DNA of 57,572 nucleotides from the NCBI GenBank assembly GCA_035316325.1, contig DATHJB010000203.1, positions 1 through 57,572 of the forward strand. The letters run 5' to 3'. This DNA is from Acidimicrobiales bacterium. Its GTDB lineage: Bacteria > Actinomycetota > Acidimicrobiia > Acidimicrobiales > VFJN01. A program made the translations under genes and the position numbers. Under the pieces are notes generated by a model that was given only the letters and a program-made list of their open reading frames with translations, made no database searches and was not told the origin of the DNA. Positions within the stretch are counted from its first letter, which is position 1; every line of letters begins with the position of its first letter. Positions 1 through 57,572 of this stretch are shown piece after piece.

Positions 1-123
1 TCGAAGCAGTTCCGGCGATGGCTCGCTGATCGTGCCGTCACCCCCGGCGCGGAGTTCGACAATGACGAGACGATTCGGCTGTTGGCCAAGCTCCCGTCCG
101 CTCCGGACGTGAAGCTCCGGTGA
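1..123 (+). CDS. 3' end of an unidentified gene (partial)
   Basis: An open frame runs from the first base of the window through 40 codons to TGA at 121-123, so only the C-terminus is visible. The peptide is charged, with a WLADRA segment followed by DNDETIRLLAKLP, and matches no family I recognise. The stop codon overlaps the GTG of the next small ORF (GTGA at 120-123), which suggests a co-transcribed gene. It probably lies inside the integrated element that ends at the tRNA-Gly fragment near 1400. No function is assigned. Confidence 0.45.
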   Translation, partial: SKQFRRWLADRAVTPGAEFDNDETIRLLAKLPSAPDVKLR

Positions 124-254
124 CGCTCTCGGCGACGGGGACGAGCCGGCGGGTAGAGGCGCACAACGAGCCGCAGCACGACCCCGGGGAGCGGGTGCAC
201 TGGGAACGACACGACGGTGGGCGTCGTTGGGAAGCGTGGGCATACCCCGAATGA
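120..254 (+). CDS. Small 44-codon ORF, translationally coupled to the preceding gene
   Basis: GTG at 120-122 overlaps the stop codon of the upstream gene in a GTGA arrangement, and the frame stays open to TGA at 252-254. The product is 44 residues, strongly polar, with a Trp-rich end (HWERHDGG then RRWEAWAYPE) and no membrane segment or signal. Coupling and the non-random C-terminus favour a real small protein of the mobile element. The length is short enough that chance cannot be excluded. Function unknown. Confidence 0.35.
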   Translation: MTLSATGTSRRVEAHNEPQHDPGERVHWERHDGGRRWEAWAYPE

Positions 255-280
255 CCTGACGGCGCGCCCAGTGCCGATGG

Positions 281-317
281 TTGTAGGTCGTTCTCTACCT
301 AGATAGGATACGACCTA
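281..317 (+). promoter_or_regulatory. Promoter with nested operator for the PadR gene; leaderless start
   Basis: TTGTAG at 281-286 and TAGGAT at 305-310 are separated by 18 nt. The ATG begins at 317, six bases after the -10 box, so the transcript probably starts at the initiation codon. A perfect 8-bp inverted repeat (TAGGTCGT at 284-291, ACGACCTA at 310-317) encloses the promoter, and a second palindrome CCTA-GA-TAGG lies at 298-307. Such symmetry across the promoter is the usual layout for autoregulation by a PadR dimer. Confidence 0.6.
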
Positions 318-628
318 TGCGAAAGACCCACGCCCTCGTGCAGGTGCTCCAAGCCCTCATGGACGATCCTATGGGGCGTCACTGGGGCTACGAGCTCGGC
401 AAGCGAGCCGGCGTCCGCTCGGGCGTGCTCTACCCGATCCTCCATCGGATGCTCAACGAAGGCTGGTTGGACGACGGCTGGGAGGAGGCCGACGAGACAA
501 GCCGCAAACGTCCGGCCCGGCGCTACTACGAGTTGACCCCGGATGGGCGCGCCGCCATCTCCGCCCTCCTCGTCGAGCTACGTGACGACGCCCGCTTCGC
601 TTCGTTCCTCCCCGGGGCGCCGGCATGA
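317..628 (+). CDS. PadR-family transcriptional regulator
   Basis: A 103-residue winged-helix regulator of the short PadR type. The N-terminal half has the family pattern: HWGYELGKRAGVRSGVLYPIL is the recognition region, LNEGWLDDGWEE leads into the wing, and RRYYELTPDGR is the typical PadR wing and last-strand sequence. PadR proteins are dimeric repressors that often respond to small molecules and control neighbouring membrane proteins. The only likely partner here is the DUF2314 membrane protein that starts in an ATGA overlap at the end of this gene. The promoter carries two nested palindromes right up to the start codon, so autoregulation is likely. There is no Shine-Dalgarno sequence, consistent with a leaderless message. 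Confidence 0.85.
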   Translation: MRKTHALVQVLQALMDDPMGRHWGYELGKRAGVRSGVLYPILHRMLNEGWLDDGWEEADETSRKRPARRYYELTPDGRAAISALLVELRDDARFASFLPGAPA

Positions 629-1215
629 GTGCTCTCCTGGAGGCCGTCGTGAGTTGGAGGACGCTGCTGTTGTCGATCCTCGTCTTCGGGTTCGCCCCCG
701 GAGCGGCACTCCGGATCATCGTCCTCGCCTTCCACCGAGAGGACCCCAGGCGACAGGAGCTGCTCGGGGAGATCTACGCCGTTCCCCGGTGGGAGCGCCC
801 CTACTGGGTGGCGCAACAGTTGGAGGCCGCAATCTTCGAAGGCCTTGGAGGGCGCATCGAGTGGGCACTCACCGGGCGGGTGATCTACCGCACCCACAAA
901 ACGTCTGGGGTGAAGATGAACCAGCGCTACCCGGACTCGTTCTCGATTCCCAGCGAGGAGGAGAAGGACTACGTCCTCGCCGGCGACTGGGTGAAGATCT
1001 GCTTCACCGTCGGCTGGCCCGACGAGTGGGGCGAGCGCATGTGGGTGAAGGTAGAGAAGGTCGGTCGCCAGAAGATGGTGGGAACCCTCGCCAACCAGCC
1101 CATCGGCTTCCCCCGCCTGGACTACGGGGACACGATCACATTCCGGCGAGAGCACATCATCGACATCGACTTCGTCGGCGATGAGGACGTAACTGAGGTC
1201 CACGAGGTTGCCTGA
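625..1215 (+). CDS. Membrane-anchored DUF2314-like protein
   Basis: A 196-residue protein with one N-terminal hydrophobic segment (about residues 10-33), then a soluble part. The C-terminal third (RMWVKVEKVGRQKMVGTLAN, then PRLDYGDTITFRREHIID) matches the DUF2314 pattern as I know it: a WV-V-V strand, a G-L-N turn and a Y/F-GD-V-F-REHI-D motif. The function of DUF2314 is not established. Its ATG overlaps the stop codon of the PadR gene (ATGA, 625-628), so the two are co-translated and this protein is the probable target of that regulator. It lies inside the presumed integrated element. The fold assignment rests on motif recall, so moderate confidence. Confidence 0.65.
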   Translation: MSALLEAVVSWRTLLLSILVFGFAPGAALRIIVLAFHREDPRRQELLGEIYAVPRWERPYWVAQQLEAAIFEGLGGRIEWALTGRVIYRTHKTSGVKMNQRYPDSFSIPSEEEKDYVLAGDWVKICFTVGWPDEWGERMWVKVEKVGRQKMVGTLANQPIGFPRLDYGDTITFRREHIIDIDFVGDEDVTEVHEVA

Positions 1216-1301
1216 ACGGCCACCTATCTGCTCTACCTACCCGTGTGGTTCCCATCTTGCCGTGACCTCACGACGCGGGCCACGGGCGGGCCACATGGTG
1301 A

Positions 1302-1373
1302 GACACCTCGCGGGCCGTCGACGGTCCCTACGAACGGATCGAGGAGCAGGTCGAGCGCTGGGCGCAGGAGTGA
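1302..1373 (+). pseudogene. Possible 3' remnant of a gene next to the tRNA-derived att site
   Basis: After an in-frame stop at 1299-1301, a frame of 23 codons without a start runs to TGA at 1371-1373 and encodes a charged helix (YERIEEQVERWAQE) that looks like a natural protein C-terminus. It ends nine bases before the tRNA-Gly fragment. In tRNA-targeted elements a recombination gene often lies next to the att site, but nothing here identifies this as an integrase tail. Low confidence. Confidence 0.2.
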
Positions 1374-1381
1374 TGCGAGGG

Positions 1382-1422
1382 TTCCCAAGCTGCTAATGCG
1401 AGTTCGATCCTCGTCACCCGCT
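1382..1422 (+). other. 3' half of a tRNA-Gly(CCC) gene: probable attR scar of an integrated element
   Basis: The stretch begins with an anticodon loop TTCCCAA (anticodon CCC), followed by the 3' side of the anticodon stem, a 4-nt variable loop and a complete T arm. The T arm has stem GCGAG/CTCGT and loop TTCGATC with the invariant TTC and A. It ends with the 3' acceptor strand CACCCGC and discriminator T. The 33 bases upstream do not supply the 5' half, so it cannot be a functional tRNA. A duplicated 3' tRNA end is what tyrosine recombinases leave when an element inserts at a tRNA gene. The orientation puts the element to the left (1-1381) and the original chromosome to the right. Confidence 0.7.
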
Positions 1423-1445
1423 CTCTCCTGATCGCCGCGGGGCGG

Positions 1446-1451
1446 TACCGT
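1446..1451 (+). promoter_or_regulatory. -10 box, leaderless start for the 1458 gene
   Basis: TACCGT ends six bases before the ATG at 1458 and no Shine-Dalgarno sequence is present. This matches the TANNNT-N6-8-start pattern repeated across the window. Confidence 0.4.
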
Positions 1452-1457
1452 CCCGGC

Positions 1458-1919
1458 ATGGGGTGGCGGCACAAGGGTCGGGGCGCGAGCGCTCCCGAGG
1501 TCGAGATCGACGGGCTCAGCGATGGCGAACGGGAGTGGATCGGAGCGCAGCTGGCGGTTGCCGTCGAGCTGGCTCAACGATTCACCGGCGACACCGAGCC
1601 GGTGCCGTCGCTGGAGCGCCTCGACGAGACGCTGCGACGGTGGCGGTCGACTGGCGAGCCCAGCGACCCGGACGTCGACACAGTGGTCAACGCCCTCGGC
1701 ATCGCCTACGGCGAGCACGTGCGGCAGCAACTCCGGCTCGACTGGGTCATCGCCACCGACGAGTACGGCACCGACCTCGCCCTCCACGGGCAGCCGGGCG
1801 ATGTCGTGATCCACCCGGCCAACGCCACGGCGAAGCGGGTTGTCGCCGGTGATGAAGGGTTCTTCCCGTCGTTGTACGCCGCGATGGCGGAGACCGTCGG
1901 CGCCCTCCGTCGTCAGTGA
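1458..1919 (+). CDS. Hypothetical protein, possibly DUF3806-like
   Basis: A 153-residue soluble acidic protein. After a short basic start it has an amphipathic segment (EREWIGAQLAVAVELAQRFT). The C-terminal half has LGIAYGEHVRQQL and WVIATDEYGTDLALHG, then a proline/asparagine motif before GFFPSLYAAMAETV. That order resembles the DUF3806 pattern (W-V-DEYG then an FF-L helix), but I recall this family only loosely and its function is unknown. It is the first gene on the chromosomal side of the tRNA-Gly scar. Probably leaderless. Its 3' end faces the broken MaoC gene with a 3-bp gap. Confidence 0.65.
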   Translation: MGWRHKGRGASAPEVEIDGLSDGEREWIGAQLAVAVELAQRFTGDTEPVPSLERLDETLRRWRSTGEPSDPDVDTVVNALGIAYGEHVRQQLRLDWVIATDEYGTDLALHGQPGDVVIHPANATAKRVVAGDEGFFPSLYAAMAETVGALRRQ

Positions 1920-1922
1920 GGG

Positions 1923-2296
1923 CTACGGCGCCAGGGTGAAGTGGCCGTTGGTCAGGACGGGGGCGCCGGAGGGCTTCTCGGTTTGGAAGGTGGCCGTCGA
2001 ATCCGACGTGTGCCACATCTTGATCGTGAGGCGTTCGCCGGGGAAGACGGGGCGGCTGAAGCGGCCGGGCATCGAGGCGAAGCGGGACGTGTCGGAGCCG
2101 CCCGGCAGCACGGCGAACGTCGGGAGCACCGCCAGGGTGATCCCGTCCGAATTCTCCGTGGTGTAGGCCAGCTCGGGCCCAGTAGGGTCCTCCGCCCCTG
2201 CTCCTACACCGAGGGCGTAGAGGAGCACATCCCGTTCGGTCCACGACGCTCGGCCGGCTCGGATTCCTTCCCGACCGCATCCAGGTTGAGTGGCAC
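1923..2296 (-). pseudogene. Broken MaoC-type 2-enoyl-CoA hydratase gene (frameshift plus internal deletion)
   Basis: From GTG at 2296 one frame reads VPLNLDAVGKESEPAER, the usual start of hydratase-2/MaoC proteins. It loses the frame near 2244 and the next frame continues SWTERDVLLYALGVGAGAED, so one base is missing. The second frame proceeds through TTENS and VLPTFAVLPGG and then jumps to GRFSRPVFPGERLTIKMW, which belongs near the C-terminus of the family. About 165 residues, including the catalytic hot-dog region with its Asp/His pair, are absent. A normal member has about 280 residues; the open piece is 101. Its 5' end lies a few bases from the start region of the divergent helicase gene. 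The product cannot be an active hydratase. Confidence 0.75.
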
Positions 2297-2314
2297 GCGA
2301 GCGTGAGTACGCGC

Positions 2315-2320
2315 GGAGGT
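2315..2320 (+). promoter_or_regulatory. Shine-Dalgarno site that favours a TTG start for the HelR-like gene
   Basis: GGAGGT at 2315-2320 is six bases before TTG at 2327. An upstream in-frame GTG at 2303 has no such site, so translation probably begins at TTG 2327. Confidence 0.6.
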
Positions 2321-2326
2321 ATTCAG

Positions 2327-4342
2327 TTGCCCCATCCCGACGTTCCCCACGAGCAGGCCTACGTCGACGAGGCCTACCGATGTCTCGAGGCGATGCGGGA
2401 GCGCACCGCCCGCGTCGCCGAACTGGAGGACTCCGCCGCCCAGGCGGTCGACTCGGCGGCCGCCCAGTGGCACCTGAACCGCCGCCTGAGCAGCCTCGAC
2501 ACCGACGTGCCCGGCCTCGCCTTCGGCCGCCTCGACGAGGAGGGCGGGCAGGACGACGCCCCCCGCTGGTACGTCGGGCGCCGCCACGTGGAGGACGCCC
2601 GGGGCGATCCGGTGGTGGTCGACTGGCGGGCCGACGTGTCGGTCCCCTTCTACCGGGCCACGGCCGCCGACCCGCTGGGCCTGCGCCTGCGCCGCCGGTT
2701 CATGATGACCGACCGCCGGGTGGACGACCTGTTCGACGAGGACTTCGACGACCCCGACTCCGTCGACGCCGCCCACCACGGCGGCATCCCCGACCCGCTG
2801 CTGGCCGAGCTGGAGCGGTCGCGCACCGGCGAGATGCGCGACATCGTCGCCACCATCGCCGCCGAGCAGGACCGGGTGATCCGCGCCCCGCTCGAATCGT
2901 GCCTGGTGGTGCAGGGCGGTCCCGGCACTGGCAAGACCGCCGTCGGCCTGCACCGGGCGGCGTTCCTCCTCTACGAGCACCGCCGGAAGCTCGACCAGGA
3001 GGGCGTGCTGGTGATCGGGCCCAACCCGCTGTTCCTGCGCTACATCGCCCAGGTGCTGCCGTCGCTCGGCGAGACGGCGGTGCGCCAGACCACCCTCGAC
3101 CGCCTGCTGGCCGGCACCGCCTACCGGGTCCGGGCCGCCGACGACGACACGGCCGCCCGCATCAAGGGCGACGCCCGCATGGGGCGGGTGCTGGCGAGAG
3201 CGACCACGGGCACCCGACGGCCCCTCGTCGAGCCGCTCGACGTGCAGACCGGCTGGGGCACCGTGCGACTCGACGTCGACGTGGTCGACGCGGCGGTGAA
3301 GGAGATCGCCGCCCGCGACGTCGCCCACAACGTGGGCCGGGCCGCGCTGCGCACCCAGCTGCTGCGGCTGGTGCGCCAGGAGCTGGCCGAACGGCGGGGC
3401 GAGGAGCTCGCCACCACCGTCGCCCTGGAGTCGCGCCTGCGCAACGACCGCGACTGGCTGCGGGCACTCGACCGGCTGTGGCCCATGCTCGGCGCCGGCG
3501 CAGTGGTGCGGCGGCTGCTGAGCAGCCCGAGCGCGCTGCGGACCGCGGCCACCGGGCTCCTCGACGCCGACGAGCAGGCGACGATCCTCCGCCGAGCCAC
3601 CCGGAAGGCCGACGACGAGCCGTGGACCGAGGCCGACCTGGCGCTCCTCGACGAGGCACAGTGGCTGGTCGCCGGACCGCCGCCCGCCTACGGCCACGTG
3701 GTGGTCGACGAGGCCCAGGACCTGTCCGCCATGGGCCTCCGGACACTCGCCCGCCGCTGCCCCACCCGCTCGATGACCGTGCTCGGCGACCTGGCGCAGG
3801 CCACCGCAGCCGCGGCGCAGGACTCGTGGGACGTGGTGGTCGGCCACCTCGGCTCTCCGGCGACGACGCAGCGGGTCGACCTCGACCTCGGCTACCGCGT
3901 GCCGGCGCCGGTGATGGACTACGCCAACCGGCTGCTGCCGGAGGCGGCCCCCGACGTCGTGCCCACAGCGTCGGTGCGGGCGGAGGGCCGGGCTCCCCGC
4001 CAGGTGACGGTCGCCGGTGCCGACGACCTGGCCCCCGAGGTGGAGCGGCTGGTGCGGGAGCTCGCCGGGCAGTGGACGACGGTCGGCGTCGTGGCGCCGG
4101 ACCGGGTGCGGGCCGGGCTTCCGAAGGACCTGCCGGGCACGGTCGTGGCTCCCGAAGAGGCGAAGGGCCTGGAGTTCGACGCCGTTGTGGTGGTCGAGCC
4201 GGCGGCGATCGGCACCTCCGCCGACACCGCTCGGAACCTGCGCCTGCTCTACGTCGCCCTCACCCGAGCGGTCCAGGAGCTGGTGGTGGTCCATGCCGCC
4301 CCGCTGCCGCCCGCGCTCGCGCCCGCGACCGTGGAGGGGTAG
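2327..4342 (+). CDS. helR: HelD/HelR-family ATPase (RNA polymerase recycling, UvrD-like superfamily 1)
   Basis: About 671 residues from TTG 2327 (679 if GTG 2303 is used). The N-terminal 70 residues form a helical, probably coiled-coil region (YVDEAYRCLEAMRERTARV), as in the secondary-channel arm of HelD. Then comes the family block WYVGRRHVED and VVVDWRADVSVPFYRAT. Walker A is GGPGTGKT at about residues 197-204, Walker B is VVVDEAQDLSAMGLR near 465, and the C-terminal helicase motifs include EEAKGLEFDAVVVVEP and LRLLYVALTRA. Known members bind RNA polymerase, free stalled or rifampicin-blocked enzyme and use ATP for release. HelR in Streptomyces contributes to rifampicin tolerance. Whether this protein does so is inference. 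The 3' end overlaps the convergent 4260-4700 gene by 83 bp. Confidence 0.85.
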   Translation: MPHPDVPHEQAYVDEAYRCLEAMRERTARVAELEDSAAQAVDSAAAQWHLNRRLSSLDTDVPGLAFGRLDEEGGQDDAPRWYVGRRHVEDARGDPVVVDWRADVSVPFYRATAADPLGLRLRRRFMMTDRRVDDLFDEDFDDPDSVDAAHHGGIPDPLLAELERSRTGEMRDIVATIAAEQDRVIRAPLESCLVVQGGPGTGKTAVGLHRAAFLLYEHRRKLDQEGVLVIGPNPLFLRYIAQVLPSLGETAVRQTTLDRLLAGTAYRVRAADDDTAARIKGDARMGRVLARATTGTRRPLVEPLDVQTGWGTVRLDVDVVDAAVKEIAARDVAHNVGRAALRTQLLRLVRQELAERRGEELATTVALESRLRNDRDWLRALDRLWPMLGAGAVVRRLLSSPSALRTAATGLLDADEQATILRRATRKADDEPWTEADLALLDEAQWLVAGPPPAYGHVVVDEAQDLSAMGLRTLARRCPTRSMTVLGDLAQATAAAAQDSWDVVVGHLGSPATTQRVDLDLGYRVPAPVMDYANRLLPEAAPDVVPTASVRAEGRAPRQVTVAGADDLAPEVERLVRELAGQWTTVGVVAPDRVRAGLPKDLPGTVVAPEEAKGLEFDAVVVVEPAAIGTSADTARNLRLLYVALTRAVQELVVVHAAPLPPALAPATVEG

Positions 4343-4700
4343 CCACCGGGAGGTGCTCGGCGGGGATGCGACCCTCGGCCACCAGCACCTCCAGCTCGCC
4401 CTGCGGCTCGACCGCCTCGATCCGCTCCATCAGATCCCGGCTGATCTTCGCCAGCGTCGCCGCCGCCTCCCGGGCCTCGTCCTGAGCCCGGACGACGGTG
4501 TCCTCGACGTCGGTCATCCGCTGCCGCAGCTCACGCATCCGGACGCCGTTGCCGAGCTCCCAGCCGGTCATCTGCGACTGCAGTCGATCGATCCGCCGGG
4601 TGGCCGAGGACGTCAGGCGTCGCACGAGGCAGGCGCGGAGCCCGACCAACGTCACGGTCGCCATCGCTGCGAGCACCACACCCACCATCAGATCCCACAT
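4260..4700 (-). CDS. Small membrane-anchored coiled-coil protein, unknown function
   Basis: From ATG at 4700 the product has 146 residues. An N-terminal transmembrane helix (MWDLMVGVVLAAMATVTLVG) is followed by a heptad-like helical region, about residues 35-90, with RLQSQMTGW and RMRELRQRMTDVEDTVVRA. The end is basic and proline-rich. The topology (one N-terminal anchor, cytoplasmic coiled coil) is common in small actinobacterial envelope proteins but names no function. The last 83 bp overlap the 3' end of the HelR-like gene on the other strand, and the Arg/Ala/Pro tail comes entirely from that overlap, so the tail may carry no function. It follows pyrE by 53 bp on the same strand. An in-frame GTG a few codons upstream is an alternative start. 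Confidence 0.5.
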   Translation of the reverse strand: MWDLMVGVVLAAMATVTLVGLRACLVRRLTSSATRRIDRLQSQMTGWELGNGVRMRELRQRMTDVEDTVVRAQDEAREAAATLAKISRDLMERIEAVEPQGELEVLVAEGRIPAEHLPVATPPRSRARARAAAGRHGPPPAPGPLG

Positions 4701-4753
4701 TCCGCTCACCCCGCGCTGTCGTCGCACGACCCTGCGTCACGGAGCGGCGGTTG

Positions 4754-5314
4754 TCAACCCCCGGAGCCTCCGGGCTCGTCGTAGGGGAAACCGAGCCGGG
4801 GGGCACCGACCAGGGCGTGGTAGGCGATGCCGGCCTCGGCGGCCAGGCGGGCGCACATCCCGCCCCGGTCGACCACCGGGATCAGCAGCACCGGCTCGCC
4901 ACCGGCCTCCCGCACCACCTCGACAGCCTCGAGCATCGACACACCGCGGGTGACGGCGTCTTCGGTGATCGCCACCTTGTCGCCGGGTTCCAGGGCCCCG
5001 GCCAGGCGACCGCCGCCGCCGTGGTCCTTCACATCCTTGCGCACGCTGAAGCTGCGCAGCTCCCGACCCCGGGTGGCGGCGACCGCGGCGGTGCCGAACG
5101 CCACGGCGTCGGCCCCCATGGTCAGCCCGCCGATGGCGGTGACGTCGTCGGGCAGCGCCGCCAGCAGGGCGTCGGCGACCAGCAGCATGCCGTCGGGGCG
5201 ACAGGTGGTCTGCTTGGCGTCGATGAACCAGGTGCTGCGGCGCCCCGACTTGAGGACGAAGTCGCCGGTTCGCACGGCGTGCTTCAGCAGGTGCTCGACG
5301 AGTTCCGCGCTCAT
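4754..5314 (-). CDS. pyrE: Orotate phosphoribosyltransferase
   Basis: A 186-residue enzyme that joins orotate and PRPP to give OMP in de novo pyrimidine synthesis. The N-terminus has GDFVLKSGRRSTWFIDAK, the orotate-binding region. VRKDVKDHG at about 91-99 is the catalytic loop and VAITEDAVTRGVS at 114-126 is the PRPP-binding loop. The start is ATG 5314, which overlaps the purM stop codon in an ATGA, so translation is coupled. Longer in-frame extensions run back into purM and are artefacts. It is the only pyrimidine gene in the cluster and sits at its downstream end, tying UMP supply to the purine genes. Confidence 0.93.
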   Translation of the reverse strand: MSAELVEHLLKHAVRTGDFVLKSGRRSTWFIDAKQTTCRPDGMLLVADALLAALPDDVTAIGGLTMGADAVAFGTAAVAATRGRELRSFSVRKDVKDHGGGGRLAGALEPGDKVAITEDAVTRGVSMLEAVEVVREAGGEPVLLIPVVDRGGMCARLAAEAGIAYHALVGAPRLGFPYDEPGGSGG

Positions 5315-6345
5315 GAGAACCGGACCTGACGACCACCGCCGTCGGCGCCGACCAGGCGACCGATCTCCCGAGCCGACTGCCCGGCATCCTCCAGCAGCGC
5401 CAGCGTGCGGGCCAGGTCCGACGGTGGGACGGCGACCACCATCCCGATGCCGAGGTTGAAGACCTTCGCCATCTCGTCGTCGGCGATGCCGCCGAGCCGC
5501 TGGATCTCCGTGAACACCCGGGGCACCTCCCACATGGAACGGTCGACCACCGCGTCGAGGCCCTCCGGCAGCACCCGGGGGACGTTGCCCACCAGCCCGC
5601 CGCCGGTGACGTGGGCGATCGCCCGCACGTCGACATCACCCAGCAGAGCGCGGACCGCGGGCGCGTAGATCACCGACGGGCGCAGCAGCTCGTCGCCGAC
5701 GGTGTGGCCGGCGAACAGCTCGTCGTGCACGTCGAGGCCGGCGACGTCGAACAGCACCCGCCGCGCCAGCGAGTAGCCGTTGGAGCGCAGGCCCGGCGAC
5801 GGCAGCCCCACCAGCACATCATCGGCCCGGGCCGTCGACCCGCCGATGATCCGGTCCCGCTCGACCACGCCCACCGCGAAGCCGGCGACGTCGATCTGCC
5901 CGGGAGCCATGGCACCCGGGTGCTCGGCCATCTCGCCGCCGATGAGGGCGCAGCCGGCCTGCCGGCAACCCTCGGCGACCCCGGCGACCACCTGCTCCAC
6001 CTGGTCGGGGTCGAGCTTGCCGGCCGACACGTAGTCGAGGAAGAACAGCGGCTCGGCGCCCTGGCACACCAGGTCGTCGACGCACATCGCCACCAGGTCG
6101 ATGCCGATGGTGTCGTAGCGGCCGACCATCTCGGCCACCATCACCTTGGTGCCGACCCCGTCGGTGGCGGCGACCAGCACCGGCTGCCGGTAGCGGTCGG
6201 TCGGCACGGCGAACAGCCCGCCGAACCCCCCGATGTCGCCCAGCACCTCGGGCCGGTACGTCGATCGCACCGCGGCCTTGATCCGATCGACCGCCTGCTC
6301 CCCCGCTTCGATGTCGACTCCCGCGGCCTTGTAACTCTCACCCAC
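5311..6345 (-). CDS. purM: Phosphoribosylformylglycinamidine cyclo-ligase (AIR synthetase)
   Basis: 344 residues, the usual PurM length. PurM closes FGAM to AIR using ATP. Visible family motifs are YKAAGVDIEAG at the start, DIGGFGGLF near 37, TDGVGTKVMVA near 61-71 (the ATP/Mg loop), then GGEMAEHPG and HVTGGGLVGNVPRVLP. GTG 6345 is chosen because it overlaps the purF stop (TAGTG) and gives the conserved N-terminus. The extra 79 codons upstream in frame are within purF. The 3' end overlaps pyrE by 4 bp. The purF-purM-pyrE overlaps make this a tightly coupled translation unit. Confidence 0.95.
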   Translation of the reverse strand: MGESYKAAGVDIEAGEQAVDRIKAAVRSTYRPEVLGDIGGFGGLFAVPTDRYRQPVLVAATDGVGTKVMVAEMVGRYDTIGIDLVAMCVDDLVCQGAEPLFFLDYVSAGKLDPDQVEQVVAGVAEGCRQAGCALIGGEMAEHPGAMAPGQIDVAGFAVGVVERDRIIGGSTARADDVLVGLPSPGLRSNGYSLARRVLFDVAGLDVHDELFAGHTVGDELLRPSVIYAPAVRALLGDVDVRAIAHVTGGGLVGNVPRVLPEGLDAVVDRSMWEVPRVFTEIQRLGGIADDEMAKVFNLGIGMVVAVPPSDLARTLALLEDAGQSAREIGRLVGADGGGRQVRFS

Positions 6346-7943
6346 TAGTAACTGGCACCTTCCAGCACGTGTTTGGTCAGCTCGACGGGGACCGCGACCG
6401 GGTAGTGGCCGGTGAAGCAGGCGTCGCAGAAGTCGGTGCCCGGGGAACCCGTGGCGGCGACCAGCCGGGGGAGGTCGAGGTAGGCCAGCGAGTCGACGTC
6501 GAGGTACTCCTGGATCTCCTCGACCGACTTGTTGTTGGCCAGCAGCTCGTTGCGGTCGCCGGTGTCGATGCCGTAGAAGCACGACCAGGCGACCGGAGGC
6601 GACGTGATGCGCAGGTGGACCTCCCGGGCCCCGGCCTCGCGCAGCATCCTGGTGAGCTGGCGCTGGGTGGTGCCCCGCACGATCGAGTCGTCGACCACCA
6701 CCAGCCGCTTGCCGTCGATGTTCTCGCGCAGCGGGTTGAGCTTCATCCGCACCGCCTGTGCCCGCTTCTCCTGGCTGGGGGCGATGAAGCTACGGCCGAT
6801 GTAGCGGTTCTTCACCAGGCCCTGCCCCTGCATGATGCCGCTGTGCCGGGCGAAGCCCTCGGCCGCCGGGACGCCCGACTCGGGCACGCCGATCACCATG
6901 TCGGCGACCGCCGGGGCCTGTTCGGCGAGCTGCTCCCCCATGGCGACGCGGGCCTGGTGGACGCTGCGGTCGTAGAGCCGGCTGTCGGGCCGGGCGAAGT
7001 ACACGAACTCGAACAGGCACAGCTTCGGGTCGACCCGCTCGGGCGCGAACGGATGGAACGACCGCGGGCCCTCGGCGTCGATCACGACCATCTCACCCGG
7101 GTCGAGCTCCCGGTCGAACTTGGCGCCCACGATGTCGAGCGCCGGCGTCTCGGAGGCCAGGACCCAGCCGTCGTCCAGCCGTCCCAGCGCCAACGGCCGG
7201 AACCCCTGCGGGTCACGCACCCCGACGATGCTGTCCTGGTCCATCAGCACCAGCGAGAACGCACCCTCCAACCGGGGGAGCACGGACACCAGCGCCTGCT
7301 CCAACGCCCGCGGGCTGTGACCGTTGCCGTTCGACGACGGCGACCCGGCGACCCGGGCCAGCTCGTGGGCGACCAGCTCGGCGATCAGGTCGCTGTCGGA
7401 CGTGACGGTGCCGGGCAGCATCCCCGCCGCCTCGGCCAGGGCCGCGGTGTTCACGAGGTTGCCGTTGTGGCCGAGGGCGAACTCGTCGTCGCCGACCGGC
7501 CGGTACGAGGGCTGGGCGTTGCGCCAGGTGCTCGAGCCGGTGGTGGAGTAGCGGGTGTGGCCGATGGCCAGGTCGCCGGACAGGCCAGCCAGGGTCCGCT
7601 CGTCGAACACGCTGGCCACGAGGCCCTGGTCCTTCACCACGGTGATGGTGTCGCGGTCGCTGACCGCCATGCCCGCAGCCTCTTGGCCACGGTGTTGGAG
7701 GGCGAAGAGCCCCAGGTAGGTGAGTTGCGCCACGGGTTGCCCCGGGCCGTACACGGCGAAGACGCCGCAGGCTTCCTTGAGAACGTCCGCGGACAGGTCC
7801 GCCTCGTCTCGGCCCGATGTGCTGCGCTGCCGGGAGGCCTCGCTGCTGAGCAGGTGACCGGCCGCCAAATCTCCACGCGTGGGCTGCCGGAGCATCCTCT
7901 CCGCTCGGCCTCTCAGGGAGCCGTCGTCAGCCACGGGCCCCAT
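6345..7943 (-). CDS. purF: Amidophosphoribosyltransferase
   Basis: 532 residues. PurF makes phosphoribosylamine from PRPP and glutamine, the committed step of purine synthesis. The N-terminal nucleophile is the Cys of KEACGVFAVYG at residue 59, implying a 58-residue propeptide, far longer than the roughly 11 residues in Bacillus. Glutaminase motifs include GHTRYSTTG and GHNGNLVN. The C-terminal PRTase half carries RLVVVDDSIVRGTTQ, the PRPP loop. Cysteines in KLCLFEFVYF, SCFYGID and FCDACFTG fit the 4Fe-4S-type enzyme. ATG 7943 has a GAGG site five bases upstream; a start at Met17 would shorten the leader. The stop codon overlaps the purM start. Confidence 0.95.
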   Translation of the reverse strand: MGPVADDGSLRGRAERMLRQPTRGDLAAGHLLSSEASRQRSTSGRDEADLSADVLKEACGVFAVYGPGQPVAQLTYLGLFALQHRGQEAAGMAVSDRDTITVVKDQGLVASVFDERTLAGLSGDLAIGHTRYSTTGSSTWRNAQPSYRPVGDDEFALGHNGNLVNTAALAEAAGMLPGTVTSDSDLIAELVAHELARVAGSPSSNGNGHSPRALEQALVSVLPRLEGAFSLVLMDQDSIVGVRDPQGFRPLALGRLDDGWVLASETPALDIVGAKFDRELDPGEMVVIDAEGPRSFHPFAPERVDPKLCLFEFVYFARPDSRLYDRSVHQARVAMGEQLAEQAPAVADMVIGVPESGVPAAEGFARHSGIMQGQGLVKNRYIGRSFIAPSQEKRAQAVRMKLNPLRENIDGKRLVVVDDSIVRGTTQRQLTRMLREAGAREVHLRITSPPVAWSCFYGIDTGDRNELLANNKSVEEIQEYLDVDSLAYLDLPRLVAATGSPGTDFCDACFTGHYPVAVPVELTKHVLEGASY

Positions 7944-8036
7944 TCTGCCTCGCTGCGCGCGCTCCGCGGCGAACTACCGGTGTTCGTTCCAGCGTCCCAG
8001 CAGCGCCGGGCACGCACCACTACGCTCCACAGCCCG

Positions 8037-8540
8037 ATGGGGAACGTCGTCAGCGCCGTGCTCGACCGGGTCGACCGCATCATCGACCCACTGCCGCCCA
8101 CGTTGCAGAAGCTGTTGCGCTACTCGGTGGCCTCGGGCACCGGTGTGGTCTTCTACGCCGTGGTGCTGATCCTCACCAACGCGGTGATCGGCCTGGGCGA
8201 CATGACGTCGCACCTGATCTCGGTGACCGTCTCGTCGGTGCCGAACTACCTGGTCAACCGCTACTGGACCTGGAACCAGCAGGGCAAGAACCGGCTCTGG
8301 GGCGAGGTCGTGCCGTTCTGGACCATGGCCTTCCTGGCGTTCCTGCTGTCGCTGCTGTTCGTCAACTACGCCGAGGACCGGTGGGGCACCACGTTCGCCA
8401 TCCTCGCCGCCAACCTGAGCGCCTTCGGGGTGCTGTGGCTGGCCCGCTTCCTGGTGCTCGACAAGATCATGTGGAAAGTGGTCCACGAGCTGCACCCGGA
8501 GCTCGACGACGTCGAGGTCGAGATCGTCCGCGAGGGGTAA
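8037..8540 (+). CDS. GtrA-like membrane protein
   Basis: A 167-residue protein with four hydrophobic helices and the GtrA signature: LLRYSVASGTGVVFYAVVL in the first helix, SSVPNYLVNRYWTW after the second, and the last helix ending FLVLDKIMW. GtrA-family proteins help move polyprenyl-phosphate-linked sugars across the membrane for cell-wall or surface glycan modification. The C-terminal tail is cytoplasmic and acidic. The gene sits on the opposite strand between purF and purL, divergent from purF (93 bp) and convergent with purL (22 bp). A TACGCT box lies ten bases before the ATG and there is no ribosome site, so the leader is at most a few bases. Confidence 0.8.
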   Translation: MGNVVSAVLDRVDRIIDPLPPTLQKLLRYSVASGTGVVFYAVVLILTNAVIGLGDMTSHLISVTVSSVPNYLVNRYWTWNQQGKNRLWGEVVPFWTMAFLAFLLSLLFVNYAEDRWGTTFAILAANLSAFGVLWLARFLVLDKIMWKVVHELHPELDDVEVEIVREG

Positions 8541-8562
8541 CCACTCGGCGTACAGAGAGCCG

Positions 8563-10797
8563 TCAGCCTTGGGTGGTGCCCTGGCCCAGGAGGTCGGGGA
8601 GGCGGCGGCGCCACGAGCGGACCGCCTCCGCCAGCGGCACGTCGACCAGGCGGCCGATGGCGATGTGGCTGCCCCCGGCCTTGCCGAGCACGGTGACGGG
8701 GACGCCTGCCGCCGAGCACCGGGCCTCGACCGCACCGGCATCGGCCGCGTCGACGCACAGCACGAAGCGGCTGGGCGACTCGCCGAACAGCCAGCGGTGG
8801 TCGGCACCGTCCGGCGGCTGGACCTCGACGCCGACGCCCGACGCGATCGCCATCTCGGCCAGCGCCGCACCCACGCCGTCGGCCCCGTCGCGCACGCCGA
8901 GCAGCAGCCCGTCGGCGACCAGGCCGCGGACCACCTCGCACAGCACCCGATGGGCCACCAGGTCGAGCGCCGGCGGCGCGCCCCGACGATGGCCCCGGGC
9001 CCAGGCCCAGGCCGAGCCCGACAGCGCCGGCTCGCCTCCGCCCACCAGCATCAGCGTGCCGCCCTCCGCCAGCGACGCACCCGGCGGAGCGACGTCGAGG
9101 CTCTCGATCAGGCCCACCGCGGCGACGATCGGCGTGGGGTCGATGTCGCGGCCCCGGCTCTCGTTGTAGAGGCTCACGTTGCCGCCGACGACCGGCAGCG
9201 CCAGCTCCCGGCACGCCTCGGCCATGCCGTCGATCGCCTCCGACAGCTGCCACATCACCTCGGGGTGCTCGGGGTTGCCGAAGTTGAGGCAGTTCACGAG
9301 CCCCAGCGGGCGGGCCCCGACACAGGCCAGGTTGGCGACCGCCTCGGCGACGACGAGCGCCGAGCCCTGCCGCGGGTCGAGCGCGCACCAGCGGTGGTTC
9401 CCGTCGGTGGTGACGGCCAGGCCCCGGCCGGTGTCGACCCCGGTGGTGGGGTGCTTCAGCCGCAGCACCGCGGCGTCGGCCCCCGGCCCGGCGACGGTGT
9501 TGAGGAACAGCTGGTGGTCGTACTGCGACCAGATCCAGGAGGTGTCGTACACGAGGTCGAGCAGCTCGGCTGCCGCGTCCACCGGCGCACCCAGCGCCGC
9601 GTCGGCCACGTCGGCCAGCGACTCGGCCCGGTCCGCCGGCTCCCGGCGGGGACGGTCGAGCAGCGGGGCGTCCTCGTGCAGGGTGGCGGCCGGCACGTCG
9701 GCCAGCACCTCGCCGTCGACCCGGTCGAGGATCCGCAGCGCGCCGCCCGAAGCGACGGTGCCGATGACGGCCGCCGTGACCTCCCACCGCTCGCACACGG
9801 CGAGGAAGGCGTCGAGGTGGCGCGGCTCGACGATCGCCAGCATCCGCTCCTGGCTCTCGCTGGTCATCACCTCGAAGGGCTCCATGCCCTCTTCACGGCG
9901 GGGCACCTCGGAGAGGTACACGTCCATGCCGACGCCGCCCCGGCTGGCGGTCTCGCTGGTGGCACAGGTGATGCCGGCACCGCCCAGGTCCTGGATGCCG
10001 ACCACGTAGCCGGCGTCGAGCAGCTCGAGGCACGCCTCGATGAGCCGCTTCTCCTCGAACGGATCGCCCACCTGCACGCTGGGGCGCTTGGCGGCGTCGG
10101 CCTCGTCGTCGGAGAAGCCGGCCGACGCCAGCACCGACACGCCACCGATGCCGTCACGCCCCGTGGTCGACCCGAACAGCACCGCCAGGTTGCCCACGCC
10201 CGACGCCTGGCCCAGCACCAGCCGCTCCTGCGGGAGCACCCCGAGGCAGAACACGTTGACGAGCGGGTTGTCCTGGTAGGTCTCGTCGAAGACGACCTCG
10301 CCGCCGATCGTCGGCACGCCCACCGAGTTGCCGTAGCCGCTGATGCCCGACACGACGCCCTCGGCGATCCAGCGGCTGCGGGCGTCGTCGAGCGGCCCGA
10401 ACCGCAGCGGGTCCATCAATGCGATGGGCCGCGCCCCCATGGTGAAGACGTCGCGCAGGATGCCGCCGATGCCCGTGGCCGCGCCCTGATAGGGCTCGAT
10501 GGCGGACGGATGGTTGTGGCTCTCGATCCGAAATGCGACCGCGATCCCGTCGCCGACATCCACCACTCCGGCGTTCTCACCGGGGCCGACGAGCACGTCG
10601 CGACCCTCGGTCGGGAGGCGCCGCAGGTGCAACCGGCTCGACTTGTAGGAGCAGTGCTCCGACCACATCACGGCGTACATGGCCAGCTCGAGGTGGTTGG
10701 GCGCCCGGCCCAGGAGACGTTCGATGGCGGCGGCTTCGTCGTCGGTCAATCCGAGTGCCCGGTGGATCACCTCGGACTTCGTCTCAGGCGTGGTCAC
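8563..10797 (-). CDS. purL: Phosphoribosylformylglycinamidine synthase subunit PurL
   Basis: 744 residues, the small-type PurL that works with PurS and PurQ. It converts FGAR, ATP and glutamine-derived ammonia to FGAM. Family motifs include [16 protein letters not shown] near residues 44-59, [15 protein letters not shown], the [20 protein letters not shown] block near 93-113, [14 protein letters not shown], and a second-half ATP site [18 protein letters not shown]. The ORF starts at GTG 10797, seven bases after TACCCT, so the mRNA is probably leaderless and purL has its own promoter, apart from purQ, from which it is separated by a plus-strand gene. Confidence 0.95.
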
Positions 10798-10804
10798 CTG
10801 CCTC

Positions 10805-10810
10805 AGGGTA
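10805..10810 (-). promoter_or_regulatory. -10 box of a leaderless purL promoter
   Basis: TACCCT (minus strand) ends seven bases before the GTG of purL. No ribosome-binding sequence lies between them. Confidence 0.5.
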
Positions 10811-10872
10811 GGTCATGGGAGCCCTGGCGCAGAGTTTTCGGAGCGAAATACGCGACGGTTGCAAAATCGAAA

Positions 10873-10878
10873 TATGCT
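10873..10878 (+). promoter_or_regulatory. -10 box of a leaderless promoter for the 10886 gene
   Basis: TATGCT lies in an AT-rich patch and ends seven bases before the ATG at 10886. The start codon itself is the likely first transcribed base. Confidence 0.5.
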
Positions 10879-10885
10879 AAGTGTC

Positions 10886-11302
10886 ATGCCTGATTCAGCA
10901 CACAAGCGCACCCCGATGAGTGATGAGCACAAAGCCGCACTTGCCGAAGGTCGCGACCAGGGCCGGGCTGTTCGACGCTATCTGGAGGCGCTGGAAGCGC
11001 ATCGCCCCCGCCGCGGGCGCAAGCGCACGCCTGACTCGATGAAGAAGCGACTCGCTGCCGTCGAGAACGCGCTCCTCACCGCCGACCCGTTGAAGCGATT
11101 GCACCTCATCCAGGAACGGCTCGATCTGCAGGCGGCGCTGGAGACCAGCGACGCCAAGGTCGATCTCGACTCGCTCGAGAAGGAATTCATCGCCGCCGCC
11201 GCGCCATATAGCACCCGGAAGGGCATCTCCTACTCGGCATGGCGTGAGCTGGGCGTTCCCAGCCCCGTGCTCACCAAGGCCGGGATCAGCCGCGGCGCCT
11301 AG
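10886..11302 (+). CDS. Conserved hypothetical protein, possibly nucleic-acid binding
   Basis: 138 residues, highly charged and helical, with no cysteines and no membrane segment. It opens with [21 protein letters not shown], followed by a basic linker ([12 protein letters not shown]), a coiled-coil-like pair ([11 protein letters not shown] and [15 protein letters not shown]), and a C-terminal helix-turn-helix-like end with [18 protein letters not shown]. That last motif is reminiscent of the DNA-facing C-terminal helices of some small actinobacterial regulators, but I cannot name a family. ATG 10886 was chosen over longer in-frame starts because of the -10 box seven bases upstream. It lies between purL and purQ on the opposite strand; its last 4 bp overlap the purQ 3' end. 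Confidence 0.7.
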
Positions 11303-11991
11303 GGAGCTGCCGGAACGGCCTGACCGGCGGTCGCGGTCGCCAGCAGGGACCGCAGCAACGGCACTCCGTCGGTGGAACCCAACAGCGGATGTGAGGCCCG
11401 CTCCGGGTGCGGCATCAGGCCCACCACGTTGCGAGCGGCCGAGCAGATTCCGGCAATGTCGTCGATCGACCCGTTGGGATTGTCCACATACCGGAAGATC
11501 ACGCGGTCGTCACCCTGCAGTTCGGCCAGCGTCTCCGGTGAGCAGGTGTAATTCCCCTCGAAATGGTTGATGGGGATGCTCAGGACTGTGCCTGAATCGA
11601 CGCTCGATGTGAGCGGAGTCGCACCGGCTTCGACCCGCAGCGAGGCGGTAGTACAGAGGAATTTGAGGCCCTGATTCTTCCGCAAGGCCCCCGGAAGCAG
11701 GCCCGCTTCACAGAGAACCTGGAACCCGTTGCAGATCCCCACGACGGGACCACCGGCGGCGGCGAACTCGCCCACCGCCTGCATCACCGGCGAGAACCGG
11801 GCGATCGCCCCGGGACGCAGGTAGTCGCCGTGGGCGAAGCCGCCCGGCAGGACGACCGCGTCGACGTCGCCGAGCGACGCGTCGCCGTGCCACAGCAGGC
11901 GACCCTCGCCGCCGAGGTGGCGGGCCGCCTCGACCACGTCGAGCTCGCAGTTGGAGCCCGGGAAGACGACGACGCCGATCGTCGCGGTCAT
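11299..11991 (-). CDS. purQ: Phosphoribosylformylglycinamidine synthase, glutaminase subunit PurQ
   Basis: 230 residues, a class I glutamine amidotransferase that feeds ammonia to PurL. The start reads [19 protein letters not shown], the oxyanion region is [19 protein letters not shown], the nucleophile Cys is in [17 protein letters not shown], and the His-Glu pair is in [11 protein letters not shown] near the C-terminus. The ATG overlaps the purS stop codon (ATGA), so subunits S and Q are translationally coupled. The final bases overlap the convergent 10886 gene by 4 bp. Confidence 0.95.
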
Positions 11992-12260
11992 CCGGGCACC
12001 GCCGCGCCGTCGAGCGCCTGCACCGAGAACTCGACGTCCTCGATGACGGGGTTGGTGAGGAAGCGCTGGCACATGTCGTCGACCTCCGCCCGGGCGGCGT
12101 CGGCGTCGGTGGCCTCGACCGTGAAGCGGAACACCTTGCCGACCCGCACGCCCGACACGCCGCTGAAGCCGAGCGCCGGCAGCGACCGTTCGATGGTCGC
12201 GCCCTCCGGATCGGCGACGCCGGCACGGGGACGGGTTTCGACCATGACCGAGAAATCCAT
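11988..12260 (-). CDS. purS: Phosphoribosylformylglycinamidine synthase subunit PurS
   Basis: 90 residues, the small bridging subunit of the PurLQS complex. Recognisable features are [39 protein letters not shown] and the closing [20 protein letters not shown] 12260 gives the standard length. Upstream in-frame codons (proline-rich) precede the promoter and are not expected to be translated. A TACTCT box ends seven bases before this ATG, so purS-purQ may have an internal leaderless promoter besides any read-through from purC, which ends 69 bp upstream. Confidence 0.92.
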
Positions 12261-12267
12261 GCTCCGA

Positions 12268-12273
12268 AGAGTA
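12268..12273 (-). promoter_or_regulatory. -10 box of a possible leaderless purS promoter
   Basis: TACTCT (minus strand) ends seven bases before the purS ATG. A GGAG lies only one base from the start, too close to work as a ribosome site. Confidence 0.45.
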
Positions 12274-12329
12274 ATTGCCTCGGCGGACGCCGAGACCGAT
12301 GGGGGCGGCGGCGGGGTGGTTGGCACGGG

Positions 12330-13259
12330 CTACGCGCCGGTGGCGGTCGCGCCGGGCCAACCGGCGAACGACCGGCCGATGACCCGCTCGTACGCCTCGA
12401 CGTAGCGTGCGCTGGTCGCCTGCACCACGTCGTCGGGCAACGGCGGAGCCGGGGGCTTCTTGTCCCAGCTGAGCCGGTCGAGGAAGTCGCGCACCGGCTG
12501 CTTGTCGAACGACGGCGGGGTTCCACCCGGCGCGTAGCCGTCGACCGGCCAGAAGCGCGACGAGTCGGGCGTCAGCACCTCGTCGCACAGCACGAGGTCG
12601 CCGTCGACCAGGCCCAGCTCGAACTTGGTGTCGGCGATGATGATGCCGCGCTCCCGCGCCCAGGCCGCGCCCCGCCGGTACAGCTCGACGCTGACGTCGC
12701 GCACCTGCGCCGCCAGTTCGGCGCCACGGCCGGGCAGCTCCGCTTCGAGAACGTTGACCGCCTCGGGGAACGAGATGTTCACGTCGTGGCCCTCGACGGC
12801 CTTGGTCGACGGGGTGAACACCGGCTCGGGCAGCTGCTCGGACTCCTCCAGCCCCTCGGGCAGCCGCGTGCCGTGCATCGTGCCGGAGGCCCGGTACTCC
12901 CGCCAGGCCGAGCCCGACAGGTAGCCGCGCACGATGCACTCGATCGGCAGCATCACGGCGTTGCGGGTGAGCATGACGCGACCGTGCAGGTCCTCGCGGT
13001 CGGCGACCGCCCGCACCTCGGCCGGCAGGTCGTCCACCTCGGCGGACAGCAGGTGACCCTTCACGACGTCGGCCGTCTCGCCGAACCAGAACGCCGACAT
13101 CGCCGTGAGCACACGGCCCTTCTGCGGGATCGGCTCGTCCATCACCACGTCGAACGCCGACAGGCGGTCGCTGGTCACCATCAACAGTCGGTCGTCGTCG
13201 ACGCCGAAGATGTCGCGCACCTTGCCGGACTGCAGGTGCGGGAGCGGGAACTGGGACAT
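12330..13259 (-). CDS. purC: Phosphoribosylaminoimidazole-succinocarboxamide synthase
   Basis: 309 residues. SAICAR synthetase joins CAIR and aspartate using ATP. Motifs: [22 protein letters not shown] at the ATP-binding N-terminus, [32 protein letters not shown], then [12 protein letters not shown] and [12 protein letters not shown], which are the SAICAR signatures. ATG 13259 has a good ribosome site (AGAGGA with TCCCA spacer), in contrast to the leaderless genes around it. It follows purB by 67 bp; that gap contains degenerate 10-bp repeats of the form GNNGTCGNNN. Confidence 0.95.
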
Positions 13260-13326
13260 TGGGATCCTCTCGACGTGCGTCGTTGGAAGTCGGTAGGAGT
13301 CGTTCGGTGTCGGAGTCGGGTTCGGG

Positions 13327-14754
13327 TCAGAGGACGGGCTCGGGCCGGTAGGCGGCCGCGTCGGGATGGCGGGCGACGAGCCCGGCCACCTGGGCGCAGA
13401 AGGCCTCCACCTGCTGCGGGGCGGCACCCACGAAGCCCGCCCGGTCGGACAGCAGCGCCGCCAGGGCACCGCGGTCGAGGCCCAGCCGGGGGTCGCCGGC
13501 GAGCCGGTCGACCAGGTCGTTGTCGGCCGCACCCTCGCGCAGCGCCAGGGCCGCGGCGACGGCGTGCTCCTTGATCGCCTCGTGTGCCTGCTCGCGGCCG
13601 ACCCCTTGGCGCAGCGCCGCCACCAGCACCTTGGTGGTGGCGAGGAACGGCAGGTAGCGGGCCAGCTCCCGCTCGATCACCGCGGGGTAGGCGCCGAAGC
13701 CGGCGAGCACCGACAGGAACGTCTCGAACAGGCCGTCGGTCGCCAGGAACGCCCCGGGCAGCGCCACCCGACGGACCACCGAGCAGGACACGTCGCCCTC
13801 GTTCCACTGGTCGCCGGCCAGCTCGGACACCATCGACAGGTGCCCCCGGAGCACCACGGCCAGGCCGTTGACCCGCTCGCAGGAGCGGGTGTTCATCTTG
13901 TGCGGCATGGCGGAGCTGCCGACCTGGCCGGGTGCGAAGCCCTCGGTGACCAGCTCGTGGCCGGCCATCAGGCGGATGGTGGTGGCGAGCGACGACGGCC
14001 CGGCGACGGCCTGGACCAGCGCGGCGACCACGTCGAAGTCGAGCGACCGGGGATACACCTGGCCCACGTTGGTGAGCCGCCGGCCGAAGCCGAGGTGCCG
14101 CTGCACCGCTTCTTCGAGCTGCTCGACCTTGGCGGGGTCGCCGAGGAGGTCGACCTGGTCCTGCTGGGTGCCGACCGGGCCCTTGATGCCCCGCAGCGGG
14201 TAGCGGGCCAGCAGCTCGTCGACCCGGGCGTAGGACTGCAGCAGCTCCTCGCCGGCGTTGGCGAAGCGCTTGCCGAGGGTGGTCGCCTGGGCGGCGACGT
14301 TGTGGCTGCGACCGGCCATCACCTGTGCCGAGTGCTCGGCCGCCAGCTCGGCCAGCCGGGCCAGCGTGGTGACCATCCGGTCGCGCACCAGCTCCAGCGC
14401 CCGGCGGACCTGCAGCTGCTCGACGTTCTCGGTGAGGTCGCGCGACGTCATCCCGGCGTGGGCGTACTCGTGGCCCGCGAGCGACGAGAACTCCTCGAGC
14501 CGGGCCTTCACGTCGTGACGGGTCACCCGCTCGCGGGCGTCGATCGACGCCAGGTCGACCTTCTCGACGACCGCCCGGTAGTCGTCGATCACCGCGGCGG
14601 GGATGTCGACGCCGAGCTCACGCTGCGCGGCCATCACCGCGATCCACAGCTGCCGCTCCAGCACCACCTTGCGCTCGGGCGACCACAGCTCGACCATCGG
14701 CGTGCTCGCGTACCGAGCCGCCAAGACATCCGGTAAGGCGCGCGGACTGGTCAC
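13327..14754 (-). CDS. purB: Adenylosuccinate lyase
   Basis: 475 residues. PurB removes fumarate from SAICAR and from adenylosuccinate, so it acts in both the main pathway and the AMP branch. Signature elements: SLAGHEYAHAGMTSRDLTEN, AGRSHNVAAQATTLGKRFA, GPVGTQQDQVDLLGD and the fumarase-superfamily loop GSSAMPHKMNTRSCE with the catalytic serine. The start is GTG 14754, with GAGGA about ten bases upstream. The 180-bp gap to purE upstream is GC-rich and has no clear gene. Confidence 0.95.
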   Translation of the reverse strand: MTSPRALPDVLAARYASTPMVELWSPERKVVLERQLWIAVMAAQRELGVDIPAAVIDDYRAVVEKVDLASIDARERVTRHDVKARLEEFSSLAGHEYAHAGMTSRDLTENVEQLQVRRALELVRDRMVTTLARLAELAAEHSAQVMAGRSHNVAAQATTLGKRFANAGEELLQSYARVDELLARYPLRGIKGPVGTQQDQVDLLGDPAKVEQLEEAVQRHLGFGRRLTNVGQVYPRSLDFDVVAALVQAVAGPSSLATTIRLMAGHELVTEGFAPGQVGSSAMPHKMNTRSCERVNGLAVVLRGHLSMVSELAGDQWNEGDVSCSVVRRVALPGAFLATDGLFETFLSVLAGFGAYPAVIERELARYLPFLATTKVLVAALRQGVGREQAHEAIKEHAVAAALALREGAADNDLVDRLAGDPRLGLDRGALAALLSDRAGFVGAAPQQVEAFCAQVAGLVARHPDAAAYRPEPVL

Positions 14755-14934
14755 GTCTGCGAGTCCTCGGCGCTTCGCGGCCGAGAGGTCGAACCATGCG
14801 CGAGCTTCCCGCTCTCCGCGCCTACGGCGCCGGGCCGCTCGGGCTGCGCGCCTGTGCTCCCCGCTCCCGTGGCCGCTTGGGCCGGGGCCTCGCCTGTCGG
14901 CTCGGCTCGCAGTGCCGGCTTCACCGCCCCAGTC

Positions 14935-15396
14935 TCACTGAGGTGGCACCATTTCTGCGCGATGGTCGGCCAGCTGCTTGGCGAGGACCTCGTCGTCGAC
15001 GGCGAGGATCTGCACCGCCAGCAGCGCCGCGTTCATGGCGCCGTCGATCGCGACGGTGGCCACGGGGATGCCCTTCGGCATCTGCACGGTGGCGTACAGC
15101 GCGTCGACACCGTTGAGCGCCCCGCCCGACAGCGGCACGCCGATGACGGGGAGGGTCGTGTGCGCGGCGACCACTCCGGCCAGGTGGGCGGCCATCCCGG
15201 CGCCACAGATGAAGCCCGAGTAGCCCTGCTCGCGGGCGGTCGAGGCCAGCTCCGCCACCAGGGCGGGGCTGCGGTGGGCCGACATGACCCGCACGTCGGC
15301 GTCGATGCCGAAGCGGGCCAGCGTGTCGGCGGCCGGTGCCATCTTGTCCTTGTCGCTCGCCGAGCCCATGAGCACGGCGATCTTCCTGGTCGTCAC
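14935..15396 (-). CDS. purE: 5-(carboxyamino)imidazole ribonucleotide mutase
   Basis: 153 residues. It converts N5-CAIR to CAIR (class I) or carboxylates AIR directly (class II). Motifs: [15 protein letters not shown], in which the common GSDSDW is altered, [16 protein letters not shown] with the catalytic His, and [20 protein letters not shown]. The window contains no purK, and the GMAAHL form of the last motif occurs in both groups, so the class cannot be settled here. GTG 15396 is preceded by GGAGGG. It lies 38 bp downstream of purD. Confidence 0.93.
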
Positions 15397-15434
15397 TGAC
15401 TCAACCCTCCTCTAGGTGTATCGGTCTCGCAGCG

Positions 15435-16688
15435 TCAGCTGCCGAGGCCTCTTGGGGCGGTGGCGGGGTGGTTGGACGGGTTGTGTGCGATGTCGGAACG
15501 GTGCTGCTCGCCCGGCCAGTCGACCATGTTGACCGCGTCGTAGGCACGGTTCCGGGCTTCGGGCAGGTTTTCTCCGAATCCGGTCACGTTCAGCACCCGG
15601 CCACCCGCAGTGACCAGCCGGCCCTCCTCGTCGGACGCCACGCCGGCGCAGAACACGGTGGCGCCGGTCGCCTCGGCCTCGGCGATGCCCCGGATCACGT
15701 CGCCGGTCCGAGGGCTCTCGGGGTAGCCCGGCGACGCCATCACCACGGTGACCGCGGCCTCGTCGACGAACGTCGGCTCGCCGCGGATGTGCCCCGCGGC
15801 GGCCTCGCCCAGCAGGTCGACCAGGTCGGACTCGATGCGGGGCAGTACCACCTGCGCCTCGGGATCGCCGAAGCGGACGTTGTACTCCAGCAGCTTCGGG
15901 CCCTCGGGCGTGAGCATCAGGCCGGCGTAGAGCACGCCCCGGTAGTCGATGCCGCGGCGCCGCAGCTCGGCCAGGCTCGGCTCGACGAAGCGGTCCATCA
16001 CCTCGCCGACCACGTCCTTCCCGGCGAACGGCACCGGCGAGTAGGCGCCCATGCCGCCGGTGTTGGGGCCTTCGTCGCCGTCGCCGAGGCGCTTGAAGTC
16101 CTGCGCCGGGGCGAGCGGGACGGCGCGGGTGCCGTCACAGATGGCGAGCAGCGACAGCTCCGGCCCGCTCAGGCCCTCCTCGATCACCACCCGGCGGCCA
16201 GCGGCGCCGAACCCCGACGTCCCCGAGAGCTTGGCCCGCACGTCGGCGGCCGCGGCGTCGAACGACTCGGCCACCAGCACGCCCTTGCCGGCGGCGAGCC
16301 CGTCGGTCTTCACCACCCACGGGCCGGGCAGGCTGCGCAGGAACTCGATCGCCGGCTCCTCCTCGGTGAAGGCGCCGTAGCGGGCGGTGGGCACGCCGGC
16401 CGACCGGAGCAGGTCCTTCATCCAGGCCTTCGAGCCCTCCAGCTGCGCGCCCGCCCCGCCGGGGCCGAACACCAGGCGCCCGTCGCCGCGCAGGGCGTCG
16501 GCCAGGCCCTCGACCAGCGGCGCCTCGGGCCCCACCACGAACAGGTCGGCCTGCACCTCGCGGGGCGGCACGTCGACCGACCCCGGGATGCCCGGGTTCC
16601 CCGGGGTGACGACGACCTCGGCGCTGCGGCCCAGCACGTGGGCCAACGCATGCTCTCGCCCGCCCGATCCGATCACGCAGACGCGCAT
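15435..16688 (-). CDS. purD: Phosphoribosylamine-glycine ligase (GAR synthetase)
   Basis: 417 residues, an ATP-grasp enzyme that joins glycine to phosphoribosylamine. The N-terminal MRVCVIGSGGREHALAHVL is typical. The ATP-grasp core includes PWVVKTDGLAAGKGVLVAES and RRVVIEEGLSGPELSLLAI, and the metal-binding region is LLEYNVRFGDPEAQVVLPR. ATG 16688 has GGAGAG just upstream. The 49-bp leader between purA and purD contains two copies of TTCTTCGGGTT (plus-strand sense), an odd low-complexity segment. The gene is co-directional with purA and purE. Confidence 0.95.
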   Translation of the reverse strand: MRVCVIGSGGREHALAHVLGRSAEVVVTPGNPGIPGSVDVPPREVQADLFVVGPEAPLVEGLADALRGDGRLVFGPGGAGAQLEGSKAWMKDLLRSAGVPTARYGAFTEEEPAIEFLRSLPGPWVVKTDGLAAGKGVLVAESFDAAAADVRAKLSGTSGFGAAGRRVVIEEGLSGPELSLLAICDGTRAVPLAPAQDFKRLGDGDEGPNTGGMGAYSPVPFAGKDVVGEVMDRFVEPSLAELRRRGIDYRGVLYAGLMLTPEGPKLLEYNVRFGDPEAQVVLPRIESDLVDLLGEAAAGHIRGEPTFVDEAAVTVVMASPGYPESPRTGDVIRGIAEAEATGATVFCAGVASDEEGRLVTAGGRVLNVTGFGENLPEARNRAYDAVNMVDWPGEQHRSDIAHNPSNHPATAPRGLGS

Positions 16689-16737
16689 GTCTCTCCGCTC
16701 TTCTTCGGGTTGTTCCGGTTCTTCGGGTTCTGGTTGC

Positions 16738-18018
16738 TCAAGAGGTCCGGTGGACGAACTGGTCGCGGCCCGGCCCCACGCCGACCAGCGACACCGGCAC
16801 CTGCACCTGCTCCTCGAGGAAGTCGAGGTACTTCTGGGCCGCGGCCGGCAGCTGGTGCAGCTCGGTGGACCCGGACAGGTCGGTCGACCAGCCGGGCAGC
16901 TCCTCGTACACCGGGGTCACCGCGTGCAGCAGCGACTGGTCGTCGGGGAAGCGCTCGTAGCGCCGCCCGTCGGCCTCGTAGGCCACGCACACCTTCACGG
17001 TGTCGAAGGTGTCGAGCACGTCGAGCTTGGTGATGGCCAGCTCCGACAGCGAGTTGAGCCGCACCGCGTGGCGCAGCATCACCGCGTCGAACCAGCCGGG
17101 ACGCCGCCGCCGGCCGGTGTTGGTGCCGAACTCGTGGCCCCGGTCGACCAGCACGTCGCCGGCCTCGTCGAACAGCTCCGTCGGGAACGGCCCCGCCCCC
17201 ACCCGGGTGACGTAGGCCTTGGCGACGCCGACCACCCGGTCGATGTACCGGGGGCCGACCCCGGCGCCGGTGCAGACGCCGCCCGCCACCGGGTTCGACG
17301 AGGTGACGTAGGGATAGGTGCCGTGGTCGAGGTCGAGGAAGGTGGCCTGCGCCCCCTCGAACAGGATGTGCTGGCCGGCCTCGAGCCCGTCGTGCACCAG
17401 GTTGACCGTGTCGGCCACGTACTCCTTCAACCGGGGCGCGATCTCACCCAGGTACTTCTCCGCGATCTCGTCGGCGCTCGGGGGGAGCTGGTTGTAGACC
17501 TTGGCCAGCAGCTGGCCCTTCTCCCGCAGCACCAGGTCGAGCTTCTGGCGGAAGATCTTGGCGTCGTAGAGGTCCTGCACCCGCAGGCCGACGCGGGCGG
17601 CCTTGTCGGCGTAGGTGGGACCGATGCCGCGGCGCGTGGTGCCCAGCTTGTTCTTGCCCAGGTGCCGCTCGGTGACCCGGTCGAGGAGCTGGTGGTAGGG
17701 CAGGATCAGGTGGGCGTTCGAGCTCACCCGGAGGCGGGAGCAGTCGATGCCGCGGCGGGTGAGCATGTCCATCTCGTCGAACAGCACCACCGGGTCGATC
17801 ACCACGCCGTTGCCGATCACCGGCACGATGTGGTCGTACAGCACCCCGCTGGGCATCAGCTGGAGGGCGTAGCTCTCACCGTCGACGACCAGGGTGTGGC
17901 CCGCGTTGTGGCCGCCCTGGTAGCGGACGACCATGTGGCTCTCCTTGGCCAGGAGGTCGGTGAACCTGCCCTTGCCCTCGTCACCCCATTGGGTTCCGAC
18001 CATGATCGTCGCCGGCAC
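16738..18018 (-). CDS. purA: Adenylosuccinate synthetase
   Basis: 426 residues. PurA makes adenylosuccinate from IMP, aspartate and GTP, the first step of the AMP branch. The P-loop is [13 protein letters not shown] near residues 9-21 (the second Lys of the usual GDEGKGK is Arg). The IMP site is GGHNAGHT, followed by [36 protein letters not shown] and the C-terminal ITKLDVLD guanine-binding motif. GTG 18018 lies seven bases after TAGGCT, so the transcript is probably leaderless; ATG 18003 is a less likely start. It is the first gene of the purine cluster, 48 bp downstream of the beta-helix gene. Confidence 0.95.
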
Positions 18019-18025
18019 TTACCCG

Positions 18026-18031
18026 AGCCTA
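18026..18031 (-). promoter_or_regulatory. -10 box of the leaderless purA promoter
   Basis: TAGGCT (minus strand) ends seven bases before the GTG of purA. The identical box at the identical spacing precedes the Fpg-like gene at 55498. This is the probable head promoter of the purine cluster. Confidence 0.55.
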
Positions 18032-18066
18032 ACCCCCCACCCTCCGCAGCCTCACACCACGTTCCC

Positions 18067-19767
18067 TCAGGGTGCGGTCGTCGTGTGGGTCCAGGTGACG
18101 CTCGTGCCAATGAGCGGCATGGACCGGTAGCGCATGGTGCCGGCGTCATTGAACGCCACGACCAACTTGTCGCCCTTGACATAGACGACCGCTTCGTCCC
18201 CCGCCGACGGGTTCGCCGGCGTCGCCCCCATCTCGTGGAGGTTCAGCCCACCGTCGATGCGCACCTTCTGCGGCGTGTGCCACCCGCCCCCGAGCAACTT
18301 CCACAACGCCTTCGGGGTGAACGACGTCCCGTCGCTGACGCTGATCTGACCGTCGCGCTCGAGCTGGACCCGGTAGCCGTTGCCTTCTTCTGAGCGGAGC
18401 GCGGTCCGCAACGCAAACGTGGCGTCGCTCTCGAGAAGCAGGAGATGAGGCCGGTCGGTCTCGAACGACAACTGCTGGTACGACCCGGAGCCACCCCACC
18501 GGGGCCCAGGGCAGGTACCGAAGTCGATCCGGCCGGCGACGTTGCCGAAGCCCGGGTTGTTCCACTGGATCGCGGGCCGAGGCCCCGGCGAGACGTCGTT
18601 GTGCTCGGCGATGAAGTGGTTGCGCCCGGAGAAGAGCACGCCGGCGCCCTGGTTGGACAGGCACCCGGCACCTGCGATGTCGGTGGTGAAGTTGCAGCTG
18701 TCGAACTCGGCGTCGCCCCCCTCGACGATGACCACGTAGCCGGACGTCGTCGTGTTGGGCGTCCGCACCGCGAAGATGCAGTTATCGAACTTGTTGGTGG
18801 ACCCGCCCTCGACAAGGAGAGCCGTGTTGCTGGGCCCGTCGAAGTCGCCCGTCCCCCAGTGGCCCCGTTCGAGGATGCACTGGAGGAACAGGTTGTCCCT
18901 CACGTCATGGACGGTCTCCTTGATCCTCACGTCGTTGCCGGCACAGCCGGTGAACTCACAGCGGAGGAACAGGTGCGACCACGAGTCATCGTCCATCACC
19001 AGGCCGTCGCCGAGGCAGTGGCCCACGTAGAGCTGGACGAACGAGCAGTTCTGCGCACCCTCGAGTACCAACCCGTCGGTGGTGCTGTGCCCCACCCGCA
19101 TTGCGGTGAAGACGCGCTCGATCGTCACTTCGATCCGGACCAGGCCGTCGGCTGGGCTGTCGGTCTGCTCACTCCCGTCGACGATGAAGTTGCCGCTCTG
19201 GTTGCCTCCACCGCGGAAGATCAGCTGGCCCCCGTCGAGCGCCTTCAACACCGAGCCGGACGTGCCGCTGACCTGGTTGGTGCCGCCGCAGCCCCAGAGA
19301 TCCACGTGGTCGGGGACGACGATCGTGCCGGCGAACTCGAAGACCCCGGAGGGGATGAGGACCGTTCCGCCGCCCGAGCCGGCCACGAGGCTCAGCGCGT
19401 TGTTGATGGCCGTCGTGTTGTCGGTCACTCCTGTCGACGCGTTGGCCATGCGGATGTCGAAGGCTGCGGCCGGCGCCTTGTTGGCCTGCAGCTCGGCAAA
19501 GGCGGCCTGGGCGTTGGTGGCGACCAGACCGGGGATCGCCGGGGAGATGGTCACGGAGTTGGCCGGATCGGCACCCGCCGGCCGGGCGCCAGGGCCGACC
19601 AGGGCGCCCGCTGCGCCGGCAGCGACCAGCCCGCTCGTCCGCAGCAGTCCCCGCCGGGACAGCGGCCCGGTGTGTTCCCCCGGGTCACCCACTTGGTGCA
19701 AGTCGTCTTTGAGCTCCGCGAGCTCGGCTTCCAGGCGCGCGATGCGCGCGCTGACGTCGTCCTGCAT
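18067..19767 (-). CDS. Tat-exported right-handed beta-helix protein
   Basis: 566 residues from ATG 19767, chosen because GGGGGA lies five bases upstream. The first about 25 residues form a coiled coil (ARIARLEAELAELKDDL). Then comes a twin-arginine signal: LSRRGLLRTSGLVAAGAAGAL, followed by a likely cleavage region near GARPAGA. The mature part has many short beta-strand repeats typical of pectate-lyase-like solenoids: GGGTVLIPSGVFEFAGTIVVPD, DGLVLEGAQNCSFVQLYVG, NKFDNCIFAV, FDSCNF. A C-terminal domain near residues 440-566 resembles phage tail-fibre ends (VVYVKGDKLVVAFND). This suggests a secreted glycan-binding or glycan-cleaving protein tied to the adjacent polysaccharide genes; no catalytic residues could be assigned. 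It is upstream of purA and divergent from the 19852 gene. Confidence 0.75.
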   Translation of the reverse strand: MQDDVSARIARLEAELAELKDDLHQVGDPGEHTGPLSRRGLLRTSGLVAAGAAGALVGPGARPAGADPANSVTISPAIPGLVATNAQAAFAELQANKAPAAAFDIRMANASTGVTDNTTAINNALSLVAGSGGGTVLIPSGVFEFAGTIVVPDHVDLWGCGGTNQVSGTSGSVLKALDGGQLIFRGGGNQSGNFIVDGSEQTDSPADGLVRIEVTIERVFTAMRVGHSTTDGLVLEGAQNCSFVQLYVGHCLGDGLVMDDDSWSHLFLRCEFTGCAGNDVRIKETVHDVRDNLFLQCILERGHWGTGDFDGPSNTALLVEGGSTNKFDNCIFAVRTPNTTTSGYVVIVEGGDAEFDSCNFTTDIAGAGCLSNQGAGVLFSGRNHFIAEHNDVSPGPRPAIQWNNPGFGNVAGRIDFGTCPGPRWGGSGSYQQLSFETDRPHLLLLESDATFALRTALRSEEGNGYRVQLERDGQISVSDGTSFTPKALWKLLGGGWHTPQKVRIDGGLNLHEMGATPANPSAGDEAVVYVKGDKLVVAFNDAGTMRYRSMPLIGTSVTWTHTTTAP

Positions 19768-19851
19768 TGGTATCCCCCACCTGCTCATGCGGACCGCCTC
19801 GGTCCCCGACGGCTGACAGAGTAGGCGGCGGAGCACGCATTAGCCTTCGTC

Positions 19852-21465
19852 GTGTCGGCGTCGTGCCGAAGAGGCGACAGAGGCGGCGGGGTGGTGCGGG
19901 ACTGGGCGGACGGCAACGCGCAGCGATGGGTGGTGGGAGGGCTCCTGGCCCTGGTCCCGCCGGTCACCTTCCTGGTGAAGGTGCTCCGGACGGAGCCCCG
20001 CTGGCGCTACCAGATCTTCGAGGACGACGCCTTCTACTACCTCGGGGTGGCTCGGAACCTGGCGCACGGCCACGGCTCGACGTTCACCGGCCTGGTCGAG
20101 ACCAACGGCTACCACCCGCTGTGGATGCTGCTGCTCATCCCGCTGGCGTGGCTGTTCGACCGGCCCGGTGAGTTGCTCCTGGCGGTCGGCGTGCTGCAGT
20201 GCCTGCTGTGGACGGCGGCGGTGCACCAGGCGCTGCAGATCGGTCGGCTGGTCGGCAGCTGGGTCAGCGCCGCAGGCGCGCTGGCGGCCTACGCCGTGCT
20301 GGCGGTGCTGACCGGGCACCTGGCCTTCGATGGCATGGAGTCGGCCGTGCTGCTCCCGTTGCTCCTACTGGCGGTGCGGCTGGTGGTGAGCGCCGACGCC
20401 CGGCCGGGCAGCGACCTGCGGGTGGGCCTGGTGCTGGCGGCGGTGTGCCTGGCCCGGCTCGACGCGATCGCCGCCGCAGTGCCGCTGGGTCTCGTCTGCG
20501 TGGGGCGCGACCGTCCCGACCGCTCGGTCGCGCTGAGGCGGACCGGTCTCGTCGCGGCGCCTCCCGCGCTCGCGCTCGGGCTGTACGCGATCGTCGACGT
20601 CGTGGTGTTCGGCGTGGCACTGCCGGTGTCGGGCGCCGCCAAGTTGCTGGGCGCGCCGTTCGTGAACACCGCACCCGTCCGGCAGTTCCTCCAGGCCGGC
20701 GACTTCGACGGTCGACCCCTGTGGTTCGGCGCCGTCGCCCTGGCCCTCGTCGCCGGGGCGGTGGTGGCGACGACCCGGGGGCCGCCGGTGGACGACGCCC
20801 GGCGACGTCTGCTCGCCTGCACGTTGGCGCTGGTCGGCGGCGAGGCGATCCTGCTGATCCAGCTGACCTTCGCCACCTCGTACCGCGTCTGGCCCTGGTA
20901 CCACTACCAGCTGGTCGTGTTCTCGTTCGGCGCGCTGCTCCTCGTCCTGCGCGCGGCCGCCGACCACTCGGAGCTCCTGGCCCGCCGGACCTGTCAGGTA
21001 CTCGTGGTCGGCCTGCTGGTGGTGACCTGCCTCGTCACCCTGCGCTCCGAGGCGCCCGACTACGCAGCCAGCCCGCCGGCAGCCGAGTTCGTGCGCCGGG
21101 AGCTGCCCGAGGACACGGTGCTGGCGATGGGCGACCGGGCGGGCATCTTCGGCTTCCTCGCCGACCGCCGCCTGCTGCACGTCGAGGGCCTGACGGGTGA
21201 CGTCGACCTGCTCCGGGCCATCGCGGACCACCGGATCGTCGACGCGATGACGGACGCGGGCGTCGACTACTACGTCCACTACGGCCGGCGGGGCAAGGCC
21301 GTCGTGGTCGACGGCCGGTCCTGCCGACGGTTCGAGGAGCCGGTCCAGGGCGACGGCCCCAAGTCGGCGGTGGTCGTATGCGAGGACGACATGGTGTTCA
21401 GCCACGGGCCGGCCGACGACCAGCTGACGATCTGGCGCTACCGGCCCGAGCGGAACGAGCCGTGA
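19852..21465 (+). CDS. GT-C-like multi-pass membrane protein (copy 1)
   Basis: 537 residues with about ten hydrophobic helices and a C-terminal soluble domain. The first extracytoplasmic loop has FEDDAFYYLGVARNLAHGHG near 57-75 and TNGYHPLW; the acidic pair there is where lipid-sugar-dependent GT-C transferases place their metal/catalytic Asp. Later motifs: GMESAVLLPLLLLAVRL, ATSYRVWPWYHYQL, and a C-terminal block LAMGDRAGIFGFLADRRLLH with GVDYYVHYG. It is a clear paralogue of the protein at 25938-27548. A role in adding sugars from polyprenyl carriers outside the membrane is inference. The start is GTG 19852 with TAGCCT five bases upstream; a GTG near 19893 is possible. It ends 4 bp from the convergent clpB. 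Confidence 0.7.
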   Translation: MSASCRRGDRGGGVVRDWADGNAQRWVVGGLLALVPPVTFLVKVLRTEPRWRYQIFEDDAFYYLGVARNLAHGHGSTFTGLVETNGYHPLWMLLLIPLAWLFDRPGELLLAVGVLQCLLWTAAVHQALQIGRLVGSWVSAAGALAAYAVLAVLTGHLAFDGMESAVLLPLLLLAVRLVVSADARPGSDLRVGLVLAAVCLARLDAIAAAVPLGLVCVGRDRPDRSVALRRTGLVAAPPALALGLYAIVDVVVFGVALPVSGAAKLLGAPFVNTAPVRQFLQAGDFDGRPLWFGAVALALVAGAVVATTRGPPVDDARRRLLACTLALVGGEAILLIQLTFATSYRVWPWYHYQLVVFSFGALLLVLRAAADHSELLARRTCQVLVVGLLVVTCLVTLRSEAPDYAASPPAAEFVRRELPEDTVLAMGDRAGIFGFLADRRLLHVEGLTGDVDLLRAIADHRIVDAMTDAGVDYYVHYGRRGKAVVVDGRSCRRFEEPVQGDGPKSAVVVCEDDMVFSHGPADDQLTIWRYRPERNEP

Positions 21466-21469
21466 GGAC

Positions 21470-23950
<2,481 letters not shown>

Positions 23951-23956
23951 ACGAAC

Positions 23957-23999
23957 AATCTACCCTCCACTGAGGAAAGTTGATAGTCCTATGCTCAAG
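23957..23999 (-). promoter_or_regulatory. clpB promoter with HAIR-like HspR operator
   Basis: On the minus strand TAGATT (23957-23962) ends six bases before the ATG. Upstream, CTTGAGC-N7-TATCAAC (23979-23999) keeps the spacing of the HAIR consensus CTTGAGT-N7-ACTCAAG with about 10 of 14 matches. The plus-strand edge AAAGTTGA is shared with the dnaK operator. Confidence 0.5.
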
Positions 24000-24008
24000 T
24001 CTTGGGGG

Positions 24009-25838
24009 TCAGTTGCGGGTCGGCAGGTCGGGCTGCCAGCCGTCGCCGTCGCCCGTCAGCGGGCCCGACTGCTGCTGTTGCGGGGCCGGCGGCCCGATCG
24101 CCGGCCGCTCCGACGTCGTGCGGTTCATCGGGCCCGTGTCGGCGAGGTTGCCGTACCCGGAGATCCCCGACTGGTAGCCCTGGCGCGGCCCGCCGCCGCT
24201 CTCGTAGCCGTACGTCTCACCGGCGTAGGTGGCGTTCTTCGCCAGGCTCGTGAGCACCGTCCCCACGAGCGGGGCGCCCACCTGGTTGAGCAGCTCCACG
24301 GCCCGGTCGAGATCACGGCGTGACGTCTTGTTGGCCGACGTGACCAGCAGCGTGGTGTCGGCCATGCGGGCCAGCACCAGCGCGTCGGTCACCGGCAGCA
24401 CCGGCGGGCAGTCGATGATCACCAGGTCGTAGGTCTGCGCCAGCACGTCGATCAGGCGCCGGGCCCGCTCGCCGCTCAGCAGCTCCGACGGGTTCGGCGG
24501 CGGGTACCCGGCCGGGAGCACCGACAGGTTGGCCAGGCCGTCGACCGGCCGGATCGCCTGCGGCAGCGACACGTCGCCGATCAGCACACCGGTGAGGCCC
24601 GGCGTGAGCGACACGCCCAGCAGCTCCTCGGCCCGCGGCCGGCGCAGGTCGCCGCTCACCAGCACCACCCGGTCGCCCGCCTGGGCGAACACCGTCGCCA
24701 GGTTGGCGGCGACCACCGTCTTGCCCTCGCCCGGCGACGGGCTGGTGATCTGCACCACCCGCACGTCGCGATCGACGCTGAGGAACTTCACCGACGTGCG
24801 CAGCGAGCGGAACGCCTCGGCCGCGGCCGCGGTCGGGTAGGCGGCGGTGACCAGCTCGGAGTCGGCGGTGTCGAACCGCGGGATGAGGCCCAGCGCCGGC
24901 ACGCCGGTGGCCCGCTCGACCGCCTCCTTCGACTTCAGCGAGTCGTCGAAGTAGTCCCGCAGGAAGGCCATCGCCACGCCGAGGAACAGCCCGAAGACCA
25001 AGCCGATGGCCAGGTTCAGCGGGATGTCGGGGCTGACCGGCGACTCGGTCGAGCGCGCGTCCGAGAGCACGCTCGCCCCCGTGGCGTCGGTGACCCCGAC
25101 GCCGAAGGACAGCTCGTTGAGGATGCTCTCGAGGTGGCTGATCCGGCCACCCTTGATGGAGATTGTCGGCTGCACCTGCTGGCTCAGCGCCTCGTAGTCG
25201 CGCCGCCTCGCCTCGGCGGCGGCGGAATCGCCGTTGTTCTCTGCGTCGAGGATCCGATCGTTCGCCTCGTTGAGCTGCGCCTGCTGCTCGTCGATCTCGC
25301 CCTGCAGCTTCTCGATCTCGGCGTTGATGCCCTCGCTCACCTCGATGAGCCGGGTGGTCGACTCCTCGGTGCGCTGGGCCACGTAGGTCGAGGCGAAGAG
25401 GCTGAGCAGCTGCTGGGCCTCGTCGGGATCCGGCCCCACCAGCGTGAGCTCGACCACGCTGCTCGTCATGTTGGTGTCGGTGTTCAGCACCGGGTTCGCC
25501 CGGATCTGCACCATCAGCGCCGCGTCGAGCGACGTGCTGTCGGGCACGGCGTCGATCGCCGCGAACCGCAGCGTCGAGCCCCGGAGGTAGGCCAGCTCGC
25601 CCTGGGCGATCCGGTTGCCGTCGGGGCCGCTGCGCTCTTGGTCGGTGGCGACCGCCACCGGATCGTTGAGGCCCAGGGTCTGCACCGTGGTCTTCGCCCG
25701 GTACATGGGCTCCGATATGAAGGAGATGGCGGCGGCGATCGCGAAGAACACGGCCGCGACGCCGACGACCCACCATTTACGCCTGTTGAGAACCCCCAGG
25801 TAGGACCGGAGATCAGGCTCGTTGAGCTCAGGGTCCAT
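24009..25838 (-). CDS. Wzc-like polysaccharide co-polymerase with BY-kinase domain
   Basis: 609 residues. A Wzz domain has transmembrane helices near 22-42 and 272-294, a long coiled coil between (EKLQGEIDEQQAQLNEANDR), and a proline-rich SPVSPDIPLN before the second helix. The cytoplasmic P-loop kinase has Walker A SPSPGEGKT near 367-374 and Walker B LVIIDCPP near 472-479. Walker A' reads VVLVSGDLRRP at 391-401 where family members usually have DAD or DGD, so the first Asp is missing. The tail has five clustered tyrosines (538, 543, 545, 555, 562), the expected autophosphorylation sites. Such proteins set chain length and polymerisation of exopolysaccharide. It is upstream of clpB on the same strand, with its own TAAGCT box ten bases before the ATG. 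Confidence 0.85.
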   Translation of the reverse strand: MDPELNEPDLRSYLGVLNRRKWWVVGVAAVFFAIAAAISFISEPMYRAKTTVQTLGLNDPVAVATDQERSGPDGNRIAQGELAYLRGSTLRFAAIDAVPDSTSLDAALMVQIRANPVLNTDTNMTSSVVELTLVGPDPDEAQQLLSLFASTYVAQRTEESTTRLIEVSEGINAEIEKLQGEIDEQQAQLNEANDRILDAENNGDSAAAEARRRDYEALSQQVQPTISIKGGRISHLESILNELSFGVGVTDATGASVLSDARSTESPVSPDIPLNLAIGLVFGLFLGVAMAFLRDYFDDSLKSKEAVERATGVPALGLIPRFDTADSELVTAAYPTAAAAEAFRSLRTSVKFLSVDRDVRVVQITSPSPGEGKTVVAANLATVFAQAGDRVVLVSGDLRRPRAEELLGVSLTPGLTGVLIGDVSLPQAIRPVDGLANLSVLPAGYPPPNPSELLSGERARRLIDVLAQTYDLVIIDCPPVLPVTDALVLARMADTTLLVTSANKTSRRDLDRAVELLNQVGAPLVGTVLTSLAKNATYAGETYGYESGGGPRQGYQSGISGYGNLADTGPMNRTTSERPAIGPPAPQQQQSGPLTGDGDGWQPDLPTRN

Positions 25839-25937
25839 GCGAAAAGTCAGCTTACAGGTGGCCTGTCGGGCCGGCCATCGCGTCGGGCTGGCGCCGGCGG
25901 TGCCCGGTCACGCCGCGATAGCTAGTGTTGTCGGGTC

Positions 25938-27548
25938 ATGCTGGCGACGCATGGGGTGGGGACGGACGTGGTCGCGGAGCGGCCGGCAGAACGGCGCGTG
26001 CCCCGCGCCCTGGTCGTCGCGCTGGCCCTGACGCCGCCGCTCACGCAGTTCCTGTTCCTCCTGCTCAAGGATCGGGCGGAGTGGTTCCAGCTCTTCTCCG
26101 ACGACACCTTCTACTACTTCGGGGTGGCCCGGAACATCGGCACGGGCCACGGCTCCACGTTCACCGGCCTGGTGGACACCAACGGGTACCACCCCCTGTG
26201 GACCCTGGGCCTGGCGGGCCTGGCGTCGGTCCTCCGGTCGACGTCGTCGTTCGTCGTCGCCGTCGTCGCCCTGCAGAGCGTCATCTGGGTGGGCGTCGTG
26301 CGCGAGTGCCTGCGGATCGGCCGGGCCCTCGGGTCGGAGGCGTGCGCGGTGGCCGGCCTCGTGGCGCTGGGCACGCTGGCGGTGCTCACCGGGCAGCTGT
26401 CGTTCAGCGGGATGGAGTCCGCGCCTCTGCTCCTCTTCCTGCTCCTGGCGGTGCGGCTGTTCGTCGAGCGGACCGACGGGAACGACGCCCGCCGCGACTG
26501 GCTCGTGGGGCTCGCCCTCGCGCTGGCGTTCCTCAGCCGTCTCGACGCCCTGCTGACGATCGGGCCGCTGATGGCGGCGATGGCCCTCACCGGCCGGCCG
26601 CGGCCCGCGGCCCTCGCCCGCCGGCTCGCCGCGATCGCCGGCCCCACGGTCCTGGCGCTGCTGGTCTACGTCGCGGTCAACCTGTGGCTCTTCGACACGC
26701 CGACCCCCGTGTCGGGGCAGGCCAAGACGCTGGGCTCGTCCGGGCTCAACACGGAGCCGCTGACGCAGGCGCTCCAGGCCGGGATGGCGAGCGGCCGGCC
26801 GCTCTGGCTGGGAGCGTTGACGCTGGTGCTGCTCGCCGCGGTGACGATCGTCGGTGCGTGGCGCCAGGCGGAGGGGACCCGGCGGCTCCTCCACGCCGCG
26901 CTGGCCTTCGTCGCCGGCCAGTGCCTGCTCACGGCCTACCTGGTGGTTGCGACGACCTACCCGATCTGGCCCTGGTACCACTACAACCTCGCGCTCGTGG
27001 CCTTCTGCGCCACGACGCTCGGAGCACTGTGGCTGCTGCAGCGCTGGGGACGACGGGCGGCGTCGGCCGCCGAGCTCGTCGGCCTCGCCTTCTGCCTGAC
27101 CGTGGTGCCGGCGACGTTCCTGAGCAACTTCACCAACTCGCCGGTGTCGGCCGAGGCGGCCGCCTTCGTCGACCGGGAGCTCCCCGCCGACGCCACGCTG
27201 GCGATGGGCGACCGCGCCGGCTTGTTCGGCTACCTGGCCGACCGGCCGCTGCTCCACCTCGAAGGCCTGGTGGGTGACGCCGCCTGGCTCGACGACCTGC
27301 GCGCCGGCACCGAGCTCGAGCGGATGGATGCCGAGGGCGTCGACTACTACGTCTGGTACGGCCCCGACGAGAGCGAGCCCGTCACACTCGAGAACGGCCG
27401 GCCGTGCCGGGTCTTCCACGAGCCGCGCAACGCCGCGCAGCCGCTGTTCGACGTGACCGTGTGCGATGCCGACCTCGTCTACACCGACGAGGCGGACGAG
27501 CACTGGATCGCGATCTGGCGCTACCGGCCGGAGCTCAACCGACCGTGA
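25938..27548 (+). CDS. GT-C-like multi-pass membrane protein (copy 2)
   Basis: 536 residues, paralogous to the 19852 protein over its whole length. Shared blocks: SDDTFYYFGVARNIGTGHG near 54-72 with the DD pair and TNGYHPLW, GMESAPLLLFLLLAVRLF, VSGQAKTLG, YPIWPWYHYNL, and LAMGDRAGLFGYLADRPLLH with GVDYYVWYG. About ten membrane helices are followed by a roughly 120-residue soluble end. The likely role is transfer of a sugar or other group from a lipid carrier on the outer face of the membrane, judged only from topology and acidic loop. TAGTGT lies nine bases before the ATG. The stop codon overlaps the next gene (GTGA), so the two are coupled. It is divergent from the Wzc-like gene. Confidence 0.7.
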   Translation: MLATHGVGTDVVAERPAERRVPRALVVALALTPPLTQFLFLLLKDRAEWFQLFSDDTFYYFGVARNIGTGHGSTFTGLVDTNGYHPLWTLGLAGLASVLRSTSSFVVAVVALQSVIWVGVVRECLRIGRALGSEACAVAGLVALGTLAVLTGQLSFSGMESAPLLLFLLLAVRLFVERTDGNDARRDWLVGLALALAFLSRLDALLTIGPLMAAMALTGRPRPAALARRLAAIAGPTVLALLVYVAVNLWLFDTPTPVSGQAKTLGSSGLNTEPLTQALQAGMASGRPLWLGALTLVLLAAVTIVGAWRQAEGTRRLLHAALAFVAGQCLLTAYLVVATTYPIWPWYHYNLALVAFCATTLGALWLLQRWGRRAASAAELVGLAFCLTVVPATFLSNFTNSPVSAEAAAFVDRELPADATLAMGDRAGLFGYLADRPLLHLEGLVGDAAWLDDLRAGTELERMDAEGVDYYVWYGPDESEPVTLENGRPCRVFHEPRNAAQPLFDVTVCDADLVYTDEADEHWIAIWRYRPELNRP

Positions 27549-28990
27549 CCGCCGTCGACGCCCCGACCGACCTCGGGGAGCCGGAACGGGCCGCCGCACC
27601 GGCAACTCCGGACACCGAAGCGGAGCAGTCGACGGGCTGGCCGCTGCGGCTGAGCCTCCTCGGCCTGTTCACCATCTCCTTCAACTCCACCCGCATCGCC
27701 GGCTGGGCGATCTCCGATCTCCTCTTCGTCCTGGCGGCGTTCGTCATCGTGTTGAAGATCGTCGCCGGCGAGAGCCGCGACCTGGCCCCGGCGGCGAGCC
27801 GGCGCAGCCCCCGCATGGTGCTGGTCGGCACCCTCGTGCTGCTCACCGGGGGCACCATCTCGAGCCTCCTCGCGCCGGCGCCGGCCTCGTCGATGCTGGT
27901 CATGGCGCGCTTCGCCTGGCTGACGATCGTCTGGTTCTGGATCCTCCGCAGCGTGTGCCGATCCCGGGGCGACCTGTTCCGGATGGTGGCCGCCTGGCGC
28001 AACGGGCTCATCGTGAGCTCGATCGCCGCCCTGCTCGGCAGCATCGGCGTCCCGATGTTCGCCACCGACTACAACTACGGGCGCCAGGCGGCCTTCACGT
28101 TCCACCCCGGCGAGCTGATGAACTTCCTGCTGCCCGGGCTCCAGGTGGCCATCGCGGTGGCGTTGGTGCTGCCGGCCAGCCCGCGCAGCACGCGCACCGC
28201 CCGGTGGAGCTTCGCCGTCGCCGGCATGTTGAGCTACGCCCTCTTCACCACCGGATCGACGTCGGGCCTCGTCGCCACCGGTGGCGGCCTGGTGGGGATG
28301 GTCTGGGTGGCGGTCGCCGCCCGGATGCTCGCCCGACCGACCGCCGACGGCCGGCGCCAGCGACGGCGGAGCCGCTCACCGCTGACGATCATGGTCGGGG
28401 TCCTCATGATCCTGCTGGGGGTCAGCCTGCTCTACAACAGCAACCTGCCGATCCGCGAACGACTCGACCTCCTGCGCGAGGGCGACGCGGGGCTCGAGTC
28501 GAGCGTGGCGAGTCGGGAGCGGGCCAACGAGGACATCCTCAACGACCTGGACCACTACCTCCTGATCGGCCTCGGGCCGAACCTCCAGCTCGGCGCCACC
28601 GGTGCTTCCCGACCCGAGCAGCTCATGGTCACCATCCAGGGCGACCTGCACAACGGCGTCCACAACATGTGGCTGAAGATGGTCTACGAGGAGGGCATCC
28701 CGGCGCTGGTCGGCCTGTGGCTCATCCTGGGGGCCGTCACCCGGGCGGCCTACCGGCTGGTGCTGCGCACCCGGGGGACCGATCTCCACCCCCTCGCCAT
28801 CGGCCTCTTCGGTGGCTTCGTGGCCGTCAACGTGTCGTCGATGTTCGGCCCGGTCGCGTTCAGCCGGCACTTCTGGCTCCCCATCGCGCTCATCGGCTGC
28901 CTCTGGGAGGTGCGCCGCCGCGAGCTGCGCTCCGAGCCGCCGGCGCCCGCGCGATCCGTGGGCTCACCTGCGGATCGACCAGTACAGTAG
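27545..28990 (+). CDS. O-antigen ligase/polymerase-like membrane protein
   Basis: 481 residues with about eleven hydrophobic segments. GTG 27545 overlaps the upstream stop codon (GTGA). The large periplasmic loop after residue about 300 contains RERANEDILNDLDHYLLIGLGPN and the characteristic HNGVHNMWLKMVYEEGIPALVG, the H-N-x-E-x-G pattern of Wzy/WaaL-type proteins. These either polymerise repeat units or ligate finished polysaccharide. Given the flippase and co-polymerase beside it, a Wzy role in a Wzx/Wzy-dependent exopolysaccharide pathway is plausible, though polymerase and ligase cannot be told apart by sequence. Confidence 0.75.
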   Translation: MTAVDAPTDLGEPERAAAPATPDTEAEQSTGWPLRLSLLGLFTISFNSTRIAGWAISDLLFVLAAFVIVLKIVAGESRDLAPAASRRSPRMVLVGTLVLLTGGTISSLLAPAPASSMLVMARFAWLTIVWFWILRSVCRSRGDLFRMVAAWRNGLIVSSIAALLGSIGVPMFATDYNYGRQAAFTFHPGELMNFLLPGLQVAIAVALVLPASPRSTRTARWSFAVAGMLSYALFTTGSTSGLVATGGGLVGMVWVAVAARMLARPTADGRRQRRRSRSPLTIMVGVLMILLGVSLLYNSNLPIRERLDLLREGDAGLESSVASRERANEDILNDLDHYLLIGLGPNLQLGATGASRPEQLMVTIQGDLHNGVHNMWLKMVYEEGIPALVGLWLILGAVTRAAYRLVLRTRGTDLHPLAIGLFGGFVAVNVSSMFGPVAFSRHFWLPIALIGCLWEVRRRELRSEPPAPARSVGSPADRPVQ

Positions 28991-29016
28991 GACGATCGAG
29001 CAAGCCGGGGAGAGCG

Positions 29017-30363
29017 GTGCCAGCAGCCACGGGGCGACGCGGTCGAGCACGGGCGGGCCTGCGCGCGCGCGGCCTCTCGCGCCACCGCGTCTACGTCCTG
29101 GGCGACCAGGCGGCGTCGAGCCTCAGCAACGTGGCGGTGACGATCCTCGTCGCCAACGGCAGCTCCCAGGGCACCTTCGGCGCCTTCGCCCTGGCCATGG
29201 TGGCCTACCAGCTGGTCACCGGGGGCACGCGCGCGGTCGCCGGTGAGCCGCTGCTGTCCCTCTACGCCGACCAGGGGCCGCGGGCCCGTCGCGGCATCGT
29301 GTCCGACATCCACGGCACCGCCCTGTTCCTCGCGGTCGGCTGCTCGGTGGTGCTCGGCGGCGTCTCGCCGGTGCTCGGCGGCGAGTCCGGCTCCGCGCTG
29401 CTGGTCCTGGCGGCGGTGCTGCCGTTGGTCGTGCTCCAGGACACCTGGCGCTACCTGTTCGTGATCGACCGGCCCGCCGCGGCGCTGGCCATCGACCTCG
29501 TGTGGCTCGGCGGCCTGGGCCTGGCCCTCCCGCTCATCCCGGCCGGGGCGCCGGTGGGCCACTACGTGTGGGCCTGGGGCCTCGGCGGTGCCGCCGGAGC
29601 GGCCGCGGGCACGCTGCTGGGCTGGGGGCTGCCGGGGTGGCCGCACCCCTGGCGGTGGCTGGTGCAGCACCGCGACGTGTGCGCCCGCTACTTCGCCGAG
29701 TTCGTGACCGCGACAGGCGTGAGCCAGGCGGCGTTCGCCGGGTTGGCGGCGATCTCGGGGGCGGCGGCGCTCGGCGCGACGCGGGCGGCGTGGGTGGTCT
29801 TCGGTCCGCTGGCGGTGATCCACTCCGCGCTCTACATGCTGCTGGTGCCCGAAGGGGCCCGCCAGCGTCACGACCGGGCCCGGCTCCAGCGGAAGTTCCT
29901 GCTGGCATCGGCGGCGTCGATGGCAGTGGCGACCGTGTGGACGCTGGTCGCGCTGGGCCTGCCGACGGCGTGGGGCGTGAAGCTCTTCAGCGACACCTGG
30001 GCGGAGACGGACTCCCTGCTGGTGCCCATGGGGCTGGTGACGATCGCCGGTGGGGCGCTGAGCGGCGGGCTGCTGGGCCTGCGGGCCCTGGGCGACGCCC
30101 GGCGCAGCCTGCGGGCGCGGCTGTGGTCGACGCCCCTGTTGGCCGGGCTGCCGCTCGCCGGTGCGGTGCTCGCCGACGCGACGGGCTTCGTGCTGGGCTG
30201 GGCGCTCGGCAACGCCGTCGCCGCCGGCATCTGGTGGACCCTGTTCCGTGAGGTACCGACCGCCGCACCGGAACCAGACGACCCCGCGCCCGGCGAACCC
30301 GGCCGGAACAACGGGCGCGGCACGCCGACGTCGGCGAAGCAGGAGGTAGGAGCACGACCATGA
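29017..30363 (+). CDS. Wzx-like polysaccharide flippase
   Basis: 448 residues, almost entirely hydrophobic, with about 12-14 helices as in the MATE/MVF/Wzx superfamily. The first helix begins VLGDQAASSLSNVAVTILVA, the usual opening of polysaccharide-export flippases, and the centre has FVTATGVSQAAFAGLAAISG. Such proteins flip undecaprenyl-linked oligosaccharide units to the outer leaflet. The start is GTG 29017 with GGGGAGAG just upstream. TACAGT at 28983-28988, overlapping the previous stop codon, could be an internal promoter. The 3' end overlaps the next glycosyltransferase by 4 bp (ATGA). Confidence 0.75.
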   Translation: MPAATGRRGRARAGLRARGLSRHRVYVLGDQAASSLSNVAVTILVANGSSQGTFGAFALAMVAYQLVTGGTRAVAGEPLLSLYADQGPRARRGIVSDIHGTALFLAVGCSVVLGGVSPVLGGESGSALLVLAAVLPLVVLQDTWRYLFVIDRPAAALAIDLVWLGGLGLALPLIPAGAPVGHYVWAWGLGGAAGAAAGTLLGWGLPGWPHPWRWLVQHRDVCARYFAEFVTATGVSQAAFAGLAAISGAAALGATRAAWVVFGPLAVIHSALYMLLVPEGARQRHDRARLQRKFLLASAASMAVATVWTLVALGLPTAWGVKLFSDTWAETDSLLVPMGLVTIAGGALSGGLLGLRALGDARRSLRARLWSTPLLAGLPLAGAVLADATGFVLGWALGNAVAAGIWWTLFREVPTAAPEPDDPAPGEPGRNNGRGTPTSAKQEVGARP

Positions 30364-31466
30364 CCGTCCGGCGACGTCCCCGTGTCGCGGTGCTCTGGGC
30401 GCGGCTCAGCGGCTACTTCCACGCCTGCCTGCGCGCCCTCGACAGCGAAGCCGATCTGCTCGTCGTCCACAAGCAGGGCGAGCCCGACGCGCCCTTCGAC
30501 CCCGGCGCCGTGACCGCCGGCCTGCGTACCCAAGACTGGGGCGGCGACGGTCCCGACGCCGACGCCCTCGAACGCCTGCTGGCCGACTTCGACCCCGACG
30601 CCATCGTGGTCTGCTCGTGGAACGTCGCCGCCTACCGCCAGGTGTGTCGCACCCGCCAGGGCCGGACGCTGCGCATCGTCGCCATGGACAACCAGTGGCG
30701 CGGCACCCCCAAGCAGTGGGCCGGGGTTGCGTCGTCGCGGTTCCTGCTCGAGCCCACCTACGACGCCGCCTGGGTGTGCGACGAGCGGCAGGCCGACTTC
30801 GCGGGCCGGCTCGGCTACCCGGTCGAGCGCCTGCTCTGGGGCCTCTACAGCGGCGACCACCCCCGGTTCGCCGCGGTCGCCCGGGCGCGGGGCACCGCGC
30901 TACCGCCGCCCGCGTTCCTGTTCGTCGGGCGGCTGGTCCCCGAGAAGGGCGTCGACGTGCTCGCCGCGGCCTACCGCCGCTACCGCGGCCTGGTGGACGA
31001 CCCGTGGCCGCTGATGATCTCCGGCACCGGCCCCGACCAGCACCTCCTCGACGAGGTCGACGGGGTGAAGCAGCTCGGCTTCGTGCAGCCCGCCGACGTG
31101 CCCGACGTGTTCGCCGCCGCCGGCTGCCTGGTGCTGCCCAGCCGCTTCGAGCCGTGGGCGGTGGTGATCCACGAGGCCGCGGCCGCCGGGCTGCCGATCG
31201 TGTGCAGCCGGGCCTGCGGCGCCTCCGCCCGCCTGGTGCTCGACAGCTACAACGGCGTCGTGGTCACCGACGGCGATGCCGAGGCGCTGGCCCGCGCGCT
31301 GTTGCGCATCCACCGGACCGACGACGACGAGCGCCGGGCCATGGGCGTGGCCAGCGAGTCGCTCGCGGCGCAGTACAGCCCGGAGCAGTGGTCCGGGCGG
31401 CTGCTCCGGCGCATCCCGGAGCTGCGCGAGCTGGTCGGCCTGCCGCCCACGCCCTGGGCCGGGTGA
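30360..31466 (+). CDS. GT4-family glycosyltransferase
   Basis: 368 residues, GT-B fold. The N-terminal acceptor domain is short (RVAVLWARLSGYFHACLRAL). The donor domain has FLFVGRLVPEKGVDVLAAAY near 182-201, ISGTGPDQHLLDEV and the EX7E motif FEPWAVVIHEAAAAGLP, which binds the nucleotide-sugar. It acts in the cytoplasm on a polyprenyl-linked acceptor, presumably building the repeat unit exported by the neighbouring flippase. ATG overlaps the flippase stop codon. Donor sugar unknown. The next gene is convergent, 19 bp away. Confidence 0.85.
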   Translation: MTVRRRPRVAVLWARLSGYFHACLRALDSEADLLVVHKQGEPDAPFDPGAVTAGLRTQDWGGDGPDADALERLLADFDPDAIVVCSWNVAAYRQVCRTRQGRTLRIVAMDNQWRGTPKQWAGVASSRFLLEPTYDAAWVCDERQADFAGRLGYPVERLLWGLYSGDHPRFAAVARARGTALPPPAFLFVGRLVPEKGVDVLAAAYRRYRGLVDDPWPLMISGTGPDQHLLDEVDGVKQLGFVQPADVPDVFAAAGCLVLPSRFEPWAVVIHEAAAAGLPIVCSRACGASARLVLDSYNGVVVTDGDAEALARALLRIHRTDDDERRAMGVASESLAAQYSPEQWSGRLLRRIPELRELVGLPPTPWAG

Positions 31467-31485
31467 CCCCGGCGTTCAGGGGGAC

Positions 31486-32775
31486 TCAGACGGTCAGGTC
31501 GATGGTCCGGGCCGACCCGAGGGCTTGCCCGATGACGTCGACGAAGCGGTCGGTCACCACGTCGGTGTCGAACGTCGCCTCGGCGTAGGACCGGGCGCAG
31601 CGGCCGGCCACCTGGCGCAGGCGGCTGTCGTTGCGCAGCTGCTTGGCAGCCAGGAGGAACGCCTCGACGTCGGTGGGCGGCACCACCAGGCCTGCACCCG
31701 ACCGCTCGACGGTGCGCGCCGCCAGGTTCTCCGACGGGATCGCCCCGAGGATCGGCCGGCCCGCGCACAGGTACGACAACACCTTCGACGGCACCGAGAA
31801 GGTCCCGGCGCTCGGCTCCAGCAGCGCCACCAGCGTGTCGGCGGCACCGAGGATGTCGGGGAACTGCTCGAACGGCTGGAACGGCAGCAGCCGGAGGTTC
31901 GGCAGCGGCCGCTCGGCCAGCATCGCCCGGAGCCGCTGCTCCCCCATGCCCTCGGAGATCACCACGACGTCGGCGTCGTCGGTGTGCTGCGCCGCCAGCT
32001 CGAAGAGCAGCTCGGGGCGGTGCTTCAGCCCCAGCGTGCCCGAGTAGAGGAACACGAAGCGGTCGTCCGCGATGCCCTGCTCCCGGCGCCACGCGTTCTC
32101 CCGCGCCCGCTCGGGCAGGTCGGCGAGCGGCGCCCAGTTCTCGATCACCGTGCAGCGCTCGCGCTCGACCCCCCAGCGGTCGAGCAGGGGCTGGAAGTCC
32201 TCGGTGATCGGCACGACGGCGGCCGCCTGCCGGACCAGCGAGCGCTCCAGCGACTCCGACCCGTAGCCCGCGAGCTTGCCGGCGGTGCCGCCGAGGCGCT
32301 GCGCCGCCGCGGCCCTGATCGCCACGCTGTAGAGGTCCTGCAGCCAGAACACCCAGGGCACGCCCTGCTGGCGGCACCACGAGGCGACCACGCGCTGCAC
32401 CACGATCGGCATGTTGCACACCACGACCACGTCGGGCCCGAACTCCTCGGCCAGCGCCGTGAAGCGGCGGCCGTAGGCGATCTCCTGACTGACGCGCCGC
32501 AGCGGCGAGTACTTCGCGAACGTGGCGCCCATGCTCAGGCTGACGACGGAGACGTCACCGTCGTCCGCATCCACGTCGAAGCGGCCCTTGCCGCCCCGGT
32601 AGCTCTCGCAGTAGGTGTGCAGCACCGTGTGGCCGCGCCGGCCGAGCGCCCGCGTGAGATCCATGGGGAAGGCGTGCCCGGCGAAGTCGTGCAACAGCAC
32701 GCGTGTCGCCTTCGTTCCGGCGGAGATCTTCCCCTTGTCCCCTGCCAGACCGAACCCAGTTCCTCGGAGCGACAT
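31486..32775 (-). CDS. WbuB-like GT4 glycosyltransferase
   Basis: 429 residues of the WbuB/WcaI-type group. After a poorly conserved start comes VLLHDFAGHAFPMDLTRALGRRG, the acceptor-side Rossmann core. The donor half has FVFLYSGTLGLKHRPELL, VVISEGMGEQRLR, LPFQPFEQFPDILGAAD and FSVPSKVLSYLCAGRPILG. Here the canonical second Glu of EX7E is replaced by the PSKVLSYL pattern that this group uses. The likely substrate is a lipid-linked oligosaccharide at the cytoplasmic face. ATG 32775 has GGAGGG about nine bases upstream. The 210-bp region to the divergent 32986 gene is relatively AT-rich and should hold both promoters. Confidence 0.8.
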   Translation of the reverse strand: MSLRGTGFGLAGDKGKISAGTKATRVLLHDFAGHAFPMDLTRALGRRGHTVLHTYCESYRGGKGRFDVDADDGDVSVVSLSMGATFAKYSPLRRVSQEIAYGRRFTALAEEFGPDVVVVCNMPIVVQRVVASWCRQQGVPWVFWLQDLYSVAIRAAAAQRLGGTAGKLAGYGSESLERSLVRQAAAVVPITEDFQPLLDRWGVERERCTVIENWAPLADLPERARENAWRREQGIADDRFVFLYSGTLGLKHRPELLFELAAQHTDDADVVVISEGMGEQRLRAMLAERPLPNLRLLPFQPFEQFPDILGAADTLVALLEPSAGTFSVPSKVLSYLCAGRPILGAIPSENLAARTVERSGAGLVVPPTDVEAFLLAAKQLRNDSRLRQVAGRCARSYAEATFDTDVVTDRFVDVIGQALGSARTIDLTV

Positions 32776-32985
32776 CGAGGTGTTCCCTCCCCAAACCTGC
32801 TGATGCTCCCAGCGTTTCCCAGCACTCTCCGACGGTCAGGTCCCCCAGTGATCGGACCTCACGATCAGTTAGCTACCACAGAGTAAGTTAGTGAGGCTGC
32901 GGCGTCCACCAGTGTTGCATGCGTCGCCGGGCGCCCGATGGGGACAGCGTGAACACTGCGGGTCTTCCGATTAACGTCGGCCGCC

Positions 32986-34212
32986 TTGCGGGTGCTGGTC
33001 GTCCACAACGGCTACTCGTCGCGGGTCCCGTCCGGCGAGAACCTGGCGGTGCACGACGAGATGGCCTGGCTCGCCGATGCCGGCGTCGACGTCGTGACCC
33101 ACGAGGCGAGCAACGACGACGTGTTCGGCACTGGGTCGGCGCAGCGGGCGCGCCAGGCGGTCGAGGCCGTGTGGTCGGTGTCGCAGCAGCGCCGCCTCGA
33201 CCGGGCCGTCACCGAGCACCGGCCCGACGTGGTCCACGTGCACAACCTGTTCCCGCTGCTGTCGGCGAGCGTGCCGTGGCGGGCCCTGCGCCGTGACCTC
33301 CCGGTGGTGTGGACCGTGCACAACCGGCGGGTGCGCTGCGTGGGCGGCACCAACTTCCGCGCCGGCGAGGCCTGCGAGCTGTGCACCACCGGATGGCGCC
33401 TGCCCGGCATCCGCCACGCCTGCTACGGCGAATCGAAGGTGGCGAGCGCACTGGTCACGGCGTCGTCGTCGCTGTTCGCCGCCCTGGCCCGGCGCCGCGT
33501 CACCGCGGTCGCCATCAGCGGGGCCGTGCGGCAGTGGCTCGTCGACGACGCCGGCTTCCGGCCCGAGCGGGTGACGGTGAAGTACAACGGCGTCGCTCCC
33601 CCGGCAGTCGACGCCGGCGTCGTGCCCCCCGCGTCGAGCCGGGCCTTCGTGTTCGTGGGCTCGCTCGGCGCCCACAAGGGCGTGCGGCACCTGCTCGAAG
33701 CCTGGCAGCACGACGCCGTACCCGCCGACGCCACGCTGCACATCGCCGGCGCCGGGCCGCTGGACGACGAGGTGCAACAGGCCGCCGCTGCCGACCCGCG
33801 CATCACCTGGCACGGCCGCCTCCCCGTCGACGAGGTGCAGAAGCTCATGGCCACGGCCCGGGCGGTGGTGGTCCCGTCGCTGTGGCAGGAGCCGTTCGGC
33901 CGGGTCGCCGCGGAGGCGCTGGCCTGCGGGCGGCCGGTGATCACCACCGGCTTCGCCGGCCTTTCGGAGATCGTCGACGAGGAGTGCGGCTGGATCACCG
34001 GCGGCGCCGTCGAGACCCTCGCCGCCGCGATCGCCACCGCGGCCGGCGCCGACGACGAGGTGGCGCGACGGGGGGCCGCGGCCGCCGCGCGCTACCGGGA
34101 ACGCTTCAGCCCCGCCGCGACGACCCGGGCGCTGCTGGACATCTACGAGAGCTGCACCAGGAAACGAACCGCGGGTAAGTCGCCCGGGCCAATACGGGCG
34201 AGGAGGCAGTAG
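32986..34212 (+). CDS. GT4-family glycosyltransferase
   Basis: 408 residues. The N-terminus RVLVVHNGYSSRVPSGENLAV and the DVVHVHNLFPLLSAS segment are typical. A cysteine-rich insert (RCVGGTNFRAGEACELC, then HACYGES) is shared by a subgroup of GT4 enzymes that may bind a metal there. The donor domain has FVFVGSLGAHKGVRHLLEAW, GAGPLDDEV and the EX7E motif QEPFGRVAAEALACGRPV. It begins with TTG at 32986, eight bases after TAACGT and with no ribosome site, so it may be leaderless. A possible promoter for the next gene (TAGGGT, 34210-34215) overlaps its stop codon. Confidence 0.85.
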   Translation: MRVLVVHNGYSSRVPSGENLAVHDEMAWLADAGVDVVTHEASNDDVFGTGSAQRARQAVEAVWSVSQQRRLDRAVTEHRPDVVHVHNLFPLLSASVPWRALRRDLPVVWTVHNRRVRCVGGTNFRAGEACELCTTGWRLPGIRHACYGESKVASALVTASSSLFAALARRRVTAVAISGAVRQWLVDDAGFRPERVTVKYNGVAPPAVDAGVVPPASSRAFVFVGSLGAHKGVRHLLEAWQHDAVPADATLHIAGAGPLDDEVQQAAAADPRITWHGRLPVDEVQKLMATARAVVVPSLWQEPFGRVAAEALACGRPVITTGFAGLSEIVDEECGWITGGAVETLAAAIATAAGADDEVARRGAAAAARYRERFSPAATTRALLDIYESCTRKRTAGKSPGPIRARRQ

Positions 34213-34262
34213 GGTCACCACAGGTCCGTGCTGGGGTGCCGGACGGTTGGGGGAAGGCGATC

Positions 34263-35270
34263 GTGGATTCGATTGTCGGACAGATCGGCCGAGACGAGAG
34301 CGACGCGGGGTCGCGCGCTCCGGAGGCCACCACCCCCGATCACCCGATCACCCGGCCGGGCCCGACGTGGCTCCGCCGGCACGTGCAGCTCCTCGTGCTG
34401 CTGGACATCCTGTCGGTGGCGATCGCGACCCTGTCGGCGAAGATCCTGTCGTTCGGGCCCGGTCCGTCGGGCCTGACCGTGCGCAACACGGAGATCCCCT
34501 ACAACGCGATCACGCTGATCACCGTCCCGGCATGGCTGGTGGTGCTCGGCACCAGCCGCACCTACGACGTCGGCCCCTTCGGCACCGGGAGCAGGGAGAT
34601 GCGGCGGGTGGTGAGCGCCGCGGCCCACTTCCTGGCGCTGCTCGCCGTCGCCTACTACGTGGTGCACCTGGAGCGCCTCGGCCGCGGCTTCCTGATCATG
34701 ATCGTGCCGCTGGCGACGGCCCTCACGCTGACCGGCCGCTTCGGCGCCCGGGGCTGGCTGCGCGTGCAGCGCTCGCGGGGCCAGGCGATGCGGCGCGCCG
34801 TCGTGCTGGGGCCCCGGCGTCAGGCCCGGCTGCTCGCCGACCACCTCCTGGACCACCCCGGCGCCGGCGTCGTGCCCGTGGCCGCCCTGGTGCCCGGCGA
34901 CACCGTCGGGCTTGCCACCGACACCGGGGAGGTACCCGTGGTCGGCACGCCCGACGACGTGCTCGGCGCCCTCGGCGACGTCCAGGCCGACCTGCTGCTG
35001 ATCACCGGCAGCCTGGCGCCCGGCGAGCTGCGCAAGCTCACCTGGCAGCTGGAGGGCACCGGGATCGACGTGCTCGTGGCGCCCACCGTGGGGCGCATCA
35101 CCATCCCGCAGCTCGACGTGCGGCCGATCGCCGGCCTGCCGCTGCTCTACGTCGACCGGTCGTATCTGGCCCCGGCGGCCCTGGTCACGGCCCCCGCCGC
35201 CTCGCCGCCGGCCCCGACCCCCGTCGTCGAGCCGCTCAGCGCCGGCCGGGCGGAGCCGGTGGAGGAGTGA
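34263..35270 (+). CDS. Polyprenyl glycosylphosphotransferase homologue lacking the catalytic domain
   Basis: 335 residues from GTG 34263 (GGGGGAAGG upstream; GTG 34236 would add nine). It matches the N-terminal part of WbaP/EpsE-type initiating transferases: four to five membrane helices (about 40-170), then a CoA-binding-3-like Rossmann domain with RRAVVLGPRRQARLLADHLL, VPVVGTPDDVLGAL and the family exit motif RPIAGLPLLYVDR. In normal members this is followed at once by a membrane helix and the sugar-transferase domain with KRLFD, ExR and DE motifs. Here the chain ends in an Ala/Pro tail instead. It therefore cannot prime repeat-unit synthesis unless a partner supplies catalysis. The last 35 bp overlap hspR on the other strand. 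Confidence 0.7.
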   Translation: MDSIVGQIGRDESDAGSRAPEATTPDHPITRPGPTWLRRHVQLLVLLDILSVAIATLSAKILSFGPGPSGLTVRNTEIPYNAITLITVPAWLVVLGTSRTYDVGPFGTGSREMRRVVSAAAHFLALLAVAYYVVHLERLGRGFLIMIVPLATALTLTGRFGARGWLRVQRSRGQAMRRAVVLGPRRQARLLADHLLDHPGAGVVPVAALVPGDTVGLATDTGEVPVVGTPDDVLGALGDVQADLLLITGSLAPGELRKLTWQLEGTGIDVLVAPTVGRITIPQLDVRPIAGLPLLYVDRSYLAPAALVTAPAASPPAPTPVVEPLSAGRAEPVEE

Positions 35271-35637
35271 CCCGCACGAGCGCCTGGCGCAGGGGCACCA
35301 GGTCGCGCCGGTACTGGCGGTGCGTGGCCGCGACCGCCGCGGCCGCGTCGGTGCGCAGGCGTTCCAGTTCGGCGCGCAGGTGCACCACCTGGGTCTCGAG
35401 CTCCAGCACCCGCTGCACGCCGGCCAGGTTCAGGCCGTCGTTGGTGAGGTCCTGGATGCGGCGCAGCATGGCGATGTCGTCGTCGCTGTAGCGGCGGCTG
35501 CCCCCGGCGGTGCGCGCCGGGTCGACCAGGCCCTTCCGCTCGTAGATGCGCAGTGTCTGCGGGTGCACCCCAGCCAGCTCGGCTGCGACCGAGATCACGT
35601 AGACCGCTCGGGTGCGTTCACCACCTCGGCTGGCCAT
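35236..35637 (-). CDS. hspR: Heat-shock repressor HspR (MerR family)
   Basis: 133 residues. The MerR-type winged helix has VYVISVAAELAGVHPQTLRIYERKGLVDPAR, then RRYSDDDIAMLRRIQDLTNDGLNLAGVQRVLEL, the HspR pattern. A coiled coil and a Pro-rich end follow. HspR with DnaK as co-repressor binds HAIR repeats and shuts off dnaK and clpB. Matching sites are visible upstream of both here. Translation starts at ATG 35637 with a nearly perfect AGGAGGTGATC site. It is the last gene of dnaK-grpE-dnaJ-hspR, 29 bp after dnaJ; its end overlaps the convergent 34263 gene. Confidence 0.92.
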   Translation of the reverse strand: MASRGGERTRAVYVISVAAELAGVHPQTLRIYERKGLVDPARTAGGSRRYSDDDIAMLRRIQDLTNDGLNLAGVQRVLELETQVVHLRAELERLRTDAAAAVAATHRQYRRDLVPLRQALVRVTPPPAPPGRR

Positions 35638-35666
35638 CGCGGATCACCTCCTGTCCGGCTTCCTGC

Positions 35667-36803
35667 TCATACCCCGAGATGGGCCCGGGGTGACGTGCCG
35701 TCGGACGCCGCGGCCAGGGCCTCGACGGCCTTGCGCTGGGCGGCCGTCAGCTTCTGCGGCACGGCGACCTCGACCGTGACGAGCAGGTCGCCCGCCTCCT
35801 TCTTCGACTTCACGCCCCGGCCCTTCACCCGGAACGTGCGACCCGACCGCGTGCCCGGCGGCACCCGCAGCCGCACGGTGGAGCCCTCCAGGGTCGGCAC
35901 GGTCACCTCGGTGCCCAGCGCCAGCTCGGGGAACGTGACCGGCACGACCAGCGTGAGGTCGTCGCCCCGACGGCCGAACAGGCTGTGCGGGTTGATGCGG
36001 CAGGTGACGTACAGGTCGCCCGGCGGGCCGCCGTTGCGACCCGGGCCACCCCGGCCCCGCAGGCGGATGCGCTGGCCGTCCTGGACACCGGCGGGGATGC
36101 GCACCTTCACCTCGCGGGGCCGATGCTCGATCCCGGTGCCGGCGCAGGTGGGGCACGGGTCGTCGATCGTGTAGCCGCGCCCGGCGCAGACGGGGCACGG
36201 CGTGGAGAAGCTGAAGAAACCCTGGTTCTCGTCGAGCACGCCGCGGCCGCCGCAGTTGGTGCACTGGCGCGGCGACGTGCCGGGCCGGGCCCCCGAACCG
36301 TGGCAGGTTTCGCAGGTGGCCTCGCTGGTGAGGTGCAGCGTGGTGGTCAGGCCACCGACGGCGTCCTCGAAGTCGAGGTGGAGCTCGGCCTCCAGGTCCT
36401 GCCCGCGGTGGGGCCCGGTGCCCCGCGCCGTGGTGGTCGCTCCGCCGTCGCCGGCGCGGCCGCGGTTGAACAGGCCGCCGAACAGGTCGCTGATGTTGTC
36501 GAACCGGAAGCTGGCGCCTGCACCTCCCCCGCCGCCCATGCCACCACCCATGCCGCCGGCCATCGGGCCGAGGCGGCGCACCTCGTCGTACTCCTTGCGC
36601 TTGGTCTCGTCGCCGATCACGTCGTACGCGGCGGAGATCTCCTTGAAGCGCTCCTCGGCGCTGGCGTCACCGGGGTTGGCGTCGGGGTGGTACTGGCGCG
36701 AGAGCTTTCGGTACGCGCTCTTGATCTCCTTGGTGGTCGCAGTATCGGACACACCGAGGATCCGGTAGTAGTCCTTCTCGAACCACTCGCGCTGTGGAGC
36801 CAT
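35667..36803 (-). CDS. dnaJ: Chaperone DnaJ
   Basis: 378 residues. The J domain has the HPD tripeptide in SRQYHPDANPGD near residue 36. A Gly-rich linker (MAGGMGGGMGGGGGAG) follows, then a zinc domain with four repeats CETCHGSG, CTNCGGRG, CPVCAGRG and CPTCAGTG, and the C-terminal substrate domains (DLYVTCRINPHSLFGRRGDD). It stimulates DnaK ATPase and delivers clients. ATG 36803 has GGAGA six bases upstream; it is 10 bp downstream of grpE. This is the full-length type I DnaJ, not CbpA. Confidence 0.95.
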   Translation of the reverse strand: MAPQREWFEKDYYRILGVSDTATTKEIKSAYRKLSRQYHPDANPGDASAEERFKEISAAYDVIGDETKRKEYDEVRRLGPMAGGMGGGMGGGGGAGASFRFDNISDLFGGLFNRGRAGDGGATTTARGTGPHRGQDLEAELHLDFEDAVGGLTTTLHLTSEATCETCHGSGARPGTSPRQCTNCGGRGVLDENQGFFSFSTPCPVCAGRGYTIDDPCPTCAGTGIEHRPREVKVRIPAGVQDGQRIRLRGRGGPGRNGGPPGDLYVTCRINPHSLFGRRGDDLTLVVPVTFPELALGTEVTVPTLEGSTVRLRVPPGTRSGRTFRVKGRGVKSKKEAGDLLVTVEVAVPQKLTAAQRKAVEALAAASDGTSPRAHLGV

Positions 36804-36813
36804 CGCCGGTCTC

Positions 36814-37350
36814 CTAGTCGGTGACCTTCACCATCGCCGGACGCAGCAGACGGCCCTGCCAGCGGTAGCCCGTGCGCAGCACGTCGGACACCACCTGGGG
36901 GCCACCATCGCCCGGCTCGAGCACCACGGCCTCGGCGACGGCGGGGTCGAACGGCTCGCCCTTCGGGTCGATGCGCTCCAGGCCCTCCTTCTCGAGCGCG
37001 CCGAACAGCGCTGTCACGATCGGCTCGACGGCCTGGGACGCACCCTGAGCCGCCGCGGCGTCGCAGGCGTCGAGCACCGGGAGCAGCCGCTCCACGAGCG
37101 CACCGAGCTGACGGGCCACGGCGTCGTCCTGACGCTTCTGGGCCTGCTTGCGGTAGTTCTCGAAGTCGGCCTGGGCCCGGCGGTACGCGTCGAGGAACTG
37201 CTCGCGCTCGGCGGCGAGCACGGCCAGATCGCCCTCGACGGCCTGCGCAGCCGCGTCCAGATCGTCGTCGTCGTTGGGCTGCGAGGCCGGGATGTCGCCC
37301 CCGGACCCGCCGCCCTCGTCGTTCACGGGAGGAGTGGGTTCGTCAGGCAC
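36814..37350 (-). CDS. grpE: Nucleotide exchange factor GrpE
   Basis: 178 residues from GTG 37350, one base after the dnaK stop codon and preceded by CGGAG within the dnaK end. A disordered acidic N-terminus leads into the long helix LDAYRRAQADFENYRKQAQKR, then the beta domain with GLERIDPKGEPFDPAVAEAV and the closing GYRWQGRLLRPAMVKV, all standard GrpE. It releases ADP from DnaK. Upstream in-frame codons belong to dnaK in another frame. Confidence 0.95.
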   Translation of the reverse strand: MPDEPTPPVNDEGGGSGGDIPASQPNDDDDLDAAAQAVEGDLAVLAAEREQFLDAYRRAQADFENYRKQAQKRQDDAVARQLGALVERLLPVLDACDAAAAQGASQAVEPIVTALFGALEKEGLERIDPKGEPFDPAVAEAVVLEPGDGGPQVVSDVLRTGYRWQGRLLRPAMVKVTD

Positions 37351-37351
37351 G

Positions 37352-39208
<1,857 letters not shown>

Positions 39209-39248
39209 GTGAACTGCCTCCGATGAGAAACCTGCTTGAACGGCAGTC

Positions 39249-39282
39249 AGTGTAGAAAGTTGAGTGTCACGCTTGCAACTTT
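39249..39282 (-). promoter_or_regulatory. dnaK promoter with HspR-type inverted repeat
   Basis: On the minus strand TTGCAA and TACACT (39249-39254) are 18 nt apart. A perfect inverted repeat, AAAGTTG (39256-39262) and CAACTTT (39276-39282), covers the -35 region and spacer and runs over the trpG stop codon at 39267-39269. Its left arm (AAAGTTGA) matches the clpB operator. Confidence 0.6.
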
Positions 39283-39872
39283 GCCGGCGCCCTTTTCATG
39301 CGGGCGAGGAAGTTGCGGAGCAGGTCGTGACCGGCGCTGGTGAGGATCGACTCAGGGTGGAACTGGACGCCCTCGACGTCGTGGGTGCGATGGCGCAGAC
39401 CCATCACGATGTCGTCGTCGGTCCACGCCGTGACCTGCAGCTCGTCGGGCACCGACGACCGCTCGACGATCAGGCTGTGGTAGCGGGTGGCCTCGAACGG
39501 GCTCGGCAGGCCGGCGAACACCCCCGTGCCGTCGTGGTGCACCAGGGACGTCTTGCCGTGCATGATCTGCGGCGCCCGCACCACGTCGCCGCCGTAGATC
39601 TGGCCGATGCACTGGTGGCCCAGGCACACCCCCAGCACCGGCAGCTCGCCGGCGAAGCGGCGGATCACGTCGTTGGACAGGCCCGCGTCCTCGGGGCGAC
39701 CCGGCCCCGGCGAGATCAGCACCCCGTCGACGCCGAGCGCGGCCGCCTCGTCGATCGTCAGCTCGTCGTGGCGGAAGACCAGCGGCTCGGCCCCCAGCTC
39801 CCCCAGGTACTGGACGAGGTTGTAGACGAAGCTGTCGTAGTTGTCGATCACCAGGATCCGGGGCGCGACCAT
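39267..39872 (-). CDS. trpG: Anthranilate/aminodeoxychorismate synthase glutaminase subunit
   Basis: 201 residues, a class I glutamine amidotransferase. [22 protein letters not shown] opens the chain, [15 protein letters not shown] is the oxyanion region, the Cys nucleophile is in [15 protein letters not shown], and the His-Glu pair is in [11 protein letters not shown]. It provides ammonia to TrpE or PabB; no such partner is in the window, so trpG versus pabA is open. A trpG homologue near crgA also occurs in mycobacteria and streptomycetes, which supports the assignment. TAGCCT ends eight bases before the ATG, so it is probably leaderless. Its 3' end lies inside the dnaK operator. Confidence 0.88.
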
Positions 39873-39880
39873 GGGCCGCG

Positions 39881-39886
39881 AGGCTA
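39881..39886 (-). promoter_or_regulatory. -10 box of a leaderless trpG promoter
   Basis: TAGCCT (minus strand) ends eight bases before the ATG. No ribosome site is present. Confidence 0.45.
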
Positions 39887-39899
39887 TGCCCTCGGTGCG

Positions 39900-40883
39900 T
39901 CAGTACGGCTTGGAGATAAGGCGCCGGACGTTGCGCAGGCTCACCCGCTGGCCCAGGCGCCAGGCGTTGCGCACGACGTCCCGCCGGTTCCGACCGACCG
40001 TGAGTGCCCGCAGCGCCGCGGTGTCGCCGTCGCTGCCGTGGGCCTTCTCGCACGCCGCCACCACGTCGAGGGCGTAAGGGTGGTTCCCCGACGCGAAGGC
40101 GCAGGCCCACAGCCGCAGGTAGTCCTCGCGGGAGGCGTCGGACCGCTCCAGCGACTCCACGGTCCGCAGGTACCGCGGCCCGGCGGCGGTGGGGCTGCCC
40201 TTCAGGTTGAACTCGTAGGCCAGGCGGGCCGGTCGGCGCCGGGCCCGGAAGCTCTCGTCGAACACCTCGGGCCGAAGCCGCACCCCCTGGGTCAGCACCA
40301 GGTCGGCCAGCCAGTACCCCCGGTCGAGCATCTCGCGGTGCAGGTCGCCGAAGGTGTCCTCGCCCTCGTAGTGCTGGTCGAAGCCCGGCTCGGCGTCGAC
40401 CGCCATCAGCGTGGCCCACCGCGCTGCGCCGAGGCTGCGCAGGAGCCGCAGGTCGGTGCCCTGGGTGTCGAGCTTGATCCAGTCGATGCGCTCGACCCCC
40501 ACCGAGTCCATCGCCGCGTCGAGGGTGGTCGCCTCGACCTCCTCGGTGCCGACGACCTCGAAGCGGTACGCGTTGACGTAGCTCTTCGCCAGCTCGGAGC
40601 GGGGGGGCAGGGTCGACGAGCAGGTCGGGTTGCGGGTGAGGAAGAACTTCACGGTCGACGCCTCGGGGTCGACGACGACCGCCTTGTCGACCATGATCCG
40701 CTTCCCGGAGCCGTCGTCGCGGTGGTGGATCTCGCGGAGGTCCGGGTCGAAGCCCACGTAGGTCGCCTGCCCCAGCAGCGGCTGGAACGGCAGGAACGGC
40801 TCCAGCGAGGCTCCCACGTCGACCAGCGTCAACCGGTGCCCGCTCGCGGCCAGCAGCGCGATCGCCCTCTTGGTCGTGGCCAT
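39900..40883 (-). CDS. FkbM-family methyltransferase
   Basis: 327 residues. The SAM-binding fold begins HRLTLVDVGASLEPFLPF, with the glycine-poor motif I of FkbM proteins, then YVGFDPDLREI. The diagnostic FkbM motif is IDWIKLDTQGTDLRLLRSLG near residues 133-152. Members O-methylate sugars or small hydroxyl groups and are frequent in surface-glycan loci, so this enzyme could modify the polysaccharide made by the 19-35 kb genes, though it lies outside that cluster. ATG 40883 has GGGGGAG just upstream. The C-terminal 100 residues are helical and basic, with no second domain recognised. Confidence 0.75.
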   Translation of the reverse strand: MATTKRAIALLAASGHRLTLVDVGASLEPFLPFQPLLGQATYVGFDPDLREIHHRDDGSGKRIMVDKAVVVDPEASTVKFFLTRNPTCSSTLPPRSELAKSYVNAYRFEVVGTEEVEATTLDAAMDSVGVERIDWIKLDTQGTDLRLLRSLGAARWATLMAVDAEPGFDQHYEGEDTFGDLHREMLDRGYWLADLVLTQGVRLRPEVFDESFRARRRPARLAYEFNLKGSPTAAGPRYLRTVESLERSDASREDYLRLWACAFASGNHPYALDVVAACEKAHGSDGDTAALRALTVGRNRRDVVRNAWRLGQRVSLRNVRRLISKPY

Positions 40884-40926
40884 GGCTCCCCCAGTCGTGC
40901 CTTGCCCCTGCTCGGCGACGCCGATG

Positions 40927-42528
40927 TTACCGCCCGGACACCGCCGGGTCGGGGGCCTCGGTTCGCACGAGCTCGACCGGACGGCCCAGCGCGCTCTCCA
41001 GCAGGCCGGTGCGCTGCGAGGCGCTGAACAGCTCCAGACCCAGCTCGTCGCCGTTCCGCGGCACCACCTCGACCCGCAGCTCGCCGTCCTCGACGTGGCA
41101 GCGGAGGTCGGCCACCCGGGCCGAGTGGTTGCGGTCGAGCCCGACCGCCACCCGCAGCAGCCCGGCGAGCACCTCGACGCGGCGCTGGTCGTCGGCGTCG
41201 AGGGCGGCGAAGGGCGGGTGGCGCTTCGTCGGCTCCGACTTGCGGTGGTAGCGGGCCACCTGGGCGATCAGCTCGATCTCCCGGTCGGTGAAGCCGGCGA
41301 GGTGCTCACTGTTGCGGATCACGTAGTAGGTGTGCTTGTGGTGCCCGGAGTGCGACACGAACAGCCCGACGTTGCTCAGCAGCGCGGCCGCCTCCAGCAC
41401 CTCGCGGCTGTCGTCGCCCAGGCCGTGCAGGTCGGCGGTGCCGTCGAACAGCTGGAGCGCCAGCCGGGCGACCTGGGCCGAGTGCGCCGGGTCCTCGTCC
41501 ATCAGCTCGGCCAGGTGCTCGACGCTGCGGCGCCGCAGGTCGGACAGGTGGTGCAAAGAGCCGCCGTGGGTGCGGCGCCAGGTGTCGAGCAGCACGCCCT
41601 CCCGCAGGGCGAAGTCGGAGAAGGTGATCTCGGGAATGTCCATCGAGGCCATCACCTGCTCGAGGATCAGGGCGCCGGCGACGATGATGTCGGCCCGCCG
41701 GGCGTCGAGCCCGGGGACGTGGGCGCGCTCCTCGGCGGTGCGGGCCGCCAGCAGCTTGCCGACCACCGCGCCCACCTCGTCGCGGCTGATGGTGAAGTTG
41801 TTGTAGGTGCGGGGCCGGTGCTGATCGCGTCGGGCGGCGGCCATCTCGAAGACGGCCTCGATGGTCCCCGAGGAGCCCGCCGCCACCTCCCAGCCCATGC
41901 GGCGCACGTCGCGGACGAAGGCGGCGATCGTGCCGCGGATGAAGTCGCGGCAGGCCCGCGACCTGCGCTTGGTGACCTCCCCGTAGGGGAAGAAGCGCTG
42001 GGTGAGGCGGATCGCCCCGAGCTTGAAGCTGCGGGAGGCGATCACGTCGCCGCGCTGGCCCACGACCACCTCGGTGGAACCGCCGCCGATGTCGCACACC
42101 AGCAGCCGGCGGTCGAACACCGGCACGGCCTGCAGCACGCCGAGGTGGATGAGGCGGGCCTCCTCGAAGCCCGAGATGACCTCCACCTCCACGCCCACCT
42201 CCTCGCGCACCCGCGCCAGGAACTCGGCCCGGTTGTCGGCCTCGCGCACGGCGGACGTGGCGACCACCCGGATCGTGTCGGTGCTCACGGACGCCAGCTC
42301 CCGGAAGCGACCGAGGGCGGCGACGGCGCGGTCCATGGCCGCGGGGTCGAGGCGGCGCATCTCGTCGTCGCCGCTGTCGGCCGACTCCCGGTCGGGCGAC
42401 CCGAGCCGCACCATCTCCCGCTCGCGCTCGATCACCTCGAAGCGAGATCCCTCCACCTTGGCCACCACCAGGTGGATCGAGTTGGTGCCGAGGTCGACCG
42501 CCGCGAGCACGTCGGGTGAAGCCGCCAT
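40927..42528 (-). CDS. Ppx/GppA-family phosphatase (exopolyphosphatase-like)
   Basis: 533 residues from ATG 42528. The ASKHA-fold starts AAVDLGTNSIHLVVAKVEG (phosphate-1 loop), followed by VVATSAVREADN, LLVCDIGGGSTEVVVG (phosphate-2 loop, near residue 140) and AAGSSGTIEAV. The C-terminal 200 residues form an HD-like helical domain (HHKHTYYVIRNS, VARYHRKSEPTKRHPPF) as in long Ppx proteins. Activity is either hydrolysis of polyphosphate or of pppGpp; sequence alone does not decide. An in-frame stretch upstream of the ATG overlaps crgA on the other strand and is not translated. Divergent from crgA with 67 bp between. Confidence 0.85.
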   Translation of the reverse strand: MAASPDVLAAVDLGTNSIHLVVAKVEGSRFEVIEREREMVRLGSPDRESADSGDDEMRRLDPAAMDRAVAALGRFRELASVSTDTIRVVATSAVREADNRAEFLARVREEVGVEVEVISGFEEARLIHLGVLQAVPVFDRRLLVCDIGGGSTEVVVGQRGDVIASRSFKLGAIRLTQRFFPYGEVTKRRSRACRDFIRGTIAAFVRDVRRMGWEVAAGSSGTIEAVFEMAAARRDQHRPRTYNNFTISRDEVGAVVGKLLAARTAEERAHVPGLDARRADIIVAGALILEQVMASMDIPEITFSDFALREGVLLDTWRRTHGGSLHHLSDLRRRSVEHLAELMDEDPAHSAQVARLALQLFDGTADLHGLGDDSREVLEAAALLSNVGLFVSHSGHHKHTYYVIRNSEHLAGFTDREIELIAQVARYHRKSEPTKRHPPFAALDADDQRRVEVLAGLLRVAVGLDRNHSARVADLRCHVEDGELRVEVVPRNGDELGLELFSASQRTGLLESALGRPVELVRTEAPDPAVSGR

Positions 42529-42581
42529 GACGCAAAGGCTCGCACAAGACCGGCGCGATCCCTCGCCGTGCCGCCCACTGT

Positions 42582-42587
42582 TAATCT
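42582..42587 (+). promoter_or_regulatory. -10 box of a near-leaderless crgA promoter
   Basis: TAATCT ends eight bases before the crgA ATG, and no ribosome site lies between. Confidence 0.5.
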
Positions 42588-42595
42588 GACGAGCT

Positions 42596-42892
42596 ATGGC
42601 CAAACCCGCCAAGCGTCGGGTGTCCGGCGGACGCGTCACAGCCAAAAAGGGCACCACTCCCACCGACAGCCGGCCGACGGCGTCCACCCGCTACACCCCT
42701 CCGGTGCCGCGGGAGTACAAGACGAGCCCCACGTGGGTGCCGGTGCTGATGTTCGCGCTGCTGGGCCTGGGGATGGTCCTGATCTTCGTGAACTACCTGG
42801 GCGTGCTCCCCAACGGCACCAGCAACGTGAACCTCGGGCTGGGCCTGGGAGCGATCTGCGCGGGGATCATGGTCGCCACCCAGTACAGGTGA
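42596..42892 (+). CDS. crgA: Cell division protein CrgA
   Basis: 98 residues. A basic N-terminus (KPAKRRVSGGRVTAKK) leads to the CrgA core RYTPPVPREYKTSPTWVPVLM, then two membrane helices (about 47-67 and 76-95) joined by a short loop with NYLGVLPNG. CrgA is specific to actinobacteria, sits at the division site and links FtsZ/FtsQ with peptidoglycan enzymes. This supports the actinobacterial origin of the window. Confidence 0.93.
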   Translation: MAKPAKRRVSGGRVTAKKGTTPTDSRPTASTRYTPPVPREYKTSPTWVPVLMFALLGLGMVLIFVNYLGVLPNGTSNVNLGLGLGAICAGIMVATQYR

Positions 42893-43059
42893 CCATGGGT
42901 CACGGGCGGATGCACTCCGCGGTCCCGCGACCGCAGGTTGCGGGACAGTGGCCACGAGACGTGGCGGACCTGTCCACGTAGTTACATCGTTGTTACGCTC
43001 CCCAACCTTGTCCACAGGTTGTGGGAAAGCGAGATCCCATCGTGAACTGGGGATCTACG

Positions 43060-43401
43060 ATGCGTGCGATGCGACGATCCCCGATCTCCCCTCCGATGCT
43101 GGGTGTGCTCGCCGTGCTCGGTCTGCTCGCCTGGGCGATCACCCGGGCCGACCCGCGGGCCGTCGTCGTCGCCGTGCTCGTGGGCTGGCTCATCATGCGG
43201 GTCGGCTACCGGATGCTGGCCGGCTTCGGCACCCCCGTCCCCGAGCCGCCACCCCCGGGCGAGCTGCGCAAGGTGCGCCTCATGTACCGCTGCTCGATCT
43301 GCGGCACCGAGGTGCGCATGACCGCGGCGAACGACGAGGTCCCCGACCCTCCCCGCCACTGCATGGAGGACATGGAGCTGGTCGCCCCCCTCTACGACTG
43401 A
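43060..43401 (+). CDS. Small membrane protein with zinc-ribbon-like end
   Basis: 113 residues from ATG 43060 (GGGGA seven bases upstream); GTG starts at 43021 or 43042 are possible. Two membrane helices (about 12-28 and 33-52) are followed by a proline-rich linker and RLMYRCSICGTEVRM with a downstream PPRHCMEDMEL. The CxxC plus the Cys after PRH suggests metal binding, with His as a possible fourth ligand. I recall similar proteins in related genomes but know no function. The upstream 167 bp hold TACGCT (42994-42999) and two TGTCCAC motifs. It ends 3 bp from the convergent hydrolase. Confidence 0.7.
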   Translation: MRAMRRSPISPPMLGVLAVLGLLAWAITRADPRAVVVAVLVGWLIMRVGYRMLAGFGTPVPEPPPPGELRKVRLMYRCSICGTEVRMTAANDEVPDPPRHCMEDMELVAPLYD

Positions 43402-43404
43402 GGG

Positions 43405-45792
43405 TCAGCCCGCTGGGGTGTTCTCCCGGGGGGCGTAGGGGCGGCAGGCCATGCCGCGGAGGCTGGGGCACGGGGCTGGGGTGACGACGGGGACGTCGGC
43501 GTCGGGGAGGACGGCGAGCACCAGGTGGGAGGGCTTGCCCGGCAGGTGGGCCACCTGGGTGGCGGGGATGGCGCCGCCGTAGTCGGGCGATTCGAACGCC
43601 CAGGTGACGTGGTTGCGGCCGGGCGTCGAGATCGTGAGCCGCAGCTGGGAGCCGGCCCGGAAGGCGTGGGCCAGCGACGGGATCTCCACCCGGGCCTCCA
43701 CGAACTTCCCGGGCTGCAGCGGCCGGAACGCCCGGGCCGTGAAGGGGTGCGTGATCTCCAGGTCGTCGGACCGCTCGGGGTCGACCTTGCGGTGACCCAG
43801 CTTCAGCCAGCCGTTCTGGACCAGGTACTCGACCCCGTCGGGCCGCACCTCCGACACCGTGACCTGCACGTCGAGGTCGGCGGTGTCGCCGGCGACCCAC
43901 AGGTCGGCGTAGCCGGGGCCGGCCACCACCAGGTCCTCGGCCAGCGGCACGGTGAGGTACGACAGCACGTCGCCGGGCGCGAACTGCGACCAGTCGGCGT
44001 CCTCCCACAGGCGGCCGAACAACGGGTAGTCGCCGTTCGGGAACAGTCGGGTCTCGCCGGCGGCCGGGTCGAAGCGGAACTCGTCGACGCCGCCCTCGGC
44101 GCGCCGGGCCGGGGGTGCCGGGCGCAGCGTCTCGTCGGCGCCGAGGTACCAGCTGGTGGGCACCGCCTGGGGCGCCGGCCACGTGGGGAACGCCTGCTCG
44201 AAGGTCCCACCGGGCTCACCCAGCTCGTTGGCCCCGATGCCGCTCTCGTAGACCACCCGCACCGACGGCTCGGCGTCGTACGCAGCCCGGGCCGCCGTGT
44301 AGTCGTCGCCGAACTCGTCGTACCAGCGGTCGGGCTCGAGGGTGGCGTCCTGCAGCTCGAAGGTGTCGGCCAGGATGACCGGCGCGAAGGCCCGGACGAC
44401 GGGGTTGAGGTGCGGCACCCGCCGAGCCACGTGGAACTCCAGGAACTCGAACCAGCGCATCGCGTTGACAGGCCCGAGGCCGTCGGGGTGGCGGCCGTTC
44501 CACAGCCCCACCTTCAGTTGGGGCGCGCTCTCGAACTCGTCGATCATCGACGTGAACTGCGGGCCGGTCTGCTCGTCCTGGAAGGCGCCGGCCAGGAACA
44601 CCGGCACCGAGATGTCACCGACCAGCTCCCGCAGGTCGCGGGCCGACGCCATCGGGTGGTACGTGTCCAGCGCCCGGCCGAACGACGCGAAGTCGGGGTT
44701 CTGGTCGCGCAGCACCTGGTGGGCGGCGCAGAACTGGTCGCCGCCGTCGATGCGGGCGCGCACCCAGCTGGTGCCGCCGGGGGACGACTGGCGGTCGCGC
44801 TCGGCCAGCCACTGGCGGGTGAAGCCGCTGTTGTAGATGCCGCCGGGGTACTGCTGCAGCCACGGGTCGGCGATCACCGACAGCGGGGTGATGGCGGCGA
44901 GGCCGGGCGGACGGGTGGTGGCGGCGTAGAGCTGGGCGATGCCGGAGTACGACAGGCCCACCATGCCCACCTGGTGGTGCAGCACCCAGGGTTGGCGGGC
45001 GACGATCTCGATCACGTCGTAGCCGTCGGCCATCTGCGCCGGGTTGAACACGTCGAACACGCCGCCGGAGCAGCCGGTGCCGCGCATGTTCACCGCCACG
45101 GTGGCGTAGCCGGCGGCCCGGGCCAGCCGGCTGCTGGGCTCCTCGGCGCCCGGGTTCGACGGCCCGTAGCCCGAGTACTCGACCACCGTCGGGTAGGGCC
45201 CCGGGCCGTAGAACGCCTCGTCGGGCAGGCGGACCATGGCGCTCAGCCGCACGCCGTCGCGCATCTCCATGTAGTTGAACCCGGCCGCCAGCGGAGCACC
45301 GGGCTTCGGGCTCCCGAGGATGTCGGGCGTGGCCGCCGTCAGCTGCTGGCGGTCGTAGAGCGCCGGGTCGGGGGTGTCGTCGCGGCCGAGCACGTCGAAC
45401 GGCGCGGTCGTGGGCACGGGCGACCCCGAGTCGTCGCGCACCACGTAGCGGCCGGGCTCGACGATGCCGCCCCGGTCGAGGTCGCCGAGGTCACCCAGGT
45501 CGAGGTCGGGGCCCGACTGGAGCACCATGTGCTCGGCGGGCAGGTAGGCGAAGTGCGCCTGGCCGTGCTCGTCGGCCAGCAGGGTGAGCAGCTTGCGCTT
45601 GGGGTGGCGCCGGCCCATCGACCACAGCGTCAGCGGCTGGTGGGGCTGGGCCCCCGTGACCGTCACCTGCTCGACGCCCGGCTGTACCTGCCATGGCGCC
45701 AGCGCCTCGCCCGGCCCGGGCGACCAGGCCTCGCACGCCGTGACCGCCAGCACGCACGCCAGCAGCGCGGCCGTCCGTCGAATCCCCCGCAT
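43405..45792 (-). CDS. S15/CocE-type hydrolase, predicted lipoprotein
   Basis: 795 residues. The signal is a lipoprotein type: LLACVLAVTACEAW with the lipobox Cys near residue 20. An Ig-like N-domain of about 150 residues precedes the alpha/beta-hydrolase core. The core starts NYMEMRDGVRLSAMVRLPD, has PTVVEYSGYGPS, NMRGTGCSGG (oxyanion region) and the nucleophile elbow VGMVGLSYSGIAQL. Likely acid and base are in LAGAFQDEQTGPQ and NGRHPDGLG. The C-terminal jelly-roll has RLTISTPGRNHVTW, as in X-Pro dipeptidyl-peptidases and cocaine esterase. It acts outside the membrane on peptides or esters; the substrate is unknown. ATG 45792 has GGGGGGAAG upstream. Confidence 0.85.
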   Translation of the reverse strand: MRGIRRTAALLACVLAVTACEAWSPGPGEALAPWQVQPGVEQVTVTGAQPHQPLTLWSMGRRHPKRKLLTLLADEHGQAHFAYLPAEHMVLQSGPDLDLGDLGDLDRGGIVEPGRYVVRDDSGSPVPTTAPFDVLGRDDTPDPALYDRQQLTAATPDILGSPKPGAPLAAGFNYMEMRDGVRLSAMVRLPDEAFYGPGPYPTVVEYSGYGPSNPGAEEPSSRLARAAGYATVAVNMRGTGCSGGVFDVFNPAQMADGYDVIEIVARQPWVLHHQVGMVGLSYSGIAQLYAATTRPPGLAAITPLSVIADPWLQQYPGGIYNSGFTRQWLAERDRQSSPGGTSWVRARIDGGDQFCAAHQVLRDQNPDFASFGRALDTYHPMASARDLRELVGDISVPVFLAGAFQDEQTGPQFTSMIDEFESAPQLKVGLWNGRHPDGLGPVNAMRWFEFLEFHVARRVPHLNPVVRAFAPVILADTFELQDATLEPDRWYDEFGDDYTAARAAYDAEPSVRVVYESGIGANELGEPGGTFEQAFPTWPAPQAVPTSWYLGADETLRPAPPARRAEGGVDEFRFDPAAGETRLFPNGDYPLFGRLWEDADWSQFAPGDVLSYLTVPLAEDLVVAGPGYADLWVAGDTADLDVQVTVSEVRPDGVEYLVQNGWLKLGHRKVDPERSDDLEITHPFTARAFRPLQPGKFVEARVEIPSLAHAFRAGSQLRLTISTPGRNHVTWAFESPDYGGAIPATQVAHLPGKPSHLVLAVLPDADVPVVTPAPCPSLRGMACRPYAPRENTPAG

Positions 45793-45873
45793 CTTCCCCC
45801 CAGTTCAACTGTCACGAGGCGGCGAGGCGACCCACCCCGTCGCTCCGCCCGCCCCGATCTCGGTCAGCCCAGA

Positions 45874-45936
45874 CGCTCGTGTCTCCGGCGAGCGCTACGA
45901 AAGGCGCTCGTGTCTCCCGGCGAGCGCTACGAAAGG
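45874..45936. repeat. Tandem 31/32-bp repeat, each carrying a hairpin, at the thiolase 3' end
   Basis: Units 45874-45904 and 45905-45936 are identical except for one extra C. Each begins CGCTCGTGTCTCC and ends in CGAGCGCTACGAAAGG. With the following GCGCTCG, each unit forms a 7-bp stem (CGAGCGC / GCGCTCG, 8-nt loop). The second copy includes the last codons and stop of the thiolase gene, so the first copy looks like a duplication of the gene end and could act as a double terminator. Confidence 0.75.
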
Positions 45937-47120
45937 CGCTCGATGATCATGGCGTTGGCCAGGCCGCCACCCTCGCACATCGTCTGCAGCCCGTAACGGC
46001 CGCCGGTGCGCTCCAGCTCGTTGAGCAGCGTGGCGGTCAGCTTGGTGCCGGAGCAGCCGAGCGGGTGGCCGAGGGCGATCGCGCCCCCGTTGACGTTGAC
46101 CTTCTCGAAGTCGGCACCGGTCTCCTGCTGCCAGGCGAGCACCACGGAGGCGAAGGCCTCGTTGACCTCGAACAGGTCGATGTCGTCGATGGTGAGGCCG
46201 GCCTTGGCCAGCACCTTCTCCGTCGACGGGATCGGCCCGGTGAGCATCATCACCGGGTCGACGCCGGCCAGGGCGAAGGCCACGAACCGGGCCCGGGGCC
46301 GCAGGCCGAGCTGGTTGGCCTTCTCCTCGCTCATGATGAGCGAGGCCGAGGCGCCGTCGGAGATCTGGCTGCTGTTGGCCGCGGTCACCTTGCCGTCGGG
46401 CTTGAAGGCGGGCTTCAGGCTGGCCAGCGACTCGAGGGAGCTCTCGCGGATGCCCTCGTCGGCGGTCACCAGCTCGGCGCTCTCGGAGACGTCGCCGGAG
46501 TCCTTGTCGCGGTGCTTCGACGTGACGGCGACGATCTCGTTCTCGAAGCGGCCCTCGTCGCGGGCCTGGGCGGCGCGCTGCTGGCTGCGGAGGCCGAAGG
46601 CGTCGAGGTCCTGGCGGCTGAGGCCCCACTTGTCGGCGATCATCTCCGCCGAGATGCCCTGGGGCACGAGGCCGCCGACGTCCTGGTAGCGCAGGCCCAT
46701 GCGGGGCCCGAACGGGAAGCCGAACTTGCCGTCGCCGACCGACGCGCCCATCGGCACCTGGCTCATGATCTCCACGCCGGCAGCGACGACGACGTCGTGC
46801 ACGCCGGCCATCACGGCCTGGGCGGCGAAGTGGGTCGACTGCTGCGACGAGCCGCACTGGCGGTCGATGGTCGTCGCCGGCACCTCCTCGGGCCAGCCGG
46901 CGGCGAGCACGGCGTTGCGACCGACGTTGATCGACTGCGCGCCGGCCTGCATGACGCAGCCCATGATCACGTCCTCGACCACGCCGGGGTCGAGGTCGTT
47001 GCGCTCGGCGAGCGCGTTCAGGGTCTCGGCGGCGAGGTCGGCGGGATGCCAACCCGAGAGCCTGCCGTTGCGCTTGCCGCCTCCGGTGCGGACAGCGTCG
47101 ACGATGACGGCGGTAGGCAT
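45927..47120 (-). CDS. Acetyl-CoA acyltransferase (thiolase)
   Basis: 397 residues from ATG 47120, which has AGGAG eight bases upstream. The nucleophilic Cys is C89 in ATTIDRQCGSSQQS, the His is in GGAIALGHPLGCSGTKL, and the second Cys is in YGLQTMCEGGGLANAM. The loop LTGPIPSTEKVLAKAGL and DIDLFEVNEAFASV are also typical. The enzyme cleaves 3-ketoacyl-CoA or condenses acetyl-CoA units. Beside it, divergently, is an acyl-CoA synthetase and between them a palindromic operator, so it is probably part of fatty-acid or lipid degradation. The 3' end is inside a tandem repeat. Confidence 0.92.
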   Translation of the reverse strand: MPTAVIVDAVRTGGGKRNGRLSGWHPADLAAETLNALAERNDLDPGVVEDVIMGCVMQAGAQSINVGRNAVLAAGWPEEVPATTIDRQCGSSQQSTHFAAQAVMAGVHDVVVAAGVEIMSQVPMGASVGDGKFGFPFGPRMGLRYQDVGGLVPQGISAEMIADKWGLSRQDLDAFGLRSQQRAAQARDEGRFENEIVAVTSKHRDKDSGDVSESAELVTADEGIRESSLESLASLKPAFKPDGKVTAANSSQISDGASASLIMSEEKANQLGLRPRARFVAFALAGVDPVMMLTGPIPSTEKVLAKAGLTIDDIDLFEVNEAFASVVLAWQQETGADFEKVNVNGGAIALGHPLGCSGTKLTATLLNELERTGGRYGLQTMCEGGGLANAMIIERLS

Positions 47121-47140
47121 GTGGCCTGCTCCTCGTTGCT

Positions 47141-47168
47141 TGCCAATGGGTGCCAAATAGCGTGCCAA
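47141..47168. repeat. Three TGCCAA direct repeats in the thiolase promoter region
   Basis: TGCCAA occurs at 47141-47146, 47151-47156 and 47163-47168, spaced 10 and 12 bp, about one helical turn. They lie between the thiolase start and the palindrome at 47174 and could be sites for a second regulator. Confidence 0.5.
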
Positions 47169-47173
47169 CAGGT

Positions 47174-47193
47174 ACTTGACCCGGTGGTCAAGT
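47174..47193. promoter_or_regulatory. Palindromic operator between thiolase and acyl-CoA synthetase genes
   Basis: ACTTGACC and GGTCAAGT form perfect 8-bp arms around CGGT. The site is 54 bp upstream of the thiolase start and 147 bp upstream of the acyl-CoA synthetase. Palindromes of this size in lipid genes of actinobacteria are usually bound by TetR-family repressors. No regulator gene is in the immediate neighbourhood. Confidence 0.6.
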
Positions 47194-47340
47194 CAGTCTG
47201 CCCACAGGGCCCACGGCGTGCAACCGAGGCGGCCACCCGCCTCTGTGACCGGCGGCACATCACCGGTCGTGGAACCTCTACCCTGACCGCAGAGCCGTTC
47301 ACGACGGAGGGCGGCCGGAACCAACCCGGGGGGACCGCAC

Positions 47341-49149
47341 GTGGGCATCACCAGGGCCGACCTCGACCAGCGGGTCGAGGGACAGACCGTCTGCAGCCGC
47401 TTCCTCGACACCGTGGCCGCCCATGGCGACCTGGTCGCCCTGCGCGCCCGGGAGGAGGGCGGCGGCTGGCGCAGCTGGACGTACGACGACTACGCCGACC
47501 GCGTCTCCCGCGCCGCCGCCGGGCTGGCCTCACTCGGCGTCGGGCCCGGCGACCGCGTCGTGCTGATGATGCGCAACATCCCCGAGTTCCACGTGGTCGA
47601 CCTCGCCGTGGCGTTCCTCGGTGCCACCTCCGTGTCGATCTACAACTCGTCGCCGCCCGAGCAGGTCGCCTACCTCGCCGGCCACTGCGAGGCGAAGGTC
47701 GCCGTGGTGGAGGACGCCGGGTTCCTGGAGCGCTTCCTCGCCGTGCAGGACGAGCTGCCGAAGCTCGAGCGGATCGTGCTCATGGACAACCCGCTGGGCG
47801 TCAGCGGCCCCGGCGTGGTCGACGCCGCCGGCATCCTCGAGGGCCACAACACGCTTGACCTCCACGCCGCGCTCGAGAGCTGCACGCCGGAGTCGCTCGT
47901 CACCGTCATCTACACGTCGGGCACCACCGGGCCGCCCAAGGGCGTGATGCTCAGCCACTACAACGTGGTGTGGACGGCCGCGGGCTACCTCGAGCTGCTC
48001 GACATCGACCCGACGGGGTTCCGGGTGGTGTCGTACCTGCCGATGGCCCACATCGCCGAGCGCATGTCGAGCCACTACCTGGCGATCGTGGGCGGGTTCG
48101 AGGTGACCACCTGCCCCGACCCTGCCGAGGTCGCGGCCTACGCCCGCGAGGTGCGGCCCCAGACCATGTTCGGCGTCCCGCGGGTGTGGGAGAAGATCCA
48201 CGCCGGCGTCGAGGCCGCGCTGGGCGCCGACCCCGAGGCCAAGGCCCGCTTCGACGGCGCCGTCGCCACGGCCGCGCCGCTGGTCGAGAAGCGCACGTGG
48301 GGCGCGTCGACCACCGAGGACGACGACGCCCTCGCCGCCATGGACGAGGCCGCGTTCCGGGGCGTGCGGGAGAAGGTCGGCCTCGACGCCGCCCAGTACG
48401 CCGTCACCGGCGCCGCCCCCATCCCGGCCGAGCTGATCACCTGGTACCGGGCGATCGGCGTGCCCATGTCGGAGATCTACGGGCTGTCCGAGACCACCGG
48501 GCCCATGACGTGGTCGCCGCTCGAGGTGAAGCCCGGCTACGTCGGCGTCGCCTTCCCCGGCTGCGACGTGTTCCTGGCCGACGACGGCGAGGTGTGCTGC
48601 CGCGGCGGCAACGTGTTCCTCGGCTACCTCGACGACCCCGAACGCACCGCCGAGGCGCTCGACGACGACGGCACCCTGCACACCGGCGACATCGGCGAGC
48701 TCGACGACGACGGCTACCTGCGCATCGTCGACCGCAAGAAGGAGCTGATCATCACCGCCGGCGGCAAGAACATCAGCCCCGCCAACCTGGAGGCGGCGCT
48801 GAAGACGGTGCCCCTCGTGGGCCAGGCGTGCACGGTGGGCGACGAGCGCCCGTTCATCTCCGCCCTCGTGGTGCCCGATCCCGAGGTGGCGCCGGTGTGG
48901 GCCCGCGAGCACGGCGTCCGCTTCACATCGTTCGCCGAGTTGGCGGCGTCGCCCGAGCTGCGGGCCGCGGTCGAGGCTGGCGTCGACGAGGCGATGCAGC
49001 GCTTCAACCAGGCCGAGCGGGTGAAGAGGGTCGCCATCCTGGGCCAGGAGTGGCTGCCCGACAGCGACGAGCTCACGCCCACGTCGAAGCTCAAGCGCCG
49101 CACGATCCTCGCCAAGTACGCGGCGGAGATCGACGCGCTGTATGCCTGA
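47341..49149 (+). CDS. Long-chain acyl-CoA synthetase (AMP-forming)
   Basis: 602 residues of the FACS family. The P-loop is TVIYTSGTTGPPKGVMLSH near residues 189-207. Next come SYLPMAHIAERMSSHY and the adenylate site SEIYGLSETTGPMTWS. The hinge region is HTGDIGELDDDGYLRIVDRKKELIITAGGKNISP, and the C-terminal Lys for adenylation is in LTPTSKLKRRTI. It activates fatty acids with CoA at the membrane face. The start is GTG 47341 with GGGGGGA upstream, and TACCCT (47279-47284) is a candidate -10 box. It is divergent from the thiolase and shares the palindrome at 47174. Confidence 0.92.
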   Translation: MGITRADLDQRVEGQTVCSRFLDTVAAHGDLVALRAREEGGGWRSWTYDDYADRVSRAAAGLASLGVGPGDRVVLMMRNIPEFHVVDLAVAFLGATSVSIYNSSPPEQVAYLAGHCEAKVAVVEDAGFLERFLAVQDELPKLERIVLMDNPLGVSGPGVVDAAGILEGHNTLDLHAALESCTPESLVTVIYTSGTTGPPKGVMLSHYNVVWTAAGYLELLDIDPTGFRVVSYLPMAHIAERMSSHYLAIVGGFEVTTCPDPAEVAAYAREVRPQTMFGVPRVWEKIHAGVEAALGADPEAKARFDGAVATAAPLVEKRTWGASTTEDDDALAAMDEAAFRGVREKVGLDAAQYAVTGAAPIPAELITWYRAIGVPMSEIYGLSETTGPMTWSPLEVKPGYVGVAFPGCDVFLADDGEVCCRGGNVFLGYLDDPERTAEALDDDGTLHTGDIGELDDDGYLRIVDRKKELIITAGGKNISPANLEAALKTVPLVGQACTVGDERPFISALVVPDPEVAPVWAREHGVRFTSFAELAASPELRAAVEAGVDEAMQRFNQAERVKRVAILGQEWLPDSDELTPTSKLKRRTILAKYAAEIDALYA

Positions 49150-50115
49150 CTACGCCTGACCCCGGGGCGACTCCACGTCGCCGGAGGGCGGGGCCAGGAA
49201 GGCCGGGCAGTGCTCCACCAGGGGGGCGCTCGTCCAGGGCGCCACCGGGGTGGGCTCGCGCGCGGTGGCGTCGCTTCCCTCCGGCGCCGCCTGCCCGCGG
49301 TCCTCGGCGGGCGGCGTGCCCGCCAGGTGGACCAGCGCCACGGTCTCGTCGCTGCGGACCACCTGCACCACGGGGTCGGCCGCCGGTGAGTCCCACACCC
49401 TGTCCCCCTCGGGGTAGCCGGTGAAGGCCTTCATCTGGACGCTGTCGGGGATGCGGTCCGTGGTCAGGGCATCGCGGGCGGCCGTCGGCAGCGACGGGGT
49501 GACCTTGACCACCGGGAACACGCCGGCGAGCGGCGCCCGCTCCTCCTCGGGGCAGTCGAGCGTCGGCGCCTCGTAGAGGTGGTCGACGTCGACCAGGTCG
49601 ACCCGGCGCTGCTGGTCGGTGTCGCCGGCGTGGCAGCCGACGGTCAGCGAACCGGGCGGGGCGGCGAGCACCTTGCTGGTCTCGCCCGCCGACACGTCGA
49701 AGCGGCCCGAGCTCCAGCCGTCGGCGGTCACCCACACCTGGGTGGTGGCGCCCAGCCGGTTGTCGACGTCGAGGTGCAGGCCGTCGTGCTGAGGCCGGAT
49801 CGACGCCACCGGCACGTCGATGCCGCCGCCGGCGCAGAACAACTTCACGACGTCGGGCAGCTCGGTGTTCCGCTCGGGCGACGACCCCTCCGATGCCGCG
49901 GACACGTCGTGGGGGCGCTGCAGGCCGCTCAGCCAGGGAAGGGCGACGACTCCGAACACCGCCAGCGCCATCGCCGTGGCGACAGCTCCACGGCGATGGC
50001 GCGTCCGGCGGCGCCGCCGCGCCATGACCCCGTCCAGTCCGTGCTCTGGGGGGTCGCCGGCGTTAGCGGCGAACTTGTCGAGGAGGGCCCGTAGGTCGTC
50101 ACGCTTGCCCGTCAC
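49150..50115 (-). CDS. Membrane protein encoded after an ECF sigma factor, candidate anti-sigma
   Basis: 321 residues from GTG 50115, seven bases after the sigma stop codon. A short cytoplasmic N-terminus (DDLRALLDKFAANAG, then a basic run of Arg) precedes one membrane helix (about 44-61), and a 255-residue outside domain has no family I recognise. Position and topology fit an anti-sigma factor, but the HxxxCxxC motif of zinc anti-sigmas is absent and the cytoplasmic part is only about 43 residues. The outer domain has scattered cysteines (KLFCAGGG, VGCHAGD, LDCPEEE, EHCPAFL) that may form disulphides. Confidence 0.65.
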   Translation of the reverse strand: MTGKRDDLRALLDKFAANAGDPPEHGLDGVMARRRRRTRHRRGAVATAMALAVFGVVALPWLSGLQRPHDVSAASEGSSPERNTELPDVVKLFCAGGGIDVPVASIRPQHDGLHLDVDNRLGATTQVWVTADGWSSGRFDVSAGETSKVLAAPPGSLTVGCHAGDTDQQRRVDLVDVDHLYEAPTLDCPEEERAPLAGVFPVVKVTPSLPTAARDALTTDRIPDSVQMKAFTGYPEGDRVWDSPAADPVVQVVRSDETVALVHLAGTPPAEDRGQAAPEGSDATAREPTPVAPWTSAPLVEHCPAFLAPPSGDVESPRGQA

Positions 50116-50122
50116 GTCACTC

Positions 50123-50689
50123 TCACGAGCGCGGCACCTCGTGCTCCGGCGACCGTGCGAGCACCGCACGTGCCTGACTGACCAGGACTCGCACCGTGGC
50201 AGGGCGGATGCCCATGATCTGCGCGGCCTCGGGACCCCCGAAGCCGAGCAACGCCGTGAGCACGACCGCCTCCCGCTGGCGCCGGGTGAGCTCGTCCAGG
50301 GCCCGGGCCGCGCTGTCTCGCGTGGCCGCCACCTCGGACGGCTCGGGAGGCCCCTGCGGCGACGCCTCCGACATCCAGCCGACCAGGCGCCGGGCCGCCC
50401 GCACGCTGCGGCGGGCCGCGCTGCGCTGCGTGTTGAAGGCCGTACGGAAGAGGTAGCCGACGGGATCGTCGAGCATCGCCACCCGGTCCCAGCGCTCCCA
50501 GACCTTGCAGAACGCCGTCTGCATGACGTCCTCGGCCTGGTCGCGGTCGCCGGTGACCACGAACAGCGCGCGGTAGAGCCGACGCTCGTTGGCGACGTAG
50601 AACGCCTCGAACGCCGGTACCGCCACACTGCCGACCTTCGTCGGGAGGGCATCGGCTAAGCGGTGGTCGACCACCATCGTGCTCAACAC
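50123..50689 (-). CDS. ECF sigma factor (SigE-like family)
   Basis: 188 residues. Region 2 includes FYVANERRLYRALFVVTGDRDQAEDVMQTAFCKVWERW, which contacts the -10 element. Region 4 has LDELTRRQREAVVLTALLGFGGPEAAQIMGIRPATVRVLVSQARAVL, a clear helix-turn-helix. The linker between them is short. The start is GTG 50689 or ATG 50677; neither has a strong ribosome site. The following membrane protein is probably its regulator. Target promoters unknown. Confidence 0.88.
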   Translation of the reverse strand: MLSTMVVDHRLADALPTKVGSVAVPAFEAFYVANERRLYRALFVVTGDRDQAEDVMQTAFCKVWERWDRVAMLDDPVGYLFRTAFNTQRSAARRSVRAARRLVGWMSEASPQGPPEPSEVAATRDSAARALDELTRRQREAVVLTALLGFGGPEAAQIMGIRPATVRVLVSQARAVLARSPEHEVPRS

Positions 50690-50772
50690 TGCCTCAAGAA
50701 CGCCGCCGGGGCACGCGGCGTGTAGGAACTCCCCGCGAACTTTTGGGGCGGCGTCCCTCCCCGGACGCGATG

Positions 50773-50799
50773 CGGCCCCCGGCGGAGCGCCAGGGGCCG
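50773..50799 (-). terminator. GC-rich hairpin downstream of HU
   Basis: CGGCCCC (50773-50779) pairs with GGGGCCG (50793-50799), and an inner GGC/GCC extends the stem. It is 29 bp past the HU stop codon on the minus strand. There is no U tract, as is common in high-GC actinobacteria. Confidence 0.45.
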
Positions 50800-50827
50800 A
50801 TCCGGATTCCTCGTTCGCGTGGGCGAC

Positions 50828-51364
50828 TCAGCGCTTGCGGGCGGTGGTCTTCTTCGCCGGGGCGCGCTTGGCGGCGCTCTTGCGCGTCGCCGTGGTCTTG
50901 CGGGTGGCCGCCGACTTGCTGGCAGCCGCCTTCTTCGGGGTGGCCTTCTTGGCCGCCGGCTTCGCAGCCGGCTTGGCGGCCGGCTTGGCGACAGCCTTGG
51001 CGGGCTTGGCGGGAGCGGCCTTCTTGGCCGGCTTGGCGGGCGCCGGGGCCGGCGGCCACGTGCCCTTGACAAGCTTCGGGGCGGTGCTCGGGCTCATCAC
51101 GGCGTCCTTGAACGCCTTGAGCACGGTCACGCGGGCCTTCTTCGAGGCCTTGATCCGCACCGGCTGACCCGTCTGGGGGTTGCGGCCCATCCGAGCCGGA
51201 CGGTCGACCTTGACGAACTTGGCGAAGCCGGAGATGGCGACCGGCTCGCCCTTCGAAACGACGGCCGTGACCACATCGGTGAAGCCCTTGAGGACCTCGT
51301 CGACCTCTTTGCGGTCTCGTCCGGTGTGGTTGGCCACGGCGGCGACCAGATCACGACGGTTCAT
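50828..51364 (-). CDS. hup: HU-family nucleoid protein with Lys/Ala/Pro tail
   Basis: 178 residues. The first 90 are a standard HU fold: NRRDLVAAVANHTGRDRKEVDEVL, then VAISGFAKFVKVDRPARMGRNPQTG with the RNPxTG of the DNA-binding arm, and VTVLKAFKDAVM. From residue 91 a tail rich in PAKKA and AAKPA repeats, ending with Lys/Thr/Arg units, resembles mycobacterial HupB and streptomycete HupS. Such tails bind DNA without sequence preference and compact the nucleoid. ATG 51364 has AGGAG eight bases upstream; longer in-frame codons precede it but lack signals. Confidence 0.93.
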   Translation of the reverse strand: MNRRDLVAAVANHTGRDRKEVDEVLKGFTDVVTAVVSKGEPVAISGFAKFVKVDRPARMGRNPQTGQPVRIKASKKARVTVLKAFKDAVMSPSTAPKLVKGTWPPAPAPAKPAKKAAPAKPAKAVAKPAAKPAAKPAAKKATPKKAAASKSAATRKTTATRKSAAKRAPAKKTTARKR

Positions 51365-51512
51365 TTCACGCGCTCCTGACTGTGTAGGGATAACGCGCAC
51401 AGTCTCACCAATGTTCACGTTGCGCGCGGGGATGCTCACGCAAACGTGCAGGTCCCACGGCCATGAACGCGGAGGGTGGTGGAAATCCGCCTTGATTTAG
51501 TTGAGTTTTCGG

Positions 51513-53192
51513 TCAGCCGTTCTTGAACCAGCGCTCGGCGTGCGTCAGGCGCTTCGCCAGCTGGTCGACCGTCGCCTCGTCGATCCGGCGCAGCCCGACG
51601 AGCCGGTTGAGCCTCGAGTTGACCTGCGCGTGGGTCTGGCCGGTCTGCCACACGAGCTCCTGCACGATCTTCGCGTTCTGCTCGCGCAGCTCCGCCCGAC
51701 GTTGCCGCGAGCTCGCCGCGGCGCCGGCGTGGGCGCCCACGTGCGCGGCCACCGCGGCGTCGATCCCGGAGGTCGACTCGCCGAGCGACGGCAGCGGCAC
51801 GTCGTAGCCGGCGGTCTCGCTGGCGTCCTCGCCGTCGTCCTGCTCCATACGGTCCAGGGCGTCGTCGTCGAGCTCGAACACCGACGACTCGTCCTCGCCG
51901 GTCACGACCGCGGAGAGGGCCGCGAACAGCGACACCGACTCGGGGTTCATGTCGTCCTCGTGCACCATCTCGTCGAAGGCGATGTCGTCGGCGGGCTGCT
52001 CGTCACCATTCGTCTCCGGTTTGCGGAGCGAGTGGCGGCGGGCGTCGGCCACCTGCGTCGCCCACGTCCGCAGGCGCAGGTCGTCGGGGATGAAGAGGTA
52101 CGCCTTCTGGCGGGGCACGCCTCTCGTCCAACGGACGAAGCGGCCCACGGCCTGGCGGAAGAACAGCTCCGTGGTGGTCGTGGTGGCGTAGACGCCGATG
52201 CGCAGGCGCGGGATGTCGACGCCCTCGGAGATCATCCGCACCGCCACGATCCACGGGTCGGAGCTGCCGGAGAAGCGGGCGATGCGCACCGACGAGCGGG
52301 GATCGTCCGACACGGCCACCGCGGCCCGCACGCCGCAGCGGTTCTTCAGCAGGTCGACGATGCCGTGGGCGTGGTCCTGGTCGGCGGCGATCACCAGGCC
52401 GCCGGCCTCGGGGTGGTGGCGCCGCAGCGCCTTCAGCCGATCGTTCGCCTGGACCAGCACCGCCGGCAGCCACTCGCCGTCGAGGCTGAGCGCGGTGCGG
52501 AGGCGCTGGGCGGCCCCGGACTTGTCGAGCGCGTCGTCGAACGAGGCCGACGCCACCATCCCGTCGGGCGTGATCCACTCCATGAACCCGTTGATGCGGG
52601 GGAAGTAGACGGGACGGACCACCCGACCGTCGCCGAGGGCGTCGCCGTAGCCGTACTCGAAGTCGGGCACCGCCTCCTCACCGACGTAGTTGACGAAGGG
52701 GATCGACAGGGTGTCCGACCGGAACGGGGTGCCGGAGAGGCTGAGGCGTCGGGGCGCCGGCTCGAAGGCGTGGCGGACGCTGGCGCCCCAGGCCCGGTCG
52801 TCGCCGGCGTGGTGGATCTCGTCGAGCACCACCAGGCTCCGTTCGGCCATGCCCCGGAGCGGGTCGGGGTTCGACGCCACCTGCTGGTAGGTGGTCACCA
52901 GGCCGTGGACGTCGGCCGGCAGCGCGCCCTTGCCCGGTGCCCACGTCGGTTCCAGGTGGAGGCCGAAGCCCTCGGCGGCGTCGGCCCACTGGAGCTTGAG
53001 GTGCGACGTCGGCGCCACGACGATCAGCCGCCGACCCTGGTTCGCGGCCAGGTCGTGGACCGCCGCGGTGAGGGCGAACGTCGTCTTGCCGGCGCCCGGG
53101 GTCGCGACAGCCAGGAAGTCGGAGGACTCGGTCGCAGCGAGCCGGTCGAGGGCGCGCTTCTGCCAAGGACGGAGACGAACGCTGCGAGCCAT
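51513..53192 (-). CDS. DEAD/DEAH-box superfamily 2 helicase
   Basis: 559 residues from ATG 53192 (a GTG at 53213 is possible). The opening RSVRLRPWQKRALDRL is the Q-motif region. Walker A is VATPGAGKTTFAL near residue 33, DEIH is in SLVVLDEIHHAGDD, motif III is LSLSGTPFRSD, and the C-terminal RecA domain has VAVRMISEGVDIPRLRIGVY and FRQAVGRFVRW. The last 150 residues are acidic, then helical (RAELREQNAKIVQELVWQTG), perhaps for partner binding. The layout resembles XPB/type III restriction-like helicases used in repair or defence, but no nuclease gene is adjacent. Function therefore unassigned beyond ATP-driven nucleic-acid remodelling. Confidence 0.85.
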   Translation of the reverse strand: MARSVRLRPWQKRALDRLAATESSDFLAVATPGAGKTTFALTAAVHDLAANQGRRLIVVAPTSHLKLQWADAAEGFGLHLEPTWAPGKGALPADVHGLVTTYQQVASNPDPLRGMAERSLVVLDEIHHAGDDRAWGASVRHAFEPAPRRLSLSGTPFRSDTLSIPFVNYVGEEAVPDFEYGYGDALGDGRVVRPVYFPRINGFMEWITPDGMVASASFDDALDKSGAAQRLRTALSLDGEWLPAVLVQANDRLKALRRHHPEAGGLVIAADQDHAHGIVDLLKNRCGVRAAVAVSDDPRSSVRIARFSGSSDPWIVAVRMISEGVDIPRLRIGVYATTTTTELFFRQAVGRFVRWTRGVPRQKAYLFIPDDLRLRTWATQVADARRHSLRKPETNGDEQPADDIAFDEMVHEDDMNPESVSLFAALSAVVTGEDESSVFELDDDALDRMEQDDGEDASETAGYDVPLPSLGESTSGIDAAVAAHVGAHAGAAASSRQRRAELREQNAKIVQELVWQTGQTHAQVNSRLNRLVGLRRIDEATVDQLAKRLTHAERWFKNG

Positions 53193-53267
53193 GGGGGGCG
53201 CCGATACTGGCACGAACCCGGTACGTCCCGCAGGCGGCGGCGGGGGACGCGGTCGGGGGGCGCGCGC

Positions 53268-55055
53268 TCAGGCGGTGCTGGACTCGGCCAGGCGGGCCAA
53301 CTCGGCGTCGACCACGTCGGTGTCGATCTTCGCGAACAGCGTCGACGCGGGGCCGATCGGCGTGCCGGGCTCCACCCGGAGCGGCTCCCAGCGATTGGTG
53401 TCGGGGGCCGTGCGCATCACCCGGTGGCGGTCGTCGCCGTCACCCACCTCGGTGACCACCGGCAACGGGACCGTGACCGGCGCGCCCAGGTTGTCCCACA
53501 CCCGCTGGGCGCCGTGGGGCAGGAAGGGCGTGATCATCACGTTGAGGTCGCACACCGCGTCGTAGGCCGCGGAGAGGATGCCGAGTGCCGCGTCGGGGTC
53601 GGTCTTCACCACCTTCCACGGCTCGTTCTGCGACACGAAGGCGTTGACCTCCTGGGCCAGCAGCAGGACGTCGCTGAGCGCCTGCTTGAAGCGGTAGCGC
53701 TCGATGCCGTCACCCACCTTGGCGAACCCGTCGGCCACCCGGGACAGCAGCTCCTTGCCGTCCGCCGGCTGGGAGCCCCGGTCGGGCACGACATCGCCGT
53801 TGCGGCGCAGCATGGCGCACACCCGCTGCACCAGGTTGCCCCAGGTGGCCACCAGCTCGTCGTTGTTGCGGCGGACGAACTCGGCCCAGGTGAAGTCGGC
53901 GTCGCCGGTCTCGGGGCCGCCCGCGGTGAGGCTGAAGCGCAGCGGGTCGGGGCCGTAGCGCTCGAGGACGTCGCTCACGTAGATGACGACCTGGCGCGAC
54001 GACGAGAACTTGCGGCCCTCCATCGTGAGGAACTCGCTGGCCACGATGTCGTCGGGGCGGTGGAGCGGACGGTGCGTCCCGTCGGGTGCGTCGCACAGCG
54101 GGCCGTCGTAGCCGGCGAGCATCGCCGGCCACAGGAACGAGTGGAAGACGATGTTGTCCTTGCCCATGAAGTAGGCGTGGCGGGCCGCGTCGTCGGGGGC
54201 GAGCCACCAGCGCTTCCAGGCGTCGGGCTCCCCGCTGAGCTGGGCCCACTCGATGGATGCCGACAGGTAGCCGATCACCGCGTCGAACCACACGTAGATG
54301 CGCTTGAGCGGGTCGTTCTCCCACTCGGGGAAGGGGATGGGGACGCCCCAGCCGATGTCGCGGGTGATCGCCCGGACCTTGGCGTCGTCGAGCAGGTTGA
54401 GGCTGAACGCCCGGACGTTGGGGCGCCAGCGGTCCTGGGCCTTCACCCAGTCACGCAGCTCCTCGGCGAACCGGGGCAGGTCGAGCGCGTACTGCTTGGT
54501 CATCTTGAACACCGGCGGCAGGCCGTCGATCTTCGACCGGGGCTCGATGAGGTCCTCCGGGTCGAGCTGGTTGCCGCAGTTGTCGCACTGGTCGCCGCGG
54601 GCGCTGTCGTAGCCGCAGATGGGGCAGGTGCCCTCGATGTAGCGGTCGGGCAGCGAGCGGCCGTCGGAGGCGGAGAAGGCGACCTGCTGCTCGATCTCGA
54701 TGATGCCGCCGTGCTCGTAGAGGCTGCGGAACAGCTCGCGGGTGACCTCGTAGTGGTTGGCCGTGGTGGTGCGGGTGAAGAGGTCGTAGGAGAGGCCGAG
54801 CCCCCGCAGGTCCTCGACGATGAGGGCGTTGTTCCGGTCGGCCAGCTCCTTGGGGGTGAGCCCCTCGGCCTCGGCGGCGACGGTGATGGGCGTGCCGTGC
54901 TCGTCGGTGCCCGACACCATCAGCACCTCGTGGCCGGCCATGCGCGCCCAGCGTGCCCAGATGTCCGAGGGCACGCCGAAGCCGGCGACGTGACCGATGT
55001 GGCGTGGACCGTTGGCGTACGGCCACGCAACACCTGCGAAGAAGAGAGTGGACAT
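53268..55055 (-). CDS. metG: Methionyl-tRNA synthetase
   Basis: 595 residues from ATG 55055, with AGGAGG eight bases upstream. Class I signature PRHIGHVAG near residue 16, the zinc knuckle CPICGYDSARGDQCDNCG near 140-157, a WIN-type anticodon region and the KMSKS loop in the variant form EGRKFSSSRQ. No C-terminal EMAP domain, which is usual for many actinobacterial enzymes. The extra in-frame residues upstream are not supported. A very long plus-strand frame over this region is a shadow. Confidence 0.95.
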   Translation of the reverse strand: MSTLFFAGVAWPYANGPRHIGHVAGFGVPSDIWARWARMAGHEVLMVSGTDEHGTPITVAAEAEGLTPKELADRNNALIVEDLRGLGLSYDLFTRTTTANHYEVTRELFRSLYEHGGIIEIEQQVAFSASDGRSLPDRYIEGTCPICGYDSARGDQCDNCGNQLDPEDLIEPRSKIDGLPPVFKMTKQYALDLPRFAEELRDWVKAQDRWRPNVRAFSLNLLDDAKVRAITRDIGWGVPIPFPEWENDPLKRIYVWFDAVIGYLSASIEWAQLSGEPDAWKRWWLAPDDAARHAYFMGKDNIVFHSFLWPAMLAGYDGPLCDAPDGTHRPLHRPDDIVASEFLTMEGRKFSSSRQVVIYVSDVLERYGPDPLRFSLTAGGPETGDADFTWAEFVRRNNDELVATWGNLVQRVCAMLRRNGDVVPDRGSQPADGKELLSRVADGFAKVGDGIERYRFKQALSDVLLLAQEVNAFVSQNEPWKVVKTDPDAALGILSAAYDAVCDLNVMITPFLPHGAQRVWDNLGAPVTVPLPVVTEVGDGDDRHRVMRTAPDTNRWEPLRVEPGTPIGPASTLFAKIDTDVVDAELARLAESSTA

Positions 55056-55132
55056 CTCGGGAGCCTCCTGGCGGACCCCTGCCACGGTACCGGTGTTCGC
55101 CAACCCGCCCGGACCGAGTTCGGGTGCCGTTG

Positions 55133-55474
55133 TCAGTACTCGAACCAGACGAGGCGGCACGCCGTGCACCGCCGCGCCGGCTGCCGGACCGCCTTCCACC
55201 CGGCGTCGTCCAGCCGCTCACGCCCCCGGCGCTGCCGCCCGCCGGGTCGCCAGATGATGTAGTCGCCACCGGTCAGGTACCCGGCCTCGACGTCCCCACC
55301 ACACTCATGGCACCTCGCCTCGTCGGGCGACGTCACCAGCGGCCGGAAGCTTCCTTCCTCCCCCGCAGACGGGCCGTCGCGCTTCTTCCGCGGCTGGGCG
55401 ACGAGGAAGACGACGACGACCGCCCCCATGGCCGCCAGCGCCGATACGAGCTCCACGCCGACATCGTGGCGCAC
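55133..55474 (-). CDS. Small membrane-anchored zinc-ribbon-like protein
   Basis: 113 residues if GTG 55474 is used; GTG 55456 is an alternative. One N-terminal helix (ELVSALAAMGAVVVVFLVA) is followed by a soluble part with RCHECGGDVEAGYLTGG near residue 54 and RRCTACRLVWFEY at the end, a four-Cys arrangement (CxxC...CxxC). The pattern CxxCGG..E.GYL and a closing CxxC resembles small uncharacterised zinc-ribbon families of the DUF6487 type, which I recall only loosely. No function known. It is 77 bp downstream of the metG start region and divergent from the Fpg-like gene. Confidence 0.65.
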   Translation of the reverse strand: MRHDVGVELVSALAAMGAVVVVFLVAQPRKKRDGPSAGEEGSFRPLVTSPDEARCHECGGDVEAGYLTGGDYIIWRPGGRQRRGRERLDDAGWKAVRQPARRCTACRLVWFEY

Positions 55475-55484
55475 GGAGGGTGCT

Positions 55485-55490
55485 TAGGCT
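55485..55490 (+). promoter_or_regulatory. -10 box of the leaderless Fpg-like promoter
   Basis: TAGGCT ends seven bases before GTG 55498, the same box and spacing as for purA. Confidence 0.5.
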
Positions 55491-55497
55491 GCGCGCC

Positions 55498-56277
55498 GTG
55501 CCGGAGCTGTTGGAGGTGGAGACCTATCGGCGGCAGGCGTCGGCGGTGGTGGGCCGCCGGATCGTGGCTGTCGAGGCGCCGGACGCCTGGTACGTGAAGC
55601 GGGGCGACCGTTCGGTGCTGGAGCCGGCCTTGGTCGGGCAGCGGGTCTCCGGTATCGACCGGGTCGGCAAGCTGCTGCTCCTCGATCTGGAGGACGGCAC
55701 CCGGCTCGGCCTGCGCTTCGGGATGACGGGACGGCTGCTGGTCGACGGGTCGGCGTCGATCGATCGCCTCCAGTACTCCAGCACCCGGACCGATCCCGCC
55801 TGGATCCGCTTCTCCCTCTTCTTCGACGACGGCGGCGACCTCCGCATGCTCGACCCGCGGCGTCTCGGCGGCGTCGAGCTGGACCCCGACGTGGCGCGGC
55901 TGGGCCCCGACGCCCTGACGATCACGGCGTCGGAGCTGGCGGCGGCGCTGGGCCGGAGCCGGGCGCCTCTCAAGGCCCGCCTTCTCGACCAGTCCCGCAT
56001 CGCCGGGATCGGCAACCTCCTCGCCGACGAGATCCTCTTCGCCGCCGCCCTCGACCCCGCCCGCCCCGCGAGCTCCCTCACTCCGTCCGAGCTCGGCGCC
56101 CTCCACCAGTCGATCCTCACCACCCTGCCCACGATGATGTCCACCGGCGGCAGCCACACCGGACCCCTCCGCACCGCCGCCGCCCTTGGCGCCCTCTGCC
56201 CCCTCGACGGCACTCCCCTCCTCCGCCGCCAGATCGCCGGCCGCACGACCTGGAGCTGCCCCCTCCACCAGAGGTGA
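55498..56277 (+). CDS. Fpg/Nei-family DNA glycosylase with altered zinc finger
   Basis: 259 residues from GTG 55498, giving PELLEVE after the initiator; Pro2 and Glu3 are the catalytic residues of this family, although the usual PELPEVE is changed at the fourth position. The core has RVGKLLLLDLEDGTRLGLRFGMTGRLLV and the H2TH region SRAPLKARLLDQSRIAGIGNLLADEILF. The C-terminal finger reads CPLDGTPLLRRQ, then TTWSCPLHQR, so two of the four Cys ligands are Asp and His. It may use mixed ligands or be zincless, as in some actinobacterial Fpg2 proteins. It should remove oxidised bases, but specificity is uncertain. The RidA gene follows 44 bp later. Confidence 0.85.
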   Translation: MPELLEVETYRRQASAVVGRRIVAVEAPDAWYVKRGDRSVLEPALVGQRVSGIDRVGKLLLLDLEDGTRLGLRFGMTGRLLVDGSASIDRLQYSSTRTDPAWIRFSLFFDDGGDLRMLDPRRLGGVELDPDVARLGPDALTITASELAAALGRSRAPLKARLLDQSRIAGIGNLLADEILFAAALDPARPASSLTPSELGALHQSILTTLPTMMSTGGSHTGPLRTAAALGALCPLDGTPLLRRQIAGRTTWSCPLHQR

Positions 56278-56321
56278 CATCCTCTGCTCTGAACTCCGCA
56301 CTCGATCAAGGAGACCCCACA

Positions 56322-56729
56322 ATGCCCATCGAACTCCTCAACCCGGACGGCCTTCCCAAGCCGGACGTGTACCGGCAGGTGGCGGTGGCGTCCGGGTCAC
56401 GAACGGTGTTCATCGCCGGGCAGGTCGCCCGGGACGCCGACGGCCAGCCGGTCGGACCCGGCGACCTCGCCGCCCAGGTCGAGCAGGCCTTCGTGAACGT
56501 GGCCACGGCGGTGGAGGCCGCAGGCGGCACCTTCGCCGACGTCGGGAAGCTGACGATCTACGTGGTCGACTGGACCGGCGACAAGATGGCCGCCCTCGGC
56601 GAGGGGATCGGACGAGCCGCCGCCCGTGCCAACGTCGACCCGCTCCGCCCGATCACCCTCCTCGGCGTCGCGGCCTTGGCCGAACCCGACCTGCTCGTCG
56701 AGGTCGAGGCCACCGCAGTCCTCCCCTAG
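56322..56729 (+). CDS. RidA/YjgF-family protein
   Basis: 135 residues. ATG 56322 has AAGGAG about eight bases upstream, which is preferred over the GTG at 56274 that overlaps the previous stop codon. The fold is a chorismate-mutase-like alpha/beta: TVFIAGQVARDADGQPVG, QVEQAFVNVATAVEAAGGTFADV, KLTIYVVDW and LLVEVEATAVLP. The Arg that binds the carboxylate in true imine deaminases (normally in P-x-R-S/T) is not in its usual context; the segment here is LRPITLLGVAAL. It may therefore not be a classical RidA. It trims or binds a small keto/enamine compound by family inference. Confidence 0.8.
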   Translation: MPIELLNPDGLPKPDVYRQVAVASGSRTVFIAGQVARDADGQPVGPGDLAAQVEQAFVNVATAVEAAGGTFADVGKLTIYVVDWTGDKMAALGEGIGRAAARANVDPLRPITLLGVAALAEPDLLVEVEATAVLP

Positions 56730-56781
56730 AGCCAGATCCACAGGCGATCGTGCCGAGAAGACGGAGCGGAGCTTCTTCGAC

Positions 56782-57362
56782 GTGGGCAACCCGATGTGCG
56801 CCAACGGCATCGACGACGACGCCGACGGGGGCGACCCCCAATGCGATGCGACCGACGACGCCAACGAGCGCCTCGACGGGTTGCAGCCCTACGGCGGCAG
56901 CTTCCTGGCGGCAACGATCGAGGAGAACGGCCGGATCGTCATCGACCCCGCCGACCTGCACGTCGAGCCGGTGGAGAGTGCCTGATGAGCGGGGGTGAGC
57001 TGTGGTGCCTCGACATCGTCCCTCAGGGTGCCGGGCCGATGCGAGAGGGGATCTTCACCCCTGACGGCGTCGTCATCGCCATCCCGATGACGATCATGTT
57101 CGACCTGATCTCCGGTTACCCGGGCTACGACCCGGCCTGCTCGGTCGGCTACGCGGACAACGTCTACGTCGCCGACGACTACGACGAGAGCACCGGTCGG
57201 CTCACGCTGAAGACGATCGACTACAACCCCGTCGCGGCGATGACCAACTGCGGCGATTGGACCAGCTTGTTCAACGCCGTGCTCGGCCTACCCGGCACGG
57301 GCCACTCAGAACTGGTGGTCACCCTGACCAACGAGGCCGGCGAGCACCCCCAACACCACTAA
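56782..57362 (+). pseudogene. Remnant of a secreted protein gene with a metal-binding-like DDDADG motif
   Basis: The first part (to TGA 56983-56985) encodes CANGIDDDADG followed by GDPQCDATDDANERLDGLQP and GRIVIDPADLHVEP, in the style of putative metal-binding CxNGxDDDxDG motifs of secreted proteins. A second frame continues at once as ECLMSGGELWCLDIVP, then IPMTIMFDLISGYPGYDPACS and LLNAFLGLPG-like NAVLGLPGTG to TAA at 57360-57362. Reading across would need one base inserted near 56973. No signal peptide, promoter or good start precedes the first part. The parsimonious view is one 5'-truncated, frameshifted gene; two coupled short genes (TGATG at 56983-56987) are the alternative. Confidence 0.55.
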
Positions 57363-57373
57363 CCCGGTCGGCC

Positions 57374-57410
57374 CGGGGACCCGTCACCTCACCAGGGGTA
57401 ACGGTCCCCG
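57374..57410. terminator. Strong hairpin between the remnant gene and tRNA-Ala
   Basis: CGGGGAC-CGT pairs with ACG-GTCCCCG (about 10 bp with one bulged C). It lies after the plus-strand remnant and beyond the 3' end of the minus-strand tRNA, so it could stop transcription from both sides. No U tract. Confidence 0.5.
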
Positions 57411-57432
57411 TCGCGCCACGGCAGCGCCTGGG

Positions 57433-57506
57433 TGGAGACGATGGGACTCGAACCCACGACCCCCTGCTTGCAAAGCAGGTGCTCTAGCCAACTGAGCTAC
57501 GTCCCC
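57433..57506 (-). tRNA. tRNA-Ala(TGC)
   Basis: 74 nt. Acceptor GGGGACG/CGTCTCC with discriminator A, D arm GCTC/GAGC, anticodon stem CCTGC/GCAGG with loop TTTGCAA (anticodon TGC), and T arm GTGGG/CCCAT with loop TTCGAGT. The 3' CCA is not encoded (ACCC follows). All stems pair. Confidence 0.95.
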
Positions 57507-57517
57507 TGGGTCGGTTC

Positions 57518-57523
57518 AGCGTA
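57518..57523 (-). promoter_or_regulatory. -10 box of the tRNA-Ala promoter
   Basis: TACGCT on the minus strand ends 11 bases before the 5' end of the mature tRNA, a normal distance for a short 5' leader. Confidence 0.5.
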
Positions 57524-57543
57524 GTGCTCTAGAGTGCCGGGCT

Positions 57544-57572
57544 GTGGAGGGACGGGCCATCGGAGCAGCCAT
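57544..57572 (+). CDS. Probable start of a leaderless gene (truncated by window end)
   Basis: GTG 57544 opens a frame (MEGRAIGAA...) that runs off the window. TAGAGT at 57530-57535 ends eight bases before it, the same geometry as other leaderless starts here, and it is divergent from tRNA-Ala. Only nine codons are visible, so no family can be named. Confidence 0.35.

Follow-up and report, generated by a model that had tools for sequence, protein, structure and literature searches.

The left edge of the stretch of DNA analysed here (the window, 57,572 nucleotides, which is the complete contig C203 of an Acidimicrobiales draft genome of 244 contigs and 6.37 Mb) carries half of a tRNA gene, and the question is how this half came to stand there alone. 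On the forward strand, window 1382-1422 extends from the anticodon loop (TTCCCAA) of a tRNA-Gly(CCC) to the discriminator, includes a complete T arm and has no 5' half, and it was called as a tRNA neither by ARAGORN nor by Rfam, the latter tried up to an E-value of 1. The T arm and acceptor end of the fragment occur once in the window (0 of 100 shuffles). A preliminary description of this DNA had reported a lone 3' piece of 41 nt and had placed the corresponding intact tRNA-Gly(CCC), ending in the sequence of the fragment, outside the window. Both statements held when the sequence was extended leftward in search of a second copy: an intact tRNA-Gly(CCC) was found 3,940 bp away on C116, another contig (6,876 bp) of the host draft genome, and the shared stretch was 44 nt rather than 41 nt. 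Window 1382-1425 is identical to C116:4307-4350 (E about 6e-16), which forms the 3' part of the intact gene at C116:4277-4348, the sole intact tRNA-Gly(CCC) found in the host genome. The sequence of window 1382-1425 has one further exact copy in the host genome, the other close match being tRNA-Gly(TCC), and a search of the genome contig collection with the 40-nt core matched no other species. Window 1-1425 is very probably the right end of a 3,940-bp element that was integrated at the host tRNA-Gly(CCC) by a tyrosine integrase and is now decayed or non-autonomous.

One point to be set against an integrated element is that its two ends lie on separate contigs, with an overlap of only 11 nt (TCGAAGCAGTT) between the right end of C116 and the left end of the window. 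An ORF that starts at C116:6071 leaves this contig in frame and continues to a stop codon at window 123, giving a total of 305 residues. Four homologues (303, 310, 298 and 306 residues) align over residues 1-305 and thereby cross the join, at residues 265-269; their identity to the 305-aa protein is 69% in Micromonospora, 56% in Nonomuraea, 57% in an Acidimicrobiales MAG and 36% in an alphaproteobacterium. Since sequence missing at the join would break the agreement with the homologues in length and C-terminus, C116 is taken as directly adjoining the left end of the window, on the strength of sequence comparison (the 11-nt overlap, the in-frame ORF and the four homologues). With the contigs adjacent, the distance between the two repeats, which share a strand, is 3,940 bp, and the displaced half (the scar) lies downstream of the tRNA, in the orientation that integration requires.

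The element delimited in this way (left part C116:4307-6876) contains, in order, tRNA-Gly(CCC) (attL), an AlbA_2 gene, an integrase stub, the 305-aa ORF, the PadR gene, the DUF2314 gene and the scar (Table 1). Its G+C content is 64.8%, compared with 71.9% and 71.6% for the left and right flanks, respectively, where 3.9-kb windows of the right flank have a standard deviation of 1.2. An element to the left of the fragment that carries the PadR/DUF2314 pair had been predicted, and is borne out by the repeat on C116 together with the join. The gene that is actually cut is another than the one claimed, and lies at the window edge (window 1-123, with its start on C116). Neither the small coupled ORF nor the broken gene end claimed beside the scar gave a family match in Pfam, and the latter is more likely attachment-site DNA. 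A non-coding attachment-site arm is the better interpretation of window 1216-1381, which includes the arm-type repeat described below.

Table 1. Features of the integrated element and their positions in the window and on contig C116
Feature	Position	Strand	Evidence or remark
Right-hand part of the 3,940-bp element with the right attachment site	window 1-1425	+	overlap, ORF, homologues, G+C
AlbA_2/Schlafen-type ORF	C116:4382-5809		Pfam 7.2e-11
Tyrosine integrase C-terminal stub	C116:5837-6094	opposite strand	integrase profile
305-aa ORF, C-terminal 40 codons and stop	window 1-123	+	starts C116:6071
PadR-family regulator, putative cargo	window 317-628	+	Pfam PadR 7.5e-11
DUF2314 protein with hydrophobic N-terminus, putative cargo	window 625-1215	+	Pfam 4.6e-6
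Candidate arm doublet, right	window 1277-1294	+	87 bp inside right core
Candidate arm doublet, left	C116:4421-4438		70 bp inside left core
attR, displaced 3' half of tRNA-Gly(CCC)	window 1382-1425	+	44-nt exact repeat of C116:4307-4350

On the left side of the element, dcd adjoins tRNA-Gly(CCC) in most relatives examined and lies 1.9 kb upstream in the host; the arrangement of this flank looks ancestral. The genes of the right flank (DUF3806, helicase) were not found beside tRNA-Gly(CCC) in the relatives examined, the DUF3806 gene being found in the host genome only and the helicase being common among relatives. Just right of the scar, on the reverse strand, a short ORF (window 1923-2228) showed weak, below-cut-off matches to MaoC/MFE-2 hydratase domains and may be a disrupted dehydratase gene. 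At window 45874-45942 a 32-nt unit is repeated 2.2 times with 97% match, and no tandem repeat in the window is stronger.

In the related bacteria that were examined, mobile DNA turns out to favour the tRNA-Gly(CCC) gene as an insertion point. At least 17 of the 99 genomes of the order (host included) have orphan 3' halves of tRNA-Gly(CCC) with the same cut point, and in the 11 other genomes that have a scar and the intact tRNA on one contig, each of the 15 scars is downstream of the tRNA and shares its strand. Tandem arrays of four scars (G094) and two scars (G093) were found downstream of a single intact tRNA-Gly(CCC), and G035 probably also carries such an array (L084, L044). A tyrosine integrase lies near tRNA-Gly(CCC) in eight genomes (G009, G019, G032, G034, G035, G062, G093 and G096). 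The cargo at this hotspot includes a GmrSD-type restriction enzyme with a methylase (G014, G019), a PIN-domain protein (G068), another AlbA_2 protein (G055), DUF5615 together with a TOTE primase-helicase (G094), a TrwC relaxase (G096) and a P-type ATPase (G093). A RES/Xre toxin-antitoxin pair was found in G005, of the same family as the host, where it lies in a 1.8-kb island bounded by the intact tRNA-Gly(CCC) and its scar (L052, reverse-complement coordinates 6210-8083). No published account of a tRNA-Gly(CCC) hotspot was found in the open-access literature.

The doublet GGGCCAC-N4-GGGCCAC has exactly two occurrences in the 6.37-Mb host genome, just inside both ends of the element, and none of 3000 resamplings of the two end segments reproduced such a doublet match. 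The doublet was first spotted by eye, and independent support came from the elements of relatives: ten other elements at tRNA-Gly(CCC) carry at each end a doublet of their own, likewise spaced at 11 bp (for example, GTGCCAC, ATGGCAC, GTGCCTA and ATCCAAC). Left and right doublets match at 13-14 of 14 positions in 11 of the 20 elements examined (the host's included; for the G019, G034 and G035 elements the ends are on different contigs and their pairing is assumed), and pairing within the same element was equalled in none of 20,000 permutations. The GGGCCAC-N4-GGGCCAC pair is a candidate for the arm-type sites of the integrase, and with these predicted sites the host element has the layout of a tyrosine-integrase attP, in which repeats in pairs flank the core.

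In the proposed course of events, a tyrosine integrase would have recombined the attachment site of the element with the part of the tRNA-Gly(CCC) gene that extends from the anticodon loop to the 3' end. The element's own tRNA 3' half would have completed the tRNA at the left end (on C116), leaving the displaced host 3' half at the right end, in the window. Most of the integrase gene would have been deleted later, so that any movement of the element would now depend on an integrase supplied in trans. The AlbA_2, proteasome-like and PadR/DUF2314 genes would constitute its cargo.

An integrase had been expected beside the intact tRNA in the preliminary description. No intact integrase was found there or elsewhere inside the element, only the C-terminal stub of a tyrosine integrase, which is separated from the tRNA by 1.5 kb that include the AlbA_2 gene. 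The stub was identified with a profile of nine intact integrases taken from beside tRNA-Gly(CCC) in related genomes, and matches the C-terminus of these hotspot integrases (33 aa, E 3e-8; 0 of 200 shuffles); it gave no match to phage records and was detectable only against the hotspot's own integrases. Because there is no intact integrase inside, the element is classed as decayed or non-autonomous. Whether it is a decayed remnant or a living, non-autonomous element that is mobile by means of an integrase acting in trans has to be weighed at this point. Such continued mobility would agree with the identity of the core repeats and the intactness of both arm doublets, with the eight matches above the Phage_integrase cut-off in the host genome (all on contigs other than the element's) and with the elements of G055, G068 and G005, for which there was no match to the integrase queries used. 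We nevertheless consider it unlikely, as the stub inside the element points to loss, and matching arm specificity is demonstrated for none of the other host integrases.

The position of the stub, at a distance from the tRNA and behind the AlbA_2 gene, together with the tandem arrays in G035, G093 and G094, could also suggest that two or more elements are stacked, with an AlbA_2 element and a PadR/DUF2314 element landing successively, and that the internal scar was deleted with most of the integrase gene. This stacking appears improbable: both ends carry the same arm doublet, whereas tandem pairs in G093 (two successive elements) and in G035 carry different doublets, no internal scar was found in the element, and G009 likewise has genes between its tRNA and an intact integrase about 1.4 kb away. 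That the tRNA piece arose by chance or duplication without integration, or that C116 does not adjoin the window, is very improbable in spite of the separate draft contigs and the short common stretch, because the 305-aa ORF reaches its full length only when C116 runs straight into the window, contigs would hardly overlap by chance with both orientation and frame correct, and an integrated element accounts well for the base composition and the arm repeats.

Within the element at tRNA-Gly(CCC), the 305-aa ORF gave no sequence match in Pfam, PADLOC, PDB or plasmids, and only two weak partial matches to its protein were found among 98 relatives. The family is spread over scattered actinobacteria and one alphaproteobacterium, and is here located on a mobile element. 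A homologue model from four sequences, of moderate confidence (pLDDT 64), matched Anbu and 20S proteasome subunits with Z-scores of about 15, among them Anbu 5nyw_B (Z 15.3, 4.0 Å over 196 residues). All four homologues have Thr2, Asp18 and Lys35 unchanged, and these residues are close to the active-site residues Thr1, Asp17 and Lys33 of proteasomes. By its predicted fold the protein may be a proteasome-like Ntn-hydrolase, and the gene may represent a protease cargo.

The remaining two genes, PadR and DUF2314, are a travelling gene pair. The start of the DUF2314 gene overlaps the stop of padR by 4 nt (window 625-628), and the same pair with the same 4-nt overlap is present on the Glutamicibacter plasmid pRE117-2 and the Clavibacter plasmid pMSF1 (plasmid records NC_014548.1 and NZ_CP047053.1; loci L139:2687-3576 and L140:4735-5579), with PadR identities to the plasmid partners of 52% and 56%. 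In pRE117-2 the pair adjoins mobilisation genes. The DUF2314 protein was found in 0 of the 59 relatives searched, and DUF2314 was not found in IMG/VR viral contigs.

A wider reading of these observations, which we put forward as speculation with a low chance of being right, is that tRNA-Gly(CCC) would be a conserved landing pad in the order, used by integrases of different arm specificity that share one core, that integrase-less elements with cognate arms, the present one among them, would be moved in trans by related integrases, and that the cargo, including the proteasome-like family without a Pfam match, would consist of unrecognised phage-defence modules.

Among known systems, a prophage or an integrative conjugative element was considered for the host element and rejected, as no phage structural or transfer genes were present among the ORFs scanned (Pfam, PHROGs, NCBIfam). 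The actinomycete integrative elements known as AICEs resemble it in being integrated into tRNA genes by a tyrosine integrase (PMC3218068), but differ in that no conjugation or replication genes were recognised here; the survey of AICEs reported none in Acidimicrobidae (PMC3218068). The attP of Cluster K mycobacteriophages, in which the common core is flanked on either side by a pair of 11-bp arm-type repeats (PMC3203893), is similar in layout to the ends of the element, although the phage cores lie in a tmRNA or tRNA-Lys gene (PMC3203893) rather than in tRNA-Gly(CCC), and the arm sites of the element are predicted only, are in direct orientation and belong with a broken integrase.

A further close comparison is with the islands collected by Islander, in which a tyrosine integrase inserts an element into a tRNA gene, the 3' half supplied by the element makes the gene whole again, and the half it displaces stays behind as a mark of the far end (PMC4383910); an anticodon-centred ('A') subsite is one Islander class (PMC4383910). 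As in those islands, an intact tRNA lies at one end and a displaced 3' fragment at the other, in the same orientation and more than 2 kb apart (PMC4383910). The intact gene and the fragment are in the same replicon by way of the contig join, the fragment is downstream within the 2-200 kb range (3,940 bp), and it falls outside conserved coding domains, the ORFs that overlap it being without a Pfam match. The difference is that only the stub, and no integrase ORF, is found inside, for which reason the integrase filter of Islander would discard the element and it is filed here as decayed or non-autonomous instead of as a putatively active island. In all other respects it is a tRNA-gene island of a well-known kind. 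As the case shows, a tRNA scar close to the edge of a contig can be explained once its counterpart is located elsewhere in the draft genome. The case also brings to light a hotspot that serves a whole bacterial order and has restriction and toxin-antitoxin genes among its cargo. Integrase-free islands are missed by integrase-based finders such as Islander, and paired, element-specific arm repeats provide a simple rule by which islands can be delimited even without an integrase; the order-wide hotspot and its integrase-free islands that keep intact arm sites should be of use to specialists.
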